64,000 nucleotides of DNA from Halobellus sp. MBLA0158 (GTDB lineage: Archaea; Halobacteriota; Halobacteria; Halobacteriales; Haloferacaceae), in the NCBI RefSeq assembly GCF_041477585.1, contig NZ_JBGNYA010000001.1, forward strand, positions 992,001 through 1,056,000, written 5' to 3'. How positions within the stretch are numbered: the stretch's first letter is position 1; every line of letters starts with the position of its first letter. This document shows positions 1 through 64,000 of the stretch, piece by piece. Below the pieces are notes generated by a model. The model was not told the origin of the DNA and did not search any database. It was given only the letters and a program-made list of their open reading frames with translations. The position numbers and the translations under genes were made by a program.

Positions 1-355
1 TCGTCGCCTCCGACGAGTAGGAGTACAGCACCGCGGCCGCGCCGATCAGCCCGAAGATGACGCCCATCAGCCGCGAGAGCGTGTCGACGTTGAGCAGCAC
101 CGCGTCGAACCCGAGGAACGAGACAGGGAGGTAGACTCCCGCCGGCACGAGCAGCGACCACAGCGAGACCCCTCCGGTCGCGATGACGCCGAGCGCGTGG
201 CCGAGCCGCCGCGAGAGGAACGGCATCACGACCGCGACCGCGAGGATCACGAGCGCCGGCGGCAGGACTGTCGGCAGGTCGACCGTCGGGAGCGAGCCCG
301 CCGGCTCCGACGCCAGGAGCGTCGCCGTCGCGGGCGCGGTGGCGAGTCCGCTCAT
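1..355 (-). CDS. MrpD/NuoL-type proton-conducting antiporter subunit, partial (N-terminus only)
   Basis: About 118 codons are visible; the gene runs off the left edge. The ATG (355-353) overlaps the TGA of the preceding gene by one base, so it is the next member of the Mrp operon. The visible protein has a short polar N-terminus, then hydrophobic helices (LPPALVILAVAVV, LGVIATGGVSLWSLLVP) and a segment FDAVLLNVDTLSRLMGVIFG. That last segment matches the 'hDxhshhhhhh' beginning of TM3 in MrpD/NuoN-type subunits. I infer a third D-type ion-translocating subunit of the antiporter. The catalytic Glu/Lys residues lie outside the window, so function is inferred from position and the N-terminal helices. 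Confidence 0.75.
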   Translation of the reverse strand, partial: MSGLATAPATATLLASEPAGSLPTVDLPTVLPPALVILAVAVVMPFLSRRLGHALGVIATGGVSLWSLLVPAGVYLPVSFLGFDAVLLNVDTLSRLMGVIFGLIGAAAVLYSYSSEAT

Positions 356-2268
356 CAGAACGCCACCCCCGTTGCGTCCGCGACGACGCGCTGGATCAGC
401 GCGAGGAACACCATCGCCTTCGGCGCGATGCCGAGCGCGATGGCGCCGGCCGCGACGACGGTGATCGGCCCGAGCATAAACCACGTGCTCTCCTCGCCGA
501 AGCCGCGGCGCTCCCAGCCGGAGGCCGGCGGGCCGCCGTGGTCGACATGGTGGTCGTCGGCGCCGGCCTCCGTGATCGACATCTCCCCGCCCGCGGAGTC
601 GTCGGCGCCGTCGCCGGCGCCGTCGCTCCCGTCGTCGCGGAGGTGATCGCTCGGGTACCGGTCGACGGCGTACTCGCCGTCTTCGACCCGCGCGTCGACC
701 TCGACTCGGCCCTCGCTCTCGGAGGGCTCTACGTCGGGGTCGACCTCGGGCTCGATCCGCTCGGCGGTGTTGATCGGCACCTCGTCCTGCTCTGCTTCCG
801 GATCGGTGAGGTCGCGTCCGTCGGCGGCCTCAACGTCGCCGTCGTCGACCTGTTCGTCCTCCTCGGGCCGTTCGCCGCCGTCCGTGCGGACGCGGCGCCC
901 GCCCATCGGGAACTCCACGAGCGGCTTCGCGTCGCTGTCCTCCGGCGTCTGGAAGAACGCCTGGTAGACGATCGGCCAGAAGTAGCCGATGTTGAGCAGC
1001 CCCGAGGTGAGAAGCACCACGGCGAAGATCGCCGTCCCGTTGTCGAGGCTCCCGATCAGGAGGTACCACTTGCTCACGAAGCCCGCGACGAGCGGCAGGC
1101 CCGCCATCCCGACGCTCGCGACCGCGAAGGCCGCCATCGTCACGGGCATCCGCTTTCCGATCCCGGCCATCTCGCTGATGTCGTCGGTGTGGGTCTCGAC
1201 GTGGATCGCGCCCGCACAGAAGAACAGCGTGAGCTTCATGAAGGCGTGCGCGGGGATGTGGAGTAGCCCGCCGACGAGCGCCGCGGGCGACAGCAGGCCC
1301 AGCCCCAGGACGATATACGACAGTTGGCTGATCGTCGAGTACGCCAGCCGGCGCTTGAGGTTGTCCTGCCGGAGCGCGATCACGCTCGCGACGACGATCG
1401 TGATCGCCGCGACCGTCGCCAGCGGCAGGCCGACGCCGAGGTCCGAGACCGTCTGCGGGCCGAAGACGTCCAGCACCACCCGCGCGATGCCGAACACGCC
1501 GCTCTTGACGACCGCGACGGCGTGCAAGAGCCCGGAGACGGGCGTCGGCGCCACCATCGCGTCCGGGAGCCACGAGTGGACGGGGATGAGCGCCGCCTTC
1601 ACGCCGAAGCCGCCGGCCAAGAGTGCGAACGCCGCCCGCGCGAGGACGGGATCGGCGCTCGCGAGCTCGGCGATGCCGCCGGGCGTGAACGCCACCGTGC
1701 CGGTCGTCCAGAAGACCAACACGGTCCCGGCCAGCACCGCGACGCCGCCGCCGAAGGTGTAGGTGAGGTACTTCCGGCCCGCCTTCCGCGCCGTGTCGCT
1801 CTCGTCGTGGGCGACGAGCGGGTAGGTCGCGACCGTCAGGAGCTCGTAGAAGATGTACAGCGCGACGAGGTTCGACGCGAACGCGACGCCGAGCGCCGAG
1901 CCGACGCTCCCCGCGAACGCCGCGAAGTACCGCGTCTGGGAGTGCTCGTCGAGGCCGCGCATGTAGCCGATGCTGTAGAAGCTCGTGACGAGCCACAGCC
2001 CGCTCGCCAGGAGTCCGAAGACCATCCCGAGCGGGTCCGCGCTCAGCGCGAGGTCGATCCCGGGCACGAACGTCCCCAGCCGGGTGACGTGGGTCGTCCC
2101 CGCGAGCGTCGGCGGGATGAGGCTGGCGACGGTGCCGAACGTCGCGAGCGCGGTGAGGATGGTGAAGCCCTCGCGGACGTCGGGTCTGCGGTGCGATGCG
2201 ACGATAGCCAACACGCCGATCGCGGGGAGCAACACCGCCGCGAGCGGCCTGAGAGATTCGATCTCCAT
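355..2268 (-). CDS. Na+/H+ antiporter Mrp subunit D-like (long form, 637 aa)
   Basis: Polytopic membrane protein of the proton-translocating NADH dehydrogenase/Mrp family. It carries the family's key residues: Glu in YELLT (about residue 142), Lys in FGVKAALIPVHSWLPDA (about 224), Lys in VVKSG (about 255) and Lys in VSKWYL (about 400). It is expected to move H+ (or Na+) as part of the Mrp complex in the cytoplasmic membrane. It is longer than a usual MrpD (about 500 aa) because residues about 441-597 form a hydrophilic Asp/Glu-rich insert before the last helix (ITVVAAGAIALGIAP). Its start abuts the stop of the upstream D gene at 2268, and its stop overlaps the next start. Confidence 0.9.
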   Translation of the reverse strand: MEIESLRPLAAVLLPAIGVLAIVASHRRPDVREGFTILTALATFGTVASLIPPTLAGTTHVTRLGTFVPGIDLALSADPLGMVFGLLASGLWLVTSFYSIGYMRGLDEHSQTRYFAAFAGSVGSALGVAFASNLVALYIFYELLTVATYPLVAHDESDTARKAGRKYLTYTFGGGVAVLAGTVLVFWTTGTVAFTPGGIAELASADPVLARAAFALLAGGFGVKAALIPVHSWLPDAMVAPTPVSGLLHAVAVVKSGVFGIARVVLDVFGPQTVSDLGVGLPLATVAAITIVVASVIALRQDNLKRRLAYSTISQLSYIVLGLGLLSPAALVGGLLHIPAHAFMKLTLFFCAGAIHVETHTDDISEMAGIGKRMPVTMAAFAVASVGMAGLPLVAGFVSKWYLLIGSLDNGTAIFAVVLLTSGLLNIGYFWPIVYQAFFQTPEDSDAKPLVEFPMGGRRVRTDGGERPEEDEQVDDGDVEAADGRDLTDPEAEQDEVPINTAERIEPEVDPDVEPSESEGRVEVDARVEDGEYAVDRYPSDHLRDDGSDGAGDGADDSAGGEMSITEAGADDHHVDHGGPPASGWERRGFGEESTWFMLGPITVVAAGAIALGIAPKAMVFLALIQRVVADATGVAF

Positions 2269-3836
2269 CAGAAGTACACCTCCAGCACGGGCTCGAAGAC
2301 GTCGATCAGTTCGACCGCGAACAGGCCGAGGACCACGGCGGCGACCGCGGCGCCGACGACGATGGCGCGCGCCGCCGGCGAGACCGAGCCGGCCGCCGCC
2401 TCCGCCTCTGCGTCGACCGTCTCATCGGCTGCCGACTCGCTCGTCTCTCCGCCGTCTGCGGCCAGCGTGTCGTCGCCGCCGTCCGGGCTCGCGGCGTCGC
2501 CCGCGACCTCCTCGGCCGGCGCGGGCGCGTCGCGGAAGTACATCCGTTCGACGACCCGCGCGAAGTACGCGAGCGTCAGGAGCGTGCTCACCACGGCGAC
2601 GAGCGCGACGCCCCAGCGGCCGCCCTCGACCGCGCCGAGGACGATGTGCCACTTCCCGGCGAAGCCGATCGCCGGCGGCACGCCGACCAGCGCGAACGCC
2701 AGGACCGCGAACGCGGCGCTGGTCAGCGGCGCGCGGTCGGCGACGCCGGCGAGGTCGTCGACGGTGCGGCCGCCCGCGACGCTCGCGAGCGCGCCCACGC
2801 CGACGAACAGCCCGGCCTTCATCACCGCGTGGCCGACGAGGTGGACGAGCCCGCCGGTCACCGCGGTGGAATTGGCGATCGCGAAGCCGGCGATCACGAG
2901 GCCGAACTGCGCGACAGAGGAGTAAGCCAGCATCCGCTTGAGGTCGGACTGGAGGACCGCCAGCACGGAGCCGACGACGACGCTCACCGACGCCAGGACG
3001 ACGAGCGCGTCGAGCGCGAACGGCACCGCGGCGTCGAACGCTGGCGTGAACACGGCGTAGACGATCCGGAACAGCGCGTAGGCGGCCGCCGTCGACACGA
3101 GCGCCGAGATGTACGCGGTGACGCTGTCGGGCGACTCCGCGTAGGCGCCGGGCTGCCAGGTGTGGAGCGGGAAGAGCGCGGCCTTGACCGCGAGGCCGAC
3201 GACGAGCAGGGCGAAGCCCGTGAGGACGAGCGGCGAGCCGTAGCCGACCTCGGGGAGGAGCGTCGACAGGTCGGCCATGTTCAGCGTCCCCGTCGCGATG
3301 TAGAGGTAGCCGACGCCCAGGAGGTACAGCGACGCGCCGATGGTTCCCACGAGCAGGTACTTCAGGCTCGCGAGCGCCGCGGCGGGGTCGTCGCCGGTCG
3401 CGACCAGCGCGTACGTCGCCAGCCCCGTGATCTCGATGAACACGTAGAGGTTGAACACGTCGCCGGTGACGAAGACGCCCGAGATTCCCGCGGTCAGGAG
3501 GAGCAGTTCGCTGTAGAAGCTGTTCGAGTGCGGCCCGGCCGTCCGGGCGTAGGCGACGACCGCGACGGTCACGACGGAGGTCAGGACCACGAGCGTCGCG
3601 CTGACGCCGTCGGCGACGAGTTCGATCCCGAACGGGGGCGTGTAGTTCCCGACCGCGTAGGTGAACGACCCGCTGGAGAACACTTTCGCGGCGACAGAAA
3701 GCGACAGCCCGAGGTGGACGAGCGCCGCGACCGCGGCCGTCGCCCAGCCGGCGCGGTCCCAGACGCCGCCGACGGTGACCGGCAGCAGGGCGAAGAGGAT
3801 CGGCACGGCCACGAGCAGGGCGACGGCGTCAGTCAT
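2268..3836 (-). CDS. mrpD: Na+/H+ antiporter Mrp subunit D (522 aa)
   Basis: Second D-type antiporter subunit with about 14 predicted helices. The proton-channel Glu is in FIEITGLA (about residue 135), the TM7 Lys in GLAVKAALFPLHTW (about 218), and a TM12-like Lys in FAGKWHIVL. The TM8 lysine expected in ALLTKVGVYAL is replaced: the segment reads ALVSTAAAYALFR, with Thr about 249 in the Lys position. An Asp/Glu/Ala-rich loop precedes the last helix. The start overlaps the end of mrpC by 8 nt, which points to translational coupling. It belongs to the same operon as 355-2268, and both presumably assemble into one Mrp complex. Confidence 0.92.
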   Translation of the reverse strand: MTDAVALLVAVPILFALLPVTVGGVWDRAGWATAAVAALVHLGLSLSVAAKVFSSGSFTYAVGNYTPPFGIELVADGVSATLVVLTSVVTVAVVAYARTAGPHSNSFYSELLLLTAGISGVFVTGDVFNLYVFIEITGLATYALVATGDDPAAALASLKYLLVGTIGASLYLLGVGYLYIATGTLNMADLSTLLPEVGYGSPLVLTGFALLVVGLAVKAALFPLHTWQPGAYAESPDSVTAYISALVSTAAAYALFRIVYAVFTPAFDAAVPFALDALVVLASVSVVVGSVLAVLQSDLKRMLAYSSVAQFGLVIAGFAIANSTAVTGGLVHLVGHAVMKAGLFVGVGALASVAGGRTVDDLAGVADRAPLTSAAFAVLAFALVGVPPAIGFAGKWHIVLGAVEGGRWGVALVAVVSTLLTLAYFARVVERMYFRDAPAPAEEVAGDAASPDGGDDTLAADGGETSESAADETVDAEAEAAAGSVSPAARAIVVGAAVAAVVLGLFAVELIDVFEPVLEVYF

Positions 3837-4191
3837 TGAGCTGCACCTCCCGGATGGCCTCCTCGTCGAGCGTCCCGTAGGCGTTGTAGATCCGCACGAC
3901 GAGCGCCAGCGCCACGGCGGTCAGGCTGACGCCGACGACGATGGCGGTCAGGATGAGGACGTGCGGCAGCGGGCTCACGAACGTCTCGGCGCCGTGGCCG
4001 TGGACGACGGGCGGCGAGCCGCCCTGGATGTAGCCGCTCGTGACGAAAAACAGGAAGATCCCGACCTGGAAGACGTTGAGGCCGATGATCTTCGTCACGA
4101 GGTTCGAGCTGGCGGTGACGCCGTACAGGCCGATGCCGACAAGCGCCACGTACACCAGGTAGTTGTAGTGGGTCGCGAGCAGGTCGATCAC
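3829..4191 (-). CDS. mrpC: Na+/H+ antiporter Mrp subunit C (NuoK-like)
   Basis: 120-aa protein with three hydrophobic helices, typical of MnhC/MrpC, the homologue of NuoK. The segments TKIIGLNVFQVGIFLFFV and HVLILTAIVVGVSLTAVALAL match the family pattern, including the short 'LTAIVVGV' region shared by MrpC and NuoK. The start is GTG (4191-4189); it overlaps the TGA of mrpB. It contributes to the ion-translocating membrane core of the Mrp complex. The downstream mrpD start lies inside its last codons. Confidence 0.92.
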   Translation of the reverse strand: MIDLLATHYNYLVYVALVGIGLYGVTASSNLVTKIIGLNVFQVGIFLFFVTSGYIQGGSPPVVHGHGAETFVSPLPHVLILTAIVVGVSLTAVALALVVRIYNAYGTLDEEAIREVQLND

Positions 4192-4682
4192 GCGCGCTCA
4201 CCCCCCTCGCCGTCGGCCTCGCTCTCGACGGCCTCGCCGGCGACGACGAAGTCGCCCCGCGCCAGGCTGAAAAAGAGACTGACGAGGACGCCCGAGACGA
4301 TGGCGCCGATCCCGAGTTCGACGAGTTCGATGCCGTACTTGACGCCGTCGGTCCCGAGCCCGTACGCCTCGTACTCCAGGAAGGCGCCGCCGCCGACCAC
4401 CGCGCCGAGGCCGATGAGCGCGAACGTCGCGCCCCCGAGGGCGATCGCGATCCGGGAGAGGGGGCCCTCAAGCCAGATCCGCGTGGGCTCGATCCCGAAC
4501 GCGAACGCGAGCAGGAGCACGGCCGAGGCGACGATGACGCCGCCCTGGAAGCCGCCGCCCGCGGACTCGGCCCCGTGGAACATCACGTAGAGTCCGAAGG
4601 TGAACACGAACGGGACCACCATACGGACGGTCGTCATGATGATCGTACTCTCGACGTAGGTTCTGTCAGGATCTCCGCTCAT
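4188..4682 (-). CDS. mrpB: Na+/H+ antiporter Mrp subunit B (MnhB domain)
   Basis: 164-aa membrane protein. The family hallmark is FGLYVMFHGAESAGGGFQGG, near residues 22-41, the MnhB core signature (HGHxxPGGGFQGG in bacteria). About four helices follow and a polar C-terminus ends in GGERA. I chose the ATG at 4682-4680 because it overlaps the TGA of the upstream DUF4040 gene (ATGA arrangement) and gives the normal MnhB length. A much longer reading frame exists upstream, but it overlaps the neighbouring gene and is not needed. It is a structural subunit of the antiporter. Confidence 0.92.
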   Translation of the reverse strand: MSGDPDRTYVESTIIMTTVRMVVPFVFTFGLYVMFHGAESAGGGFQGGVIVASAVLLLAFAFGIEPTRIWLEGPLSRIAIALGGATFALIGLGAVVGGGAFLEYEAYGLGTDGVKYGIELVELGIGAIVSGVLVSLFFSLARGDFVVAGEAVESEADGEGGERA

Positions 4683-5221
4683 ACGTAGGCCTCCTGTCGC
4701 AGGACGAGAAGCACCGCGAGCCCGGCGGCGATGACCACCGTCGCCTCGCCGAGGGTGTCGAACCCGCGGTAGGCCGCGAGCACGGCGGTCACGACGTTCT
4801 CGACGCCGGTTTCGGGGTAGGCGTTCTCTAGGTAGTACTCGGTGATCCGCGAGGTCGCGACCGGCGAGGTCGGCGAGCCGACCGCCGGCAGCGACCGCAC
4901 GGTCGTCAGGAGCGTCCCCGCCAGGACGACGACCACCGCGACCGAGCGCCACTCGATCGGCTCGAAGAGGCGCTCGCCGCTCGGGCGGACCGTCTTCGCG
5001 ATCGTCACCAGGAAGAGGACGGTCGTGATCCCGGCGCCCACGGCGGCCTCGGTCAGCGCGACGTCGGGGGCGGCCAAGAGAAGCCACGCGACGGCGATGC
5101 CGAAGCTGAACGCCGCGAAGGCGATGATCGCGTTGAGGACGTCCCGGAGGAAGATTGCCGCCAGCGCGGTCAGCACCGAGAAGGTGAGGACGACCGCGAG
5201 CTCGGCCGTGACTGCGCTCAC
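4679..5221 (-). CDS. Mrp-associated DUF4040/MrpB-like subunit
   Basis: 180-aa protein with four to five helices. The segments DVLNAIIAFAAFSFGIAVAWLLL (residues about 26-48) and APDVALTEAAVGAGITTVLFL (about 50-70) are typical of the DUF4040 domain found in the C-terminal part of bacterial MrpA and in MbhD. Here it is a stand-alone gene, so the MrpA C-terminal module is split off as in many archaea. It sits between mrpG and mrpB with 4-nt overlaps at both ends. It probably forms part of the membrane arm linking the D subunits to B. Confidence 0.88.
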   Translation of the reverse strand: MSAVTAELAVVLTFSVLTALAAIFLRDVLNAIIAFAAFSFGIAVAWLLLAAPDVALTEAAVGAGITTVLFLVTIAKTVRPSGERLFEPIEWRSVAVVVVLAGTLLTTVRSLPAVGSPTSPVATSRITEYYLENAYPETGVENVVTAVLAAYRGFDTLGEATVVIAAGLAVLLVLRQEAYV

Positions 5222-5535
5222 TCGTCTCCCTCCGTTTCCGTGGTCCAGGGCGCGATCCCCTGGTCGTACGCGGCGCGGGTGATCGCGTGTGCGGCGGTCG
5301 GGTTCGTCACGAACAGGAACAGCCCCAGGAGGACCGTCTTCGCCACCGCGAGGTCGGCGCCGAAGACCAGCGCGACCCCGCTCAGCGTGAGCAGGATCCC
5401 CAGGGTGTCGCTCTTGGACGTCGCGTGCGCACGGGTGTACAGGTCCGGCAGGCGGACGATCCCGACGACCGCGACGAACGCGAAGAACGTCCCGGCCGCG
5501 ACGAGCGCGACGACCAGTATCTCGGTCGGCGTCAT
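5218..5535 (-). CDS. mrpG: Na+/H+ antiporter Mrp subunit G
   Basis: 105-aa protein with three helices. The motif GIVRLPDLYTRAHATSKSDTLG (about residues 25-46) is the MnhG/PhaG signature (RLPDxYxRxHAxxKxxTLG). The ATG overlaps no gene but lies one base after the mrpF stop, and its own stop overlaps the next start by 4 nt. It is a small membrane subunit of the Mrp complex. Confidence 0.95.
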   Translation of the reverse strand: MTPTEILVVALVAAGTFFAFVAVVGIVRLPDLYTRAHATSKSDTLGILLTLSGVALVFGADLAVAKTVLLGLFLFVTNPTAAHAITRAAYDQGIAPWTTETEGDE

Positions 5536-5536
5536 C

Positions 5537-5821
5537 TCAGATCACCCCGCCCCGCTCGACGGTGAACTTCGAGATGGCGATGCTCATGAGGAAGTTCAAC
5601 ATCCCGTAGACGAGCGCCACGTCGAGGTAGCCCGGCCGGTCGAGCGCCGCGGCCAAGAGTGCGAGGACGACGACCGCGTTCGTCCCGATCCCGTTGACCG
5701 CGATGACCCGATCCTGCATCGTCGGGCCCGCGACGATCCGGTAGACGAGCACGACGGCGAAGACGACGAACGCGGCCGCGGCGGCCAAAAGCACCGTCTG
5801 GAGCAGTCCCGAGACGGCCAT
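5537..5821 (-). CDS. mrpF: Na+/H+ antiporter Mrp subunit F
   Basis: 94-aa protein with three helices. The motif YRIVAGPTMQDRVIAVNGIGTN (about residues 27-48) is the MnhF/MrpF signature (RhhxGPTxxDRVhAhDxh). A second conserved stretch, LDVALVYGMLNFLMSIAISKF, ends the protein. Its start overlaps the stop of mrpE by one base. MrpF is the smallest conserved subunit of the antiporter. Confidence 0.95.
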   Translation of the reverse strand: MAVSGLLQTVLLAAAAAFVVFAVVLVYRIVAGPTMQDRVIAVNGIGTNAVVVLALLAAALDRPGYLDVALVYGMLNFLMSIAISKFTVERGGVI

Positions 5822-6981
5822 CAGTCGTCCTCCTCCGGCGCGGCGTCTGTCGCGTCGGCGGCCGGCGCCGGGTCGATCGGTCCGTCGGTCGCGACGGAGT
5901 CAGACGTGCCGTCGTCCGCACTCGATTCGACGACCGAGATGCTCCCGCGTTCGGTCGGCGTCGGGATGCGGGCGCCCGAGCGGCCGTAGAAGACGAACCG
6001 GACCGCCCGTTCGAGCCCGCCGGCGGCGAGGTCGTCGCGGGCCGAGCCGGTCAGCGTGTGGATGTCGAGCCCCTCGCGGCCGACGTCGACCGTGAGCGTC
6101 CCGGGCGTCAGCGTGATGCTGTTCGCGAGCGTCGTCACGGGGAGCCCGCCCCACACGCCCGCCCGGAACCGTCGCATCTCGGGGTCGATCGGCAGGTCCG
6201 GGTGGAGGATGATGTACGCGATCGAGAGGTTCGCCTTCGTGATCTCCCAGACGAGGTAGGGAACGAAAAGCGCCATCCGGGCGATCCGGACGCCCGTGCG
6301 CCTCGGCGACGGGGAGAGCACGAAAGTGACGTTGGAGAACGCGATCGTCGCGAGCAGCGCCGTCAGCCCGCCGGTCGCGAGATCGAACGGCGACAGCGAC
6401 CCGGCGACGACGAGATAGAAGGCGAACGTGGCGCCGAAGGTCGCGACGCCCTTCGCGAGCGTCGTCCGCGAGACGAGCCGGCTCCGGGTGGTCGGCCGAC
6501 CGCCGGGCGCCTCCTCGACAGAGAGCGGCGACCGCGCGAGTTCGACCTCGAAGGGCCGGAGCATCGGGGCGCTCCCGCCGGGCCGGAACTCCGGATCGAC
6601 GACGACCCGATCGAGGTCGTGCCGGCGCCCGTACTCGGCGACGATCGCCGCGAAGTCGCCGGGGCTGAACAGGTAGCGGTCGGCGCCGATGACCGCGGTC
6701 TCGATCTCCAGGGGGAACTCGCCTTCGCCGTCCCCGTCGTAGTCGAGGTCCTCTTCGGCCCAGACGGTCACGCGGTCCAAGAGGCCGGTCGCGCTCTGGG
6801 TGTCGTCGGCGGAGCCGCCGTCGACGAGGCGCCACCGCGCGGGGTACACGAAGTGGACGACCGCCGATTCGCCGCTCTCCTCGGCCGCCTCCCGGGCCTC
6901 TCGGACGGCGTATGCGACCGTGTTCCGAAAGGTCGAGGACTCGCCGACGGGCACGAGGATCCGCGGGCTACTGGCCGCCAT
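5821..6981 (-). CDS. mrpE: Mrp subunit E with N-terminal universal-stress-like domain
   Basis: 386-aa protein from the ATG at 6981. Residues 1 to about 165 look like a UspA-type alpha/beta domain: the start SPRILVPVGESSTFRNTV resembles the Usp first strand, and there is a helix AREAAEESGES and a strand VVHFVYP. Residues about 185-310 form the MnhE domain with helices (FAFYLVVAGSLSPFDLATGG, PYLVWEITKANLSIAYIILHP) and the signature ANSITLTPGTLTVDV. The C-terminal tail is acidic. It is the first gene of the operon as seen here. An in-frame upstream extension to 7173 exists but reads through the likely promoter region, so I prefer 6981. Confidence 0.88.
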   Translation of the reverse strand: MAASSPRILVPVGESSTFRNTVAYAVREAREAAEESGESAVVHFVYPARWRLVDGGSADDTQSATGLLDRVTVWAEEDLDYDGDGEGEFPLEIETAVIGADRYLFSPGDFAAIVAEYGRRHDLDRVVVDPEFRPGGSAPMLRPFEVELARSPLSVEEAPGGRPTTRSRLVSRTTLAKGVATFGATFAFYLVVAGSLSPFDLATGGLTALLATIAFSNVTFVLSPSPRRTGVRIARMALFVPYLVWEITKANLSIAYIILHPDLPIDPEMRRFRAGVWGGLPVTTLANSITLTPGTLTVDVGREGLDIHTLTGSARDDLAAGGLERAVRFVFYGRSGARIPTPTERGSISVVESSADDGTSDSVATDGPIDPAPAADATDAAPEEDD

Positions 6982-7233
6982 CAGCCACCACCTGCCTGTG
7001 ATACCGGCCGCCGCCTCCGGTCGGTCACGCGACTCATACGTTACCGTACCGTTACTAAGGGGGTCAAATACGTCTTCCGCTCCGCCGTCACGCCGTCGTA
7101 GGCACAATTTCTGGACGAACGTTCGAGCTTCGCCAAAACGCGATCTCTTTGTCCACTTCCCCGCGATCGGCATATGGGAATTGTTATCTCACATCCGAGT
7201 ACCTTTATATTGCTATCGATCATATAATGTAGT
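6982..7233. promoter_or_regulatory. Divergent promoter region between mrp operon and pilin gene
   Basis: 252 bases without a convincing gene. The right half is AT-rich compared with its surroundings. On the plus strand TTTATAT at 7204-7210 lies 24-30 nt before the pilin ATG, the spacing of an archaeal TATA box for a leaderless mRNA. For the minus-strand mrp operon a GGTGG-like Shine-Dalgarno lies just before the ATG at 6981. I could not pick a clear TATA box for it. Confidence 0.6.
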
Positions 7234-7662
7234 ATGAATATTCAGAAATTATTCACAGAGGATCGAGCCGTCTCGCCGGTCATCGGGGTTATCCTGATGG
7301 TCGCGATCACAGTCATCCTCGCGGCCGTCATCGGGACGTTCGTCCTGAACCTCGGCCAGGGGCTCCAGCAGACGGCGCCCCAGGCGAGCTTCAGCTTCGA
7401 CTACACCGACGACACGAACGTGACGATCACCCACGAGAGCGGTGACTCCATCGACGCTGCCCAACTGAACACGACCGGACTGGAGGTCGGCCCCGTCGAG
7501 TGGGAGGGCCACAACGGCCTGACCGGGACAGTCTCCGCTGGGACGAGCGCGGAGTTCAACAACACCGTCCCCTGGAGCGGCGAGACCGTCCGCGTCGTCT
7601 GGAAATCCGCCGACGGATCGGCCTCGGCGACTCTGAGCCAGTCGACCGCCCCGACGGTCTGA
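7234..7662 (+). CDS. Archaeal type IV pilin (Pilin_N domain)
   Basis: 142-aa secreted pilin. After a short basic and polar leader (MNIQKLFTEDR) comes AVSPVIGVILMVAITVILAA, the Pilin_N/DUF1628 hydrophobic segment, with predicted PibD cleavage between Arg11 and Ala12. The H-domain (residues 13-40) would form the pilus core. The rest is a polar beta-rich head with three N-x-T motifs that could be N-glycosylated (NVTI, NTTG, NNTV). It stands alone, with its own TATA box at 7204-7210. It likely serves adhesion or biofilm formation, as haloarchaeal PilA-type pilins do; which one cannot be said. Confidence 0.88.
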   Translation: MNIQKLFTEDRAVSPVIGVILMVAITVILAAVIGTFVLNLGQGLQQTAPQASFSFDYTDDTNVTITHESGDSIDAAQLNTTGLEVGPVEWEGHNGLTGTVSAGTSAEFNNTVPWSGETVRVVWKSADGSASATLSQSTAPTV

Positions 7663-7764
7663 TCGCCGACTGACGTTTTTATCGGCCCCTGAGTTCTTGT
7701 CGGCCTGAGACAGTCGTTGGCGTAGCCCGTGGGTCGCCCTCGCCACGAGCGCGCGAACCGCCAG

Positions 7765-7772
7765 TTTTTATC
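7765..7772 (+). promoter_or_regulatory. TATA box for hpt
   Basis: TTTTTATC at 7765-7772 lies 23-30 nt before the ATG at 7795, which suggests a leaderless hpt transcript. It is a sequence-only prediction. Confidence 0.55.
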
Positions 7773-7794
7773 TCCGACCCGCAGAACCGTCGAT

Positions 7795-8361
7795 ATGGAT
7801 CAACTGCGGCAGTCGCTCCTCGAAGCCCCGATCATCGAGAAGGGAGACTACGAGTACTTCGTCCACCCCATCAGCGACGGCGTCCCGATGCTCCGCCCGG
7901 AGCTCCTGCGGGAGATCGTGATCAAGATCATCCGGAAGGCCGAGATCGACAACGTCGACAAGATCGTCACCCCGGCCGCGATGGGCATCCACATCTCCAC
8001 GGCGGTCTCTTTGATGACCGACATCCCGCTCGTCGTCATCCGCAAGCGCCAGTACGGCCTCGACGGCGAAGAGCCGCTGAGCCAGCAGACGGGCTACTCC
8101 GAGAACGAGATGTACATCAACGACGTCGACCCGGGCGACCGCGTGCTCGTCCTCGACGACGTGCTCTCGACGGGCGGGACGATGCGGGCGGTGCTCGATG
8201 CCCTGGACACCATCGGCGCCGAGGTCGTCGACACCGTCGCCGTGATCAAGAAGGCGGGCCCGAACGAACTCGACGACAGCGACCACCACGTCAAGACGCT
8301 GATCAACGTCCGCGTCGAGGACGGCGAGGTCGTCATCGTCGACGCGCACGGCGACGACTGA
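7795..8361 (+). CDS. hpt: Hypoxanthine/guanine phosphoribosyltransferase (archaeal HPRT)
   Basis: 188-aa cytoplasmic purine-salvage enzyme that joins hypoxanthine or guanine to PRPP to make IMP or GMP. The PRPP loop [15 protein letters not shown] lies at residues about 116-130. The N-terminal [26 protein letters not shown] is typical of the archaeal HPRT family (Hpt of methanogens and halophiles). I chose the ATG at 7795 rather than an in-frame ATG 66 nt upstream because it gives the family length and fits the TATA box. It has no operon partners. Confidence 0.93.
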
Positions 8362-8465
8362 GCCCGACACCGGGCGGCGCCGACATAAGTCAGTAGATCT
8401 ACAGAATACGGGCGTCTGTGGGGGTGATCGATGGCTATTTCCGCAGATAGGCGCACGTTCGTCGT

Positions 8466-10292
8466 ATGTCATCCGGTAGCGATTCGGACCGCCGCGGACC
8501 GACCGCGCTCGCGTCGCGGTCCCGGCGATCCTTTCTCCATCTACTCGGTCTCGGGGGCGCGGCGTCGCTCGCGGGCTGTAGCGCGCCGCAGGGGACCGGA
8601 GCGAGCGACGGGGCCGACTACGTCGACGGCACCTCGACCAGCGCCCAGACACTGAACTTCCTCAGCGTCGACGACGTCCCCTCCGCGAATCGGATCCAGC
8701 TGGCGCTCGACGGCGCCTACGCCGTCACGCCCGACCAGGAGATCTTCCCGCTGTGGGCCGACATCTCGACGGACGACGGCCGCGTGTACACCGTGGAGCT
8801 CCGCGACAATCTCCGCTGGGGTGGAGACTACGGGTCGATGACGGCCGAGGACTGGGTGTATATGATCACCGAGGTCTTCCAGGCGGAGCCGAACTGGGCG
8901 GGGTTCCCGAACCCCGGCGACTGGCGACGCGGGGGCGAGCCGATCCCCGTCGAGAAGACGGGCACGCGCTCGTTCGAGATCCGACTGCCGGAGCCCGACC
9001 CAGCCTTTCCGCTCCGGCCGATTATGTGGGGCGCCTACTGTATGCCCAAGGAGCTCATCCAGCGGTACCGGCCCGACGGCGACCAGGAGGGCCTCGCCCA
9101 GGACGAGGCGGTCCAGACGCTCGCGTACGCCGGCAACCTCGGCCCCTACACCTTCGAGCGCTGGGACCGTGGCGCGGCGTTCGTCGCCACGCGGAACGAC
9201 GACTACTACCTCCGCGAGGCCGACGACGTCCCCGAGGCGTGGCAAGAGGCACCGTACTTCGACTCCTACACCTACGAGGTCGTCCCCGAGGAGAGCACGC
9301 GTCTTTCGGCGCTCCGCTCCGGCGAGCTGACAGCCACCGAGGTCCCCGAGTCCCGCGTCGAGCAGTTCGAGGGCCTGGAGGACGTCGACGTCAAGGTGTT
9401 CCCGCAGGCGTTTATGACCTCGCTGATCTACAATCAGCGCGCCAACGGCTCCTTCTTCGAGGCGCTCCGGAAGCCGGCGGTCAGGCGGGCGCTCGCGTAC
9501 GCCGTCGACAAGGAACAGATCGTCGAGGACGTCCTCCGCGGGTACGCGACGGTCGCCCACACCTTCCAGCCGACGTTCTCGAAGTGGTACTCCGACGAGC
9601 GGGTCCGCGAACTCGGCGTCGGCGACGCGTACAGCCACGAGCGCGCCCGCGAGTTGCTCCGCGAGAACCTCGGCTCGACGCCGTACCGCTACGAGGGCGA
9701 CCGCGTCGTCGACGCCGAGGGCGAGCCGGTGTCGCTGGACCTGGTCTTCGCGCAGGGTTCGCAGGCCGTCGAGACGACCGCCGAGCTCGTCGCCCAGGAG
9801 TACGACGCCGTCGGGATCGACGTCGAACTCTCCGCGAAGGAGTACGGGGCGATCGTCGAACAGCACCTCTACAACGACTGGCAGGGCGACGGCGAGGCGC
9901 CGTGGGACGCCGGCCCCTACAACGGCGGCCCGCGCGACGGCTCGCTGAGCGCCCGCCCCTGGGACATGCTCCTCGGCATCACGTTCAACACCTACCCGCG
10001 GACGCCGTCGGCCATCCGGAGCTTCGTGGTTGAGCGCGGCGGCACCAACTTCTACGGCTACCACCCCGAGACGGACTTCGCGTCGCTTTTCGACACCGCA
10101 TCGAGCACCGTCGACGACGCGGAGCGCCGCGCGGCGCTGTCGGAGATCTTCGGCGCGCTCTCGGTCGAACAGCCGTTCAATTTCCTGAATATGGGCGTCG
10201 AGATCGTCGGCTTCGACGCCGACGTCCGCGGCCCCGAGGAGGTCTTCGGCTACACCTGGAACCGGAACACGTGGCGGCTTGACGCGGCCTGA
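8466..10292 (+). CDS. Dipeptide/oligopeptide ABC transporter substrate-binding lipoprotein
   Basis: 608-aa extracytoplasmic binding protein of the SBP_bac_5 (DppA/OppA) family. It has a twin-arginine signal (SRSRRSFLHLLGLGG, RR at about 20-21) followed by a lipobox LAGC with Cys38, so it is probably Tat-exported and lipid-anchored. The body has family features such as IFPLWADISTDDGRVYTVEL and a segment AVRRALAYAVDKEQIVEDVL. It is the first gene of a five-gene importer. There is a 99-nt gap to the first permease, which leaves room for a stem-loop or second promoter. The actual substrate (peptide, nickel or sugar) cannot be read from sequence. Confidence 0.92.
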   Translation: MSSGSDSDRRGPTALASRSRRSFLHLLGLGGAASLAGCSAPQGTGASDGADYVDGTSTSAQTLNFLSVDDVPSANRIQLALDGAYAVTPDQEIFPLWADISTDDGRVYTVELRDNLRWGGDYGSMTAEDWVYMITEVFQAEPNWAGFPNPGDWRRGGEPIPVEKTGTRSFEIRLPEPDPAFPLRPIMWGAYCMPKELIQRYRPDGDQEGLAQDEAVQTLAYAGNLGPYTFERWDRGAAFVATRNDDYYLREADDVPEAWQEAPYFDSYTYEVVPEESTRLSALRSGELTATEVPESRVEQFEGLEDVDVKVFPQAFMTSLIYNQRANGSFFEALRKPAVRRALAYAVDKEQIVEDVLRGYATVAHTFQPTFSKWYSDERVRELGVGDAYSHERARELLRENLGSTPYRYEGDRVVDAEGEPVSLDLVFAQGSQAVETTAELVAQEYDAVGIDVELSAKEYGAIVEQHLYNDWQGDGEAPWDAGPYNGGPRDGSLSARPWDMLLGITFNTYPRTPSAIRSFVVERGGTNFYGYHPETDFASLFDTASSTVDDAERRAALSEIFGALSVEQPFNFLNMGVEIVGFDADVRGPEEVFGYTWNRNTWRLDAA

Positions 10293-10391
10293 GCGGCTGC
10301 GGGTCCGCGGGCGCCTCCGATCGAACCGGACGACACAGTTAACTGCGGACGACGGGACCGATTCTCAAAGACGGCGATCGCGAATCTCACG

Positions 10392-11375
10392 ATGAGTCTG
10401 CACTGGTACACGGCGCGGCGGGTCGCGTGGGCGGGCGTCGTCGCCTTCGTCATCCTCACGGTCACGTTCGTCCTCCTGGAGTACGCGCCCGACCCGCAGT
10501 TGGCCCGGATCCAGTTTCGGGCGGCCGCGAGCGGCGGGAGCGCGGAGGCCGCCGCGGAGGCGTACGTCCGCCGGCGCGGGCTCCAGGGCCCGCTCTGGGC
10601 GCGCTATCTGGACTACCTCGCGAACCTCGCGACCGGCGACTGGGGCTGGTCGGACACCCGTTCACAGCCCGTCGTGACGGCCATCCTGACCGCGCTCCCG
10701 TACTCGCTGATGTACACCGTTCCGGCGGTCCTCCTCTCCACGTTCTTCGGCATCGCCATCGGGCTCTACTCGGCGTTCAATCAGTACACCAAGGCCGACT
10801 ACGCGGCGACGTTCGTCGCGTTCTTCGGGATCAGCATCCCGAACTTCTGGTTCGGGATCGTGCTCATCCTCGTGTTCGCGGTCCACCTCGGCTGGGTGCC
10901 CGTCCTCTTCGACGCCCAGCTGGCCCGGACGCGGCCGTTCTCCCTCGCGAACGCCCGGCAGCTCGCGCTCCCCGTCTTCGTCCTCGGGACGGGCGCCATC
11001 GCGAGCACGATGCGCTACGCCCGGGCCGAGGCGCTGGAGTACGTCCGCGCGGCGTTCGTGAAGACCGCGCGGGCGAAGGGCGCCAGCGAGTGGCGGATCC
11101 TCACCCGACACGTCCTCCGGCCGACACTCGTTCCCCTCTCGACGATCCTCGTCGGCGACTTGCTGGGCGTGATCCTCTCGGCGTCGTACCTCGTGGAGGT
11201 CGTCTTCGGCATTCCGGGGATCGGCCGTCTCAGCCTGGAGGCGATCCGCCGCCAGGACACCGCCCTCGTCCTCGGAACGACGCTCGTGCCCGTTTTCGTC
11301 GCCGTGATCGGCAATTTGCTTCAGGACCTCGCGTACGCCGCGCTGGACCCGCGGATCGACTACGGTGATCGGTGA
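10392..11375 (+). CDS. Dipeptide-type ABC transporter permease (DppB-like)
   Basis: 327-aa inner-membrane permease, BPD_transp_1 family, with six helices. The N-terminal YTARRVAWAGVVAFVILTVT is the usual first helix. The EAA coupling loop is FVKTARAKGASEWRILTRHV (about residues 222-241). The helix SASYLVEVVFGIPGIGRL is diagnostic of DppB/OppB. It forms a heterodimer with the next gene. The stop TGA shares its last base with the ATG of the next gene. Confidence 0.95.
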   Translation: MSLHWYTARRVAWAGVVAFVILTVTFVLLEYAPDPQLARIQFRAAASGGSAEAAAEAYVRRRGLQGPLWARYLDYLANLATGDWGWSDTRSQPVVTAILTALPYSLMYTVPAVLLSTFFGIAIGLYSAFNQYTKADYAATFVAFFGISIPNFWFGIVLILVFAVHLGWVPVLFDAQLARTRPFSLANARQLALPVFVLGTGAIASTMRYARAEALEYVRAAFVKTARAKGASEWRILTRHVLRPTLVPLSTILVGDLLGVILSASYLVEVVFGIPGIGRLSLEAIRRQDTALVLGTTLVPVFVAVIGNLLQDLAYAALDPRIDYGDR

Positions 11376-12598
11376 TGGCGGGGGACGGACGCGAGGACGG
11401 CCACGACGCCGGGGATCCACTAGCCGAGTCGGAGCGCGAGCGCTTCGAAGACGTCGACTGGGAGGCGATCGACGCCGACGACGGCGGCCGCTCGCGGACG
11501 CGACTCGCCGCTCTCGCGGCCGTGGTCGCCTACGCGCTCGCGCTGGCCTACGACCTGTCCCTGCCGCCTGATCGGCCGACCGTCGAGGTCGGATCCCTCG
11601 ATTTCGTCTGGGACGTCACCGCGGTCGACTGGCTGTTCGTCGCGACGCTTCTGGCCCTCGGCTTCGCGCTCGTCCCGCTCGCGCGGAACCGCCGGCTGAC
11701 CGCCTACTACTGGCGTCGATTCCGACGCCACACCCCCGCGGTCGTCAGCCTCGCGTACCTCGCTTTCGTCTTCCTGCTCGGCTCGGTCGGCACGCTCTTC
11801 CTCCAGCCGCCGGACCTGAACGTCGCGGCCGCGTACCAGCCGCCGGTGTTCCTGAGCGTCGACGCCGCGGTCCCGACCGAGTGCGTCGGGCCGGTCATCG
11901 ACGGCCGGTGCCGGGGCACGTGGCGGTATCCGCTGGGGACCACGGCCGAGGGCAAGGGACTGCTCGCGCTCGCGATCTTCGGGATGCGCGTCAGTATGCA
12001 GGTGGGGCTGATCGCGACGCTCATCTCGATCGCGATCGCGACCGCCGTGGGCGCGACGGCCGCCTACGCGGGCGGGTGGGTCGACGAGGCGCTGATGCGC
12101 TACGTCGATATCCAGCAGACCTTCCCGACGTTCTTCCTCTTTCTCTTTCTTGCATACCTCTTCGGCGGCAGCCTCTTCGTCCTCATCGTGATCTTCGGCG
12201 TGACGGGGTGGGGCGGGATCGCCCGGATCGTCCGGAGCGAGGCGCTCCAGCGTAGCGAGGAGCCCTACGTCGACGCCGCAAGCGCGGCCGGCGCGTCCGG
12301 CCCCTGGATCGTCTGGCGGCACGTCGTCCCGAACGTCTCGAACTCCATCGTCACGGCCGCGACGCTCAACATCCCGATCCTGATCCTCTCGGAGGCGGCG
12401 CTCTCGTTCATCGGCCTCGGGAACGCGACGCTGCCCTCGTGGGGACAGACGATCGCGGCCGGGCGGGGCGACCTCGCGACCGCCTGGTGGGTCTCGACCG
12501 TCCCCGGTGTGTTCCTCTTCGCGACCATCCTGGCGTTCAACTTCGTGGGCGACGCGCTCCGGGACGCGCTCGATCCGCGGCAGGAGGTGGGCCGGTGA
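11375..12598 (+). CDS. Dipeptide-type ABC transporter permease (DppC-like)
   Basis: 407-aa permease, longer than the usual 300 aa. Residues 1 to about 45 are polar and acidic, followed by two extra helices before the usual OppC N-terminal segment YYWRRFRRHTPAVVSLAYL. The core carries the EAA loop YVDAASAAGASGPWIVWRHV and LSEAALSFIGLGNATLPSWG, diagnostic of DppC/OppC. I use the ATG at 11375 that overlaps the previous stop; a GTG one codon earlier is also possible. The stop overlaps the start of the first ATPase gene (GTGA). Confidence 0.94.
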   Translation: MAGDGREDGHDAGDPLAESERERFEDVDWEAIDADDGGRSRTRLAALAAVVAYALALAYDLSLPPDRPTVEVGSLDFVWDVTAVDWLFVATLLALGFALVPLARNRRLTAYYWRRFRRHTPAVVSLAYLAFVFLLGSVGTLFLQPPDLNVAAAYQPPVFLSVDAAVPTECVGPVIDGRCRGTWRYPLGTTAEGKGLLALAIFGMRVSMQVGLIATLISIAIATAVGATAAYAGGWVDEALMRYVDIQQTFPTFFLFLFLAYLFGGSLFVLIVIFGVTGWGGIARIVRSEALQRSEEPYVDAASAAGASGPWIVWRHVVPNVSNSIVTAATLNIPILILSEAALSFIGLGNATLPSWGQTIAAGRGDLATAWWVSTVPGVFLFATILAFNFVGDALRDALDPRQEVGR

Positions 12599-13794
12599 GC
12601 GACCGCACGGACGGCCGCGGCGGCGGAGGCGGTGACGACCGCGGCGAGGACGCCGGCGGCGACGCCCGCGATCCGCTCCTCCGCGTGTCGGACCTCCGCG
12701 CGCGCTTCCGGACCGACGCCGGACCCGTGCGCGCGCTCGACGGCGTCTCCTTCGACGTCGCCCGCGGCGAGACGGTCTGTCTCGTCGGCGAGTCCGGCAG
12801 CGGCAAGACCGTCGCGAGCGAGTCGATCACCGGCCTGGTCGACGCCGACGGCGGCGACGTCGTCGCCGGCGAGCTCCGCTTCGACGGGCGCGACCTCCGC
12901 GCGCTCCCCGAGTCGGAACTCCGCGCGCTCCGCGGCGATCGGATCGCCCACGTGTTCCAGAACCCCCAGAGCGCGCTGAATCCGGTGTACTCGATCGGCT
13001 GGCAGGTCGCCGAGGCGGTCCGGCTCCACGCGGACGTCTCCAAGCGCGAGGCCCGGACGCGCGCGATCGACCTCCTCGACCGCGTCGGCCTCCCCGACCC
13101 GGCCGGTCGGATCGACGACTACCCCCACGAGCTCTCCGGCGGGATGAAACAGCGCGTCGCGATCGCGATGGCGCTGGCGGGCGAGCCGGATCTCCTGATC
13201 GCCGACGAGCCGACGACCGCGCTCGACGTGACGATCCAGTCGCAGGTGCTCCGACTGCTCGACGAGCTCCAGTCTGAGAGGGAGATGGCGCTGCTGCTCG
13301 TGACCCACGACCTCGGCGTCGTCGCCGAGATGGCGGACCGCGTCGTCGTGCTGTACGACGGGCTCGTGATGGAGCGCGGGAGCGTCTACGACGTCTTCGA
13401 GCGGCCGTCGCACCCGTACACGCGAGCCCTGCTCGACGCGCTTCCGGGGCGGCGCGGATTCGGGCGCTCGGGGACCTCAGCGAACGCAGGTACGGACGGC
13501 CAGCACTCAACGTCGTCTTCCGGTCGTAGTTCGGCGACAGACGGCGACCCGCCGCCTGGCTGTCGGTTCCGCGCACGGTGCCCCCACGCCGTCGACGCCT
13601 GCCGGGAGGGCGAGCACCCGCCGCTGTATCCGACGCCGGGCTCGGAATCGGCCCCCGACGGCGACGCCGCGGCCGCCGAACACGTCGCGTCCTGCGTTCA
13701 CTTCCGACCTGACGGTGATCCCGGCGTCGTCTACGGATCCGATCCGACCGAGGGCGAGGCCAACGCCGACGCCGACGCGGGTGAGACGCGATGA
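12595..13794 (+). CDS. Dipeptide-type ABC transporter ATPase (DppD-like)
   Basis: 399-aa ATPase on the cytoplasmic face of the importer. Walker A is GESGSGKT (about 65-72), signature LSGGMKQR, Walker B LLIADEPTTALD, H-loop LLVTHDLG. The C-terminal oligo_HPY domain has CRFRARCPHAVDACREGEHPPL and a final Cys in ASCVHF, a cysteine-rich motif common in this family. A polar, Ser/Gly-rich linker precedes it. The start is GTG at 12595, overlapping the permease stop; a longer in-frame reading would cover permease sequence and is rejected. Confidence 0.95.
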   Translation: MSDRTDGRGGGGGDDRGEDAGGDARDPLLRVSDLRARFRTDAGPVRALDGVSFDVARGETVCLVGESGSGKTVASESITGLVDADGGDVVAGELRFDGRDLRALPESELRALRGDRIAHVFQNPQSALNPVYSIGWQVAEAVRLHADVSKREARTRAIDLLDRVGLPDPAGRIDDYPHELSGGMKQRVAIAMALAGEPDLLIADEPTTALDVTIQSQVLRLLDELQSEREMALLLVTHDLGVVAEMADRVVVLYDGLVMERGSVYDVFERPSHPYTRALLDALPGRRGFGRSGTSANAGTDGQHSTSSSGRSSATDGDPPPGCRFRARCPHAVDACREGEHPPLYPTPGSESAPDGDAAAAEHVASCVHFRPDGDPGVVYGSDPTEGEANADADAGETR

Positions 13795-15161
13795 CCGCTG
13801 ATCGATCCTCCGCCGACGCGCCGCTCTTGGCCGTCCGCGGCCTCGAAAAGCACTACCGGCTCACGGAGGGCTTCTGGAACCGCGAGGCGGGGCGCGTCCG
13901 CGCCGTCGACGGCGTTGACCTGACGGTCGAGCGCGGCGAGGCGGTCGGGCTCGTCGGCGAGTCCGGCTGCGGGAAGTCGACGGCGGCGCGGGCGATCCTC
14001 CGGATCGACGAGCCCACGGGCGGCACCGTCCGCTTTCGCGGCGAGGACGTCACCGAGTACGATCGGCCGGCGCTCAAGCGGTTCCGCCGCCGCGCGCAGT
14101 TGCTCTTCCAGGATCCGACGTCGAGCTTCGACCCCCGGCGGTCGATCGGGGAGTCGGTCGCCGAGCCGCTGGCCGTCCAGGGGATGGCGGACCGTGCGCG
14201 CAGGCGCCGGCTCGCCGAATCGACGCTGGAGCGCGTCGGCCTCGATCGACGCGACGCCGACCGCTACCCGCACGAGCTCTCCGGCGGCGAGAAGCAGCGG
14301 GCGGCGCTGGCCCGCGCGCTCGTCGTCGATCCCGACCTCCTGGTCGCGGACGAGCCCGTCTCGGCGCTCGACGCGTCCGTGCAGGCCGACGTCCTCGGAC
14401 TGCTGGACCGCCTCCGGCGGGAACTCGACCTCGCCGTCCTCCTGATCAGCCACGACCTCGCCGTCGTCCGCGAGGTCTGCGACCGCGTGGCCGTGATGTA
14501 CCTCGGCGAGGTCGTCGAGTCCGGGCCGGTCGAGTCCGTGTTCGGCGATCCGCAGCACCCCTACACCCGAGCCCTGCTCGCGTCGATGCCGATCCCCGAC
14601 CCGCGAGTCGAGCGGCCCGACGTCCGACTCCGGGGCGAGGTCCCGAGCGCGGCCGACCCGCCCGACGGCTGTCGGTTCCACACGCGGTGTCCCGAGGTGA
14701 TCCCGCCGGAGGGCTACGACCTCGACGGCGAGGACTGGCGACGGCTCCACCGCTTCCGGATCCGGCTCGGCCGAGAGTCGAGCATCGACGTCGGCGCGGT
14801 TCGCGAGTACGTCGCGGCCGAGCGGGGCGTCGACCCCGACGACGTCGCCAGCGAGGCGGTACAGACTGCACTCAGACGCGAGTTCGACCTCCCCGAGCCG
14901 CTGTCGGACCCCGACGCGGAGGCGGTCCTCGACCGCGCGCTCGGCCGACTCGTCGCGGGCGACGACGCGGCCGCGGCGGAGGTCCTGGCGCGGGTGTTCC
15001 GCTCGCCCTGCGAGGCGTCGTCGCCGCGGATGCGCGACCTCGACGGGGAGAGCGCCGGCCGCGACGCACACACCGCCGCCTGTCACCTCCTCGACGAGGC
15101 GTCCGCGGCCGACGCCGATGACGTCGATCGCGATGCCGGCGCCCGCGACTCGGCGGACTGA
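13791..15161 (+). CDS. Dipeptide-type ABC transporter ATPase (DppF-like) with C-terminal insertion
   Basis: 456-aa ATPase, the partner of the DppD-like subunit. Walker A is GESGCGKS (about 56-63), signature LSGGEKQR, Walker B LLVADEPVSALD, H-loop LLISHDLA. The usual DppF is about 330 aa. Here the oligo_HPY region begins normally (CRFHTRCPEVIPP, Cys294 and Cys301) but is then interrupted by about 100 polar residues, before the conserved end SPCEASSP and HTAACHL near residue 430. It is the last gene of the importer operon and its start overlaps the previous stop by 4 nt. Confidence 0.94.
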   Translation: MTADRSSADAPLLAVRGLEKHYRLTEGFWNREAGRVRAVDGVDLTVERGEAVGLVGESGCGKSTAARAILRIDEPTGGTVRFRGEDVTEYDRPALKRFRRRAQLLFQDPTSSFDPRRSIGESVAEPLAVQGMADRARRRRLAESTLERVGLDRRDADRYPHELSGGEKQRAALARALVVDPDLLVADEPVSALDASVQADVLGLLDRLRRELDLAVLLISHDLAVVREVCDRVAVMYLGEVVESGPVESVFGDPQHPYTRALLASMPIPDPRVERPDVRLRGEVPSAADPPDGCRFHTRCPEVIPPEGYDLDGEDWRRLHRFRIRLGRESSIDVGAVREYVAAERGVDPDDVASEAVQTALRREFDLPEPLSDPDAEAVLDRALGRLVAGDDAAAAEVLARVFRSPCEASSPRMRDLDGESAGRDAHTAACHLLDEASAADADDVDRDAGARDSAD

Positions 15162-15176
15162 CGGCCTTCGCGCCGC

Positions 15177-15473
15177 TCACTCGATCACGAACCGCGGCTC
15201 GGCGATCCGCTCCGAGCGGCACTCCGGACACCGCGAGGGGTCGTTCAGCGGGTCGTCGAAGCCGTCGAAGCCGCACTCGCGGCACTCCGGCGGGGCGACG
15301 AGGAACTGCTCGTCCTCGCCGTCGACGCTCTGGGCGACGTGTTCGACGTGTCGGTAGACCGACGATCGGGGCACGCCGACCGCGGTCGAGAGGGCGGTCG
15401 CGTCGTGGGGCTCGGCGCGGAGCGCGTCGGCGATCCGCTGTCTCGTCGTGGCGTCCTCGCCCGGTTCGGACAT
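15177..15473 (-). CDS. HTH/Zn-ribbon transcriptional regulator
   Basis: 98-aa predicted DNA-binding protein. The N-terminal half (residues about 8-45) is a winged-helix-like region TRQRIADALRAEPHDATALS...SVYRHVEHV. The C-terminal half is a zinc ribbon with two cysteine pairs, CRECGFDG and CPECRSER. This HTH-plus-Zn-ribbon layout matches COG3357. I chose the ATG at 15473; the longer frame to 15551 crosses the divergent promoter. It is convergent with the dpp operon (15 bases apart) and divergent from the nucleotidyltransferase. The target is unknown. Confidence 0.82.
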   Translation of the reverse strand: MSEPGEDATTRQRIADALRAEPHDATALSTAVGVPRSSVYRHVEHVAQSVDGEDEQFLVAPPECRECGFDGFDDPLNDPSRCPECRSERIAEPRFVIE

Positions 15474-15580
15474 ATCCCTACTCCGGCGGCGGACCGCAAT
15501 AGATCCTTCTCTCCGACCGGCGGACGGCGAGAGAGGCCGCTGGGGAAACAATCTTGAGACTCCGGGCGGAGAGCATACGT

Positions 15581-16540
15581 ATGAAGGCTGTTGTCCTCGC
15601 GGGCGGGTACGCGACGCGGATGTGGCCGATCACGAAAGACCGGCCGAAGATGCTCTTGCCGATCGGCGACGGCACGGTCATCGACATCATCTTCGAGGAA
15701 CTCGAAGCCGACGACCGGATCGACGAGGTGTTCGTGAGCACCAACGAGGCCTTCGCCGGCGACTTCGAGGCGTTCCTCGCCGACTCGCCCTACGACAAGC
15801 CGACCGTCTCCGTCGAGGAGACCGTCGAGGAGGACGAGAAGTTCGGCGTCGTCGGCGCGCTCGAACAGCTCATCGACCGCGAGGGCGTCGACGACGACCT
15901 GGTCGTCATCGCGGGCGACAACCTCCTCTCCTTCCAGGTCTCGGAGTTCGTCGACTTCTTCGAGTCGAAGGGGACGCCGTGTCTCGCCGCCTACGACGTC
16001 GGCTCGAAGGAGCGCGCGAAGTCCTACGGCCTCGTCCAGCTGGACGGCGACCGCGTCGTCGACTTCCAGGAGAAGCCCGACGATCCACAGAGCACGCTCG
16101 TCTCGATCGCCTGTTACGCCTTCCCCGCGGAGACGCTCCCGGACTTCGAGACCTACCTCGCGAACGGCAACAACCCCGACGAGCCGGGATGGTTTATGAA
16201 GTGGCTCCAGGACCGGGGCGTCGTCAACGCGTTCACGTTCGACGGCGCGTGGTTCGACATCGGCACGCCCGAGAGCTACCTGGAGGCGGTGTCGTGGCAC
16301 CTCGGCGGCGACACCTACATCCACGGGGACGCGACGCTCGACAACGTCGAACTGGGTGAGAACGTCCACGTGATGGCCGGCGCCGAAATCACCGACTCGA
16401 CGCTCGATCGGAGCGTCGTCTTCGGCGACGCGGTGATCCGCGACTCGGAGCTCCGGAGCACGATCGTCGACGAGCACGCCCACGTGGAGAGTCTGGACCT
16501 CTCCGCGGCGCTGGTCGGCGCACACTCCCGGCTCGGATAG
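15581..16540 (+). CDS. Sugar nucleotidyltransferase (NDP-sugar pyrophosphorylase)
   Basis: 319-aa enzyme that joins a sugar 1-phosphate to an NTP. The signature LAGGYATRMWPITKDRPKML (about 5-24) carries the G-G-x-x-T-R and P-K residues, and VVIAGDNLL has the catalytic-metal Asp. The C-terminal part (TYIHGDATLDNVELGENVHV onwards) looks like a left-handed beta-helix hexapeptide region, as in GlmU or glucose-1-phosphate thymidylyltransferases of the AglF type. It could feed N-glycosylation or exopolysaccharide. No glycosylation genes sit beside it, so the sugar is unknown. An upstream in-frame ATG at 15554 is less likely. Confidence 0.85.
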   Translation: MKAVVLAGGYATRMWPITKDRPKMLLPIGDGTVIDIIFEELEADDRIDEVFVSTNEAFAGDFEAFLADSPYDKPTVSVEETVEEDEKFGVVGALEQLIDREGVDDDLVVIAGDNLLSFQVSEFVDFFESKGTPCLAAYDVGSKERAKSYGLVQLDGDRVVDFQEKPDDPQSTLVSIACYAFPAETLPDFETYLANGNNPDEPGWFMKWLQDRGVVNAFTFDGAWFDIGTPESYLEAVSWHLGGDTYIHGDATLDNVELGENVHVMAGAEITDSTLDRSVVFGDAVIRDSELRSTIVDEHAHVESLDLSAALVGAHSRLG

Positions 16541-16599
16541 CCCGCGTCGCCGCCGACTCGTACCGGATTCGCGGTTCGTTCCTCTCGCCGCCGATTCGG

Positions 16600-17247
16600 C
16601 TACCGGTACCGGAGCGACACCGTGGTGGCGCCGCTTTCGGTCTCCTCGACGCTGATCGCGGGGAGCCGCGCCCACGCGGCGGGGAATCGCTCGGCGATCG
16701 CGTCCAGCCGGACGCTCGGATGGCGGAGCACCGCGTAGAGGCCGGACAGCGCGCCGACCGCGATCAGGCCGGCGTCCGCCGTCGGGCCGGTGACCGGTGC
16801 GGCGACGGCGACGCCCGCGCACGCGAGCCCCAGGAGGACGTCCTCGACCGCGCCCGAGTACCGGACCAGCCGCCGCGGGCGGTGCCAGGCGCCGAGCGCG
16901 TGGTTGTACACCGCCCGCTCGGTCGTCGGGTTCCACGGCTCGGCCTCGACGCTGCCAGCGAGGACGTCCGCCCACGAGTGGGCCGCCGCCGCGGCGACGG
17001 CCACCCAGACGAGCCACAGCGTCGGATCGGCGGCGACCGCGTGGACCCCGAGGAGGCCCGCCGCGAGTGCGGTGTATCCGACCGGGAAGTGGAGCGTCTT
17101 CCGGTGGTCGGCGACCACGTCCAGGTCGGGCGCGATCCCGCCGAGGAGCGCCGCTGCGAGCACCGGCGGCGCGGCGTACTCGGGTCCGAAGGGCAGCAAC
17201 GCGGTCGCGACGGCGACGCTCGCGAGCCCGTGGGTGAACGCCATCAT
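16600..17247 (-). CDS. Membrane-bound metal-dependent hydrolase, YdjM/DUF457-like
   Basis: 215-aa membrane protein. It starts MMAFTHGLASVAVATALL and has LLGGIAPDLDVVADHRKTLHFP, with the His and Asp residues that define the YdjM/LexA-binding inner-membrane hydrolase (DUF457) family. Further conserved His and Asp are in AAAHSWADVLAG. About five helices follow. The two possible ATGs (17247 and 17244) are adjacent. It is last in a minus-strand run downstream of the TVP38 gene (44-bp gap). No substrate is known for archaeal members. Confidence 0.78.
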   Translation of the reverse strand: MMAFTHGLASVAVATALLPFGPEYAAPPVLAAALLGGIAPDLDVVADHRKTLHFPVGYTALAAGLLGVHAVAADPTLWLVWVAVAAAAAHSWADVLAGSVEAEPWNPTTERAVYNHALGAWHRPRRLVRYSGAVEDVLLGLACAGVAVAAPVTGPTADAGLIAVGALSGLYAVLRHPSVRLDAIAERFPAAWARLPAISVEETESGATTVSLRYR

Positions 17248-17291
17248 ACGGCTATCTACGGCTACCGAGGGCTCGGTAGTATAAATACTCG

Positions 17292-17984
17292 TCACCCCTC
17301 GCCGCCGAGGGCGAGTACCAGCCGCCGCCTGTACAGATAGACGACAACGGAGACGACGCCGAGCGCGACGACGAGCACCCCGGCCCGGACGAGCGCGCCG
17401 TCGGCGACCCGCGTGCCGACGTAGGCGACGAGGAGGAACGAGGGGGTCCGACCGACGATGACGAGTGCCAGGAACCTTCGAGCGCGGAGGTCCGAGAGCC
17501 CGGCGACGAAGCAGAGCAGGTCGTCGGGGAACGTCGGCAAAAGGAAGAGCACGAACAGTCCGGCGGCGCCGTTCCGGTCGAAGAACGCGTCCCACCGCTC
17601 CAGCGTCGCGGGCTCGATCACGCGTTCGACGTACGGCCGTCCGAACCGTCGACTCGCGGAGAACACGATGGCGCTCCCCGCGGTGACGCCGAGCATACTG
17701 TAGGCGACCCCGGGGAGGCTCCCGAAGAGGTACCCGCCGACGCCGCCGAGGACCTGTCCGGGGATGGGCGCGACGACGACTTGGACGGTCTGCAGGGCGA
17801 CGAACGCGAGCGGCGCGTACCAGCCGAGGCCCGCCAGCTGGCTCCGGATCCACTCGGGGTCCGTCGCCGACGGGACGAACCGCTCGACGGCCACGGCGGC
17901 GACGACGAACGACCCCACGAGCAGCAGGACGCGGGCGGCGGCGCTCCGGCGGGCGGCCGGGGAGGCGAAGACGTCGTCGCGCAT
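17292..17984 (-). CDS. TVP38/TMEM64 family (VTT domain) membrane protein
   Basis: 230-aa protein with about six helices. The VTT-domain hallmarks are VVAPIPGQVLGGVGGYLFGS (about 80-99) and FVLFLLPTFPDDLLCFVAGL (about 145-164). This family is related to DedA and to eukaryotic lipid scramblases TMEM41B/VMP1, so a role in lipid movement or membrane homeostasis is possible but not shown. The ATG at 17984 shares a base with the stop of the PHP gene upstream, so the two are co-translated. Confidence 0.88.
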   Translation of the reverse strand: MRDDVFASPAARRSAAARVLLLVGSFVVAAVAVERFVPSATDPEWIRSQLAGLGWYAPLAFVALQTVQVVVAPIPGQVLGGVGGYLFGSLPGVAYSMLGVTAGSAIVFSASRRFGRPYVERVIEPATLERWDAFFDRNGAAGLFVLFLLPTFPDDLLCFVAGLSDLRARRFLALVIVGRTPSFLLVAYVGTRVADGALVRAGVLVVALGVVSVVVYLYRRRLVLALGGEG

Positions 17985-18667
17985 CACACCAGCGACAGCG
18001 TTCGGTACCGCGCGTTGGCGAACAGCTTGCTGACGTACTGCCAAGTCGAGGTGCGGCGTCCGACCGCGGTGGTGTCGCCGTCACGCATCGCGCCGACGAG
18101 CGACTCGGAGGTGAGGTCGGTCTCGGGCGGGAGCGTCACCGCCGTCGTCGCCAGCCCGACGGTGCCCGCTCGGTGGGCGTCGCTCCCGCCGAACATCGCG
18201 TACCCGCGCCGTGCGGCGAAGCTCCGGGCCTGTCCGTTGCGGATGTTCAAGAGCGCGTGCGCGTTGTGGACCTCGATGCCGTCGACGGCCTCGATGGCGT
18301 CGGCTCGCGCCCCGTGTCGCGATCGCTGAAACGGGTGCGGAACGACCGCGAGCCCGCCCCGATCGCGGACCGCGCGCGCCGTGGTCGGGAGCGGTCGACC
18401 GGGCTCGGGAGCGTCGTGGACGCCGATCGCCAGCAGATGCCCGTCGGCGGTCGAGACCTCGCAGCCGACGACGACCACCACGTCGCGGTCCGCCGCGAGC
18501 GTCTTTGCGACGCGGGCGCCCTCGACGGTGTCGTGGTCGGTGACGACGACCGCGTCCAGGCCGGCCCGCTCGGCCGCGTCGAGCAGCCGCTCGGGGGTGG
18601 CGTGGCCGTCGTACGAGGCGACGGTGTGGAGGTGCGGGTCGACGGTGACGGTCCGCCCCTCCGTCAT
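17984..18667 (-). CDS. PHP-domain metal-dependent phosphoesterase
   Basis: 227-aa cytoplasmic protein. It has all four PHP motifs: DPHLHTVASYDG (about 10-21), VTDHDT (about 42-47), AVVPHPFQ (about 108-115) and GGSDAHRAG (about 166-174). The family hydrolyses phosphoesters such as histidinol phosphate, 3',5'-nucleotide or cyclic phosphates. Members of this length with a C-terminal PHP-associated segment are mostly uncharacterised. It overlaps the CDP-alcohol transferase gene by 4 nt upstream and the TVP38 gene by 1 nt downstream. That supports a shared role in phospholipid or head-group metabolism (inference). Confidence 0.85.
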   Translation of the reverse strand: MTEGRTVTVDPHLHTVASYDGHATPERLLDAAERAGLDAVVVTDHDTVEGARVAKTLAADRDVVVVVGCEVSTADGHLLAIGVHDAPEPGRPLPTTARAVRDRGGLAVVPHPFQRSRHGARADAIEAVDGIEVHNAHALLNIRNGQARSFAARRGYAMFGGSDAHRAGTVGLATTAVTLPPETDLTSESLVGAMRDGDTTAVGRRTSTWQYVSKLFANARYRTLSLV

Positions 18668-19353
18668 AGGTAACCCAGCTCAAGGCAGAGCGCGATCCCG
18701 CCCGCGACCAGCGCGCCGATGCCGGCGAGGACGTGGCTCGCGTCGGTCTTGTACGCCTTGTAGTTCGAGATCATGAGCGGGCAGGCGGCCGCGATGAGGA
18801 CGCCGGCGAGCCACCCCGACCAGCCGAACAGCGCCGCGAGGAGGTAGTTCCCGACGACGACGAGGTTCGTGTGGACCACCGTCGTCCCGTGGTAGTAGCT
18901 GCGGCCGTCGTCCTCGCCGAACCCCTCCTCGTTGTGGCGGATGAGGCGCAGGCCGCCGAAGGCGAGGATCAGGAAGCCGACGATCCACGTCGCGGCCATA
19001 TGCGGGGAGAACACCCGGTAGAGGAGAGCCGCCGGCACGAGGTACGCGAAGACGTCGATGAAGGAGTCGACCCGGCGCCCGAACGGCGAGGACTCGCCCG
19101 TCCGACGCGCGTACCAGCCGTCCGCCTTGTCCAGGAGGAACGCGCCGAACATCGCCAGCAGCGCGAGGTTCGGCTCGCCCCGGAGGAACAGCAGCGCACA
19201 GCCCCACGCGACGAACAGGGCCCCGAGGCTGATGTAGTCGGCCCCCGTCAACTGCGCCGCGACGTTCGTTCGGTCGATCGGATCGAGCACCCGGTCCGTG
19301 CTCTCGACCCGGGCCCTGACCTCCCGGAGCGCCTCTCTGACTTCCTGACTCAT
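18664..19353 (-). CDS. CDP-alcohol phosphatidyltransferase family protein
   Basis: 229-aa membrane enzyme that would transfer a phosphatidyl/archaetidyl group from CDP-archaeol to an alcohol. The signature D-x2-D-G-x2-A-R-x8-G-x3-D-x3-D is intact in LLDKADGWYARRTGESSPFG followed by RRVDSFID (about 80-107). The N-terminal 30 residues are a polar, likely helical extension. About six helices follow. The ATG at 19353 is preceded by an AT-rich promoter region. The product could be an archaetidylserine, -inositol or -glycerol lipid; the alcohol cannot be told from sequence. It is first in a four-gene minus-strand run. Confidence 0.88.
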   Translation of the reverse strand: MSQEVREALREVRARVESTDRVLDPIDRTNVAAQLTGADYISLGALFVAWGCALLFLRGEPNLALLAMFGAFLLDKADGWYARRTGESSPFGRRVDSFIDVFAYLVPAALLYRVFSPHMAATWIVGFLILAFGGLRLIRHNEEGFGEDDGRSYYHGTTVVHTNLVVVGNYLLAALFGWSGWLAGVLIAAACPLMISNYKAYKTDASHVLAGIGALVAGGIALCLELGYL

Positions 19354-19454
19354 CCTTGTCGGACCGGTGGCACGCACGCGTGTTAAAAATACTCCGAGAA
19401 CTATTTACTTAGTAGATATTTATATATCTATGTATTCGAGGGGAGAGAAACGGG
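19354..19454. promoter_or_regulatory. AT-rich intergenic region with perfect inverted repeat
   Basis: About 100 bases between two minus-strand genes, clearly AT-rich against a GC-rich background. A perfect 7-bp inverted repeat TAGATAT (19413-19419) and ATATCTA (19424-19430), with loop TTAT, is present. It lies 60-77 nt before the CDP-alcohol transferase start. It may be an operator, part of the promoter, or the terminator of that region. Confidence 0.5.
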
Positions 19455-20015
19455 TCAGTACGTGCGATAGTACGAAAACCGGCCGAGTCGAATATAGCCG
19501 TGGGTGCGGGCCGGCTCGAACCCCTCGCGCTCGAACAGCCGTCGGGACGGGACGTTGTCCCGGGCGACGAGCGCGGTCGCCCGCGCCGCGCCCCGGTCGC
19601 TCGCCCACCGGCACGCGTGCGCGACCAGCGCCGTCGCGACGCCCCGGTTCCGGCGGTCGGGATCGACGAACACGCGTCTGATGTACGCGCCCTCGAAGCT
19701 CCGCTCCCGTTCGAGCGGGTCGATCGTGTGCGTGGCGTCCAGCGAACAGAACAGGTATCCGGCCGGTTCGTCCCCGTCGAAGGCGGCGATGACGACCTCG
19801 CCGGGCTGGAGTTCCGACCGCGGCGCGCCGAGCGACGCGACTCGCTCGGGATCGACGACGCCCACCGTATGATTCGCCCCCCGGTCAGTCGCCCCGTCGG
19901 TCGGAAGCGCCGCCACGTACTCCGTCATCAGCGTCGCCGTCACCCCGAGCGCCTGCAACCGATCGTAGACGGCGCGTCCGTAGCGGTTTCGGGACAGCTT
20001 CCACGCCTTCGTCAC
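19455..20015 (-). CDS. GNAT family N-acetyltransferase
   Basis: 186-aa acetyltransferase. The acetyl-CoA motif is RRVFVDPDRRNRGVATALVAHA (about 121-142), with the R/Q-x-x-G-x-A signature at RNRGVA. Further family features are ATALVARDNVPSRRLFEREGF and a YLFCSLDAT strand. The first 35 residues form a helical extension. The acceptor is unknown. It is a single-gene unit with AT-rich DNA on both sides. Confidence 0.88.
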   Translation of the reverse strand: MTKAWKLSRNRYGRAVYDRLQALGVTATLMTEYVAALPTDGATDRGANHTVGVVDPERVASLGAPRSELQPGEVVIAAFDGDEPAGYLFCSLDATHTIDPLERERSFEGAYIRRVFVDPDRRNRGVATALVAHACRWASDRGAARATALVARDNVPSRRLFEREGFEPARTHGYIRLGRFSYYRTY

Positions 20016-20105
20016 GCGAGGATATATATTGAAGAGAGAAATAAATATGCTGGTCCGATTCGGTGCCGATGGGGCCGTTGGGTGGTCCGGCGTTTTGCCG
20101 CCCGC
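20016..20105. promoter_or_regulatory. Intergenic region with AT-rich promoter for GNAT
   Basis: 90 bases between GNAT and dph6, both on the minus strand. The string ATATATATT at about 20029-20037 is 14-22 nt before the GNAT start. On the minus strand it reads AATATATAT and could be the TATA box, but it is closer to the ATG than the usual 25 nt. If so, the true GNAT start may lie further inside. Confidence 0.4.
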
Positions 20106-20831
20106 TCACTCGCCGAGCCAGGCGTCCGTCACGCGGATGTGGCCGCGCGTCCCCTCCCAGACCGTTTCGTACTCCAGTTCGATCGGCCGGTCCATATGCG
20201 GGCCGTCGGTCACGAGCGTCTCGAACTCCCCGCCCTCGCCGAGGACGTGGACGCCGTAGGCGTCGTTGAGTTCGGCCAGTTCGTCGAGGGCGTCGGCGTC
20301 GAGCGCGCGGCCGAGCCACGACTCGTCGAGGCCGCCGGCGGCGACCTGAACGATGGTGATCTCGAAGCCCACCGCGAGCATCTCCTCGCCGAGCTCGCGC
20401 GGATCGCGCTGCCACAGCGGCGCGAAGAGGTCGATCCCGAGCCGGTCGCACATCGCCTCGATGCGGGAGGTCTGGTACTCGCTCTCGACGGCGCCCGCCG
20501 TGACGCCGGCGAGGCCGCCGTCCAGTTCCGATCGGAGGTCCTCGAGCGCGGCCTCCAGGGGCTCGACCTCGCGGTCGCCCTGCGCGCCCGCGTCGTCGGC
20601 GTCGGCGGCGCCGAGGTCGTCGGGTTCGACCTCCACGAGTTCGATACCGATGCTCTCGGCCGCGAGGCCGGCCAGCCGGGTCTCCGGCACGTGGTACATA
20701 TACGAGTCGTCGCCGGGGTGGACGGTGAGGAGCCGCGCGACGTCCAGTCCCTCTTCGAGCGCGCGGTAGAGCGCCCACGAGGAGTCTTTGCCGCCGGAGA
20801 AGAGGCTCACCCACTTGCCGGAATCGGTCAT
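20106..20831 (-). CDS. dph6: Diphthine-ammonia ligase (Dph6-type PP-loop ATPase)
   Basis: 241-aa enzyme of the ATP-binding alpha-hydrolase (PP-loop) family, for the last step of diphthamide synthesis on elongation factor 2. The PP-loop LFSGGKDSSWALYRALEEG is at about 9-27. MYHVPETRLAGLAAESIGIEL and the C-terminal GEGGEFETLVTDGP, PYFN-equivalent of the family, are present. I chose the ATG at 20831, not one 27 nt upstream, since MTDSGKW gives the family start. Dph2 is also in the window (54960), not linked. Confidence 0.88.
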   Translation of the reverse strand: MTDSGKWVSLFSGGKDSSWALYRALEEGLDVARLLTVHPGDDSYMYHVPETRLAGLAAESIGIELVEVEPDDLGAADADDAGAQGDREVEPLEAALEDLRSELDGGLAGVTAGAVESEYQTSRIEAMCDRLGIDLFAPLWQRDPRELGEEMLAVGFEITIVQVAAGGLDESWLGRALDADALDELAELNDAYGVHVLGEGGEFETLVTDGPHMDRPIELEYETVWEGTRGHIRVTDAWLGE

Positions 20832-20879
20832 CGGCCGATGTTGGCCGCCGGCGTACAAACGAGCACCGGTTCGGCGGCT

Positions 20880-21176
20880 TCAGGCGTCGTCGACGCGCTC
20901 GTCCTCGGTGTCGATTCGGGAGGCGTCCTCTGTTCCAGCCTCGCGGCGGTTCCGCGCCTCCATCGCGTCGGCGAGGCGCTCGACGGCCTCGACCATCCGG
21001 TAGACGGCGACGACGAGCGCCCAGGCGACGTAGATCCCGGCGGCGATCCCCACGATCACGAACCAGATGAGGATCTGGCCGGCGATGACGAAACTGTACG
21101 CGAGCGTGACGAGGAGGACCGCGCCGAGCGCGATCTTCGCGTTCCTCGACAGCCGCGGCGGAAACTCGGAGGGCAC
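20880..21176 (-). CDS. Small haloarchaeal membrane protein of unknown function
   Basis: 98-aa protein starting at GTG 21176. Residues 1-13 are polar and basic (PSEFPPRLSRNAK). Two hydrophobic helices follow (IALGAVLLVTLAYSFVIAGQ and ILIWFVIVGIAAGIYVAWAL). Then comes an amphipathic helix VYRMVEAVERLADAMEARNRR and an acidic tail. The helix part AYSFVIAGQIL is nearly the same as GYSFIIAGQIL in the LonB membrane anchor of this genome (see findings). It is located between HD and dph6 genes on the same strand. I do not recognise a named family. Confidence 0.7.
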   Translation of the reverse strand: MPSEFPPRLSRNAKIALGAVLLVTLAYSFVIAGQILIWFVIVGIAAGIYVAWALVVAVYRMVEAVERLADAMEARNRREAGTEDASRIDTEDERVDDA

Positions 21177-21250
21177 GCTACGCACGTCTCCCGACGGACA
21201 AGTAAGCGTGTCGCCGTCGGCGGTCCGGCGCTGTACGGCCTCGGTCGGAG

Positions 21251-22015
21251 TTAGCGCTTGTCGGAATCGACCGGGGACTCGGCGCCGGAGTCGGTGCCCG
21301 CACTGGCGTCTTCGGCGCCCGACTCGTCGTCGGGTTCGGTCTCGTGGTCCATCTGCGGGACCTCGCCTTCGAGCCACTCGCGGAACCACTTGACGCGCTT
21401 GAGCCGCTCGTGGGCGATGCTCTCGGCGGCGTCGGAGTTGATCCGGTCCGTGGCGTCGCGGCCGCGTTCGAGGACGCGCTCGACCATCTCGGCGGCGTCC
21501 ATGTGCGTCCGCGCCTCGTAGCCCATCCGCAGGAGCATCAGGGCGGCCCCGTTGGCGCCGACCTTGTCGAGGATGTCGGCCTCGATGAGGCTCTGGGTCT
21601 CCAGGGAGACGTCGTCGAGCGGGCCCTGGTAGGAGTGGTCGGCGACGACCTGACACACCTGCTCGACGAACGACTGCGGGAAGTCCCCGTGGGTCGTCAG
21701 GTACTCGCGGGCGACGCGGGCGCCCTCCTCGGCGTGGACCTCCTGTTCGGCTTCGAGCTTCGAGATGTCGTGGAACAGCGCCGCCACGCGGACGACGTCG
21801 ACGTCCGCGCCCTCCCGCTCGGCGATGCGCGTCGCGAGCTTGACGACGTTCAGGATGTGGTTGAAGCGGTACTCGGCGCTGTGCCAGGGGTACCACCGCA
21901 TCCGGCCGCCGTCCTCTTCGCTCTCGACGCTCGCGGTGAGGTAATCGCGGACGAACCGCTTCATCTCCTCGAACTCCGCGTCGCTGACCGCCGACTCCTT
22001 GATCTCAACGCCCAC
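21251..22015 (-). CDS. HD-domain phosphohydrolase
   Basis: 254-aa cytoplasmic protein. The HD pair is AALFHDISK (about 84-92). It has HSAEYRFNHILNVVKLATRIA upstream, with first metal His, and EADILDKVGANG downstream with Asp. The last 50 residues are a Ser/Asp/Glu-rich tail. The start GTG (22015) follows an SD-like GAGGTGG. The HD family hydrolyses nucleotides or nucleotide second messengers; a ligand cannot be assigned. It belongs to a minus-strand run but has its own 154-bp upstream region. Confidence 0.85.
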   Translation of the reverse strand: MGVEIKESAVSDAEFEEMKRFVRDYLTASVESEEDGGRMRWYPWHSAEYRFNHILNVVKLATRIAEREGADVDVVRVAALFHDISKLEAEQEVHAEEGARVAREYLTTHGDFPQSFVEQVCQVVADHSYQGPLDDVSLETQSLIEADILDKVGANGAALMLLRMGYEARTHMDAAEMVERVLERGRDATDRINSDAAESIAHERLKRVKWFREWLEGEVPQMDHETEPDDESGAEDASAGTDSGAESPVDSDKR

Positions 22016-22033
22016 GGAACCACCTCGGTTCCG
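22015..22033 (-). promoter_or_regulatory. Hairpin with Shine-Dalgarno in the loop before the HD gene
   Basis: Read on the minus strand, CGGAACC and GGTTCCG form a perfect 7-bp stem around the loop GAGGT. The loop and first stem base make an SD-like GAGGTG, and the last stem base is the G of the GTG start. This could control translation. It is seen directly in sequence; function is inference. Confidence 0.4.
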
Positions 22034-22169
22034 TCCCCGTCGGGGGGTCGACGAGATCGACGTTCGCGTTTGGGTTCATTACCGGATAGAACGGTTCTTC
22101 GGTTCTTAGGCGTTACGACGACCCGAAGGTCGTGGTTCGCGCGGGATTCTCCGATTTTGTGCCGTGTGC

Positions 22170-25100
22170 TCATACGTACCGCACGAAGAAGAAGCACCCG
22201 ACGAGCGAGAGGAACGACACCACGACGACGACGTCGAAGCCCGACAGCCGGTCGCCGAGGGGCTCCCCGCGGTCGTTCGTGACCTCCGCGACGACCTCCT
22301 CACCGAACTCCCGGATCGAGTCCGCTATCGAGCCGTCGCTCTCGGTCGGTGCCGCGGTCGGCCGCGCCGTCGCCGTCGCGGTGGCATCGACTCGGATGCT
22401 ATCGCCTCCAGATCGTCCGGCGGCGCCGGGCGCACCACCGCCGCCCGCACCGCTCGCGGTCGTGCCGTTCGGCGTCGTCGCGTTCGTCACGTTCGTCGCG
22501 TTCGCGCGGACCACTCCCGCGACCGCCAGTTCGGCGTCGTCGGCCACGACGCCGACCCTCGACGTCAGGGTGAAGTTCTCGCCGACGCTCCGGTTGCCGA
22601 AGTCGAAGACGGCGCGCCAGTCGCCTTCGGGATCGACCACGGCCGATCCGGTCTTCAGGAACGCGCCGCTCCCGTTCGCGGAGCGGATCCGGAGGTCCAG
22701 CACCGTCCCCGGCGCGGCGGTCGTTCGGCCGCCGATCGATTGATTCGCCGCGGCGGCGACGACCACCGGCTCGCGGTCGGTCGCGATCCGCCCCTCCACG
22801 AGCGCGTACTCGCCGCCCATCGACCGCTCGGTGTCGTCGAGGCCGTCGAAGGGGCCGCTCTCGTTGACGGCGAACTCGACCGTGAGCGCGTCGCCCGGGC
22901 CGGGAGCGCCGGTCGATTCGCGGGTCCCGACCGCGTCGTCGTCGGCAGCGCCGGGCCCGTCGAGTCGGTACGCGACGACGTACGTGTCGTTCGCGGGGTC
23001 GGCGACGACGTCGGCGTTGCTGTGGTTCAGTTCCAGCTGGTAGGCTTCCGCGTTCGCGCCCGGATCCGCCTGGGTGACGTTCAGCGCGTGGCGATGGCCC
23101 GGAGCCGTGCCGGCCAGCGCGAAGAACGCCTCGGCGGTCGAGCCGGACTGCGACGCGAGCGCTCCCGCGAGTCCGGGCGCGACGATCCGGTGGACGACGA
23201 CGTCGCCGACCGCGATCTCCGTCGACGGCACGAGACGCGCCGCGTCCGCCGCTGCTTCGACGTCCTCGAACGCCCCGAAATCCGTTCCGGCGGGCGCGAC
23301 CCACGTGGCGAGCGACTCGGGCGCCGGCGCGTCGAGGACGAGCGTCCCGACCGACTCGGCGGCCGCACTCGCGTCCGTTCCGGGCCGCACGCCGAGTTCG
23401 TACTCGCCGGCCGCCAGCGATCCCTGGATCGCGTAGCGGTCGTCGACGTCGGCCGCGACGACCGCGTCGGTCACATTCGCGGTCGCGTTCGCCCCGCGCG
23501 GCGGAGCGGTCGCGAAGACGTCGCCGCCGTCGGCCGGCAGGGCAGTCTCTCCGACGACCGCGTCCGTGTTGAAGCGCAGCCGGACCCTCCCGTCGCCGTT
23601 CCGGTCATCGACCGTGACGTTGGCGCCGAAGCCGTCCGCGTCGCTTCCGATCGTGACCGTGACGGCGTCGGCGTACGCCAGTTCGACGCCGATCTCGACG
23701 ACGTCGCCGGCGTCCTCGCCGACGACGGACGAGCGGAACGCCGCGGTCCGGAGCGCCGCGTCGACGACGGTGATCGCCTCCGAAGCGCTCGCCGTCTCGG
23801 TCGCGACGTCGGTCACCGTCACCGTGTAGTTCCCCGGGCCCGCGGCCGCCAGCGCGTCGCCGCCGATCTCGATCGGCGTCTCGCCGTTCCCGGCGAGCGT
23901 CTCGTTCGCCCGCGCGACCACGGCCCCGCTCTCGTCCGCGAGCGCGACCTCGACCGTCCGACCGCCCGCGTTCGCCAGAACCGTCCCCTCGACGGCGTCG
24001 TCGGTGGTGAGGTTCCGGTCGTCGACCGCGACGTCCAGCTCCAGCGCTCGGACGGCGAGGTCCGTTCGCTCGTCCGCGCGCCCGTCGTCGAGCCGCGTTT
24101 CGATCTCGTACCCGCCGCTCCAGTTCCGCGCGTCGGTGTCGAAGACGAACGCCTGACTTCCGCTGCCGGTCCGGCCGGCGAAGACGAGCGCGTCGGTCTC
24201 GTCTACCACCTCGAAGGACTGATCGACGTCGTCGCTGCCGCCGTTCGCGACGAACGCGATCGTCGCGTTCTCGTAGACGTCGGCGTCGCTGCCCTCCGTC
24301 ACGGTTGCGTCTGTCACCGCGACGTCGACGATGCCGGGCCTGATCGTCTCGGTGTCGATCGAGTCGTTGACGGCGTCGATCCGGACCGACGCGTTCGCCC
24401 GCGGGCCGAGCGCCGTCCCGGAACTGAGCACGACCTGGCCGCCGCTCGACCCGTCGGCGTCGAGGACGTACCGCGACGTGACGTCGTCGCCGTCGACGCT
24501 CACGGTGATGTTGTCCCCGAGCGCGAGCGCGCCCGCTGCGCCGCCCGCCTTCGAGACGTCCTCGCTGAACGGGATTTCGATGACGCTCGCCGTGTGTGCG
24601 GGCGTCGTGGCACCGAGGTCTCCGACTGAAAATTCGGCGACTGGGCCGAGGGATAGAGGAATTGATTTAGTCTCTGTTTCTGCTTCGATAGTAGCTATCG
24701 CTTCCCGTGTTGTGCTCGCGCTTTGATCATAATATGTTGAATTAATGTTGTCATCAGTAGTTACCTGAAGCGTTCCTGGACTGTCTGTGCTATCTACGGA
24801 TTTTGTGCCTGAGAATTTACTTCCAGTACTGTGAGATAGTACAATAGTCTCAGATGATTTATAAGAGATTGTGTCATCCGAATCTGACGATGTGATTAAA
24901 TCGATTTCGACTGTTCCGTCTGAGTTCCGCGTAACACTTGATATACCTCCAGAATTGTCTCTTTGATTAGTGTATACCAGATCTTTCGCATCTATTTTGT
25001 TGTTATCGTTTAAATCTGCGACAGGATGATCTGAAACGATGGTTTTGGAACCATCGGCGATATCTTCATCCAGTATATCGATTTTCGATTCCGTCTCGGA

Positions 25101-25310
25101 CTCAATATTAACAACGTACGTCTCACTCGTCGAGAGATCGGCGTCGTCGACGGTCACCGTGACGGTGTCGCCGTCGGCGTACGTCGACGAATCGAACGAG
25201 ATCGTTCCCGGATCAGCGGCGGCGACGTCGACCGTGACCACGGCGCTGCCGAACAGACTGAACAGGAGTAGCAATACGAGAGAGATCGACCGTATGAGAA
25301 GTCGTTTCAT
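22170..25310 (-). CDS. Large secreted surface protein, C-terminal membrane anchor
   Basis: 1046-aa protein. It has a Sec signal peptide (MKRLLIRSISLVLLLLFSLF, cleavage near AAA-DP), long Asp/Thr/Ser-rich extracellular domains, many N-x-S/T sites, a Thr/Ala/Pro linker (ATATARPTAAPTE), and a C-terminal helix DVVVVVSFLSLVGCFFFVRY. Segments such as GTISFDSSTYADGDTVTVTV look like beta-sandwich repeats of haloarchaeal surface proteins (BGTF/S-layer-associated type, recollection). At about residues 97-110, ADLNDNNKIDAKDL is a dockerin/EF-hand-like calcium motif. The coding DNA for about residues 55-220 (24640-25130) is AT-rich against a GC-rich rest. Confidence 0.85.
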   Translation of the reverse strand: MKRLLIRSISLVLLLLFSLFGSAVVTVDVAAADPGTISFDSSTYADGDTVTVTVDDADLSTSETYVVNIESETESKIDILDEDIADGSKTIVSDHPVADLNDNNKIDAKDLVYTNQRDNSGGISSVTRNSDGTVEIDLITSSDSDDTISYKSSETIVLSHSTGSKFSGTKSVDSTDSPGTLQVTTDDNINSTYYDQSASTTREAIATIEAETETKSIPLSLGPVAEFSVGDLGATTPAHTASVIEIPFSEDVSKAGGAAGALALGDNITVSVDGDDVTSRYVLDADGSSGGQVVLSSGTALGPRANASVRIDAVNDSIDTETIRPGIVDVAVTDATVTEGSDADVYENATIAFVANGGSDDVDQSFEVVDETDALVFAGRTGSGSQAFVFDTDARNWSGGYEIETRLDDGRADERTDLAVRALELDVAVDDRNLTTDDAVEGTVLANAGGRTVEVALADESGAVVARANETLAGNGETPIEIGGDALAAAGPGNYTVTVTDVATETASASEAITVVDAALRTAAFRSSVVGEDAGDVVEIGVELAYADAVTVTIGSDADGFGANVTVDDRNGDGRVRLRFNTDAVVGETALPADGGDVFATAPPRGANATANVTDAVVAADVDDRYAIQGSLAAGEYELGVRPGTDASAAAESVGTLVLDAPAPESLATWVAPAGTDFGAFEDVEAAADAARLVPSTEIAVGDVVVHRIVAPGLAGALASQSGSTAEAFFALAGTAPGHRHALNVTQADPGANAEAYQLELNHSNADVVADPANDTYVVAYRLDGPGAADDDAVGTRESTGAPGPGDALTVEFAVNESGPFDGLDDTERSMGGEYALVEGRIATDREPVVVAAAANQSIGGRTTAAPGTVLDLRIRSANGSGAFLKTGSAVVDPEGDWRAVFDFGNRSVGENFTLTSRVGVVADDAELAVAGVVRANATNVTNATTPNGTTASGAGGGGAPGAAGRSGGDSIRVDATATATARPTAAPTESDGSIADSIREFGEEVVAEVTNDRGEPLGDRLSGFDVVVVVSFLSLVGCFFFVRYV

Positions 25311-25670
25311 TAAATTTTACTCGGGCCGTCGACGGCGCATACGCTATCGGATGGTCGTTCTGTCGGCTCGACTGTCGACGGACTCTGTCATCGACAAGCT
25401 GGGTCGAAAGAACGGGCTCCCGGGAGTGACGACTCGGCTGTGAAACGGTCACCGACCGAGTCCCTCCTGCGCACGCATTTCGTCTGTTGTCAGCCCGTGA
25501 GCAGACGAGTCAAACATCGTATAAGTAGCCTTCTATTTGATATCAGAATAGAGATTTAGGTTGAGAAAACGCATACTGAATGGAGTTAGTTCGAATTTCC
25601 AGTTCTCATAGACGATATCTCAGATTTTATGAGCCGGTGCTGTGCCTCATCATTTCAAACCACTGAAAAG
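25311..25670. other. 360-bp non-coding stretch between surface gene and tRNA-Gln
   Basis: No gene is convincing here: overlapping reading frames lack family features. Bases 25311-25480 are GC-rich; about 25500-25665 are AT-rich (TAGCCTTCTATTTGATATC and others). It contains the region 5' of the surface gene (ATTAAATTTTACTC just before its start) and the region 3' of the tRNA. I see no tRNA-end repeat or transposase remnant by eye. Confidence 0.5.
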
Positions 25671-25743
25671 TAGTCCCGGGCGGATTCGAACCGCCGTCAT
25701 GGGCTCCAAAGGCCCATATGATTGGCCGCTACACCACGGGACT
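25671..25743 (-). tRNA. tRNA-Gln (anticodon UUG)
   Basis: Reading the minus strand, the acceptor stem AGTCCCG pairs with CGGGACT (7 bp), then discriminator A. The anticodon arm TGGGC-CTTTGGA-GCCCA shows anticodon TTG. The T arm has GGCGGTTCGAATCCGCC. Length is 73 nt, no intron, and CCA is not encoded. A TATA-like CTTTTCAAAG (25767-25776) lies 24-33 nt upstream. Confidence 0.93.
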
Positions 25744-25766
25744 CCACCCGTAACTCACGTCGGAGT

Positions 25767-25776
25767 CTTTGAAAAG
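25767..25776 (-). promoter_or_regulatory. TATA box for tRNA-Gln
   Basis: CTTTTCAAAG on the minus strand is placed 24-33 nt before the 5' end of the tRNA, the standard archaeal spacing. Prediction only. Confidence 0.5.
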
Positions 25777-25858
25777 CCATCGGGTTGCGACCGCCGCGGC
25801 GCTGTGACCGCCGGGCGCACAGACGGCCGCGCGCGATCGGTCGCAGTCCGGTCGGTCC

Positions 25859-26047
25859 CTACTCGGGGTGCGTGTACGGCTCGACGCTGTATCCGCCGCA
25901 CTCCGGGCAGACGTGATACTGGACGTCGAACGCCGTCCCGCACCCCTTACACACGTAGGGCGTCGGTCGGTCTGCCGCCTCTGCGGATTCGCGGGGTCCC
26001 ACGCCCGCGAGCGCGAGGAGGCGATCGATCGCCGCTGTCCCATCCAT
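25859..26047 (-). CDS. Small zinc-ribbon protein
   Basis: 62-aa protein starting at ATG 26047. The N-terminal half is a short helix region (TAAIDRLLALAGVGP). The C-terminal half is a zinc ribbon with two Cys pairs, YVCKGCGTAFDVQYHVCPECGG, 13 residues apart. It ends YTHPE. It is one of several tiny zinc proteins in this window. It lies downstream of the DtxR gene on the same strand (86-bp gap). Function is unknown. Confidence 0.75.
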   Translation of the reverse strand: MDGTAAIDRLLALAGVGPRESAEAADRPTPYVCKGCGTAFDVQYHVCPECGGYSVEPYTHPE

Positions 26048-26133
26048 ACACGCCGCCACTCCCGGCACCGTCTTGAAGATGTGGGCTTTCGGTTCTCGCC
26101 CGTCGCTCCCGGTCGGCCCGCCCGTCACGGGGG

Positions 26134-26586
26134 TCAGTCCGCCCGCTGCTCTTCGGTCTCGACGCTTTCGGCGGCCACTTCGAGGTGACAGCACGCGTCG
26201 GTCTCCGGATCGAAGCAGTCCGGACACTTCTCGTTGCGGTCGATGATCGTGTCCAGCCGCTCGGCGACGAGGTCGTCGATGACGGGTTCGAGCTCGCGCG
26301 CCTCCGCGCGGAACTCGTCGACCGAGAGGACGTTCGCGAGGAAGCGCTCGATGATGCAGTAGGTCTGGAGCGCGTCGCGAGCGCGGACTATCCCATCGTC
26401 GGTCAGGGTCACGCCCTTGTACTTCTCGTGTTCGGCGAGCCCGCGGGATTCGAGCTTGCCGATCATCTCGTTGGCGCTCGCGGGGCTGACGCCGAGCCGT
26501 TCGGCGAGCGCGCCGGTCGAGGCCGGCCCGTTTTCCATCTCCTGGAGGAGATAGATCGCTTTGACGTACTGGTCGGCCGTGTTCAT
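26134..26586 (-). CDS. DtxR/SirR-family metal-dependent regulator
   Basis: 150-aa transcription factor. The winged helix TADQYVKAIYLLQEMENGPA...LAERLGVSPASANEMIGKLE (about 3-45) is the Fe_dep_repress domain. A dimerisation and metal-binding domain follows (CIIERFLANVLSV, with Glu and Cys ligands), and a cysteine cluster CPDCFDPETDACCHLE near residues 120-135. There is no SH3 domain, so it is the short form typical of archaea. It sits 31 bp after a ferritin-like gene on the same strand, which supports control of iron or manganese storage. Confidence 0.9.
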   Translation of the reverse strand: MNTADQYVKAIYLLQEMENGPASTGALAERLGVSPASANEMIGKLESRGLAEHEKYKGVTLTDDGIVRARDALQTYCIIERFLANVLSVDEFRAEARELEPVIDDLVAERLDTIIDRNEKCPDCFDPETDACCHLEVAAESVETEEQRAD

Positions 26587-26617
26587 CGCTTCCTCCCGTC
26601 GTGCGTCGTGTTCCGTC

Positions 26618-27109
26618 TCATTGGCGGTCGTTCATCACTTTCGTGACCTCCTCGACGCCGTCGGCCTCCTCCTCGCGGATCTCGACGAGGACGTCGATGA
26701 GGCGGTCGCGATCGATGCCGAACGTGGCCTCCGAGGCTCGCAGCGCCCCGATGAGGTCGTCGTAGAATTTGTATGCGGTCTCCTCGTTCGCCAGCTGGTC
26801 GTAGAGGATGTCGTCGAAGTCCTCCGGGTCGGTGCCGCCGTACTGAGCCTCGACGAGCGTTTCGATCTCCTCGAACGGGATGCTCTCGGCGTCCAGTTCG
26901 TCGACGAGCGATTCCAGGCGCTCGCGGTGGTCGGCGGATTCCTCGGCGGCGTGCTCCAGGAGCGACTCGATCTCGGGATCGAGCGACCCCTCGTCGAGCG
27001 ACTGGTAGTGGTGGTACGATCGGGCCTCGACGACCTCCTCGAGGACGATCCCGATCTGGAGGAGCCGCGCGAGCTGGTGGTCGGAGTTCACCCGGTGGCC
27101 GACGCTCAC
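26618..27109 (-). CDS. Ferritin-like/rubrerythrin-type di-iron protein
   Basis: 163-aa, nearly all-helical. Helix 1 has VLEEVVEARSYHHYQS, helix 2 LLEHAAEESADHRERLESLV (E-x-x-DHR), helix 4 ANEETAYKFYDDLIGALR. The E...ExxH-like pattern is that of ferritin-like four-helix bundles such as DUF892/COG1633. It probably binds iron or manganese, in storage or oxidative defence. It is divergent from 27277 and sits upstream of the DtxR regulator gene. The exact family member (ferritin-like vs rubrerythrin) is not resolved. Confidence 0.8.
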   Translation of the reverse strand: MSVGHRVNSDHQLARLLQIGIVLEEVVEARSYHHYQSLDEGSLDPEIESLLEHAAEESADHRERLESLVDELDAESIPFEEIETLVEAQYGGTDPEDFDDILYDQLANEETAYKFYDDLIGALRASEATFGIDRDRLIDVLVEIREEEADGVEEVTKVMNDRQ

Positions 27110-27276
27110 GGGGCCACCTCCGTGTCCCTGGGCGACGCACAGTTCATACGCAAGCGGTTGGTACAGACGAACTTAAGCCGTTCCCCTTCGCTGAGGCGTC
27201 TCCGGTGGCTCCCGCCGGCCGCGGTGGAGGGAATCCCCTCGGAAACCGTTTTGCGGCCGGAGCGGTGAGTGGTGGT
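27110..27276. promoter_or_regulatory. Divergent promoter region for ferritin-like and 27277 genes
   Basis: 167 bases separating divergent genes. The string TACGCAAGCG and AACTTAAGCC at about 27149-27180 may include promoter elements. No clear TATA box was found. No small gene is apparent. Confidence 0.3.
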
Positions 27277-27708
27277 ATGCTCTACGACGCAGTCTCGGAC
27301 CCGGCGGCGCGCTCTCCGCCGGCCCTCCGCGAGGCGTACGAAGAACAGCTCAGGGCCGTCGTCGACGACGTCGGGGTCGAGGCCGCCGCGGCCGAGTCCG
27401 GCGTCGACCGCGAGGCCGTCGAGTCCGTCGCCGACGGTCCCGCGCCGGACCTGCGGGTCGAAGACGCCGCGGCGCTGCTCGCGCTCGACGACGGGCGCCC
27501 GGACGCCGAAACGATCGTCCTCGAACTCCAGGACCACCTGCTGATGGCGATGACGACCGGTGTCGTCGACGTCGACACGATCGCCTCGAACGTCGACCTC
27601 GACCTCTCGGGCCAGGAGGTCCAGCAGGCCATCGAGGGCCGGACGTCGATGACGCTCGCCCAGCTCGCGGCGATCCAGCAGTACCTCGCCGAGCGGAACG
27701 ACCGCTGA
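27277..27708 (+). CDS. Uncharacterised haloarchaeal protein (DUF5791-like)
   Basis: 143-aa acidic, all-helical cytoplasmic protein with the start MLYDAVSDPAARSPPALREA and a conserved-looking end MTLAQLAAIQQYLAERNDR. A repeated helix-turn pattern (VDREAVESVADG, LSGQEVQQAIEGRTSMTL) could form DNA- or protein-binding helices. I recall similar haloarchaeal proteins annotated as DUF5791, but have not checked. It overlaps by one base with the epimerase start, so the two are probably one operon. Confidence 0.7.
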   Translation: MLYDAVSDPAARSPPALREAYEEQLRAVVDDVGVEAAAAESGVDREAVESVADGPAPDLRVEDAAALLALDDGRPDAETIVLELQDHLLMAMTTGVVDVDTIASNVDLDLSGQEVQQAIEGRTSMTLAQLAAIQQYLAERNDR

Positions 27709-28619
27709 TGGCCCGGACCGTCATCGTCGGCTGCGGCTACGTCGGGCTCGAACTCGGCCGACAGCTCCGCGACGCGGGCCACGAGGTCGCGGGCGTGCGA
27801 CGCTCCGAATCGGGACTGGACACCGTCGCCGACGCAGGGCTCGATCCCGTGCGCGCCGACGCCACCGACCCCGACTCCCTGGACGCGCTCCCGGACGCCA
27901 ACTGGGTCGTCTTCGCCGCCAGCTCCGGCGGCCGCGGCGCCGACGCCGCGCGCGAGGTCTACGTCGACGGCCTGCGGAACGTCATCGACGAGTACGGCGA
28001 TCGAGCCGCTCCTCCGGACCGCCTCGTCTACACCTCCTCGACGGGGGTCTACGGCGACCACGACGGCGACTTCGTCGACGAGTCGACGCCGATCGAGCCC
28101 ACGACCGAGAAGACCGAGGTCCTCGCGGAGGCCGAGCGGATCGCCCGCGAGGAGGCGGGCGCCGTCGGCGTCGACGGGACCGTCGCGCGCTTCGCCGGGC
28201 TGTACGGCCCCGACCGCTACCGCCTCGACCGCTACATCGAGGGGCCGGTCACGGAGGGGTACCTGAATATGGTCCACCGCGACGACGCCGCGGGCGCGGT
28301 CGGCTTCCTCCTCGACGCGGACCGCGCGCGCGACGATGTCGTCCTCGTCGCCGACGACGAGCCCGCCGACAAGTGGGCCTTCGCGGACTGGCTGGCCGAG
28401 CAGTGCGGCGTCGCCGAACCGCCGAAGCGGACGATCGAAGAGCGCCTCGCAGAGTCCGACCTCTCAGACGCCGCGCGCCGCCGCCTTCAGACGAGCAAGC
28501 GCTGCGACAACGGCCGCCTCCGCGAACTGGGCTACGAGTTCGCGTACCCGACGTTCCGCGAGGGCTACCGCGACGCGATCGAGGCGTTCCGCGCCGGCGC
28601 GGACGCGTCGGAGATCTGA
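27708..28619 (+). CDS. NAD-dependent epimerase/dehydratase (extended SDR-like)
   Basis: 303-aa Rossmann protein. The nucleotide motif GCGYVGLELGRQL (about 8-20) is GxGYxG, as in the YeeZ-like group rather than the classical GxxGxxG. The catalytic-like segment is YTSSTGVYGDHDGDFVDES (about 105-123). Atypical SDR lacking the usual YxxxK is possible: I see no canonical YxxxK nearby. It begins on the last base of the previous gene. The substrate is unknown. Confidence 0.85.
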   Translation: MARTVIVGCGYVGLELGRQLRDAGHEVAGVRRSESGLDTVADAGLDPVRADATDPDSLDALPDANWVVFAASSGGRGADAAREVYVDGLRNVIDEYGDRAAPPDRLVYTSSTGVYGDHDGDFVDESTPIEPTTEKTEVLAEAERIAREEAGAVGVDGTVARFAGLYGPDRYRLDRYIEGPVTEGYLNMVHRDDAAGAVGFLLDADRARDDVVLVADDEPADKWAFADWLAEQCGVAEPPKRTIEERLAESDLSDAARRRLQTSKRCDNGRLRELGYEFAYPTFREGYRDAIEAFRAGADASEI

Positions 28620-28640
28620 TAGTGATTGCTCTCACTGTTC

Positions 28641-28677
28641 ACCGCGAACGCCACCCCCGGTGACGGCGTTCGGCGGT
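28641..28677 (+). terminator. Strong inverted repeat downstream of the epimerase gene
   Basis: ACCG-CGAACGCC (28641-28652) pairs with GGCGTTCG-G-CGGT (28665-28677), a 12-bp stem with one bulged base and a 12-nt loop. It lies 21 nt after the epimerase stop. It may be a 3' stabiliser or a terminator-like hairpin; archaeal terminators rarely need hairpins, so other roles are possible. Confidence 0.45.
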
Positions 28678-28792
28678 AAGCGACGGGAGTACTCACTACG
28701 GGGCAACGAGGGGTCGATTTCCGCCGATCCGGCCGCAGTATGTCGATTGAAACGAAGGAATCTTCTTACGGGTGCATCCGCATCGGAGTCGT

Positions 28793-29983
28793 ATGGCCAG
28801 TCCGCTCTCCGAACTGCTCGCCCTCGGTTCGGAGCTACTCGACCGCGCGGGCGCGTTCGCGATGGACCACCCGGCGGTCGCCGCCGCGGTCGTCGTCGGC
28901 CTGCTGGCGCTCGTGGCCGGCCTCGCTCTCCTCCGGCGGTTCACGCGCCCCGAGGGGGCGCAGTTCCGCGACGAACTCGCCGCGCTCGACGAGGTGGCGG
29001 TCCTCCTCCATCCCAATCCGGACCCCGACGCGATGGCGACCGGCATCGCCGTCGCGAGCCTCGCCGAGCAGGCCGGCGCCGACGCGCGGGTGCAGTACCC
29101 CGGTCAGATCCGCCACCAGGAGAACCGCGCGTTCCAGACCGTCCTCGAACTCGACATCGACCGGATCGACCACGTCAGCGACGTCGCCGCCGAGCACGTG
29201 ATCCTCGTCGACCACAACCGCCCGCGGGGGTTCGCCGGCGCCGACAGCGTCCTCCCCTTCGCGGTCATCGACCACCACCCCGGCGACGGCACCGGCGAGG
29301 CCTTCACCGACGTCCGCACTGACTACGGCGCGGCCTCCAGCATCGTCGCGGAGTACTTCGAGGACCTGGGGGCGACGCCCGTGCCGCCGGCCAAACACGA
29401 GAGCGAGGTCGACTCGACCTACACGGTGCCGTCGACGGTCGCCACGGGCCTCCTCTACGGCATCCTCACCGACACGAAGCGGCTGACCGCGGGCTGTTCG
29501 GCCGCGGACTTCGGCGCCGCGGGCTTCCTGTATCCGGGCGTCGACGAGGACCGCCTCGACCGCATCGCCAACCCCGAGGTCTCGACGGAGGTCTTAGACC
29601 TGAAGGCGCGCGCCATCGCCGGCCGCGACGTCCGCGGGCCCTTCGCGGTCAGCGACGTCGGCCGCATCTCCAACGCCGACGCCATCCCGCAAGCCGCCGA
29701 CGAACTGGTCCTGCTCGAGGGCGTCACCGCCGTGGTCGTCCTCGGCGAGCGGCAGGGCACGATCCACCTCTCGGGGCGCTCCCGCGACGACCGGGTCCAC
29801 ATGGGCCGGACGCTCGACGAGGCGGTGTCGGCCTTCGCGGACGGCTCCGCGGGCGGACACGCCAGGATGGGCGGCGGCCAGATCGGCCTCCGCGACGGCG
29901 AGATCCGGACGGACGACGGCGAGACGGTCGACCGCGACGCCTTCCGCGAACGGCTCTTCGCGTGCCTGTCGGGGGACACCTGA
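28793..29983 (+). CDS. DHH-family phosphoesterase with membrane anchor
   Basis: 396-aa protein. Residues about 20-43 form a helix (PAVAAAVVVGLLALVAGLALL). The DHH domain then has HPNPDPDAMATGIAVA, VDHNRP and the DHH motif FAVIDHHPG (about 155). A DHHA1 end has GGHARMGGGQIG. The family includes RecJ-like and NrnA nucleases and c-di-AMP phosphodiesterases such as GdpP, which are also membrane-anchored. Which activity applies here is unknown. I chose the ATG at 28793. Confidence 0.87.
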   Translation: MASPLSELLALGSELLDRAGAFAMDHPAVAAAVVVGLLALVAGLALLRRFTRPEGAQFRDELAALDEVAVLLHPNPDPDAMATGIAVASLAEQAGADARVQYPGQIRHQENRAFQTVLELDIDRIDHVSDVAAEHVILVDHNRPRGFAGADSVLPFAVIDHHPGDGTGEAFTDVRTDYGAASSIVAEYFEDLGATPVPPAKHESEVDSTYTVPSTVATGLLYGILTDTKRLTAGCSAADFGAAGFLYPGVDEDRLDRIANPEVSTEVLDLKARAIAGRDVRGPFAVSDVGRISNADAIPQAADELVLLEGVTAVVVLGERQGTIHLSGRSRDDRVHMGRTLDEAVSAFADGSAGGHARMGGGQIGLRDGEIRTDDGETVDRDAFRERLFACLSGDT

Positions 29984-30046
29984 GCTGGACCGCTCGCCTC
30001 GGCGCCGGAGCGACGCCCGTTTACCGCTGCCCCCCGTACCGCCGGT

Positions 30047-31141
30047 ATGGCGACGAGTCAGGGCACCTGGGGCTACCGCGACCGCTTCGGCGACGCCTTC
30101 GCGCGGACGTACTTCCGCCGCTTCGGGCCGGGCGTCGCCTCCAGCGTCGGGCTCGGGACGTACCTCGGCGATCCGACCGATGACGTCGACGCGGGCTACC
30201 GGGAGTCGATCGCGGCGGCGCTCTCGGCCGGCATCAACCACGTCGACACCGCGATCAACTACCGCTGTCAGCGCAGCGAGCGGGTCGTCGGCGAGGCGCT
30301 CCGCGAGGCCGACGTCGACCGCGAGGAGGTCGTCGTCGCGACGAAGGGCGGCTTCCTCCCGTTCGACGGCTCCCGCCCCGCGGACCCGGCCGCGTACGTC
30401 CGCGAGACGTTCGTCGAGCCCGGCGTGGTCGCGCCCGAGGACCTCGCCGGCGGGGGCCACGCCATCGCCCCCGGCTTCCTCGATGCGATGCTGGACCGCT
30501 CGCTCTCGAACCTCGGGGTCGACACGATCGACTGCTACTACGTCCACAACCCCGAGACGCAGCTCCGGGTCCGGAGCCGCGAGGCCGTCTACGACCGGCT
30601 CCAGGCCGCCTTCGAGACGCTGGAGCGCCGCCGCGCCGCCGGCGACATCGGGATGTACGGCGTCGCCACCTGGGAGGCGTTCCGCGTGCCCCGCGGCGAC
30701 GACGCGTACCTCTCGCTCCCCGAGGTCGTCGCCCGCGCGGAGCGAGCCGCCGAGGCGGTCGGCGTCGACGACGTCGGACTCGGGGCGATCCAACTGCCGT
30801 TCAACGTCGCGATGGCGGACGCCGTCACCGTCGCGGCGCACTCGCACCCGGACGGGGAGGGCGACCTCAGCGCGCTGGAGTACGCCCAGGAAATCGGTCT
30901 CGACGCCGTCGCCAGCGCGACGCTGGCCCAGGGCGACCTCGCGTCGTCGCTCCCGCCCGAGGTCGACGCGGAGTTGGCGGGGGACACCCCGGCCCAGCGG
31001 GCGATCAACTTCGCGCGGAGCGCGCCGGGGGTCACGACGGCGCTCGTCGGCACGAGTTCGCCCGCGCACGTCCCAGAGAACGTCGCGGCCGGGACCTTCG
31101 AACCGCTCGGGGCGCGGGCCTTCGATGCGGTCTTCGAGTAG
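30047..31141 (+). CDS. Aldo/keto reductase family oxidoreductase
   Basis: 364-aa TIM-barrel. The AKR catalytic tetrad is in parts visible: the first motif GINHVDTAINYRCQRSERVVG holds Asp and Tyr, ATKGG has Lys, and CYYVHNPE has His. An NADPH-binding end ALVGTSSPAHVPEN is present. Most AKRs have about 320 aa; this one has extra N-terminal and mid-loop segments. It is a single gene followed by a convergent tiny zinc-finger gene. The substrate is unknown. Confidence 0.85.
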   Translation: MATSQGTWGYRDRFGDAFARTYFRRFGPGVASSVGLGTYLGDPTDDVDAGYRESIAAALSAGINHVDTAINYRCQRSERVVGEALREADVDREEVVVATKGGFLPFDGSRPADPAAYVRETFVEPGVVAPEDLAGGGHAIAPGFLDAMLDRSLSNLGVDTIDCYYVHNPETQLRVRSREAVYDRLQAAFETLERRRAAGDIGMYGVATWEAFRVPRGDDAYLSLPEVVARAERAAEAVGVDDVGLGAIQLPFNVAMADAVTVAAHSHPDGEGDLSALEYAQEIGLDAVASATLAQGDLASSLPPEVDAELAGDTPAQRAINFARSAPGVTTALVGTSSPAHVPENVAAGTFEPLGARAFDAVFE

Positions 31142-31146
31142 CTCGC

Positions 31147-31317
31147 CTACCGGAGTTCCTTCCACTCGCTCCCGCAGTCGGGGCAGTGCCGGACCGTGTA
31201 GACCTCGTCGGGGTCGTTCTGGGTCTTCAGCGACTCCCCGCACTCCGAACACGTGAGCCGGCCGTAGGTGTCCTTCTCCAACTCCCCGTCTCGGAGCCCC
31301 TTCCGTGTCGACTTCAT
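31147..31317 (-). CDS. HVO_0758-like zinc-finger mini-protein (56 aa)
   Basis: 56-aa gene too short for most gene callers. The protein starts MKSTRKGLRDGELEKDTYG and ends GSEWKELR. Two CxxC pairs, CSECG and CPDCG, should bind one zinc. The sequence closely fits what I recall of the haloarchaeal zinc-finger mini-protein family named after Haloferax HVO_0758. It lies between the convergent reductase and the MFS gene. A high-GC 3rd-position pattern and a clean ATG to TAG frame support it. Function is unknown. Confidence 0.82.
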   Translation of the reverse strand: MKSTRKGLRDGELEKDTYGRLTCSECGESLKTQNDPDEVYTVRHCPDCGSEWKELR

Positions 31318-31445
31318 ACGTGGTACGTCGTAGGCCCGCAGTAAAAAGATCCGTATGCCGGACCGGGCCCCGGGCGGACTCGCGGGATGGCGACCGAGCG
31401 CGCGCGGACCGCAAGGGTTGACAGCCCCGCCCGCGAAGCCCGACT

Positions 31446-32609
31446 GTGTCTCGGGGCCGACTCTTCGGTACGCTCTGTTCGATGATCTTCCTGGCCAACC
31501 TCGCGCGGGTCGTCTTCGCGCCGCTCCTCGGGGAGTTCATCGCCGTCTTCGCGATCGGCGAGGGGACCGCGGGCCTGATCGCGACGCTCGCGTGGCTCGG
31601 GAGCGCCCTGCTCCGGATCCCGACGGGCTGGCTCCTCACCCGCGTCCCGCGCCACCGCGTGATCCTCGCGACCGGCGCGGTGCTCACCGGCGCGGCGGCG
31701 CTCACCGCGAGCGCGACGTCGATCCCGATGCTCGGCGTCGGCGCGCTCTGTATGGGCCTGTCCTCGGGCGCGTACTTCGTCGCGGCCAATCCGCTCGTCA
31801 GCGAGCTGTACCCCGACCGCGTGGGCTGGGCGCTCGGCGTCCACGGGATGGCCAGCCAGGTCGCCGCCGTCGCGGCCGCGCCGCTCGTCACGCTCGTGCT
31901 GACGCTCTTCGTCGACTGGCGGGTCGTGTTCGTCTGCATCGCCGTCGCCGCCGCGGTCGTCACGCTCGTGCTGTCCGTCGCCGCGCGGACCACAGAGCTC
32001 CCCGACGCGGGCGCCGCGGACCGCGACATCATCGGCGCGGTCCGGGCGGAGTGGCGGATCGTCCTCCTGACCGTCGTCGTCGTCGGCGCGACCGGCTTCG
32101 TCTGGCAGGGGCTGTTCAACTTCTACGAGCTGTATATGGGGACGAAAGGCGTCGGCGACGCGACCGCGAAGAACCTCCTCACGGTGATCTTCGCGGCGGG
32201 CGTGCCCGCGTTCTTCGTCTCCGGCCGGCTCGCCGACCGGCTGCCGCGCGTGCCGTACATCCTGGCGATCATCAGCGCGTTCACCGTCTCCGTCCTGCTC
32301 CTGACGGTCACGCGCGGGCTCGTCCCCGTCGTCGCGCTCACGGCCGTCATCGGCTACGTCGTCCACAGCCTCTTTCCCGCGATCGACACCTACCTCCTCG
32401 ACTCGCTTCCCGGCGAGACCCGCGCCAGCGCGTACTCGTGGTACTCCGGCGGGATGATGCTCGTCCAGGCGACGGGCTCGTCGGTCGTCGGCGCGCTCCG
32501 GGAGAGCGGCCTCGCCTACGACGTCATCTTCACGCGGCTCGCGCTCGCGCTCGGCGTCGTGGTGGCGTGTCTGCTCGCCCTCTATCGGACCGATCGGCTG
32601 CCGTCGTGA
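31446..32609 (+). CDS. MFS transporter
   Basis: 387-aa membrane protein with about 12 helices. The loop 2-3 motif region is LRIPTGWLLTRVPRHRVILA (about 58-77), matching the MFS A motif. A second half repeat begins at VLLTVVVVGATGFVWQGLF, with a loop SGRLADRLPRVPYI. The start is GTG at 31446. Substrate unknown: it could be an antiporter of drugs or nitrate-like solutes. No regulator is adjacent. Confidence 0.88.
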   Translation: MSRGRLFGTLCSMIFLANLARVVFAPLLGEFIAVFAIGEGTAGLIATLAWLGSALLRIPTGWLLTRVPRHRVILATGAVLTGAAALTASATSIPMLGVGALCMGLSSGAYFVAANPLVSELYPDRVGWALGVHGMASQVAAVAAAPLVTLVLTLFVDWRVVFVCIAVAAAVVTLVLSVAARTTELPDAGAADRDIIGAVRAEWRIVLLTVVVVGATGFVWQGLFNFYELYMGTKGVGDATAKNLLTVIFAAGVPAFFVSGRLADRLPRVPYILAIISAFTVSVLLLTVTRGLVPVVALTAVIGYVVHSLFPAIDTYLLDSLPGETRASAYSWYSGGMMLVQATGSSVVGALRESGLAYDVIFTRLALALGVVVACLLALYRTDRLPS

Positions 32610-32681
32610 GTCGGCGGCGACGCCGAATCCGCGCCTCCGGAACCCCCGCGCTTTTGCACGTTCCGTCCTGAGGGAGCGTCG

Positions 32682-33911
32682 ATGGAGTACGTGCAAGCGC
32701 GGGTGACGACGCTCCACGACCTCGCGGACCCGATCCCGACCGCTCCCACGGACCGGGCCGCCGTCGTCGTCCCGATGACCGAGCGCGACTGCGAGAGCGC
32801 CGCCGCCGACCGGGTCTTCGCGACGCTCGAACGGGTGGCGCCCGGCCGGGTCGTCGTCCCGCTCCGCGCCGAGGCCGAGCGCGTCGGCGCGGTCCGCGAG
32901 TGGCTCTCGACGTACGATCTCGACACGGAACTGCTGTGGTGCGACGGGCCGCGGATCGCCGATCTGCTCGCCGACGCCGGCCTCGACGGCGCCCGCGGCA
33001 AGGGCCGCGACGTGTGGCTGGGGCTCGGCCGCGCGACGACCGAGGAGTTCGTCGCCGTCCACGACGCCGACACGACGACCTACGACGAGTCGTTCGTGCC
33101 CCGCCTGCTCTTCCCGCTCGCTCGGGGCTACGACTTCTCGAAGGGGTACTACGCCCGCGTCGAGGACGGACGGCTCTACGGCCGGCTCTTCCGGCTGTTC
33201 TACGTCCCGCTCGTCCGCGCGCTCTGCGATGCGAACCCCGAGCCGTTCCTCCGGTATCTGGACTCCTTCCGGTACGCGCTGGCCGGCGAGTTCGCCGCCA
33301 CCGCGAGCGCGGCGAAGCGGATGCGGACGCCGCGGCAGTGGGGACTCGAAGTCGGCACCCTCGCGGACGCCTTCGACGTCGCGGGCTTCGACCGGACGGC
33401 GCAGGTCGACCTCGGCCGGTACGAACACGACCACCGCTCTGTCGACGGCGCGGCCGGACTCTCCGAGATGAGCGGCTCCGTGGGCGAGACGCTCCTGCGG
33501 AGCGTCCGCGAGCACGGGATCGACGTCGACTTCGGGACGCTCCGGGAGCGCTACCGCGAGGCCGCCCTGCGGCTCGTCGACCAGTACGCCGAGGACGCGG
33601 CGTTCAACGGCTTCGACTTCGACCGCGAGGGCGAGCGGACGCAGGTCGACCGCTACGCCGACGCGGTCCGCGAACCCACCGGCGGCGACGACCGCCTGCC
33701 GCCCTGGACCGAGGCCCCGCTCGACCCCGATGCGGTGGCCGCGGCCGCCGCGGCCGACGCGGAGGACGCGGCGTTCGGCGACGCGGGACGTCGCGGCCGG
33801 CACGCCCGCTCGGAGGCGGATTCGGACCTCCGATCCCGAACGCGCACCGACGGCGATTCCGAGACCGATGCCGAGCCTCCCGAGACGCCCCACCAGGAGG
33901 TCGGCGAATGA
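32682..33911 (+). CDS. GpgS/MpgS-like glycosyltransferase (GT81-type)
   Basis: 409-aa protein. The nucleotide-sugar fold has GKGRDVWLGLG (about 107-117) and the DxD motif in VAVHDADTTTYD (about 126-137). SKGYYARVEDGRLYGRLFRL (about 151-170) strongly resembles glucosyl-3-phosphoglycerate synthase. It would make a sugar-phosphoglycerate, precursor of a compatible solute, from NDP-glucose or GDP-mannose and 3-phosphoglycerate. The last 75 residues are acidic and disordered. No phosphatase gene is adjacent. It overlaps the next gene by 4 nt (ATGA). Confidence 0.82.
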   Translation: MEYVQARVTTLHDLADPIPTAPTDRAAVVVPMTERDCESAAADRVFATLERVAPGRVVVPLRAEAERVGAVREWLSTYDLDTELLWCDGPRIADLLADAGLDGARGKGRDVWLGLGRATTEEFVAVHDADTTTYDESFVPRLLFPLARGYDFSKGYYARVEDGRLYGRLFRLFYVPLVRALCDANPEPFLRYLDSFRYALAGEFAATASAAKRMRTPRQWGLEVGTLADAFDVAGFDRTAQVDLGRYEHDHRSVDGAAGLSEMSGSVGETLLRSVREHGIDVDFGTLRERYREAALRLVDQYAEDAAFNGFDFDREGERTQVDRYADAVREPTGGDDRLPPWTEAPLDPDAVAAAAAADAEDAAFGDAGRRGRHARSEADSDLRSRTRTDGDSETDAEPPETPHQEVGE

Positions 33912-34480
33912 CTGACAGGGCGGGACCGGGAACCGACGCGGAGGGCGCGACGACGGCCGAGGTCCCCTTCGACGGCGACGACCTCGCGGGGGTCGTCGAC
34001 CTCTTCGGGGCGCTCGCGCCGGCCGAACTCGAACGCGCCCTCGACGAACTGGCGTTCAAGCGCGGCGACGACCTCGACGCCGACGCGGTCGCCGCGGCCG
34101 TCGACGCCGCCGTCGCGTCGTACGCGCTGGTCCGATACGATCCCGGCGCGGACGGTGCGGCCGGGGAGGGGACCACCGACGGGAACCGCGACGCGGACGC
34201 CCTCCTCGCGCCCGGTCCCGCCGCGTTCCCGACACTCCCGCCGAACGCGGAGGACCTCCCCCACATCCTGGACGTCTCGACCCGGGACGTCGACCGCGAG
34301 GCCGCGGCGACGGCCCTCGCCGAGCGGCTCCGCCGCGACGCGAGCCGCGCGGTCGACGAGGGCGACGCGGCGCGGATGCGTCGGCTCCTCGACGTCACCT
34401 ACGACGTCGCGGTGTGGTCCGACGCGGTCGCCGTCGACGACGTCCGCGAGCGACTGGACGCCGCGCTCGACGAGGGCTGA
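33908..34480 (+). CDS. Uncharacterised haloarchaeal protein, coupled to GpgS-like gene
   Basis: 190-aa acidic, mostly helical protein without membrane segments. Residues about 19-45 have DDLAGVVDLFGALAPAELER, and 95-155 hold helices rich in Ala/Arg (VDREAAATALAERLRRDASR). A Gly/Asp-rich low-complexity stretch separates them. I do not recognise a domain. Translation seems coupled to the glycosyltransferase because the start overlaps its stop, so it may modify or regulate it (inference). Confidence 0.7.
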   Translation: MTDRAGPGTDAEGATTAEVPFDGDDLAGVVDLFGALAPAELERALDELAFKRGDDLDADAVAAAVDAAVASYALVRYDPGADGAAGEGTTDGNRDADALLAPGPAAFPTLPPNAEDLPHILDVSTRDVDREAAATALAERLRRDASRAVDEGDAARMRRLLDVTYDVAVWSDAVAVDDVRERLDAALDEG

Positions 34481-34516
34481 CCTCTCTGCCCCGATCTTTC
34501 ACGATCCTTCAGCGGA

Positions 34517-34524
34517 CAGTATAA
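34517..34524 (+). promoter_or_regulatory. TATA box for Nudix gene
   Basis: The string AGTATAAG at 34517-34524 lies 28-35 nt before the ATG at 34553. It suggests a nearly leaderless transcript. Confidence 0.45.
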
Positions 34525-34552
34525 GCCCCCGCGGGCCGTATCGGTCGGTACG

Positions 34553-35152
34553 ATGGATCTCTCGCGGGTGTCGAACCACGCGCCGTCGGCGGTCACCGAC
34601 GCGGGCCAGCAGGCGGCGGTCCTCGCGCCCATCCTCGTCCGCGACGGGACCGAGCACGTCCTCTTCACGAAGCGGGCGGACCACCTCGGCGAGCACCCGG
34701 GCCAGATGAGCTTCCCCGGCGGCTCCAGGGAGCCCGAAGACAGGGGGCTGGAGTCGACCGCGCTCCGCGAGGCCAACGAGGAGATCGGGCTCTACTCGGA
34801 GGAAGCGGCCGTCTTCGGCCGGCTCGACGACATCCGGACCGTGACCGACTACTCGGTCCGCCCGTACGTCGCGGGCGTCCCCGACCGCGACTACGACCCC
34901 GACGAGCGGGAGGTCGCCGAGGTCGTCGCGCTCCCGGTGCCCGCGCTGATCGACCTCGACAACTACGAGTCCGAGCGGCGCGAACACCCGGTGTACGGCG
35001 AACACCGGGTCCACTACTTCCACGTCGGCGACTACACCGTCTGGGGCGCGACCGGCCGGATGCTCGTCCAGCTCCTGGAGCTGACGACCGAGTGGACGGC
35101 GCCGGAAGACGTCGATCGGGTGGTCGACGCCGACGCGGAACTGCCCGTTTAA
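34553..35152 (+). CDS. Nudix hydrolase (CoA pyrophosphatase-like)
   Basis: 199-aa protein. The Nudix box G-x5-E-x7-REUxEExGU appears as GGSREPEDRGLESTALREAN and EEIGL (about 62-86). The N-terminal HVLFTKRADHLGEHPGQMSFP matches the CoA-hydrolase motif (LLTxRxxxLxxHxGQhSFPGG) of the PCD1/NUDT7 group. It would split CoA or a related nucleotide diphosphate. It is convergent with the Hsp20 gene (3 bases apart). Confidence 0.88.
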   Translation: MDLSRVSNHAPSAVTDAGQQAAVLAPILVRDGTEHVLFTKRADHLGEHPGQMSFPGGSREPEDRGLESTALREANEEIGLYSEEAAVFGRLDDIRTVTDYSVRPYVAGVPDRDYDPDEREVAEVVALPVPALIDLDNYESERREHPVYGEHRVHYFHVGDYTVWGATGRMLVQLLELTTEWTAPEDVDRVVDADAELPV

Positions 35153-35155
35153 ATC

Positions 35156-35605
35156 CTATTCTTCGACCGCGACGTCGTCGCCGTCCGACTCGCGCTTCGG
35201 CAGCCGCACGCGGAGCGTGCCCGCGTCGGTCACCGTCGCGGTCGCGTCCGCGGCGTCGACGTCGGCCTCCGGCGGGAGCGCCGCCGACCCGTCGAGGGAG
35301 AGACCGCGGCCGGGGAACCGCATCTCGAAGCCCTCGTGGAAGTCGCGGAAGCGGTCGATCCGCACCTCGACGACGCCGTCCTCGAAGCGGACCTGCACGT
35401 CCTTCTCGCGGACGCCTGGCGCGTCGAAGACGACGAGGTAGGCCTCGTCGCTCTCCAGGACGTCGTGCGGGAGCGGCTTGCGCTCCTGGACGCGGGCGAC
35501 GCTCCGCCCGACGCGTTCGAGGACGTTCCCCGCCAGCGACTCGCCGATCTCGCGGAGGCGGTCTGCGCCCTCGAACGGTCCCCCCGAGTCCCGGAAGCCG
35601 CTCAT
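35156..35605 (-). CDS. Hsp20/alpha-crystallin family small heat shock protein
   Basis: 149-aa chaperone. The alpha-crystallin domain covers about residues 43-140, with YLVVFDAPGVREKDVQVRFE and the GTLRVRLPKR end (G-x-L-x-h-x-h-P). The N-terminal 40 residues are a polar/helical arm. There is no I-x-I tail; the C-terminus is DDVAVEE. The start overlaps the stop of the small zinc protein gene by 4 nt, so they are co-expressed. Confidence 0.88.
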   Translation of the reverse strand: MSGFRDSGGPFEGADRLREIGESLAGNVLERVGRSVARVQERKPLPHDVLESDEAYLVVFDAPGVREKDVQVRFEDGVVEVRIDRFRDFHEGFEMRFPGRGLSLDGSAALPPEADVDAADATATVTDAGTLRVRLPKRESDGDDVAVEE

Positions 35606-35760
35606 AGCTCGATCGCCTCCAGCGGCTCGCTCTCCCGGCAGTACGGGCAGACGAAGTCGCCCACGCCGACGTCCTCGGGCATGTCGTAGGTGTAGTGGAG
35701 CTCGAACATATCCATCTCGCACGCGTCGTCGGTGCAGCGAACTTCGAGCGTCGTAGGCAT
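35602..35760 (-). CDS. Small zinc-binding protein (DUF7559-like)
   Basis: 52-aa protein with MPTTLEVRCTDDACEMDMFE and two cysteine pairs, CTDDAC and CPYC. Fits what I recall of a haloarchaeal family of tiny zinc-finger proteins (possibly DUF7559). An in-frame extension of nine codons upstream is possible but ATG 35760 gives the familiar start. It precedes and overlaps hsp20, so it may be a redox or zinc-sensing partner of the chaperone (inference). Confidence 0.75.
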   Translation of the reverse strand: MPTTLEVRCTDDACEMDMFELHYTYDMPEDVGVGDFVCPYCRESEPLEAIEL

Positions 35761-35858
35761 AGGCGTGAGTTGGCCCGCCACGGTCATAAACGCGCGGGCT
35801 CCGGCTCGACTGTCCGTCCGCGGCCGCGGCCGCGGCGTTCGGTCTCGCGCGTTACGCG

Positions 35859-36653
35859 TTACGCTTCGAGGCCCAGGCCGCCGGCCTCGACGGCCTCGTC
35901 GACGTCGGCGTCGTCGTGGATGATCGCGCTGACGGTCCGGGTGATCGCCTCGGGGTCGTCGTGCTGGAAGATCGACCGGCCCATCGAGACGCCCGCGGCG
36001 CCCGCGTCCATCGCGCCGCGGACCATCTCGGCGGTCTCGCGGTCGGTGCCGCGGCTCCCGCCGGCGATGACGACCGGGAGCCGGGTGGCCTCACAGACTC
36101 GCTCGAAGGAGTCGGCGCCGCCGGAGTAGGCGGTCTTGACGACGTCGGCGCCGAGCTCCTCGGCGATGCGGACGGCGTGGGCGAGGCTCTCGGCGTCGTG
36201 TTCGTCGACGCCGGGACCGCGCGCGTAGCTCATCGCGAGGACGGGGACGCCGAGCCGGTGGGCTGTCTCCGTCACCTCGCTGAGCTGCGTGAGCTGGTCG
36301 GGCTCGTGGTCGCTGCCGACGTTGATGTGGAACGAGACGGCGTCGGCGCCGGCCCGGAGCGCCTCCTCTACGGTGCCGGTCTGGCGCTTGTCGTTCGAGT
36401 CCGGGCCGATCGCGGTCGAGCCGTTGAGGTGGACGATGTAGCCCTTGCCGTTCTTGTTCGGGTGGACGCGCGGGGCGACGCCCTTCTGGGTGAGGACGGC
36501 GTCGGCGCCGCCGCGGGTGATCGCGCCGACGGTCGATTCGAGGTCGACGAGGCCCTTTACGGGGCCGAGTGTGATGCCGTGGTCCATCGGGACGACGAGG
36601 TATCGCCCCCCTGTCGAGATGCGTTCGAGTCGCGCGGAGACTCCTGTGCTCAT
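35859..36653 (-). CDS. 2-amino-3,7-dideoxy-D-threo-hept-6-ulosonate (ADTH) synthase
   Basis: 264-aa TIM-barrel of the class I aldolase/DeoC-FbaB superfamily. VVPMDHGITLGPVKGL (about 20-35) and the Schiff-base Lys in DVVKTAYSGGADS (about 165) are the main features. MJ0400-type archaeal enzymes use it to start the alternative shikimate route to chorismate in place of DAHP synthase. Its location behind trpA fits that role. A plain fructose-bisphosphate aldolase is the alternative: the trp linkage and the specific VLTQKGVAP segment favour ADTH synthase. Confidence 0.8.
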   Translation of the reverse strand: MSTGVSARLERISTGGRYLVVPMDHGITLGPVKGLVDLESTVGAITRGGADAVLTQKGVAPRVHPNKNGKGYIVHLNGSTAIGPDSNDKRQTGTVEEALRAGADAVSFHINVGSDHEPDQLTQLSEVTETAHRLGVPVLAMSYARGPGVDEHDAESLAHAVRIAEELGADVVKTAYSGGADSFERVCEATRLPVVIAGGSRGTDRETAEMVRGAMDAGAAGVSMGRSIFQHDDPEAITRTVSAIIHDDADVDEAVEAGGLGLEA

Positions 36654-36680
36654 CGTGTGTGAGGCTGTGGCAACCGTCGG

Positions 36681-37532
36681 TTATGTGCGTTCCGCTTGGG
36701 GCACACGTTGTTCGTATCCGCGCAGGGCGCCTTCTTTCAGCTCCCGCGCCTTCGCCTCCAGTCGGTCGGCGATCTCGTCGACCGGGTCGTCGTGTTCGGT
36801 CCCCTCGGCGACGATGTCTACGAGCGCGCTCCCGACGATGATCCCGTCGGCGCCAGCCGAGACGATCCGCTCGGCGTGGTCGCCGATCTTGATCCCGAAG
36901 CCGACCGCCTTGGGGACGTCGTACTCCGAGAGGCGCGCGAGGCTCGCTTCGGTCTGTCCGGAGACGTCGTCCTTCGCGCCCGTGACGCCGAGCCGCGCCT
37001 GGACGTAGACGTAGCCCGACACCTGCGACATGATCCGGTCGAGGCGCTCGCCGCGGGTCGTCGGCGCGACGATGAACACCAGATCGAGCCCGAACTCGTC
37101 GCAGGCCTCGCGCAGGGGGTCCGCCTCCTCGGCGGGGAGGTCCGGGACGACGAAGCCCGAGAGGCCGACCTCGGCGGCGCGCTCGACGAACGGGCGCGGG
37201 CCCTGTTCGGAGCCGTACTGGTAGATCAGATTGTAGTAGGTCATACAGACCAGCGGCACGTCCACGTCGAGGTCCTCGACGAACTGGAAGAAGCGGTCGG
37301 GCGTCATCCCGCCTTCGAGCGCCCGCACGACCGCGCTCTGGATCGTCGGCCCCTCCGCGATCGGCTCGGAGAACGGGAGCCCGAGTTCGATCACGTCGGC
37401 GCCGCCGCGCGCCAGCGCCTCGACGTATTCGAGCGAGGCGTCGTAGTCGGGGTCGCCCGCGGCCAGGTAGGGGACGAAGGCGGGGCCGTCGGCGAAGGCC
37501 TCGTAGAGGTCGGAGTTGGCGTGATCGGCCAT
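36681..37532 (-). CDS. trpA: Tryptophan synthase alpha subunit
   Basis: 283-aa TIM-barrel that cleaves indole-3-glycerol phosphate to indole and glyceraldehyde 3-phosphate. The active-site Glu is in [11 protein letters not shown] (about 45-55), followed by [10 protein letters not shown]. The bacterial catalytic Asp (ADGP) is Glu here. [12 protein letters not shown] and the phosphate-binding end [13 protein letters not shown] are present. The start is one base after the trpB stop. It ends in a basic tail. Confidence 0.95.
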
Positions 37533-37533
37533 C

Positions 37534-38781
37534 TCAGATCCCCCCCGAGAACTCCGCCATCGACGGCGCGCCCTCGATGTCGCGCTTTTCGGTCTCCTCG
37601 ATCACGGTCTCTAGGTCCTTGTCGCCGCGCCCGGAGACGTTCACGACGACGGTCTCGCCGAGTTCCTCGTAGTGCTCTTCGAGGTAGCCGAACGCGTGGG
37701 CGGTCTCCAGCGCGGGGATGATCCCCTCGGTCTGGGAGAGCCGGTGGAAGCCCTCCAGGGCGCTGTCGTCGTCGACGTTGACCGCCTGGACGCGGCCGTC
37801 GTCGACGAGCCGCGCGAGCTCGGGCCCGACGCCCGCGTAGTCGAGGCCGGCCGAGACGGAGTGGCTCTCTATGATCTGGCCGTCCGAGTCCTGGAGGACC
37901 TTCGTACGGGCGCCGTGGAGGACGCCCTCCTCGCCCGTCGACAGCGACGCGGAGTTGGGCGCGACGCCCGCCTCCTCGTCGACGTCGAGGCTGGAGCCGC
38001 CGGCCTCGACGGCGTAGAGGGCGACGCCCTCGTCGTCGACGAAGTTCGCGAACGCGCCCATCGTGTTCGAGCCGCCGCCGGCGCAGGCGAGCACGGCGTC
38101 GGGGAGGCCGCCGGTCTGCTCTCTGATCTGGCGGCGCGCCTCCTCGGAGATGACGGCCTGGAAGTCCCGCACCATCGCCGGGAACGGGTGGGGGCCGACG
38201 ACCGAGCCGATGACGTAGTGGGTGTCCTCGACGTTCGTCGCCCAGTCGCGCATCGTCTCGGAGATCGCCTCCTTGAGCGTGCCGCGCCCCGTCGTGACGG
38301 GGTTCACTTCCGAGCCGTTGAGCCGCATCCGGAAGACGTTCGGCCGCTGGCGGTTGATGTCGCGTTCGCCCATGTAGATCTCGCAGGGCATATCCAGGTG
38401 CGCGGCCGCCATCGCCGTCGCGGTGCCGTGCTGGCCCGCGCCCGTCTCGGCGATGATCCGGTCTTTGCCCATGTACTTCGCCAGCAGGACCTGTCCGAGG
38501 GCGTTGTTGAGCTTGTGCGCGCCGCCGTGGAGCAGGTCCTCGCGCTTGAGGTACACCTCGCGGTCGTAGCGCTCCGAGAGCCGCTCGGCGTACTGCGTCG
38601 GCGTCGGTCGTCCGCCGAAGTCCCGCAGCCGCCGCCGGAATTCGTCCATAAAGCCGTCCTCGTTCTCCAGCACGTAGCGCTCGTAGGCGTCCGTGAGCTC
38701 CTCGATCGCCGGCATCAGCGCCTCCGGCACGTACTGGCCGCCGTACTCCCCGAACTTCCCGTCCGCGTACTGTTGTGTCAT
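37534..38781 (-). CDS. trpB: Tryptophan synthase beta subunit
   Basis: 415-aa PLP enzyme that joins indole and serine. The PLP Lys is in [12 protein letters not shown] (Lys about 90). [12 protein letters not shown], with the catalytic Glu region, and the phosphate-binding [12 protein letters not shown] follow. It is the normal TrpB1 type (pairs with TrpA). The start overlaps trpC by 4 nt. Gene order in transcription direction is trpC-trpB-trpA. Confidence 0.96.
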
Positions 38782-39608
38782 CGTGTATCGGATCCCGTGT
38801 GTGTCACTGTCGCGTCGCCTCTACGTCCCTTCTCGGCCTCGACGCCCGTCAGCCGTTCGGTGTTGGCCCGGACGTCGCCGTCCATGATCGCCGTCCCGAT
38901 CAGGAGCGCGTCCGCGCCAGCGCGGCGCATCCGCCGGACGTCGTCGACGCTCGTGACGCCGCTTTCGGCCAGGAGCGTCACGTCGTCGGGCACGTCGGGC
39001 GCGAGCCGCTCGAACGTCCCGAGGTCGACCTCCAGCTCCCCGAGGTCGCGGTTGTTGACGCCGACGATCTCCGCGCCCACGTCGAGGGCGCGCTCCAGTT
39101 CCTCGCGGGTGTGGACCTCCACGAGCGGCTGGGACCCCCGCGCTTCGGCCGTCTCGTACAGCGCCGCGAGCGAATCGGTCCCCGGCTCGTCGAGGAAGCG
39201 CGCGATGAGCAGGACGAGGTCGGACGCGACGGCGTCCAGTTGGGCCTCGCGGACGACGAAATCCTTGCGGAGCACCGGGACGTCGACTGCCTCCCGAATC
39301 CGCCGGAGGTTCTCGGTCGACCCGCCGAAGTGCTCGGGTTCCGTGAGCACCGACAGCGCGGTCGCGCCGCCCGCGACCATCTCCTCGGCGAGCGCGACCG
39401 GGTCGTCGGTCCGCTCGCCCTCGGTCGTCGGGCTCGTCGGCTTCACCTCGGCGACGACGGGCACGCGTCCGTCCGCCTCCGCGGCCCGCACGGCCACGGG
39501 AAACGACCGCGCGTCTACGTCGACGGTCGCCCCGCCGCCGGACCGCTCCCGGGCGGCCGCGAGGATCGAGCGGACCTCCGGGGCAAGCTTGTCCTCATTA
39601 GCGTTCAT
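38778..39608 (-). CDS. trpC: Indole-3-glycerol phosphate synthase
   Basis: 276-aa TIM-barrel enzyme. The substrate-binding motif [12 protein letters not shown] (about 54-65) and catalytic Lys in VLRKDFVV (about 110) are there, with the phosphate loop [14 protein letters not shown] at the end. First gene of trpCBA; it starts 79 nt from the divergent DUF457-like gene. The other trp genes (D, E, F, G) are not in the window. Confidence 0.95.
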
Positions 39609-39687
39609 CTATGTTCATTAACGGACTCTTTTGCACATAAGGTTTGCGTGTCGGTGTCGTTTAGTCGCCGCGAGCACACGTCCGAGT
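39609..39687. promoter_or_regulatory. Divergent promoter between trpC and DUF457-like gene
   Basis: 79-bp divergent region that is AT-rich near the trpC side (ATGTTCATTAACGGACTCTT at about 39611-39630, TTTTGCACATAAGG after). A TATA-like CTTATGTGCAAAAG occurs on the minus strand 20-40 nt before the trpC start. Both genes probably have their promoters here. Confidence 0.45.
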
Positions 39688-40197
39688 GTGCTTCCGTCCG
39701 AGCACTTCATCGTCGCCCTGGTCCCCGCGCTGGCGTACGTCCTCGCGCGCGATCGGCGGTTGCCGACGCCGCGGTTCGCGGCGGTCGTGTTCCTGGGCAG
39801 CCAGTTCCCTGACCTTGTCGACAAGCCCCTGGCCCACCAGTTCGGCGTGCTCCCCTCCGGGCGGGTGTTCATGCACTCGCTTCCGATCGCGCTTCCGTTC
39901 CTCGCCCTCGTCGGCCTCTACGGGTGGCGGACCGACCGCCCGCGGCTGAGCGGCGCCTTCGCGTTCGCCCACCTCTCGCACCTCCTCGCCGACAACTACA
40001 GGCCGCTCTTGGGACCGGACCCGACGGTCGCGCCCGACCTGCTCTGGCCGCTCACCGCCCCGACCGCGCGGCCGATCACGCCGTACTGGGCCGGGCCGAA
40101 CGGGATCAACGTCCTACTCTGGACGGTCTTCTCGGCGATCGTCCTCTCGATTGCGGCGTATCTCCTCGTCGTGGACGTCCGCGAGCAGTTCGGCTGA
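39688..40197 (+). CDS. Membrane-bound metal-dependent hydrolase, DUF457-like
   Basis: 169-aa protein with four or so helices, second YdjM-like gene of the window. The start GTG 39688 gives MLPSEHFIVALVPALAYVLA. The Asp-rich hydrolase motif is VFLGSQFPDLVDKPLAHQFG, with RVFMHSLPIALPF and FAHLSHLLADN holding further His and Asp. Function unknown. It is divergent from trpC. Confidence 0.75.
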   Translation: MLPSEHFIVALVPALAYVLARDRRLPTPRFAAVVFLGSQFPDLVDKPLAHQFGVLPSGRVFMHSLPIALPFLALVGLYGWRTDRPRLSGAFAFAHLSHLLADNYRPLLGPDPTVAPDLLWPLTAPTARPITPYWAGPNGINVLLWTVFSAIVLSIAAYLLVVDVREQFG

Positions 40198-40263
40198 CCA
40201 GGCGAGGTTCGGGCAGACCGGTCGTCCCCCATATTGAATGTGCCTGGGCCGCAACTCCGTCCC

Positions 40264-40548
40264 GTGTCCCGGGACTCCGACGACGGCGTCCGCGTGTGGC
40301 TAGTGGAACGAACGTATTCGGATGACGAGCAGAACCTCATCATCCTCACGTACGCGACGCCGGACGGCGAGCGCTACTTCCGCAAGGAGCGGGCGCTGAC
40401 CTCGTTCAGCGACGTCCGCGACACGACCGCGGCCGTCGAGGCCGACCCGGACAACCTCGGCGCCGTCGACGACGCCGCCCAGCGCGAGCAGTACGCCGCC
40501 GAAGCGCGGCGGATGCGGGAGCTCCACGATCCGGACGACGTCATCTGA
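40264..40548 (+). CDS. Uncharacterised haloarchaeal protein
   Basis: 94-aa small acidic protein. VWLVERTYSDDEQNLIILTY is followed by DGERYFRKERALTSFSDVRD, looking like a compact beta-strand pair then helices. Its start is uncertain: GTG at 40264 gives a compact reading and an ATG at 40234 adds ten residues. It has no cysteines or membrane helices. I do not recognise a domain. Confidence 0.65.
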   Translation: MSRDSDDGVRVWLVERTYSDDEQNLIILTYATPDGERYFRKERALTSFSDVRDTTAAVEADPDNLGAVDDAAQREQYAAEARRMRELHDPDDVI

Positions 40549-40672
40549 CGACGGCTGCCGCACCTGTGACGGCGCCCGACCGGCTCCGAACTGCGGCGAA
40601 CGGCCACCGAAGGGTCGTGGTAACTCGACCCTCGGAAGGATTATCCCCCGCTCTCCCATCCGTTCGGTTGCA

Positions 40673-40879
40673 ATGGCACACGGTAAGGTTGAATTCTTCA
40701 ACGACACAGGCGGTTACGGTTTCATCTCGACTGACGACGGCGACCTCGACGACGACGAAGACGTGTTCTTCCATATGGAAGACGTCGGCGGCGAAGACCT
40801 CACGGAAGGTACCGAAGTCGAATTCGACATCGAGTCCTCGCCCAAGGGCCCCCGCGCGGCGAACGTCGTCCGACAGTAA
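40673..40879 (+). CDS. cspA: Cold shock protein (CspA-like)
   Basis: 68-aa single CSD protein, an RNA/DNA chaperone. RNP1 is GGYGFIS (about 13-19) and RNP2 EDVFFH (about 29-34). The acid insert DDGDLDDDE before RNP2 is a halophilic feature not found in E. coli CspA. TATA-like GGATTATCC at about 40635-40643 is 29-38 nt before the start. It stands alone. Confidence 0.93.
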   Translation: MAHGKVEFFNDTGGYGFISTDDGDLDDDEDVFFHMEDVGGEDLTEGTEVEFDIESSPKGPRAANVVRQ

Positions 40880-40999
40880 CACCGGGACAGACTGTCGCTG
40901 ACGGCGACAGACTCCGTTCTCGATTTTCCGGACGCTACCCTCCCAGTCACGACGCTCCAGTTCTCAAGGTTCAAGCCCGCCGCCGCCGAACGACGGCGT

Positions 41000-41452
41000 A
41001 TGGACGTCGGCGTCTTCGCTCGGACCTCCGAGCGGTTGGATCGAGCCGTCGAGATCGGCGTCGCGAGCGGTCGGGTCATCAGCGTCTCCTTCCCCGAGAC
41101 GCCCCCGGGCGACGCGGACTCCGACCACCCGCTCTTGGACCGCGTGTTCGCGTACCTCGACGGCGAGGCGGATCATTTCGACGACGTTGCGGTCGCGCTG
41201 ACGGTGCCGACCGACCAGCGGCAGGTGCTGGAGGCGATCCGGAACGTCCCCCACGGCGAGACCGTCTCGCTCGACCGCGTGATCCGGATGGCCGGCCTCA
41301 ACCCCGACGAGCGGGAGGACGTCGAGACCGCGCGGACGGCGCTCGCGGAGAACCCGGTGCCGCTTTTCGTGCCCGATCACCGCGTCCGCGACGCCCCGGG
41401 AGCCGCGCCGTCGGCGGTGGCCGAGCGACTGCGGGCGATCGAGGGGGCGTAA
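41000..41452 (+). CDS. MGMT/Ogt-like DNA-binding protein lacking the catalytic Cys
   Basis: 150-aa protein. The N-terminal half is a small alpha/beta domain. The C-terminal half fits the methylguanine-DNA methyltransferase domain: VLEAIRNVPHGETVSLDRVI (about 74-93), then ALAENPVPLFVPDHRVRDAPGA (about 114-135). In true MGMT the motif is P-C-H-R-V; here it is PDHRV with Asp in the Cys position. It therefore cannot self-alkylate and is better called alkyltransferase-like. It is convergent with the LamG lipoprotein gene. Confidence 0.78.
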   Translation: MDVGVFARTSERLDRAVEIGVASGRVISVSFPETPPGDADSDHPLLDRVFAYLDGEADHFDDVAVALTVPTDQRQVLEAIRNVPHGETVSLDRVIRMAGLNPDEREDVETARTALAENPVPLFVPDHRVRDAPGAAPSAVAERLRAIEGA

Positions 41453-41467
41453 GCCGGACTGTGGGGA

Positions 41468-42445
41468 CTATCGCCCGGCGATGTCGCTGATCTCCGAGGC
41501 GCTCAGCGCGCGGCGGTAGAATCGGTAGTCGTCGAGTCCGCCGTTGTAGTCCTTCCAGCCGTCGGCGCCGTTGTTGCCGAACATCAGCGCCGTGTCCGTG
41601 CCCCGAATGTTGTCAGTGTAGTCGATGGCGTAGTCCTCGCTCCCGTCGACGTACAGTTTCATCCGATCGTTCGGCTGGTCGTAGACGAACGCGACATGGT
41701 GCCACTCGCCGTCGAGGACGTTCGCGGAACTCTCGCCCACCGTGTTGGCTCCCGAAGTGAAGAGGAACGGGTCGCCGCTCGTGTCACAGAACGACCCGAC
41801 GCTGTTTCCGTTCTCCGTCGTTACCTTCCAGAGGAGGTCGTCGTCCCACCTGGAGTTCGTCTCGTCGTCCTTCAGCCAGTGGCAGAACGTGTAGGGCTGG
41901 TCCGTTTCGATCTCGATGAAATCGACCGACGCAAAGCCGGGAAACGACGCCGACTGGGACCCTTCGGGCCCCGATGCGTATTCGACTCCCGACCCCGAGA
42001 GGTCGTAGGTGCCGGTCTCGTCGGCGAGGCCTCCCTCGAACCGATATCGCGTGACGAGTGCGCTGTCGTCGTCGGGCGTCGCGGTTGCGGTCGGTGTCGC
42101 CGTGGGCGTCGCAGTCGGCGTCGATGTCTCGGTTTCCGTGGACGTCGCTGTCGACGCCTCGGTCGCCGTACTCGTGGCCGTGGTCGTCACCGTCTCCATC
42201 TCCGAGGGACGCGGCGATGCCGTCTCGGGGGGCGTCTCGGTCGATTCGCCGGACGCGCCCTCGGAGTCGGTCGCCGGATCCGCCTGTTCGGTCGGTTCGT
42301 CCTCGTCGCTCCCGTCGCCCCCGTCGCCCACCTGGACTTCCACGGACGGAATCTCTACGGTGCATCCCGCCAGTCCGGAGAGCGATCCGACGAGAGCCGT
42401 CGCACTCAGCTTCTTCAGCGCCAGCCGCCGACTTCTGTCCACCAT
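41468..42445 (-). CDS. LamG-domain lipoprotein (Tat signal)
   Basis: 325-aa extracytoplasmic protein. The N-terminus has RR (DRSRRLALKKLSATALVG) and lipobox LAGC, suggesting Tat export and lipid anchoring. A low-complexity Thr/Ser/Ala/Glu linker covers residues about 45-120 (TATSTATEASTATSTETETS). The C-terminal 200 residues form a concanavalin-like LamG/laminin-G_3 fold (YRFEGGLADETGTYDL, WHHVAFVYDQPNDRMKLYVD, GGLDDYRFYRRALSASEI). It may bind glycans at the cell surface. The DNA of the linker has an imprecise tandem repeat. Confidence 0.85.
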   Translation of the reverse strand: MVDRSRRLALKKLSATALVGSLSGLAGCTVEIPSVEVQVGDGGDGSDEDEPTEQADPATDSEGASGESTETPPETASPRPSEMETVTTTATSTATEASTATSTETETSTPTATPTATPTATATPDDDSALVTRYRFEGGLADETGTYDLSGSGVEYASGPEGSQSASFPGFASVDFIEIETDQPYTFCHWLKDDETNSRWDDDLLWKVTTENGNSVGSFCDTSGDPFLFTSGANTVGESSANVLDGEWHHVAFVYDQPNDRMKLYVDGSEDYAIDYTDNIRGTDTALMFGNNGADGWKDYNGGLDDYRFYRRALSASEISDIAGR

Positions 42446-42531
42446 CTACCCCGTGGCTCAGATTCGGCTCACTTCATTGTTGTGATCTGACAATGCAGCT
42501 CACCGGACCAGTCGTCCGATTTCGGTCCGAC
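42446..42531. promoter_or_regulatory. Promoter region of the LamG lipoprotein gene
   Basis: 86-bp gap between the CPBP stop and the LamG start, both on the minus strand. It contains CATTGTTGTGATCTGACAAT-like AT-rich bases at about 42473-42492, which may hold the promoter. Confidence 0.35.
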
Positions 42532-43422
42532 CTATCCGCCTACGCTAGGCGGCCACTCCACGCCGAACCCCTCGTGGACGACGAACTCTAAGGCGTTGAT
42601 CAGGTAGTGGGCGACGATCACGACGAGCAGGCTCCCGGTGACGACGAACGTCGCCGCGAGGACGAAGCCGAGCGCGCCGGTCACGACGACGCCAAGTCGC
42701 CCCTGCGCGCCGTGTCCGAGCGCGAACGCGACCGACGAGACGACGGCCAGCGCCCACGGGGAGATCCCGTAGCCCGCGCTGACGACGCCGACGAGCGCGC
42801 CGCGGAAGAGCAGTTCCTCGAAGCCGGCGATGACCGGCAGGACGACCAGGAGCAAGAGCGCCCACCCGCCCGCCGTCTCGGGCGCGAGCGCGCTCCGCAG
42901 GCGCTCGCCGTCGCCGACGCCGAGGCCGAACTGCGTTCCCGCGGCCGCCCCGGCCTCGTTCGCCGCATAGAGTACGAGGCCGACGCCGACGCCGAGCGCT
43001 GCGGCGCCGAGGCCGACCCCCTCGGGCGCGAGTCCGAAGGCCCGAGCGGGGATCTCCGCGTACCACGCGCCCGCGAGGAGCACCACGCCGAAGACGCCCT
43101 GGGAGACGGCCACGTTCGCCAGGAGCGACGCCGTCGAGACGTCGGCCAGTCGCGACCGCGGCTCGCTCACGCCTTCGGGCGAGCGCCCCTGGCGGACCCG
43201 GAACTCGACGCCGGACTTCGGGAGCGTGATCGACTCCTCGTTACGAGGAGAGGTCGCATCGCCGACGGTGTCGCTCGTCGGCTCGCCGAGACGGTGATTC
43301 GCCGGCGGCTCGCCGGCGTCGTCGGGACGCTCCTGGAGGATACTCTTGGACGCGTGTGAAAGAAGAAGCAGGCCCGCGGTGACGACGAACGCGAACCCCG
43401 CGAACGTCGCCCACTCGGGCAT
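42532..43422 (-). CDS. CPBP family intramembrane metalloprotease
   Basis: 296-aa membrane protein with about eight helices. CPBP motifs: EELLFRG (residues about 213-219), then VAFALGHGAQG with His, and VIVAHYLINALE with His/Asn. They would bind the active-site metal as in Rce1. After the first helix there is a polar loop of about 60 residues (about 30-90). It begins five bases after the lonB stop, so it is the second gene of a lonB-CPBP unit. Substrate unknown. Confidence 0.87.
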   Translation of the reverse strand: MPEWATFAGFAFVVTAGLLLLSHASKSILQERPDDAGEPPANHRLGEPTSDTVGDATSPRNEESITLPKSGVEFRVRQGRSPEGVSEPRSRLADVSTASLLANVAVSQGVFGVVLLAGAWYAEIPARAFGLAPEGVGLGAAALGVGVGLVLYAANEAGAAAGTQFGLGVGDGERLRSALAPETAGGWALLLLVVLPVIAGFEELLFRGALVGVVSAGYGISPWALAVVSSVAFALGHGAQGRLGVVVTGALGFVLAATFVVTGSLLVVIVAHYLINALEFVVHEGFGVEWPPSVGG

Positions 43423-43427
43423 CTACC

Positions 43428-45644
43428 CTACTGCGGGCTCGGGCTCGACGGGCTGGAGACGTTCTCGCCCTGCGAGAGCGCCGAGCCGGTGATGCTCTTG
43501 AGGCGGTCGACGAGCGAGTCCTTCTCGGGCTCGCCTTCCAGCGCGATGTCGAGGACCTCGCTGATGTGGGAGACCGGAATGATCTCGACCATCTGCTCGT
43601 ACTCCTCTTCGATCATCACGTCCTGGGTGTTCGCGGCCGGGATGATGACCCGGTCGCACCCGGACTTCGCGGCGGCCTCGATCTTGTGGGTGACGCCGCC
43701 GACGGGCAGGACGTCGCCCCGGACCGAGAGGCTCCCGGTCATCGCGAGCGACTGGTCGACGCCGACGCCCTCAAGCGCGGAGATCACGGCCGTCGCGACC
43801 GTGATGGAGGCGGAGTCGCCGTCGACGCCCTGCTGGCCGGTCTGGACGAACTGGATGTGGATGTCCTTCTCGGAGATGTTCTCGTCGGAGAACTTCTTGA
43901 TGATCGCCGAGACGTTCGAGACGGCCTCCTGGGCCATCTCCTTCAATTGTCCAGTAGCGATGACCTCGCCGGGCCCCTGCGAGGGCGTGACCTCGGCCAT
44001 CACGGGGAGCATGATCCCCGAGTCCTCACCCATCACGGCGAGACCGTTGACGCGGCCGACCTGGTAGCCCTCCGAGACCTGGAGCTCGTAGTCTTTCCTC
44101 CGTTCGATGTAGTCGTCGGCGAGCTGCTGCTCGATCGAGCGGCTCCGGCCCTTCGCCTGTAACACGTGGTCGCGGGTGACGAAGTCGGCGTCCTCCGAGC
44201 GGGCGATGTCGCCGGCGACGCGGACCAGGCCTCCGAGGTTCCGGAGCTTGAGCGTGAGGTGGCCCTTGCGGCCGGCGCGGCGCCGCGCTTCGAGGATGAC
44301 CTCCTCGATGGCCTCCGCGGAGTACTCCGGCAGGCGCCCGTCCTTCGCGACCTCCTGGGCCACGAAGCGGGCGTACTTCCGGCGCATCTCGGGGGTGTCC
44401 TCGATGGTGTCGTCCATGTACACCTCGTACCCGTAGCCCTTGATCCGCGAGCGCAGGGCGGGGTGCATGTTCTCCATCGCGTCGAGATTCCCCGCGGCGA
44501 TCATAATGAAGTCCGTCGGGACGGGCTCGGTCTGGACCATCGCGCCCGAGGAGCGCTCGGACTGGCCGGTGATGTGGAACTCGCCCTCCTGGATCGCCGT
44601 CATCAGGTGCTGCTGGCTGCGGATGTCGAGCGTGTTGATCTCGTCGATGAACAGCACGCCCTTGTTGGCCTTGTGGATGGCGCCGGGCTCGACGCGGTCG
44701 TGGCTCGGCGTCTCCATTCCGCCGGACTGGAACGGGTCGTGGCGGACGTCGCCGAGCAGCGCGCCGGCGTGGGCGCCCGTCGCGTCCTCGAACGGCGCCG
44801 TCGTCGTGTCCGCGTTGTTGACGATGAGGTTCGGCACCATCGCGTCGCCGCCGCGGGAGCCGTAGCGGAACGCGAGGTAGATGACCCCGGCCGCGAGGAT
44901 CCCCAGCAGGATCTGGCCCGCGATGATGAAGGAGTAGCCGATGACGATCGCGATGATGATCCACATCAGGAACGACCGCATCTGGTTGCGCTTGCGCGCC
45001 TCCTCCTTGTGGGCCTCGACGATCTGTTCGCCCTTGCCGGCCGGGACGGTCCGGACCTTCGGGTTGTTGCCGTCGTCGGGGTTGTGATAGACCAGGACGT
45101 CCTGGAGTTCCTCCGGCGGGAGGAGCTCCGACATCGCCTTCGCCAGCATCGACTTGCCCGTCCCGGGCGAGCCGATCATCATCACGTGCCGCCGCTGCTT
45201 GGCGGCCTTCATCACGACGTCGCGGGCGTGCTCCTGGCCGATGACCTGGTCGACGAGCCGGTCGGGGACGTCGATCTCGTCGGTCGAGTCGATCCGCAGA
45301 CCGCCGAGGAGGTCGTCCTCGTCGACGTCTTCGGCGACCTCGGCGTCGACCTCGACGTCGCTCCCGAGGTCGTCGATCGTCCCCGTCCCCTCGTCGACGT
45401 CGGACCCGGGGCCCGAATCCGGATCGGGATTCGGATTCGGATCTGGGTCGACCTGACCGTTCCGGTGCTCGGAGCGGCCGCCGCGCTCGTCGGACCCGCC
45501 GGGCCCGTCGGCCGGTTCGTCGGCGACACCGTCGCGGAACCCCTCGCCCGCGTCCTCCTCGGACGGCGGCGAGTCGGGCGCCCCGTCGGTGACGCCGCCC
45601 CCCTCTTCGGGGGAGTTCTTGTCGGCATCCGTGTCGTTACTCAT
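43428..45644 (-). CDS. lonB: ATP-dependent membrane protease LonB
   Basis: 738-aa AAA+ Ser/Lys protease anchored to the inner face of the membrane. The N-terminal 115 residues are acidic and disordered (DPDPNPNPDPDSGPGS at about 66-81). Walker A GSPGTGKS is at about 158-165. The anchor of two helices (about 226-258) contains GYSFIIAGQILLGILAAG. The protease domain has catalytic Ser in GDSAS (about 611) and Lys in THKIEAA (about 654). The start ATG 45644 is preceded by a TATA-like AAGTATATCA 37 nt upstream. LonB controls lipid and carotenoid synthesis in related haloarchaea (recollection). Confidence 0.95.
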   Translation of the reverse strand: MSNDTDADKNSPEEGGGVTDGAPDSPPSEEDAGEGFRDGVADEPADGPGGSDERGGRSEHRNGQVDPDPNPNPDPDSGPGSDVDEGTGTIDDLGSDVEVDAEVAEDVDEDDLLGGLRIDSTDEIDVPDRLVDQVIGQEHARDVVMKAAKQRRHVMMIGSPGTGKSMLAKAMSELLPPEELQDVLVYHNPDDGNNPKVRTVPAGKGEQIVEAHKEEARKRNQMRSFLMWIIIAIVIGYSFIIAGQILLGILAAGVIYLAFRYGSRGGDAMVPNLIVNNADTTTAPFEDATGAHAGALLGDVRHDPFQSGGMETPSHDRVEPGAIHKANKGVLFIDEINTLDIRSQQHLMTAIQEGEFHITGQSERSSGAMVQTEPVPTDFIMIAAGNLDAMENMHPALRSRIKGYGYEVYMDDTIEDTPEMRRKYARFVAQEVAKDGRLPEYSAEAIEEVILEARRRAGRKGHLTLKLRNLGGLVRVAGDIARSEDADFVTRDHVLQAKGRSRSIEQQLADDYIERRKDYELQVSEGYQVGRVNGLAVMGEDSGIMLPVMAEVTPSQGPGEVIATGQLKEMAQEAVSNVSAIIKKFSDENISEKDIHIQFVQTGQQGVDGDSASITVATAVISALEGVGVDQSLAMTGSLSVRGDVLPVGGVTHKIEAAAKSGCDRVIIPAANTQDVMIEEEYEQMVEIIPVSHISEVLDIALEGEPEKDSLVDRLKSITGSALSQGENVSSPSSPSPQ

Positions 45645-45680
45645 AGAATACTTCGCTACGTGGAACCAAGGCCGGGCGAC

Positions 45681-45690
45681 TGATATACTT
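45681..45690 (-). promoter_or_regulatory. TATA box of lonB
   Basis: AAGTATATCA on the minus strand lies 37-46 nt before the lonB ATG. A transcript would start about 10-15 nt before the ATG. Prediction from spacing. Confidence 0.5.
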
Positions 45691-45778
45691 TCTCCTCGAA
45701 TTCTCATTCCGTAAAATCCGGAAATCGTGAGGCTGAGTCGGTTTATAAGTGATATACGCCCGTCGCCACATCCCGGGG

Positions 45779-45788
45779 TATTTATAAA
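45779..45788 (+). promoter_or_regulatory. TATA box of nadM
   Basis: TATTTATAAA lies 23-32 nt before the nadM ATG, perfect for a leaderless mRNA. It is one of the clearest promoters in the window. Confidence 0.65.
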
Positions 45789-45810
45789 CGATGCGGCCGA
45801 CTCCCGACGT

Positions 45811-46374
45811 ATGCGGGGGTTCTACATCGGCCGGTTTCAGCCCTACCACGACGGTCACCATCGGATGGTCACAGAGATCGCGAGCGAGGTCGACGAGCTC
45901 GTCCTCGGGATCGGCTCGGCGGGCGACTCCCACACGCCGCGGAATCCCTTCACCGCCGGCGAGCGCCTGATGATGGTCACGAAGTCGGTCGCCGAACTCG
46001 ACATCACCACCTACGCGGTGCCGATCGAGGACCTCGAACGCAACTCCGTGTGGGTGAGCCACGTCCAGAGTATGTCGCCGGCGTTCGACGTCGCCTACTC
46101 GAACAATCCGCTCGTGATCCAACTGTTCTCGGAGGCGGGCGTCGAGGTCCGGCAGTCGCCGATGTTCAACCGCGACGTCCTCGAAGGGGCCGAACTGCGC
46201 TCGCGGATGATCCACGGCGACGACTGGGAGAGCCTCGTCCCCGCACCCGTCGTCGACGTGATCGAGGAGATCGACGGCATCGAGCGCATCCAGCGCGTCA
46301 GCGACACCGACACGAACGGCGAGGTGGTCGACGAGGCCCACGCGGGCAGCGACGGCGCCAGCGACCCCGAGTGA
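45811..46374 (+). CDS. nadM: Nicotinamide-nucleotide adenylyltransferase (archaeal NadM)
   Basis: 187-aa enzyme that makes NAD+ from NMN and ATP. The nucleotidyltransferase motif GFYIGRFQPYHDGHHRMV (about 3-20) contains the HxGH-like site, and the C-terminal motif is SGT-equivalent NRDVLEGAELRSRMIHGDDWE with the ISSTxxR-like GAELRSR. The start ATG 45811 fits the TATA box; the longer frame would begin before the promoter. It forms a two-gene unit with the next gene, 4 nt away. Confidence 0.95.
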   Translation: MRGFYIGRFQPYHDGHHRMVTEIASEVDELVLGIGSAGDSHTPRNPFTAGERLMMVTKSVAELDITTYAVPIEDLERNSVWVSHVQSMSPAFDVAYSNNPLVIQLFSEAGVEVRQSPMFNRDVLEGAELRSRMIHGDDWESLVPAPVVDVIEEIDGIERIQRVSDTDTNGEVVDEAHAGSDGASDPE

Positions 46375-46378
46375 GACG

Positions 46379-47194
46379 ATGATCACCCTCGCCTCCGACT
46401 TCGGTACCCCGTATCCGGCCGCGATGAAGGGCGTCATCCTTCAGGAATCGGACGCGCGCCTCGTCGACGTCGCCCACGACTTCCCCCGCCAGGACGTCCG
46501 CGCGGCGGCCTTCTGGTGCCGCGAGACGCTCCCGTACTTCCCGCCGGCGGTCCACCTGGTCGTCGTCGACCCCGGCGTCGGGACCGACCGCGACGCCGTC
46601 GTCGTCCGCGCGGGCGACCACGCGCTCGTCGGCCCCGACAACGGCGTGTTGTTGCCGGCGGCGCGCCGGATCGCCGAGCGCGCGGCTGAGTCGGATTCTG
46701 AGAAGGAGCCGACCGTCGACTGTTTCGTCTACGAGTACGCCGACCCCGCCTCGTCGACGTTCCACGGCCGCGACGTGTTCGCGCCGGCCGCGGCCGAGGT
46801 CCACGAGGCCGGCGTCGACGCCCTGGCGTCGCTCCCGGCGGTCTCCCGCGTGGAGACGGTTTCCGTCACCGAGGCGCCCAACGCGCTCGTCGACTGCCGA
46901 TTCCCCGAGGCGTCCGTCGAGGGAAGCGAGGCCCGCGGCGAGGTGCTCGTCGTCGACGACTTCGGCAACGCGATCACCAACGTCCCGGGGTCGTTCCTCG
47001 ACGGCAAGACGGGGACCGAAATCGCGGTGAACGGCACTCCCGCGCCGGCCGTCACGGCCTTCGCCGAGGTCGGCGAGGGCGAGCGGCTGGTGACGGTCGG
47101 GAGCCACGGCTACGTCGAGTGCGACGTCAATCGGGGACGGGGCGACGAGGCGTTCGGCCTTGCGCCCGGCGACGAGGTCGTCCTCTCGGAGTGA
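46379..47194 (+). CDS. SAM hydroxide adenosyltransferase (SAM hydrolase, DUF62)
   Basis: 271-aa protein of the fluorinase/chlorinase-like DUF62 family. The start MITLASDFGTPYPAAMKGVI and VVVDPGVGTDRDAVVV (about 60-75) are diagnostic, and LVGPDNGVLLPA too. The non-halogenating members split SAM to adenosine and methionine. A halide-using variant cannot be excluded. It follows nadM, as in other haloarchaea (recollection). Confidence 0.88.
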   Translation: MITLASDFGTPYPAAMKGVILQESDARLVDVAHDFPRQDVRAAAFWCRETLPYFPPAVHLVVVDPGVGTDRDAVVVRAGDHALVGPDNGVLLPAARRIAERAAESDSEKEPTVDCFVYEYADPASSTFHGRDVFAPAAAEVHEAGVDALASLPAVSRVETVSVTEAPNALVDCRFPEASVEGSEARGEVLVVDDFGNAITNVPGSFLDGKTGTEIAVNGTPAPAVTAFAEVGEGERLVTVGSHGYVECDVNRGRGDEAFGLAPGDEVVLSE

Positions 47195-47204
47195 GGCGAG
47201 TCGG

Positions 47205-47333
47205 GACGAACGCCGCCCACGTCGCCGCGCCGGTGATTCGCGTCACGACGCCGAGGACGGCGTAGATGCCGCCGCCGATCATCCCGCCGAGCGCGATCGA
47301 GACGGCTTCGGTGAGTCCGAGATTCTCGCCCAT
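47205..47333 (-). pseudogene. Truncated APC-type amino acid permease (N-terminal remnant)
   Basis: 43 codons from ATG 47333 match the N-terminus of an APC-family permease: MGENLGLTEAVSIALGGMIG, then GGIYAVLGVV and TWAAFV. After that the frame continues as Arg/Pro-rich sequence antisense to the DUF62 gene and stops at 47127. A full permease has over 400 aa, so this is a broken remnant. It sits between two convergent or neighbouring intact genes. Confidence 0.75.
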
Positions 47334-47429
47334 CGCCGGGCGCTGGACGACTGACAAGGAAAAGGGTTGATCACGGCGGTCCGAACACGTTCGACTCGGC
47401 CGCCCGATCGGAGGTCGGTTCGGCGCGCG

Positions 47430-48998
47430 TCAGTTCGCGGCGATGACGTCGTCGATCCGGACGACCATCGTCGCCGCCTCGGTCGCGGCGGTGACCGCCT
47501 CGCGCTTTACGGCCGCGGGGTCGAAGATCTCGGCCGCGACGGGATCGCCGACCTCGCCGGTCCGGCCGACGGCGATGACGCCCGCGACGCCCTCGCGGTC
47601 GAACGTCGCCCGGAGCTCGACCACGGCGTCGATCGGGTCCATTCCGGCGTTCGTCGCGAGCGTCCGCGGGAGCGCCTCGATCGCGTCGGCGAAGGCCTCG
47701 ACGGCGAGCTGCTGGCGCCCGTGGACGCCGCTGGCGGCCGCGCGGACGTGCTCTGCGATCGCGATCTCCGTCGCGCCGGCGCCGGGGACGACGCCCCCGG
47801 ACTCGATGGCGGCGACGGTCACGCCGACGGCGTCGGAGATGGCGCGCTCCAGCTCGTCGACGACGTGCTCGGTCCCGCCGCGGACGAGGAGCGTGACGGT
47901 CTCGGCGGCGTCGCCGCCCTCGACGAAGGTGAGGTCGTCGGCGCCGAAGTCGGCCACCGACACGCGGTCGGCGTGGCCGAAGTCGGCCGCGTCGAGCTCG
48001 CGGACGTCGCCGAGCTGCTTCGCGCCGGTCGCGCGGGCGATGGCCCGCGCGTCACCGGTCTTGAGGCTCTCGAAGGCGACGATGCCGCGCCGTTCGAGGT
48101 GGGCCGCCACGCGGTCGGCGATCGATTTCGTGGAGAACACGACGTCGACGCCGGCCTCGTCGAGGGCCTCCGCGTAGCCCGCCAGCTCGGCGTCCTCGGC
48201 GTCGATGACGGCTTCGAGCTGATCGACCGACGTGATGCGGTACTCGGCGTCCCCCTCGCCCTCGCGGACGTCGAGCTTCGTCGTCAGAACGGCGACCGTC
48301 GCGTCCTCGACCGTCCGGGCCATCCCGTCGCGGACCGGCTCCTCGTCGACGACGACGCCCTCGACGAGCTCCGTCGCCGACGACGACGCGCCGACGTGGG
48401 TGAGGATCCGCACGTCGTCGGGATCGAACCGCCCCTCGCCGTTGTAGACCGCGCGGACCGCGTTCACGACGTGGCGCGCGAGCACGTCCGCTGTGACGTC
48501 GCCGGTACCCTTCCCGGTCATCGAAGATTCCGCGACCGCCGCGAGCACGTCGTCGTCGAGCCGCACGTCGAGGGTCTGTTCGTCGATGGCCTCCTGGGCC
48601 AGCCGCGCGGCCTCGTTGTAGCCCTCGACGATCACCGTCGGGTGGAGGTCGTCGTCAAGCAGGTGCTCGGCCTGGGCCAGCAGTTCGCCCGCCAGCACGG
48701 ACGCCGTGGTCGTGCCGTCGCTGACGCCCTCCTCTTGGGTCTGGGCCACCTCGACGATCATCTGCGCCGCCGGGTGCTCGATGTCCATCTCCGCCAGGAT
48801 GGTCGCGCCGTCGTTCGTGATCACGACCTCGCCGCTCGAATCGACGAGCATCTTGTCCATCCCGCGCGGCCCGAGCGTCGTCCGTACCGCGTTCGCGACC
48901 GCCTTGCCGGCACGAATGTTCGACCGCTGAGCGTCGGCACCGTGCGTTCGGTCGCTGTTCCCGGAAAGGACGTACAGGGGTTGCATTCGTGTAGACAT
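47430..48998 (-). CDS. Thermosome (group II chaperonin) subunit
   Basis: 522-aa chaperonin subunit. [20 protein letters not shown] starts the conserved part; [14 protein letters not shown] (about 37-50), NDGATIL (about 58-64) and [14 protein letters not shown] (about 88-101) form the ATP pocket; [10 protein letters not shown] is near residue 400. It ends DDVIAAN and lacks the Gly/Met- or Asp-rich tail of most haloarchaeal Cct1/Cct2, like the third (Cct3) type. The usual GDGTT has Ser for the first Gly. I chose ATG 48998 ([11 protein letters not shown]); a second Met is four codons on. It has a strong promoter (below). Confidence 0.93.
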
Positions 48999-49035
48999 AG
49001 TTATGTAAACCTCACAGAGAGGGACGCCAGCGGTT

Positions 49036-49060
49036 CTATATATAGATGCCGGAAATTTCG
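49036..49060 (-). promoter_or_regulatory. Thermosome promoter with CGAA-type element
   Basis: On the minus strand, CTATATATAG (49036-49045) is a near-perfect TATA box 38-47 nt before the ATG. CGAAATTTCC (49051-49060) lies just upstream. CGAA motifs next to the TATA box were reported for heat-regulated haloarchaeal chaperonin genes (recollection), so heat induction is likely. Confidence 0.55.
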
Positions 49061-49228
49061 GGATAGAGCGTGTCAGAGTCTCATTTGGGATTCGTCCCGC
49101 TCTGTGTGATCGCAAAAGTGGGACAATTTTTCGGCCTAAATATCACATATCGTACCTCATTTTAGTTGTCTCGGCTCCGGACCGTCGGTCGCCAAGGTAT
49201 ATTTGGGTCGCCGCATCAGTGTTCGACG

Positions 49229-50059
49229 ATGCTGGAGCTGAACCACGGGTTCCGGGTCGTCGACCTCCACGCCCGCCTCGACCCCGGTGACGAGGAGGAG
49301 GTCGCCACCCGCGGCCGCGAGACGACTCCCGAGGCGCTCGAACGCGAACTGCACCAGGCGGGAGTCGTCCGCGCGGTCGTCTCGCCCGGGCACCGCCCCC
49401 CCGACGAGGGGTACCTCCGCGCCAACAACGCCGTCGCTCGTCTCAGCGTCGATCGGCCCTTCCTGGCGTTCGCGCGGATCGGCGGCCCGCGCGACCCGAG
49501 CGACCGCGCCACGGCGCGCCTGCGCAACCTCACCGCCTCCCGGGAGCCCCACCACGCCGGCCCCGACGACATCGAGCAGTACGCCTACGACGACCGCTTC
49601 CACGGCTTCACGCTCGCGCCCTCGACGGACGGGCTCCCGGACGACGAGACGCTGGCGGAGCTAGAGGCGGTCTCCCTCCCGGTCGTGGTCCACGGCGGCC
49701 GCGACTTCCCGCCGGGGGCCGTCGCCGAGACCCTCCTCGATCGGGAGTTCCCCGTCGTCCTCTCGGGGTTCGGCGGCTATCCGCTCGACCGGGACCTGAT
49801 GCGCGAGGCGATCGACCTGCTCGGCGAGCACGACCACCTGTACCTGGACACCCACCAGGTCCGCTTTCGGAGCGTGCTCGAACGGGCGCTCCTGGAACAC
49901 CCCGACCGCGTGATGTTCGGCAGCGGCGCGCCCGAGATCCACCCGAGCGTCGGCGTGATGGAGATCCTGACGCTCGACGTCTCCGAGGACGTGATGCGGC
50001 GGGCCTTCTCGGCGAACGCCTCCCGCGTGGTCGAGGGGCTCGCGCCCGGCGAGTCGTAA
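49229..50059 (+). CDS. Amidohydrolase-family TIM-barrel protein
   Basis: 276-aa protein. VVDLHARLDP (about 9-18) is the HxH-like beta-1 motif though with H-A-R rather than H-x-H. VVVHGGRDFPP (about 151-161), HLYLDTHQVRFRS and MFGSGAPEIHP (about 230-240) resemble amidohydrolase_2 proteins. The first metal site may be incomplete, so catalysis is uncertain. The ATG 49229 is 84 codons before any similar site. Its nearest neighbours are a thermosome gene and a GT2 gene, unrelated. Confidence 0.78.
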   Translation: MLELNHGFRVVDLHARLDPGDEEEVATRGRETTPEALERELHQAGVVRAVVSPGHRPPDEGYLRANNAVARLSVDRPFLAFARIGGPRDPSDRATARLRNLTASREPHHAGPDDIEQYAYDDRFHGFTLAPSTDGLPDDETLAELEAVSLPVVVHGGRDFPPGAVAETLLDREFPVVLSGFGGYPLDRDLMREAIDLLGEHDHLYLDTHQVRFRSVLERALLEHPDRVMFGSGAPEIHPSVGVMEILTLDVSEDVMRRAFSANASRVVEGLAPGES

Positions 50060-50100
50060 AGGTGTAAAACAGTCCGAAATTGGGCCGGGACTCTCCGCTC

Positions 50101-51003
50101 TCAGCGCCAGTCGTACTTCGCGACCGCCCGGTCCGCGCGCTTCGAGCAGCCGTGGGGGTTCCGCGTGTCCGAGCGGTCCCGCGCCCGCGCCACGAGGCCG
50201 TCCGACCAGCCGGTCGCGACGCCGACGATCACGTCGCGGCCGTTGCCGACCCACCCGGTGGGCGTGGCCTCGCCGCGAACGACGTCCCGCGCGGCCGCGA
50301 GGGCGTCCGCCCCGGCGTGGGAGGCGATCCGCCGGAGGATCGTCGGGCGGACCCCGTAGTTCTTGACGAGGCGATAGGCGAGCGCGCGGTACTTCCAGCC
50401 GATGTTCCGCTCGTCCGTCCCGCCGTCGGCCTCGTACTCGGTGCGGACGCACATGTCCGCGGCCCAGGTGACGTCGCGGCCGAGCCCCGCGAGCCGGTGG
50501 GCGGCGTCGCGGGCGCCGCCGGTCTCCAGGTACTCGTCGAAGCCGTCGATCTCCGCCAGGACGTCCGCACGGAAGGCGACGTTGTCGCCGTTGAAGTACG
50601 TCACGTCGCGGCCGCGGATCCGCCGGGCCTCCGGCTGGGTTGTCGTCATCCCCGCGGGCAGGGTCTCGTGGACGGGCCCCGTCACGACCGGCGCTCGCTC
50701 AAGGCCGGCCTCGATGGCGTCGACCCACGTCTCCTCGATCGCGAGGTCGCTGCGGAGGAAGGCGACGATGTCGCCCGAGGCGGCCTGGATGCCCGCGTTC
50801 CGGGAGACGTTCAGCGTCCGGTCGGAGACCTCCACGAGGACGTCGACGTCGTCTCGGTCGCGGACCATCCCGGTGGTCCCGTCTGCCGACGGGCCGTTGA
50901 CCACCACGACCTCGGCGTCGGCGGCGTTCGCGGCCAGGACGTCGAGGGTGGCCGCGAGGCGGTCCCGGTCGTTGAGGGTCGGGACCACTACCGAGAGCTC
51001 CAT
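50101..51003 (-). CDS. Family 2 glycosyltransferase
   Basis: 300-aa GT-A protein. ELSVVVPTLNDRDRLAATLD (about 2-21), VVVNGPSADGT (about 38-48) and IVAFLRSDLAIEETWVDA (about 84-101) are GT2 features, with the DxD-like site as RSDLA. No membrane helices. ATG 51003 starts exactly at the fold. It could transfer sugar to dolichol-phosphate or a protein; donor unknown. The methyltransferase gene upstream (87 bp) is on the same strand. Confidence 0.86.
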   Translation of the reverse strand: MELSVVVPTLNDRDRLAATLDVLAANAADAEVVVVNGPSADGTTGMVRDRDDVDVLVEVSDRTLNVSRNAGIQAASGDIVAFLRSDLAIEETWVDAIEAGLERAPVVTGPVHETLPAGMTTTQPEARRIRGRDVTYFNGDNVAFRADVLAEIDGFDEYLETGGARDAAHRLAGLGRDVTWAADMCVRTEYEADGGTDERNIGWKYRALAYRLVKNYGVRPTILRRIASHAGADALAAARDVVRGEATPTGWVGNGRDVIVGVATGWSDGLVARARDRSDTRNPHGCSKRADRAVAKYDWR

Positions 51004-51090
51004 ACCGGTCGGTTGCGACACGAGAACTTAAATGTCGCACCTCGGAGCGCCCGGTGCGGTCCCGAGGCGGGCCGTTCCGGCCGCGGTGCG

Positions 51091-51819
51091 CTACTCGTCG
51101 TCGACCGTCGCCGTCCAGTACGACACCGACGCCAGGGCGTCGCCGACCGACCACGGGCCGATCGTCGCCTCGCCCAGCGAGGTGTCGAGGTCGCGGAACT
51201 CCTGGGCGACGCCGTTCGGGATCTTCCGGTAGAAGCCGTACGGGAGCAGGAAGTCGTGCTGGTCGTCGACCAGCCGCAGGCCGGCGCCGTCCAGGAGGCG
51301 GTTCACCTGCGACGCCGAGTAGAGGTGCGAGCCCATCGGGAGCAGCCAGTTGTAGACCACGCGCGTGCTCCGGTCGTTGAAGGTGTCGAAGAAGACGACG
51401 TCCTTCGAGACGCGGGCCATCTCGGCCATGAACTTCGCCGGGGTCTCGGCCAGGTGGAAAAACCGCATCGCGAAGACCGCATCGAAGTGGTCGTCGGGGA
51501 ACGGGAGCCGGGCGGCGTCGCCGCGGAGGAACTCGATGCGGTCGGCGACGCCGGCGCTCCGGGCCTTCTCGCGGCCCTGGGCCAGCATCGCCTCGGAGAT
51601 GTCGAGACCGACGATGTTCGCGCCCCGCTCGGCCAGCATCGCCGTGAACCGTCCCGTGCCGCAGGCGATCTCCAGGACGTCCTCGCCCTCGACGGGGGCC
51701 AGCGCGTCGAGTACGGCCTTCTTCTCGCGGTCGTCGATGAGTCTGCCGCCGCGCGAGAACCGCTTCGAGTCGTACTCTTCGGCGACGTCGTCGGCCTGGT
51801 ACCACTCCTTTCCTTTCAC
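51091..51819 (-). CDS. Class I SAM-dependent methyltransferase
   Basis: 242-aa protein. SAM motif I is VLEIACGTGRFTAMLAERG (about 48-66), acid D in VGLDIS, then LRGDAARLPFPDDHFDAVFA (about 98-117), typical of UbiE/Methyltransf_11 enzymes. The N-terminal EWYQADDVAEEYDSKRF suits small-molecule methyltransferases. The substrate is unknown. It is co-directional with GT2. Confidence 0.88.
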   Translation of the reverse strand: MKGKEWYQADDVAEEYDSKRFSRGGRLIDDREKKAVLDALAPVEGEDVLEIACGTGRFTAMLAERGANIVGLDISEAMLAQGREKARSAGVADRIEFLRGDAARLPFPDDHFDAVFAMRFFHLAETPAKFMAEMARVSKDVVFFDTFNDRSTRVVYNWLLPMGSHLYSASQVNRLLDGAGLRLVDDQHDFLLPYGFYRKIPNGVAQEFRDLDTSLGEATIGPWSVGDALASVSYWTATVDDE

Positions 51820-52032
51820 GCTACCTACCCGTCCACGCTCGCGGACTAAAACCGTACTGGATGCGCGCCGTCCTTCCCGCCGACGGACGGCGCGTGGGCC
51901 GATCGGGCCGGACGCGGGGCCCCGCCCGTCAAACTATGCCGGCGTCGAAACCTTATATGTGTATAATCTATACCGAGTGTATTCACACACTTGTAGCCAA
52001 CCTTTACCACGAATAGATGTCTCCGGGTGTAT
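51820..52032. promoter_or_regulatory. Promoter region of the winged-helix gene with palindrome
   Basis: 213 bases. TTATAT at 51953-51958 is a TATA candidate. The palindrome GTGT-ATTC-ACAC (51977-51988) lies where the transcript would begin, 25-35 nt further on. It may be an operator. The leader would be about 50 nt. The methyltransferase starts on the other strand at 51819. Confidence 0.45.
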
Positions 52033-52305
52033 ATGAGCACCAGTACCGCAGACCTCGACGGTGACGACCTTCTCTCGGAGTCGGAGTACCGCGATCGCCT
52101 CCGCGAGCTTCCCCCGAGCGCGAAGCTCGTAGCGAAAGTCCTCGAAAGCGACGCGCCGCTCTCGCAGGGCCAGCTGGCCGAGGAGTCGCTCCTCCCCGAC
52201 CGCACGGTCCGCTACGCCCTCAACCGCCTCGAAGAGGCGGAGATCGTCGGCTCGCGTTACAGCTTCAAGGACGCCCGCAAGCAGGTCTACTACCTCAACA
52301 CGTAG
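52033..52305 (+). CDS. Winged-helix transcriptional regulator
   Basis: 90-aa DNA-binding protein. PPSAKLVAKVLESDAPLSQG (about 27-46), QLAEESLLPDRTVRYALNRL (about 47-66) and a wing GSRYSFKDARKQVYYL form an MarR/ArsR/TrmB-like wHTH. The first 24 residues are acidic and disordered. ATG 52033 is used; a Met two codons earlier is possible. No effector domain, so it probably senses nothing by itself or via the N-terminus. Target unknown; autoregulation is possible. Confidence 0.82.
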   Translation: MSTSTADLDGDDLLSESEYRDRLRELPPSAKLVAKVLESDAPLSQGQLAEESLLPDRTVRYALNRLEEAEIVGSRYSFKDARKQVYYLNT

Positions 52306-52353
52306 ACCCCGGCGCTCCCGCAAATCTCCGCTCTGCTCTCTCTTCACTCACCC

Positions 52354-53145
52354 GTGACGCCCTCGTCTCGCGACCGTCCCTCCGTCCGCCGCATCGCCGT
52401 CCCCGTCGAGGATCCGGTCCCGACGGGCTCGACGAACGCGTACCTCGTCGACGACGCCCTCCTCGTCGATCCGCCGGCGCGCAGCGACGACCTCGACGCC
52501 GCCGTCGCCGACGCCTCGATCGAACACCTCGCGGTCACGCACGCGCATCCCGATCACGTCGGCGCCGTCGCCCACTACGCCGCCGAGACGGACGCGACGG
52601 TCTGGTGCCGCCGGGGTCGCGAGGGCCGCTTCGTCGAGGCGACGGGCACAGGGCCCGACCGGACCTTCGTCGAGGGCACCGACCTCCCGACGGGCGCCTC
52701 CGTGCTCGACGTCCCCGGCCACGCCCCGGACCACGTCGCCTTCGAGACCGATCGGGGAGTCCTCTGCGGCGACGTCGCGACCGCCGAGGGCAGCGTCGCC
52801 GTCGCGGCGCCCGAGGGCGACGTCCGCGCGTACCTGGTCGCGCTCCGCCGCCTCATCGCCCGCGACCCGCCGCGGCTGTTCCCCGGTCACGGGCCCGTGA
52901 TCGAGGAGCCCCGCACCGCGTGCGAGCGGCTCTACCGCCACCGCCTCGACCGGGAGCGACGGGTCCTCGATGCGGTCCGCGCGGGCGCCGGCGACGTCGA
53001 CGCGGTGCTCGATGCGGCCTACGACGCGGACCTAGCCGGCGTCCGCGACCTCGCGCGCCGGACCGTCGTCGCCCACCTGGAGAAGCTCGCGACGGAGCGC
53101 CGCGTCGACTTCGACCGCGACGCCGAGACGGTCGCGCCGCGGTGA
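52354..53145 (+). CDS. MBL-fold metallo-hydrolase
   Basis: 263-aa protein. The metal motif is THAHPDHVGAVAHY (about 63-76, HxHxDH), later HAPDHVAF (about 123-130), CGDVAT and FPGHGPV (about 172-178). The C-terminal region (about 190-263) is helical, as in LACTB2-like MBL proteins with a winged end. It probably hydrolyses an ester, thioester or nucleic acid. The start is GTG 52354. Confidence 0.88.
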   Translation: MTPSSRDRPSVRRIAVPVEDPVPTGSTNAYLVDDALLVDPPARSDDLDAAVADASIEHLAVTHAHPDHVGAVAHYAAETDATVWCRRGREGRFVEATGTGPDRTFVEGTDLPTGASVLDVPGHAPDHVAFETDRGVLCGDVATAEGSVAVAAPEGDVRAYLVALRRLIARDPPRLFPGHGPVIEEPRTACERLYRHRLDRERRVLDAVRAGAGDVDAVLDAAYDADLAGVRDLARRTVVAHLEKLATERRVDFDRDAETVAPR

Positions 53146-53221
53146 CGTCGACTCGCGGCTTCCCTCTATTTCCCCGCCCCCGACCGGGAGCGTTTTGTTC
53201 GCGTCGCCGGGACACAGAGAC

Positions 53222-53986
53222 GTGAGCGAGGCCCCCTCCCTGGAAGCGGAGCTCGACCGCGCCCGCGAGCTGTCGGTGTCGGACCTCGCGGACGCCATCG
53301 AGTCCATCGGCTTCGAGTGTACGCGCTGCGGCGCGTGCTGCAAGGGCCACGCGGACGAAGACGACGAAACCGAGCCGCACACGGCGACCGTGTTCCCCGA
53401 CGAGATCCGGCGGATTCAGGAGGCGGCGGCCGAAGCCGATGACGGCGGCGACGAGACCGACGACGTCGACGACGAGACCGACGATGTCGACGACGAGACC
53501 GACGATGTCGACGCATACGACTGGCGCGACGTCGCCCGACCGATGCCGTACGGGCTCCCCGAGGGCGACGGGAGCGCCGACGGTGAGACGTTCGAGTGGG
53601 CGCTCCAGACGGACGCCTGCGGCGACTGCGCGTTCTACGAGGAGGGAGAGACCGAGGGCGCCTGCCGGATCCACTCCGACCGACCGCTCATCTGCCGGAC
53701 CTACCCCTTCAGCGTCGCGCTCGGCGGTACGAGCCAGCCGATGGGCGAGGCCGTCGACGAGGAGGGGATGGTCCGCGCCCACGAGTGCGAGGGGCTCGGC
53801 CGCGACATCTCCCGCGCGGACGCCGAAGAGCTGGCCGCGGCGCTGAAGGAGCGCGCGGTCCGCGAACTCGAAGAGGCGATCGGCGTCCGCGACAACTACG
53901 CGCCGGTCGACGCCGACGGCGTCGTCGTGTACGACTCCGAGGGGCCGAAGCGGGCGGACGGCACGGCGATCGACGGCGGGGAGTGA
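53222..53986 (+). CDS. YkgJ-family cysteine cluster protein
   Basis: 254-aa protein. The cysteine cluster CTRCGACCKGH (about 34-44), then CGDCAFY (about 135-141), CRIHSDRPLICRTYPF (about 149-164) fits YkgJ/CxxCxxCC proteins, thought to bind Zn or Fe-S. An in-frame 21-bp tandem repeat (53450-53512) encodes three DETDDVD units between the first and second clusters. The start is GTG 53222. Function unknown. Confidence 0.85.
   Translation: MSEAPSLEAELDRARELSVSDLADAIESIGFECTRCGACCKGHADEDDETEPHTATVFPDEIRRIQEAAAEADDGGDETDDVDDETDDVDDETDDVDAYDWRDVARPMPYGLPEGDGSADGETFEWALQTDACGDCAFYEEGETEGACRIHSDRPLICRTYPFSVALGGTSQPMGEAVDEEGMVRAHECEGLGRDISRADAEELAAALKERAVRELEEAIGVRDNYAPVDADGVVVYDSEGPKRADGTAIDGGE
53450..53512 (+). 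repeat. Three 21-bp in-frame tandem repeats
   Basis: Three copies of GACGAGACCGACGAYGTCGA plus C run end to end; only one base differs between units (C or T). They code for DETDDVD three times. The copy number can change by slippage without breaking the frame. Confidence 0.9.
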
Positions 53987-54044
53987 CCACAACGCCCACC
54001 CGCGCGTGCGAGCCTTCTTGACGGCCCCGTCCTAAGCCCCGCTG

Positions 54045-54440
54045 ATGACGGCCGATTCAGCGGTCTTCGATCGGGTCGCCGAGGCGACCGAGGGCGACGA
54101 AGTACGGCTCACGCTGGCGACCGAGGACGCGACGGTCGGCGGCGTCGACTTCGCGTCGCCGGTCGTCACCCGCGTGGCCGCGGTCCGCGAGGAGACGGTC
54201 GACGCGCGGCAGAAGGACGTCGACATCGACGGGATCGTCGACCGGCGGATCCTCCACCTCGTCCCGCTCGGCGACGACGACGCCCACAGCGCCTACGTCC
54301 TGGAGACGCGGAGCCCGGTCGTGGGCGCAGACGCGGTCGAGCCACTGCGCGCACAGCCCCGCGACGGCTGCGGGCCGAGCGACGACGTGACGACCCTCCC
54401 GGTCGTCGCCGAGGTCGAGTCGATCGAGGTCCGATCGTAG
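54045..54440 (+). CDS. Uncharacterised haloarchaeal protein
   Basis: 131-aa acidic protein, mainly beta-strands. DEVRLTLATEDATVGGVDFA looks like a barrel or SH3-like start, then VTRVAAVREETVDARQKDVD and HSAYVLETRSPVVG. It has no membrane helix and a single Cys. I do not recognise it. It is co-directional with flanking genes but separated by about 60 bp each side. Confidence 0.65.
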   Translation: MTADSAVFDRVAEATEGDEVRLTLATEDATVGGVDFASPVVTRVAAVREETVDARQKDVDIDGIVDRRILHLVPLGDDDAHSAYVLETRSPVVGADAVEPLRAQPRDGCGPSDDVTTLPVVAEVESIEVRS

Positions 54441-54505
54441 ACCGGTCTGCGGCGCTCTGCGATCGGAGCCGAAACCACTACCGCCGACGCCGCACACCAC
54501 CGGGT

Positions 54506-54955
54506 ATGCGAGTCAGCGTCATCGGCGGAAGCAGCATCGACGCGAGCGAGGCGGAAACGGCGGAGAGCCTCGGCCGGGTCCTCGCCCAGCGCGGCCACAC
54601 GATCGTCTGCGGCGGCCTCGGCGGCGTGATGGAGGCCGTTTGCCGCGGCGCCGCCGACGCGGGCGGCCACACGATCGGCATCCTCCCCACGGACCGTCGC
54701 GCGGACGCGAACGAGTACGTCGACGAGGCGATCGCGACCGGGCTGGGCCACGCGCGGAACCCCCTCGTGGTGATGAACGGCGACGCGGTCGTCGCGGTCG
54801 ACGGCGGGGGCGGCACGCTCTCGGAACTGGGCTTCGCGTCGGTCTACGACCGGCCGACCGCCGGCATCGGCACTCACGAGGCCGCACACGTCGAGGCCGT
54901 CGAGACGGCCGAAGAAGCGGTGGAGTACGTCGAGCGCGAGGCGCGCGCGGAGTAA
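54506..54955 (+). CDS. TIGR00725/LOG-like Rossmann protein
   Basis: 149-aa protein. MRVSVIGGSS is followed by LGRVLAQRGHTIVCGGLGGV (about 23-42) and MEAVCRGAADAGGHTIGILP; the PGGxGTxxE-like motif is VDGGGGTLSELGFA (about 96-109). It fits the TIGR00725 family related to LOG proteins and molybdenum-cofactor carrier proteins. Substrate unknown. It is convergent with dph2 (4 bases apart). Confidence 0.85.
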   Translation: MRVSVIGGSSIDASEAETAESLGRVLAQRGHTIVCGGLGGVMEAVCRGAADAGGHTIGILPTDRRADANEYVDEAIATGLGHARNPLVVMNGDAVVAVDGGGGTLSELGFASVYDRPTAGIGTHEAAHVEAVETAEEAVEYVEREARAE

Positions 54956-54959
54956 CGAC

Positions 54960-55994
54960 CTACCAGGTGCCGTGGAAGGTGTCGAACGAGAGCGAATCGA
55001 GCGGCTCGTCGCCGACGGCGATCCGGTACTCCCCGGGCGTCAGCATCGGCTTGTGGAACTGCGGGCCGTCGTCGGTCGTGATCCGCGGACAGCCCGTGTT
55101 GACGAACGCGTCCATGTCGAAGTTTCGCAGTCGATCGGGCGTCACCTCGTCCATCGTGATGAGGTAGGCGTCGTCGTTGTCCTCGATGATCTCCTCGGCG
55201 ATCTCCATCCGGCCCTGACCGATCTTCGTGCAGAAGATGACGCCCCACTTCTCGGCGTCCATCGCGCGGTGGACGGCCCCGTAGCGCTGCTTCATGAACT
55301 TCTCCGTGTCGGCGACGGTCACGACGTTGTTGACGGGGTCGGCGATCAGCACCTTCTTTTCGGGGTGCTCCATCGCGAGGCCGAGCGGGTGGAACTTCCC
55401 GCCGCCGACGTAGAGCACCTGGTCGGCGTCGATGTCGGCCGACGCGTAGTTGCAGCCGAGCACCTGGCCCTCGTAGGTCAGGCGATCGTCGCCGCGACGG
55501 GTGTGGACGTCGTAGCCGCGCTCTTCGAGCCACGCGACCATCTCGTCGAAGCGGTTCATGTGCTGGGCGGTCGTGACGAGGCCGACCTCCTCGTCGGGGA
55601 GTTCGTCGACGGCCTCTTCGAGGATCGGGAACGGGTCGACGTTCGAGAAGAGAGGGACGTAGATGATCTTGTCCGACTCCTTCATCGGGGAGTGACCGAA
55701 GTGGACGAAGACGTCGGTGCGGCGCATCAGGTAGGTGTCGAGGTCGCAGGCGCCGTAGCAGGGCTGGCCCGACAGCATAAACGTCACGTCGTCGTCGCAC
55801 AGTTCCCGGAGGTCGTCGGCGACGGCCGGGCCGCGGCGCTTCAGCCCCTCGGGGAACTGCAATCCGACGCGGCTAGCGTCGCGCTCTTCGATCTCCTCGA
55901 CGATGCGGTCGAGTTCGTAGTCCCACTCCCGGTCGTGCTTCAGCGACATCCCGGTGTTTCGGAGGTCTCCCTCGGTGGCGGCGTCCTGGCTCAT
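54960..55994 (-). CDS. dph2: Diphthamide biosynthesis enzyme Dph2
   Basis: 344-aa radical-type 4Fe-4S SAM enzyme transferring the 3-amino-3-carboxypropyl group to EF-2 His. The first cluster Cys is in SGQPCYGACD (about 79/83), the second in LGCNYAS and the third in NTGCPRI. ASRVGLQFPEGLKRRGPAVA is the family start. I chose ATG 55994. Dph6 is far upstream in the window (20106); Dph5 is not seen. Confidence 0.93.
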   Translation of the reverse strand: MSQDAATEGDLRNTGMSLKHDREWDYELDRIVEEIEERDASRVGLQFPEGLKRRGPAVADDLRELCDDDVTFMLSGQPCYGACDLDTYLMRRTDVFVHFGHSPMKESDKIIYVPLFSNVDPFPILEEAVDELPDEEVGLVTTAQHMNRFDEMVAWLEERGYDVHTRRGDDRLTYEGQVLGCNYASADIDADQVLYVGGGKFHPLGLAMEHPEKKVLIADPVNNVVTVADTEKFMKQRYGAVHRAMDAEKWGVIFCTKIGQGRMEIAEEIIEDNDDAYLITMDEVTPDRLRNFDMDAFVNTGCPRITTDDGPQFHKPMLTPGEYRIAVGDEPLDSLSFDTFHGTW

Positions 55995-56156
55995 TGCACC
56001 GCCGTAGCCCGCCGACGCCAATAACCTCGGCGGTTCCGCAATCGGAGGAAAACGACCGTGAACGTCCGGTTCGGTCGCCTCCTCGACCCGGGGCGAGCCC
56101 CGGCCGCGGCCGCGCCGTCCGGTAGCTTGAAACGCGCCGCGCCCTCAGGTGCGAGT
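55995..56156. promoter_or_regulatory. Divergent promoter region between dph2 and YlbF-like gene
   Basis: 162 bases of GC-rich DNA. The reading frame 5' of the YlbF-like gene is open to 56058 but has no family features. No clear TATA box; GTAGCTTGAAACG (56123-56135) is the most AT-rich spot and about 22-34 nt before ATG 56157. Confidence 0.35.
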
Positions 56157-56531
56157 ATGAGCGTCCAGACGGACAAGCTCGAAGAGCTCGGTCGGGAACT
56201 CGGCGACGCCATCGCCGAGACGCCGGAGTACCAGGCGTTCGAGGAGGCGAAGGCGGCCGTCGAGGCCGACGACGAGGTCCAGGCGCAGATCTCGGAGTTC
56301 CGCGAGCTCCGCGATCAGTATATGCAGGCCCGACAGATGGGTCAGGCGAGCGAGGAGTCCCTGCAGAAGGTCCAGGAGGCCCAGGAGGAGCTCCACGCGA
56401 TGCCGAAGATGGCGGAGTACGTCGACGCCCAGGAGGAACTCCAGGACCGCCTGGAGGCCGTCAACGAGGCCATCTCCGCGCCCCTCGACGTCGACTTCGG
56501 CGGCGAGGCCGGCGGCTGCTGTCACGACTGA
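56157..56531 (+). CDS. YlbF-family (Com_YlbF) helical protein
   Basis: 124-aa all-helical protein. TDKLEELGRELGDAIAETPE, then YQAFEEAKAAVEADDEVQAQ and EFRELRDQYMQARQMGQASE fit the YlbF/YmcA domain, which in Bacillus helps RNase Y. The C-terminus is a Gly/Cys motif GGEAGGCCHD that could bind metal or a cluster. In archaea the partner is unknown. ATG 56157 gives the family start. Confidence 0.85.
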   Translation: MSVQTDKLEELGRELGDAIAETPEYQAFEEAKAAVEADDEVQAQISEFRELRDQYMQARQMGQASEESLQKVQEAQEELHAMPKMAEYVDAQEELQDRLEAVNEAISAPLDVDFGGEAGGCCHD

Positions 56532-56610
56532 CCGGCCGTCGCCCGCTCGTCCGTCCGTTTCTCGCGGCGCCCGCCGAGGATTTATATACGAGACCGGGGC
56601 CAGGAGCGGT

Positions 56611-57207
56611 ATGCTCGCGATCGCCGGCGGCAAGGGAGGAAGCGGGAAGACGACCACGACGCTCGGGCTGGCCCGCGCCCTCGACGGCCCCGCCCTCGCC
56701 GTCGACGCCGACTGCGACCTCCCGAACCTCCACTCGCTCGCCGGCGTCCCGCGGGACCCGCCCGGCGGAAGCCCCGGCCATCCAGACCCCGACGGCCGGG
56801 AGACGCTGATCCGACCGGCGCCGCGGAACGCGCCCGACGGTATCGGGAACCGGCTCCGACGCCTGGCCGACTTCGGCGGCCGCGTGCTCGTCGACTGCCC
56901 CGCGGGCGCCGGCCCCGACGCCGCCGTACCGCTCCGGGTCGCGGACGCGGTCCTCCTCGTCGCCACGCCCTGCGTGCCGGCGCTGCGCGACGCCGCGAAG
57001 ACGGCGGCGATGGCCCGCGCGCTCGGCACTCGCGTCGTCGGCGCGGTGCTTGTCCGCGCCCGCATCGAGCCGCCCGGCGTCGCCGACCTGCTCGGCTGTC
57101 CCGTGCTCGCGACGGTGCCGCCCGCGGCGACGCCGCTCGAATCCCCGGCCGTCAGCCGCGCGTACGACGGTCTCGCCCGCTCCCTCCCGGATCGACAGAA
57201 AGCCTAA
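56611..57207 (+). CDS. MinD/ParA-like deviant Walker ATPase (short)
   Basis: 198-aa SIMIBI ATPase. Deviant Walker A is GGKGGSGKTTTTLGLA (about 6-21), switch I AVDADCDLPNLHSL (about 31-44), and switch II VLVDCPAGAGPDAAVPLRVA (about 92-111). True MinD has about 260 aa and a C-terminal membrane helix; here it ends DGLARSLPDRQKA without an obvious one. TTTATATACGAG at 56580-56591 is a TATA box 20-31 nt upstream. The RecA-like gene starts 24 bases after its stop. Confidence 0.85.
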   Translation: MLAIAGGKGGSGKTTTTLGLARALDGPALAVDADCDLPNLHSLAGVPRDPPGGSPGHPDPDGRETLIRPAPRNAPDGIGNRLRRLADFGGRVLVDCPAGAGPDAAVPLRVADAVLLVATPCVPALRDAAKTAAMARALGTRVVGAVLVRARIEPPGVADLLGCPVLATVPPAATPLESPAVSRAYDGLARSLPDRQKA

Positions 57208-57231
57208 GCCCGTCGCCTTCGTACCCCCGCT

Positions 57232-57858
57232 GTGGCATCACGGCTCTCGACCGGCGTCAGCGTCCTCGATCGCCAACTCGACGGGGGGATCCCGCCGGGG
57301 AGCATCGTGCTCCTCGCGGCGGACCCCGCCAGCCAGTCGGAGCTGTTCCTCTACGAACTGACCGCGGTCCGCGCGACGCTGTACCTCACGACGATCCGCT
57401 CGGACCAGGCCGTCCGCGACGCCCTCGATCGGATGCCGGGCCACGTCGGCGACCCGACGATCCGTGACGTCGGCGGCAACGCGCCGCTGGACACGGCGAA
57501 CCGCTTCGTCCGCGACCTCCCGGAGGGTGCGAACCTCGTCATCGACGTCGTCGACGCGCTCGAAGAGCCCGAGCCCGCGCGCTACCGGCAGTTCCTCAAC
57601 GAACTCCAGACGCATATGGTCAACACCGGCGGGCTGGCCGTCCTCCACGGGATGAAGCGCGACGAGGAGTCGGCGAACCGCGGCTACACGGAGCACATGG
57701 CCGACGTCGTGTTCGACCTCCGCACCGACGTCAAGGGCTCGGAGATCGAGAACCGCCTCGCGATCCCGAAGTTCCGCGGCGGCACTCCGCCGACCGAGAC
57801 GATCAAGCTCCAGCTCAGCGAGCGCGTCGCGGTCGACACGAGCCGGGACATCGCCTGA
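57232..57858 (+). CDS. RecA/KaiC-superfamily-like protein without a P-loop (HTR-like)
   Basis: 208-aa protein with the RecA/KaiC beginning, LSTGVSVLDRQLDGGIPPGS (about 4-23), but the P-loop position reads LLAADPASQSELFLYELTAV instead of GxxGxGKT. Further RecA-like elements: LPEGANLVIDVVDALEEPEP with Walker B-like acids and NTGGLAVLHGM. Proteins of this sort are called HTR-like in haloarchaea (recollection). It probably binds a partner rather than hydrolysing ATP. The start is GTG 57232, close behind the MinD-like gene. Confidence 0.78.
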   Translation: MASRLSTGVSVLDRQLDGGIPPGSIVLLAADPASQSELFLYELTAVRATLYLTTIRSDQAVRDALDRMPGHVGDPTIRDVGGNAPLDTANRFVRDLPEGANLVIDVVDALEEPEPARYRQFLNELQTHMVNTGGLAVLHGMKRDEESANRGYTEHMADVVFDLRTDVKGSEIENRLAIPKFRGGTPPTETIKLQLSERVAVDTSRDIA

Positions 57859-57892
57859 GCTTCCTTTTCCTTCCCCTCGGCGACGTACTCCG

Positions 57893-58198
57893 TCACCCGA
57901 CGAAGCCGAAGTACGCGAACGCGGCGAGCGTGACGGCGACCGTCAGCGCAGACCAGGTCCGCGGGGTGTCGAGGCCGCCGAGGTCGAGCCGGCTCGTGAA
58001 GAGCGAGAGGAAGTAGGGGCCGAGCGGGACCAGCCGCCAGACGAAGGGGATCTCCCGACCCAGGCCGTACCGGAGCCCGAGCGTCAGCGCGATCGTACAG
58101 GCCGCGGCGACGGCCGCGACCCGCAGGTCCTGCGTGCCGGCGAGCGCCTCCTCGGGGAGGTCGGCGGTGTCGTCCGCGTCGGCGGTGTCGTCGGCCAT
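57893..58198 (-). CDS. Small membrane protein
   Basis: 101-aa protein. The first 25 residues are acidic (ADDTADADDTADLPEE). Three hydrophobic segments follow: LRVAAVAAACTIALTLGLRY, VPLGPYFLSLF and SALTVAVTLAAFAYFGFVG. Unknown family. It is convergent with the RecA-like gene and upstream, by 50 bp, of the FKBP gene on the same strand. Confidence 0.7.
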   Translation of the reverse strand: MADDTADADDTADLPEEALAGTQDLRVAAVAAACTIALTLGLRYGLGREIPFVWRLVPLGPYFLSLFTSRLDLGGLDTPRTWSALTVAVTLAAFAYFGFVG

Positions 58199-58248
58199 CT
58201 AGATCCTCGCTCTGTCTGTCAAAACTCGAAAAAAGCGTCTGCGACGCG

Positions 58249-59268
58249 TTACTCGTCGATGTCGACGTCTTCGAGCTCTTCGGCGAGTTCGTCGGCGTCG
58301 ACGTCGACGTCCTCGATCGCCTCTTCGATGTCCTCGGGAGCCGCGCCGCCGGGGCCGCCGGCGCCGCCCATCATCCCGCCGAGGCCGCCCATCATTCCGC
58401 CCATCCCGTCGATGGTCTCCTGGACGATGACCCGATCGAGGTCGAGCCGGTCCATCACGTCCTGGGCGATCTGCTGCTTGGAGAACATCCACTGCTGATT
58501 CATCGTCATCTGCGGCGTGGCCTCGATGTACAGCGTCTCCTTTTCGACCTCGACGGTCTCGGTTTCGAGTTCGCCGTCGTCGTCTTCGGCGTCCGCCTCG
58601 TCCTCGTCGGGCTCGACGACCTGCTCTTCTTCGACCGTGTCGGTCTCGATCCAGACCTCGGGGGCCTGCTGGAGGTACATCTCCAGCATGCTCGCGGCCT
58701 GCTCCTCGCGGTCGTCGACGATCTCGAGGATCTCGTACTCGTATTCGAGGTCCTCGCCCGCGAGCGGGTGATTGAAGTCGACGCGGGCGCGGCCGCCGAC
58801 CATCGTGATGACCTGGCCCTGGTCGCCGTCGATCTGGACCTGGGCGCCGGGGTAGCGGTCGTCCTCGTCGATCTTGTTGGCGCTGACGGTGCGGACCTGC
58901 TCGTCGTCGTACTCGCCGAACGCCTCGGCGGCGGGGATGTCGACGGTGCCGGTGTCGCCCACTTCGCCGCCGACGAGCGCGTCGTCGACGCTCTCGAAGA
59001 CGTGGCCGGCGCCGACCACGATCACGCGGGGCTCGAAGTCGTACTCCTCGGTGTCGATGTCGGCCTCCTCGGCGGTCTCCTCGTCGGTGGTGTCGACGAC
59101 GGTGCCGTCGTCCTTCGTTCGGAGCGTGTAGGCCAGACGGACGAAGTCGTCCTCCTGGATGGCATCCTCGGGGACGTCCGCGACGTCCTCCTCGACGTCT
59201 CCCCCTTCGGCGGGAGCGTCGGCGTCTGCCTGCGATTCGGCGGCGTCCGCCTGCTGTTCGTCACTCAT
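58249..59268 (-). CDS. FKBP-type peptidyl-prolyl isomerase (long, SlyD-related)
   Basis: 339-aa cytoplasmic chaperone. The FKBP core (about residues 35-190) has FVRLAYTLRTKDDGTVVDTT, VIVVGAGHVFESVDDALVGG and, in the IF-type insertion, PAAEAFGEYDDEQVRTVSAN and RARVDFNHPLAGEDLEYEYE. That is the SlyD/archaeal 26-kDa type. A further acidic and helical domain follows, and a Gly/Met-rich stretch (GGMMGGLGGMMGGAGGPGG) before an acidic end. The first 30 residues are acidic. ATG 59268. Confidence 0.9.
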   Translation of the reverse strand: MSDEQQADAAESQADADAPAEGGDVEEDVADVPEDAIQEDDFVRLAYTLRTKDDGTVVDTTDEETAEEADIDTEEYDFEPRVIVVGAGHVFESVDDALVGGEVGDTGTVDIPAAEAFGEYDDEQVRTVSANKIDEDDRYPGAQVQIDGDQGQVITMVGGRARVDFNHPLAGEDLEYEYEILEIVDDREEQAASMLEMYLQQAPEVWIETDTVEEEQVVEPDEDEADAEDDDGELETETVEVEKETLYIEATPQMTMNQQWMFSKQQIAQDVMDRLDLDRVIVQETIDGMGGMMGGLGGMMGGAGGPGGAAPEDIEEAIEDVDVDADELAEELEDVDIDE

Positions 59269-59402
59269 ACGCTGATCATCTCCCGTGTGACCCTTAAGAA
59301 TCACGTTTCGGCCCCGAGACGTCCAGAATTCGCCGTCCGTCGATATCGACCATCTCGGCCCCGAAGCGGACGGCTTTTGGCGGTTCCGTTCGACCCGCCG
59401 GT

Positions 59403-59978
59403 ATGTACGAGGTCGAGGTCAAACTGCGGGCCGCCCACGACGCCGTCCGCCCGGCGCTCGACGACGCGGGCGCCGAGCGCGTCGGCGGCGTGACCCAGGT
59501 GGACACCTACTACGACGCGCCGCACCGAGACTTCGCCGAGACGGACGAGGCGCTGCGGGTCCGGGAGGAACGCCCCGCCGACTCCGCGGCGGACGGGGAA
59601 GCGGACGCAGACGCGAGCGCGACGACGAAAGTCACGTACAAGGGCCCGCTCGTCGACGCCGACTCGAAGACCCGCGAGGAACGCGAGACTGGCGTCGACG
59701 ACGCCGACGCCGCACGAGGTGTCTTCGAGGGCCTCGGCTTCGAGCCCGCCGCGGTCGTCGAGAAGCACCGGACGTTCTTCGAGGTGGACGGCTACACCGT
59801 CACGCTCGACCGCGTCGCGGACCTCGGCGAGTTCGTCGAGGTGGAGGCCGAAGCCGAGCGCGAGGCCGACGTCGACGCGGTCAGGGAGGGCGCGTTCGAC
59901 GTCCTCCGACGGCTCGGTCTCGACCCCGACGACCAGATCCGGACCTCCTATCTGGGGCTGCTGCTCAACGAGGAATAA
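59403..59978 (+). CDS. CYTH-domain protein (class IV adenylate cyclase, CyaB-like)
   Basis: 191-aa protein. YEVEVKLRA (about 2-10) is the E-x-E-x-K metal motif of CYTH proteins. VDTYYDAPHRDFAETDEALR (about 35-54) and TLDRVADLGEFVEVE (about 140-154) fit CyaB/TIGR00318. It may hydrolyse triphosphates or make cAMP, which has no proven role in haloarchaea. Alone, with a TATA-like GGCTTTTGGC 24-35 nt upstream. Confidence 0.87.
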   Translation: MYEVEVKLRAAHDAVRPALDDAGAERVGGVTQVDTYYDAPHRDFAETDEALRVREERPADSAADGEADADASATTKVTYKGPLVDADSKTREERETGVDDADAARGVFEGLGFEPAAVVEKHRTFFEVDGYTVTLDRVADLGEFVEVEAEAEREADVDAVREGAFDVLRRLGLDPDDQIRTSYLGLLLNEE

Positions 59979-60070
59979 GTCCTGCGCGCCAACGACATTC
60001 TCCGAGGTAATATTCCGACCAGCGAAGGTTTCCGCAAGTTATAGATCCGGGCGGGTCGAAGCCCGTGGCA

Positions 60071-61276
60071 ATGACCGAGCGGAACATCTCTATCGAGGCG
60101 GCGGACCGAACGGCCGTCGAGGACCAGACGGTCGAGATCGTCGAGCGGAAGGGCATCGGCCATCCCGACTCCATCTGCGACGGCATCGCCGAGAGCGTCT
60201 CGCGGGCGCTCTCGAACCTCTACCTGGATCGCGTCGGCAAGGTGCTCCACTACAACACCGACGAGACGCAGCTGGTCGCCGGCGAGTCCGCCCCCCAGTA
60301 CGGCGGCGGCGAGATCGTCGAGCCGATCTACATCCTGATCGTCGGGCGCGCGACGAAGTCCTACGACGGCAAGCGACTCCCCGTCGATTCGACCGCGCTC
60401 GCGGCCGCCCGCGACTACCTGAACGAGCACATCCCCGAACTGGAGGTCGGCACCGACGTGATCGTCGACGTGCGCCTCGGCGAGGGCTCGGGCGACCTCC
60501 AGGAGGTCTTCGGCGAGGAGGGCGCCGAGGTCCCGATGTCGAACGACACCTCCTTCGGCGTCGGCCACGCGCCGCTCACCGAGACCGAGGAGATCGTCCG
60601 CTCCGTCGAACGGGAGCTCAACGGGCCCTACGCCGCGGACCACCCCGAACTCGGCCCCGACGTGAAGGTGATGGGCAAACGCGAGGGCGACCACGTCGAC
60701 ATCACCGTCGCCGCGGCGATGGTCGACGCGTACCTCGACGATCTCGACGAGTACGACGACGCCGTAGAGAGCGTCCGCGAGCACGCCGCCGCGGTCGCCC
60801 GCGACCTGACAGACCGCGAGGTCGCCGTCGACGTCAACACCGCCGACGACTACGAGGAGGGCTCGGTCTACCTGACCGTCACGGGCACCAGCGCCGAGAT
60901 GGGCGACGACGGCTCCGTCGGCCGCGGCAACCGCGCCAACGGCCTGATCACGCCGAACCGCCCGATGAGTATGGAGGCGACCTCCGGGAAGAACCCCGTC
61001 AACCACATCGGCAAGATCTACAACCTCCTCTCGACCGACATCGCCGAGACCGTCGTCGACGAGGTCGACGGCATCCGCGACCTCCAGGTCCGCCTGCTCT
61101 CCCAGATCGGCCGCCCGATCGACCAGCCCCACGTCGCCGACGCGAAGGTCGTCACCGAGCCCGGCGCCGACCTCGACGCGCTCGAACCCGAGATCCGCGC
61201 CATCGTCGACGACCGCCTGGCGAACGTCTCGGACATCACCCGCCGCGTGATCGACGGCGAGCTGTCGACGTTCTGA
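60071..61276 (+). CDS. mat: Archaeal S-adenosylmethionine synthetase
   Basis: 401-aa enzyme forming SAM from methionine and ATP; archaeal type unlike bacterial Met[21 protein letters not shown] (about 24-43), [12 protein letters not shown] (about 60-71) and [20 protein letters not shown] (about 283-302) are diagnostic. ATG 60071 is used; a GTG two codons earlier also works. TTATAGATCC at about 60038-60047 is a TATA candidate. It provides SAM, used by several enzymes here. Confidence 0.96.
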
Positions 61277-61327
61277 GCCGCGCTGCCGCACCGAGACCCT
61301 GATACCTCCCCGCGACGAACGCCGACC

Positions 61328-62488
61328 GTGAGCGCGACGAACGCGGTGCTCGTGGGGTACGGCGACTTCGGGACCAAGAGCAGCGCGGTCCGCGCGAAGA
61401 TGGCAGAGCGCGTCGCCCGCGACGTCGAGGCGGCGCTCGCCGACGCCGGAATCGACGCGGTCGTCGAGCGCCCGTGGTCCCGGCTCGTCGTCCGCACGGA
61501 TCGCCCGGCGGACGCCGCCCGCACCGCCGCGAGGCTGCCGGGCGTCGCCTTCGCGCGCCCCTCGGTCGCGGTCGACGCCGACCTGGAGGCGATCTGCGAC
61601 GCCGCGCGCCGCCTCGCCGCGGACCACTCCCCCGACCGGACATACGCGATCGACAGCGACCGGATCGGTCCCGACGACGCCCACGACTTCTCCTCCCGGG
61701 AGATCAAGGTCGCCGCCGGCGACGCGGTCGGCGAGGCGTCGGGCGCGCGCGTCGACCTCGACGATCCCGACCGGACCTACCGGATCGAGGTCCGCGAGGC
61801 GGAGGCGTTCGTCTCTGTCGAGCGGGTCGACGGCCCCGGCGGCCTCCCGGTCGGCTCGCAGGGCCGCGTCGCGGTCCTCGTCAGCGGCGGCCTCGACTCC
61901 CCGGTGGCGATGTGGCGCCTGCTCCGCCGCGGCTGCGAGACGATCCCCGTCTACGTCGACCTCGGCGACTACGGCGGCTCCGACCACCGGGCGCGAGCCC
62001 TGGAGGTGGTCCGGACGGTTTCCGAGCGCGCGCCCCGCGCGGACCTCCGGCCGCGCATCGTCGACGGCGAGCCGTTCGTCGAGCGCGTCGTCGAGGATAC
62101 CACATCCACGCGGATGCTCTCGCTCCGGCGCGCGATGCTCGCCGCCGCCGAGGCCGTCGCCGACCGCGCGGACGCCCACAGCGTCGCGACCGGCGAGGCC
62201 CTCGGCCAGAAGTCGAGCCAGACGGGCGCGAACCTCGCGGTCACCGACGCCGCCGTCTCGCTCCCCGTCCACCGCCCGCTTCTCACGGCCGACAAGCCGG
62301 ACATCGTCGCCGAAGCGCGCGACCTCGGCACGTACACGGACGCGACGCTTCCCGTGGGCTGCGACCGGGTCGCGCCCTCCCACCCGGAGACGAACGCGAC
62401 GCTCGACGCCGTCGTCGCCGCCGAGCCCGACGGGCTCCTCGATATCGCCCGCGAGGCGGGGCGCGACGCGGACGTTGGATCCCTGTGA
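61328..62488 (+). CDS. thiI: tRNA 4-thiouridine synthase ThiI
   Basis: 386-aa protein. An N-terminal ferredoxin-like and THUMP part (about 1-165: LVGYGDFGTKSSAVRAKMAE, ISSREIKV-like DFSSREIKVAAGD). Then PP-loop LVSGGLDSPVAMW (about 178-190), and later EALGQKSSQTGANLAVTDAA with Ser and Gln of the family. No rhodanese domain. It makes s4U8 in tRNA or provides sulphur. The start is GTG 61328. Confidence 0.93.
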   Translation: MSATNAVLVGYGDFGTKSSAVRAKMAERVARDVEAALADAGIDAVVERPWSRLVVRTDRPADAARTAARLPGVAFARPSVAVDADLEAICDAARRLAADHSPDRTYAIDSDRIGPDDAHDFSSREIKVAAGDAVGEASGARVDLDDPDRTYRIEVREAEAFVSVERVDGPGGLPVGSQGRVAVLVSGGLDSPVAMWRLLRRGCETIPVYVDLGDYGGSDHRARALEVVRTVSERAPRADLRPRIVDGEPFVERVVEDTTSTRMLSLRRAMLAAAEAVADRADAHSVATGEALGQKSSQTGANLAVTDAAVSLPVHRPLLTADKPDIVAEARDLGTYTDATLPVGCDRVAPSHPETNATLDAVVAAEPDGLLDIAREAGRDADVGSL

Positions 62489-62613
62489 ACGCGCGGCACG
62501 CCATATTGTGTGAATGTATGACGATAGCCGTATGAAAATTAATCACATACACCATTTGTATGAATAACCGGGCAAAAATGGATTTACATACGTAGAGACC
62601 GTACGATCTGTCG
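62489..62613. promoter_or_regulatory. AT-rich promoter region for small zinc protein
   Basis: 125 bases. The AT-rich run TATGAAAATTAATCACATAC at about 62531-62550, and TGGATTTACATACG at 62579-62592, probably have promoter signals; the second lies 22-35 nt before ATG 62614. No gene is seen. Confidence 0.45.
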
Positions 62614-62874
62614 ATGTCAAAGACGTGCCGGCCCTCCCCGTCGGCGTCCGACCCCGAGTGGACCGTCCGCCAGGTGGTCGAGCGCCGCGACTGGAACGAA
62701 ACGACCGAGACGTGCCCGCTGTGCGGCGACGCCGTCGATCTGCTCGGCCCCCACTACCAGGTCGAACTCGACCGCGAACGCACCCCCGGCAACGGCTCGA
62801 AACTCACGCGGGAGCGCCGCCTGCTCTCCTTCTGCGACGAGGCCTGTGCGACCGCGTGGCTCGGCGACGACTGA
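62614..62874 (+). CDS. Small zinc-binding protein (DUF7576-like)
   Basis: 86-aa protein. TCPLCGDAVDLLGPHYQVEL (about 33-52) and FCDEACATAWLG (about 73-84) give two Cys pairs 40 residues apart, like a treble-clef/TRASH-type zinc finger. I recall similar haloarchaeal proteins as DUF7576, unverified. It could bind metal or nucleic acid. Alone, with TATA upstream. Confidence 0.78.
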   Translation: MSKTCRPSPSASDPEWTVRQVVERRDWNETTETCPLCGDAVDLLGPHYQVELDRERTPGNGSKLTRERRLLSFCDEACATAWLGDD

Positions 62875-63016
62875 TCTGCACGCTTTTTTGTCCGTCTCTC
62901 GCACCGCAATCGATTTATGAGCCCCAGCGGAACCCGGAGACGACCCGCGCGCCGCCGCAGGACGACCGACTATGACCGACGCCCCGTCGCCGCTCGCCCG
63001 TAGACCGCCCCGCGAC

Positions 63017-63039
63017 CGCCCCCGTTCGAGCCGGGGGCG
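63017..63039 (+). promoter_or_regulatory. GC-rich hairpin just upstream of a start codon
   Basis: CGCCCCCG (63017-63024) pairs exactly with CGGGGGCG (63032-63039) across a 7-nt TTCGAGC loop. It ends 9 nt before the ATG at 63049. It may block or pause translation. Confidence 0.5.
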
Positions 63040-63048
63040 ACCGGCCCG

Positions 63049-63507
63049 ATGACCCGCGTCTGTCTCGTCGGCGCCGCCGACGTCGACGTCCAGTACGAAC
63101 TCCTCTCGCGGGAGACCGCCCGCGAGGCGCTCTCGACCTACGAGCGACACGCGCCCTTCGAGAACTCCCTGGCGGTCGACACCGTGAGCCTCGGCGCGGC
63201 GGTGTCGCTGTGCAACGACCTGAACTGGTATCTCGTCCGCTTCGTCGACCTCGCGCTCGTCCGCGAGCCGAGCGTCTCGACCGAGGAGTGGCTGAGCCGC
63301 TCGCTCGCGACGCAGGTCCGCGACGGCGACGCCGACCCCGCGGAGACGGGCGACCTGCTTGCGGTCTACGGCGTCGAGGACGGCGCGCTCGTCGAGCCGA
63401 TGTACGTCACCCGCCGGCCCGACGGGACCGTCCCCGAGTACGACCTCCGGCCCGCCTCGGAGACGGTCGTCGTCCGCGTCACAGAAGACGAGTTCGGCCG
63501 CGGGTAG
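63049..63507 (+). CDS. Uncharacterised haloarchaeal protein (DUF5804-like)
   Basis: 152-aa protein. TRVCLVGAADVDVQYELLSR starts it; LGAAVSLCNDLNWYLVRFVD is a central helix and EDGALVEPMYVTRRPDGTVP a later beta region. It fits my recollection of DUF5804, unverified. Two Cys lie in separate parts. A short reading frame of 26 codons (62972-63052) overlaps its start as ATGA, so the two may be coupled. Function unknown. Confidence 0.72.
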   Translation: MTRVCLVGAADVDVQYELLSRETAREALSTYERHAPFENSLAVDTVSLGAAVSLCNDLNWYLVRFVDLALVREPSVSTEEWLSRSLATQVRDGDADPAETGDLLAVYGVEDGALVEPMYVTRRPDGTVPEYDLRPASETVVVRVTEDEFGRG

Positions 63508-63616
63508 GCGCCGCGGTCGGGACGTCTGACGCGCGTCTGTCTCTTCGGCCGTCAGCGCCCGGTTCGGCGCGCCGCGCCTGCGAACTATTAAGACGAACGC
63601 TCCCGACTGCCGGCAT

Positions 63617-63931
63617 ATGGACGAGACACCCGAGAAGATCACGACGCTCGTCGGCCGCGAGGTGTACTCGAACGAAGGCGTCTTCGTGGGCGAGGTCGCC
63701 GACGTCCGCCTGGACCTCGAAGACCGGCAGGCGGTGACCGGGCTGGCCCTCACACAGCTCAACGACGAACTCTTCGCCGATCTCGTGAGCGGGCAGAAGG
63801 GCGTCATCCTCCCGTACCGCTGGGTCCGCGCCGTCGGCGACGTCATCCTCATCAACGACGTCACCCTCCACGACGTGATCGAGCAGATGACCCAACCGAA
63901 CAAGGACGACGCCGAAGACGCGCTGGCGTGA
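63617..63931 (+). CDS. PRC-barrel protein (CdpB-like)
   Basis: 104-aa protein, single PRC barrel: TTLVGREVYSNEGVFVGEVA (about 9-28), DVRLDLEDRQAVTGLALTQL and LPYRWVRAVGDVILINDV. The C-terminal part HDVIEQMTQPNKDDAEDALA is helical and acidic. It resembles CdpB1/CdpB2 of Haloferax, PRC-barrel proteins that link SepF to the division ring (recollection). The upstream frame is clean. TATA-like CTATTAAGAC at about 63584-63593 lies 24-33 nt upstream. Confidence 0.82.
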   Translation: MDETPEKITTLVGREVYSNEGVFVGEVADVRLDLEDRQAVTGLALTQLNDELFADLVSGQKGVILPYRWVRAVGDVILINDVTLHDVIEQMTQPNKDDAEDALA

Positions 63932-64000
63932 CCGCTTTTCGATAGCTCGCTCTCTCCTCCGGGTCGCGGCCGCGTCCCTCCGCCGCCCGCGCCCGGACGT

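Follow-up and report, generated by a model that had tools for sequence, protein, structure and literature searches.

Halobellus sp. MBLA0158 encodes an MGMT homologue, P0001, in which the alkyl-acceptor cysteine is replaced by aspartate. P0001 is rather likely to be a pseudo-alkyltransferase that occurs throughout the haloarchaea and works by binding and not by base flipping. The gene was identified in a stretch of 64,000 nucleotides, referred to here as the window, and its relatives with the same replacement are referred to as the Asp-form family.

Identification of the gene and its acceptor site

The open reading frame extends from an ATG to a TAA codon and codes for a protein of 150 amino acids with the MGMT/AGT fold; the translation includes ENPVPLFVPDHRV. 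The features of the gene are summarized in Table 1. Pfam model PF01035 matched residues 73 to 135 with an E value of 1.2e-8 and a score of 35.1 bits, which is above the cut-off of 27, and the NCBIfam ogt model (TIGR00589) gave 31.7 bits, which is below its cut-off of 46.4. When P0001 was aligned with Mtb Ogt (E value, 8e-5), the PCHRV motif of MGMT was found opposite PDHRV, with D126 (codon GAT, positions 41375 to 41377) at the acceptor site. The MGMT homologue with Asp instead of the active Cys, as reported in the preliminary description, was therefore borne out. The real Cys is not located elsewhere, as the whole translated protein contains no cysteine at all. With Asp in place of the acceptor Cys, alkyl transfer to a cysteine is impossible for P0001, and the protein is presumably unable to act as a normal alkyltransferase.

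No second PF01035 match beyond P0001 was found in the genome of this strain (3.29 Mb, 2 contigs). Of 163 named relatives, the best 80 were taken, and the closest of these to P0001 were proteins of Halobellus species, with identities of up to 82%.

Table 1. Location of the MGMT-like gene and its features in the window. Codons 112, 118 and 148 are those which we take to correspond to G131, N137 and E172 of human AGT.
Feature	Position	Strand	Basis
Asp-form MGMT-like gene, P0001, 150 aa	41000..41452	+	ORF, PF01035, Mtb Ogt alignment, AF2, VIA-align
N-terminal AGT domain, which classical ATLs lack (approximately residues 1-67)	41000..41200	+	AF2, structure alignment from residue 2
C-terminal domain, once DNA-binding (approximately residues 68-150)	41201..41449	+	PF01035; ATL structures align to 68-150 only
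Codon 91, base-flipping Tyr position (human Y114), Leu	41270..41272	+	Family column count
Predicted recognition helix, residues 105-116, acidic segment, insertion relative to MGMT	41312..41347	+	AF2, alignment, charge
Codon 109, Glu at the Arg-finger position (human R128)	41324..41326	+	Family column conservation
Codon 112, helix Gly position (presumably human G131), Arg	41333..41335	+	Family column count
Codon 118, hinge Asn (presumably human N137)	41351..41353	+	Invariant, 142/142
PDHRV motif, Asp for alkyl-acceptor Cys; His and Arg invariant	41372..41386	+	Translation, family alignment
Codon 148, Glu at catalytic Glu position (presumably human E172)	41441..41443	+	Invariant, 142/142

Distribution of the Asp-form family

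A homologue of P0001 was present in all 60 sampled genomes of its own taxonomic family, and the family profile gave a match in 194 of 194 sampled Halobacteria, which represented 65 of 65 genera. Across 294 genomes sampled from the phylum, the matches outside the Halobacteria scored no more than 61.1 bits, while family members within the Halobacteria scored 111 to 261 bits (both among the matches listed).

The acceptor site was read in 156 loci from a subset of the 194 genomes, corresponding to 143 distinct proteins. These loci comprised 30 of the 60 matches from the own family, a set selected manually from other genera, the 80 best of the 163 named relatives, and every available genome of three small families. 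Two weakly matching rows of the three small families and six second matches, of the Cys type, stand outside the counts. Locus L093 was dropped from the family set, as it holds a broken Cys-MGMT copy instead (L093:1582-2016, reverse strand, genome G159), the frame of which is lost upstream of PCHRV. Genome G159 also has a strong PF01035 match at another place.

The residue at the acceptor site was Asp in 137, Ser in 4, Gly in 1 and Cys in 1 of the 143 distinct proteins. The Asp form is under purifying selection, with dN/dS values of 0.07 to 0.36 in 15 of 15 close pairs. A sequencing error was ruled out by the recurrence of Asp together with these values, a recent single-strain mutation by the recurrence itself, and a pseudogene by the presence of the family throughout the sample and the low dN/dS. 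Although a decaying relic without function would be in line with the drift of the acceptor residue, which has become Ser or Gly in one of the families of Halobacteria, retention of the gene in every sampled genome, the selection acting on it and its many invariant positions already contradict such a relic, which is improbable to the point of being negligible.

Fold and comparison with AGTs and ATLs

The AlphaFold2 (AF2) model of P0001, obtained with 75 sequences, had a pLDDT of 95.7 and a pTM of 0.87. The N-terminal part of the model contains strands at residues 4-10, 15-22 and 25-30 and a helix at residues 44-53. PF01035 was matched by all 75 members of alignment A2 at an E value of 0.01 or lower. 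When the model was compared with known structures using VIA-align, the top matches were AGTs without exception and covered the full length (model residues 2-150). The alignment with the Sulfolobus AGT gave a Z score of 17.4 and an rmsd of 2.2 Å over 139 residues, compared with a Z score of 6.2 over 75 residues, in the C-terminal half only, for Schizosaccharomyces pombe Atl1 (3gva). The structure comparison with MGMT and ATL1 that had been proposed as a check thus yielded an AGT fold.

The family shares both domains, the full-length fold, the hinge Asn, the PxHRV turn and the His-Glu pair with the AGT/MGMT/Ogt proteins (PF01035, TIGR00589). It differs from them in having Asp for the acceptor Cys, in lacking the Tyr and a conserved Arg finger, in the replacement of the helix Gly by Arg, in a shortened substrate loop and in an acidic HTH segment. 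Like the ATLs, such as S. pombe Atl1, E. coli ATL (YbaZ) and T. thermophilus TTHA1564, the family is related to AGTs and has no acceptor Cys. However, the ATLs consist of the C-terminal domain only, while the Asp-form family keeps the N-terminal AGT domain. At the Cys position the ATLs have Trp, or in some cases Ala, whereas D, S or G was present in 142 of 142 proteins of the family. The ATLs also keep the Arg finger and the Tyr, neither of which is conserved here. Retention of these two residues and the predominance of Trp at the Cys position are described for ATLs in a review (PMC10779285), in agreement with the earlier remark that Trp is usual there. By the residues which define the two groups, the Asp-form family is related to AGTs and yet stands outside both AGTs and ATLs. 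No paper on the haloarchaeal Asp-form family was found in the open-licence literature.

The best PDB sequence matches of the family profile were to SNAP-tag, an engineered human AGT. The recognition helix of SNAP-tag reads VKTALSGNPVP, compared with VRTALAENPVP in the consensus of the family profile. The changes in the SNAP-tag helix were made to reduce DNA binding; a literature search on the purpose of these changes found no paper. Unlike the Asp-form family, SNAP-tag is man-made and has kept its reactive Cys.

Conserved pocket frame and lost DNA-contact residues

Asn118, His127, Arg128, Glu148, Thr68 and Arg74 were each invariant in the 142 distinct D/S/G proteins, and Asp occupied the acceptor site in 137 of these 142. 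The distance from this site to the Glu was 21 to 22 residues. As the hinge Asn, the His and the Glu are invariant, the Cys alone has gone from the Asn-Cys-His-Glu network. With the acceptor as the sole change in this network, Asp predominant at the site and His and Glu invariant, an Asp-based enzyme was considered. The alkyl group would be transferred to its carboxylate to form an ester that can be hydrolysed, or a metal would be bound via Asp, His and Glu, so that the protein would act as a turnover dealkylase on DNA or on a free nucleotide. Such an enzyme is very unlikely, because Ser or Gly replaces Asp in five tree rows by five changes while the frame is unchanged, because the substrate loop and the Tyr are gone, and because a carboxylate is a poor nucleophile for such an ether-like bond. 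The probable role of the Asp is that of a polar residue which, by hydrogen bonding, holds the pocket or a ligand in the pocket.

In the column of the base-flipping Tyr this residue was present in 0 of 142 proteins and was replaced by Val, Leu or another residue. The Arg-finger column ranked last in conservation among the 142 proteins (150 of 150), although 28 of them had Arg at this position. The helix Gly was found in all 37 Cys-MGMTs read, compared with none of the 142 family proteins, 115 of which had Arg instead. The substrate loop of the Cys-MGMTs was shortened in the Asp-form family.

The median charge of the HTH segment was -5 in the 145 Asp loci, compared with -1 in the 30 Cys-MGMTs from haloarchaea and +3 in 7 Cys-MGMTs from other archaea. 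The corresponding median charges of the whole proteins, per 100 amino acids, were -11, -6 and +5. The acidity of the HTH segment is therefore partly that of the protein in general, as the segment is just slightly more acidic than the whole. DNA binding is compatible with an acidic helix in a cytoplasm containing molar KCl, and acidity alone does not exclude it.

Descent and order of changes

In a tree of 74 proteins, which took in 14 of the 30 Cys-MGMTs and in which the bootstrap was not fully settled, all D/S/G forms fell into one clade (support, 100/98). The sole Cys protein of the family, L062 from genome G074, was sister to all D/S/G forms (100/96), and the haloarchaeal Cys-MGMTs formed a separate clade of their own (100/99). 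In an RpoB tree with 21 other Halobacteria, G074 branched as the sister of all of them (100/98). Among the 68 named loci that extended for 5 kb to either side of the gene, 58 had divergent trpC and trpB next to it, and 40 had CPBP protease and LonB next to it. For the G074 locus no synteny was found within 18 kb. The tree, the RpoB placement and the synteny together indicate that the Asp-form family is the vertically inherited archaeal MGMT of the Halobacteria, which, as judged from the sequences, was inactivated early in this class. Gene transfer or a plasmid origin was rejected, as only two weak plasmid matches (from rhizobia) were obtained and both tree and synteny were vertical.

In L062 the PCHRV motif is intact, as are the Tyr and the substrate loop, but the Arg-finger site is occupied by Asp and the helix Gly site by Arg, and the acidic insertion is present. 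As the helix changes are already present in L062 and the Cys is kept, the DNA-facing helix appears to have been remodelled before the Cys was lost, an order which rests on one intermediate, MAG-like genome. The loss of the Cys, the Tyr and the loop would have followed the divergence of the G074 lineage and would lie close to the root of the class. The Ser and Gly forms, which occupied five rows and arose by five separate changes on the tree, were nested among Asp relatives, so that in the D/S/G clade Asp probably preceded Ser and Gly and can be replaced.

Genome G074 (loci L062 and L198) is small (1.9 Mb), early branching and assembled in 120 contigs, and may be a useful outgroup for class-wide traits. 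The GC contents of the two contigs fetched were in agreement (0.569 and 0.563).

Haloarchaeal Cys-MGMTs and the possible recognition of alkylated DNA

The distribution of a separate Cys-MGMT in the Halobacteria was patchy. A second strong PF01035 match was present in 69 of the 194 genomes according to a hand count, and all 30 of these matches that were read (L032-L061) had PCHR. These 30 proteins had Val or Ile at the Arg-finger site, Cys at what we take to be position 134 of human AGT, and both the acceptor Cys and the Tyr, the latter in the motif T[RM]xYG (30 of 30 by eye). As the Arg finger is also missing in these presumably active proteins, its loss in the Asp-form family is no proof.

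The preliminary description had suggested that the Asp form recognises alkylated DNA and recruits nucleotide-excision repair. Such an ATL-like sensor would recognise O6-alkylguanine in DNA by a high-salt contact mode and pass the lesion to UvrABC. This suggestion agrees in part with the data, as the C-terminal AGT domain and an invariant pocket frame are present, UvrA is encoded in the genome (1366 bits), and the Arg finger is missing from the haloarchaeal Cys-MGMTs as well. Furthermore, as a Cys-MGMT occurs in just 69 of the 194 genomes, most Halobacteria need another route for O6-alkylguanine. In one publication Halobacterium salinarum NRC-1 is described as being without an MGT1 homologue, and its route of O6-methylguanine repair is left open (PMC2816208). 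Two Halobacterium loci (L123 and L124) were among the Asp-form relatives. A term search in a review on repair in H. volcanii gave no mention of methylguanine, MGMT or Ogt (PMC7776575). The suggestion is weakened, as the Tyr and the Arg finger that define ATLs are not conserved, the helix Gly has changed to Arg, the HTH segment is acidic, the N-terminal domain is kept, and Asp is present where ATLs have Trp or Ala. In addition, no repair gene was found among the class-conserved neighbours tested (trpC/trpB, the CPBP protease and LonB). Overall, an ATL-like sensor is rather unlikely.

Proposed function

As the features of ATLs (Arg finger, Tyr and Trp) fail here, a pseudo-alkyltransferase acting by binding is favoured. 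The Asp-form protein probably stopped repairing DNA by itself and was kept for another binding job. Its most likely mode of action is that of an adaptor or regulator which binds and does not flip DNA bases. According to the proposed mechanism, the DNA-facing helix of the single vertically inherited MGMT of the Halobacteria would have been remodelled first, by loss of the Arg finger, replacement of the helix Gly by Arg and the acidic insertion. Later, near the root of the class and after the G074 split, the protein would have lost its acceptor Cys, its base-flipping Tyr and its substrate loop. Strong selection would have maintained the pocket frame, Asn-(Asp)-His-Arg...Glu, and the two AGT domains, and the resulting adaptor or regulator would use the preserved pocket frame and the domain interface. 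The least certain step is binding to something other than damaged DNA, either a partner or a ligand, which may occur, with slightly less than even confidence.

As a counterpoint to a function in binding only, the invariant pocket could be a sign of catalysis. In a more far-reaching alternative, the only inherited MGMT of the Halobacteria would have turned from DNA before the loss of the Cys, and the Asp-His-Glu pocket would bind or convert a non-DNA ligand, which may be a free nucleotide, for example, as a core function of the whole class. This alternative is unlikely. If true, it would mean that the AGT fold was repurposed outside DNA repair, and no report of this was found in the literature searched.

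If P0001 is a pseudo-alkyltransferase acting by binding, an entire class of archaea would have a dead MGMT among its core genes (194 of 194 sampled genomes), and an intermediate form would still be available. This would be a clear example of the conversion of a repair protein into a pseudoenzyme, testable in the genetically tractable genera Haloferax or Halobacterium. Database labels for Asp-form proteins would have to be read differently, and the question of how O6-alkylguanine is handled in the majority of Halobacteria, which are without a Cys-MGMT, would become sharper.

Local gene neighbourhood

An assignment of function from the neighbouring genes was rejected, as the conserved neighbours are not repair genes and the cold-shock protein (Csp), YdjM-like, LamG and 104-aa ORF neighbours are local. 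In the window, trpC and the MGMT-like gene are separated by an insertion of three genes (positions 39631-40879). These are a gene for a membrane protein resembling YdjM, the 104-aa ORF, which had no Pfam match, and the gene for the cold-shock protein, and each of them was common to 0 or 1 of the 68 named loci. On the other side of the gene, at positions 41468-42445 on the reverse strand, a putative lipoprotein is encoded, which has a Thr/Ser-rich linker and a LamG/ConA-like domain and was present in 1 of the 68 named loci.

Follow-up and report, generated by a model that had tools for sequence, protein, structure and literature searches.

The window analyzed, a stretch of 64,000 nucleotides from Halobellus sp. 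MBLA0158, was found to contain two neighboring genes on the forward strand at positions 56611–57858. The first gene (56611–57207) encoded an ATPase of the MinD3 type (hereafter MinD3) with 198 amino acids, and this assignment was drawn from the open reading frame, the Pfam family CbiA (4e-11), a phylogenetic tree, and an AF2 model searched with Foldseek. The second gene (57232–57858) encoded a pseudo-ATPase of the KaiC/RecA fold with 208 amino acids, which was assigned to DUF7125 (PF23442) with an E-value of 2.6e-100 and 334 bits against a gathering cut-off of 29.1, and was placed by AF2/Foldseek as well. The stop codon of MinD3 ended at 57207 and DUF7125 started with a GTG codon at 57232. The two reading frames of the initial annotation, with their coordinates and their gap of 24 bases, were thus borne out, and the spacing is typical, with a median of 26 nucleotides over 65 haloarchaeal loci.

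MinD3 of the window carried MLAIAGGKGGSGKTTTT, in which the signature lysine was K8 and the P-loop lysine was K13 (GGKGGSGKTT), and the aspartate of the Walker B motif was found at D95. K8, K13, and D95 were invariant across an alignment of 21 MinD3 sequences. The protein had been described as an active-looking deviant Walker ATPase, and its MinD-type motifs were indeed found intact. It scored 76.5 bits against the NCBIfam model minD_arch, which is below the cut-off of 201.75. The AF2 model had a pLDDT of 94.4, and its best match in the PDB by Foldseek was the Pyrococcus MinD (1g3q; TM 0.85, E 1.2e-13). As to the membrane-targeting helix that MinD proper has at its C-terminus, this end of the protein was weakly conserved in the alignment of 21 sequences, and the model ended in a helix at residues 179–196. 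Several of the Halobellus MinD3 proteins (loci L007–L012) contained insertions in the inter-switch loop; the length of the protein therefore varies within the genus.

Previous studies reported that MinD2 and HVO_0596 of Haloferax are neighbors, that both are conserved in haloarchaea, and that they are predicted to interact, with no phenotype for HVO_0596 (PMC11588486). A first identification of our pair with MinD2 and HVO_0596 was rejected. The published mutations of MinD2 are K16A and D117A (PMC11621097). In Haloferax, the MinD linked to DUF7125 has K13 and either D96 or D103, and exactly K16 and D117 were found in a separate paralog of 257 amino acids; the published numbering therefore fits a paralog other than the one linked to DUF7125. 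The gene 3′ of minD2, read from the sequence, overlaps minD2, opens with MRIPRGALLRS, and has no resemblance to DUF7125. The MinD2 ortholog of the window's own genome was found at G000:C1:913780. In the tree, the window MinD clustered with the DUF7125-linked MinD of Haloferax (support 99/98), apart from MinD1, MinD2, and MinD4, which were split from this group with a support of 100/99. In two genomes of Haloferax, about 1.0–1.07 Mb separate the DUF7125-linked MinD from the locus of MinD2, and HVO_1634 and HVO_0595 are 1039 locus numbers apart. The window MinD fits an ortholog of MinD3 (HVO_1634), a placement reached by elimination and from the map position in other Haloferax rather than from the H. 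volcanii sequence. One paper of 2024 says in its introduction that no function had been described for MinD1 to MinD3; MinD2 and MinD4 were then addressed by two papers of that year (PMC11588486; PMC11621097). In the papers covered, no published function was found for DUF7125, for HVO_1635, or for MinD3, in agreement with the earlier view of the system as uncharacterized.

The AF2 model of DUF7125 showed a confident KaiC/RecA fold (pLDDT 89.2), and the nearest structures found by Foldseek were SSO2452, KaiC, ArlH/FlaH, and PH0284, with TM scores of 0.75–0.78. In the HMMER alignment, the GxPGTGKT motif of the KaiC family was replaced by AxPASQ(S/A)E. In the window this lost P-loop reads ADPASQSE (57319–57342, forward strand), aligned with GxPGTGKT of KaiC, SSO2452, and PH0284. 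The P-loop lysine was absent from all the 80 named haloarchaeal loci that were gathered, and in place of the catalytic glutamates of KaiC there was T-x-R, its arginine invariant. The reading of this gene as encoding a RecA/KaiC-like protein without a P-loop was therefore confirmed. A K-F-R-G motif was found by HMMER alignment at the position of K-x-R-G in KaiC and PH0284 (57769–57780, forward strand). The K-x-R-G motif of KaiC reaches into the ATP site of the adjoining subunit.

The last seven residues of DUF7125, DTSRDIA (57835–57855, forward strand), are predicted to be disordered (pLDDT <50). Both the K-F-R-G motif and the DTSRDIA tail were identical in 80 of the 80 named loci, a uniformity that is partly a matter of selection because the tail and the K-F-R-G region served as search patterns in the scan that gathered these loci. 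Independent whole-genome hits to DUF7125 had the same tail, except for more distant second copies with near-versions of it. Several genomes (loci L237–L241, L248, and L249) contained such a second, diverged, stand-alone DUF7125, with the tails DNSRDIA, DVSRKIA, and DESRDIV; in L248 and L249, the frame was open for more than 200 residues before the domain of the second copy and contained an acidic low-complexity stretch. The invariance of the tail, together with its predicted disorder, suggests that it may act as a docking peptide. The tail cannot serve MinD3 alone, because DUF7125 keeps DTSRDIA in genomes without MinD3. No second protein with a DTSRDIA tail was found in the window's genome, and no DUF7125 position conserved only in the presence of MinD3 was found among the named loci at the thresholds used. 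The mean column identity was 72% in DUF7125 compared with 42% in MinD3, and this stronger constraint is as expected of a core component. With H. volcanii as the positive control, 52 of 56 genomes from the order carried DUF7125, and it was missing from all 190 genomes that sampled the rest of the phylum; it is confined to the haloarchaea and near-universal there.

The pair was found together in other haloarchaea, contrary to the condition that would have refuted the initial proposal, with MinD3 directly 5′ of DUF7125 on the same strand in 65 of the 80 named loci. The remaining 15 loci contained DUF7125 without an adjoining MinD3. Among 44 relatives of high completeness, which were classified by hand, 32 contained both genes, 7 contained only DUF7125, 3 contained only MinD3, and 2 contained neither; the two genes were adjacent in 31 of the 32 genomes having both. 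The occurrence of DUF7125 without MinD3, with its tail kept, indicates that DUF7125 has a role for which MinD3 is not needed. In the co-occurrence statistics of the 44 genomes, finding one gene gave no information on the other beyond what chance would give. These statistics are uninformative since both genes are nearly universal, and the argument for pairing is therefore carried by adjacency and by fusion.

A single reading frame spanning the MinD3 and DUF7125 domains was found in one genome (G057). In another haloarchaeal family, an intact single fused frame, essentially of full length, was counted in 59 of 121 genomes, and two further genomes of the same 121 contained a fused frame with one stop. 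In all the 20 fused loci that were fetched from this family, a complete domain of the MinD3 type was joined to a DUF7125 domain by a linker of 13–14 amino acids. One more fusion was found in a genome of a further family (L236). The notion of an ATPase working with a pseudo-ATPase was thus strengthened, the pair being conserved across the haloarchaea and even fused. The fused MinD halves formed one clade within the MinD3 group (support 100/99). In the tree, the fused DUF7125 halves were placed next to the stand-alone DUF7125 proteins of that family (support 99/99), which indicates that a duplicate was fused; almost every fusion-bearing genome still has a stand-alone copy at another site. The DTSRDIA tail was missing from all the fused copies examined. 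The K and R of the K-F-R-G motif were kept in the 20 fused copies, and the G was not. In three of the 20, the MinD half read GGCGTST, with the signature lysine kept and that of the P-loop lost.

The P-loop lysine of MinD3 was kept in all the 59 named pair loci that were readable. Among 47 further pair loci it was kept in 46, and the search pattern did not match the other one. Six copies of MinD3 had no adjacent DUF7125: four came from nearly complete genomes without DUF7125, one from an incomplete genome, and one from a genome with DUF7125 elsewhere. The lysine was lost in two of the six, which belonged to different families (GTGTT and GSGRT). That the lysine can disappear where DUF7125 is not adjacent hints at a functional link, but the counts are small and 3 of the 20 fusions lost it too.

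Taken together, we propose, with a probability of roughly 0.6, that MinD3 and DUF7125 are one functional module in which an ATP-dependent switch binds and controls a pseudo-ATPase adaptor with a third partner. As a MinD/ParA-type switch, MinD3 would bind DUF7125 and control it through its own nucleotide state. DUF7125, a KaiC fold without P-loop binding of ATP, would serve as an adaptor or effector, and its invariant disordered tail would most likely dock a third protein common to the haloarchaea. The computed basis of this proposal is the conserved adjacency, the fusion with loss of the tail, the family-wide loss of the P-loop, and the conservation of the finger and the tail; from these we infer the direct binding, the control by the ATP state, and the docking function of the tail. 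Counted against the module are the genomes with DUF7125 and no MinD3, those with MinD3 and no DUF7125, the apparently separate promoter of DUF7125 described below, and the loss of the lysine in 3 of the 20 fusions.

The best of the alternatives, which we nevertheless consider unlikely, compares DUF7125 with the alpha subunit of the F1-ATPase. DUF7125 would be a ring subunit without a P-loop that lends its K-F-R-G motif in trans to an active ATPase of the KaiC family, and MinD3 would regulate the assembly of the hetero-oligomer. The match of the fold to KaiC and ArlH agrees with this, as does the alignment of the motif with K-x-R-G of KaiC and PH0284, its invariance despite the loss of the P-loop, and the persistence of its K and R in the fused copies, although the G was lost there. 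However, no co-conserved active KaiC-like gene was found beside the pair among the neighbors tested, and the motif may be retained just for folding.

The pair lies in a conserved block (54960–61276 of the window) with the genes of Dph2, YlbF, an FKBP-type isomerase, a CYTH-type protein, and SAM synthetase. The FKBP gene was near DUF7125 in 53 of the 80 named loci, also where MinD3 was missing, and the CYTH gene in 34 of 80. In genomes missing DUF7125 (loci L071, and L073 and L074 of the same genus), MinD3 adjoined the FKBP gene as though DUF7125 had been cleanly deleted. The gene just before the pair (56157–56531, forward strand) was confirmed as YlbF/Com_YlbF-like (PF06133; E 1.3e-25). Its suggested membership in the system held for only a part of the Haloferacaceae: 39 of the 80 loci, most of them from that family, had it close to the pair, and it stayed with DUF7125 in some loci without MinD3. 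The YlbF-like gene is probably outside the core device. Its protein scored 61 bits against the halo-CC-star HcsL model (cut-off 140) and is a distant relative at most.

A TATA-like element (atttatatac), taken as a consensus from the sequence, was located at 56580–56589 on the forward strand, 22–31 nucleotides 5′ of the ATG of MinD3. Over 63 named loci, the sequence before MinD3 showed an AT peak at −24 to −30, and such an element would fit leaderless haloarchaeal transcription. A second candidate element, recognized by its AT peak, was found at 57201–57208 on the same strand, 24–31 nucleotides 5′ of the GTG of DUF7125 and overlapping the stop codon of MinD3. Where MinD3 was present (65 loci), the corresponding peak lay at −27 to −35; where it was absent (15 loci), the peak lay at −27 to −31. 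DUF7125 therefore seems to be served by a conserved TATA-like promoter of its own and, because the same peak is present in loci without MinD3, it is likely to be transcribed independently, besides any read-through. Judged from these consensus elements, the idea that the pair is simply a single operon is weakened.

These observations bear on a second alternative, in which YlbF, MinD3, DUF7125, FKBP, CYTH, and SAM synthetase are only a housekeeping block, and MinD3 and DUF7125 do not interact. The recurrence of FKBP and CYTH, the TATA-like element of DUF7125, and the single loss of either gene in some lineages are in its favor; however, the fusion occurred in 59 genomes at a place other than that of the stand-alone DUF7125, and the tail was specifically lost in the fused copies. 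We rate this reading as doubtful. A further proposal, improbable as we see it, extends the module to a haloarchaea-wide switch, in which the MinD-type ATPase would control a dead KaiC-fold subunit that gives a K-x-R finger in trans to an active ring of the KaiC/RadA type and recruits cargo by its C-terminal peptide. If true, it would be a mixed MinD-KaiC machine without earlier description.

That the pair positions the archaellum or chemotaxis machinery is very unlikely: MinD4 and MinD2 of H. volcanii do position its motility machinery (PMC11588486; PMC11621097), but the quadruple minD deletion of Haloferax had no motility defect beyond that of the minD2/minD4 deletion (PMC11621097), and both genes were kept in 6 of the 11 high-quality genomes without ArlH, compared with 26 of the 33 with it. 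An archaellum-linked function was accordingly unsupported by the phylogenetic profile. A motility role of MinD3 and DUF7125 is thus unlikely, and the spatial role proposed at the outset found no support.

The preferred reading, a module of MinD3 and DUF7125, gives an orphan MinD3 a partner supported by fusion, so that its role can be tested directly in Haloferax. Since DUF7125 is near-universal in the haloarchaea, a clear hypothesis would reach a whole archaeal class, and a pseudo-ATPase that retains its finger motif after the loss of the ATP site would be instructive about the regulation of ring ATPases. MinD paralogs are abundant in haloarchaea, and a MinE-like partner has not been identified for them (PMC11621097).

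Among the known systems, MinD3 of H. volcanii (HVO_1634) is probably the same paralog, judged by elimination and map position, and H. volcanii also has DUF7125. The MinD2-HVO_0596 pair of Haloferax likewise joins a MinD paralog to a small downstream gene of undescribed function, but its MinD belongs to another clade, with K16/D117 and 257 amino acids, whereas the window protein has K13/D95 and 198 amino acids. With KaiC, ArlH, SSO2452, and PH0284, DUF7125 shares the fold and the position of the K-x-R-G motif; in contrast to them, it has no P-loop, its catalytic glutamates are replaced by T-x-R, and it is a single domain with an extra conserved tail. In bacteria, FlhG-FlhF and FleN-FleQ similarly combine a MinD-like ATPase with a partner of an NTPase fold, and FleN and FlhG were among the structural matches of MinD3. 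The partners in these systems are an SRP GTPase or an AAA+ protein rather than a KaiC fold, and they act on flagella.
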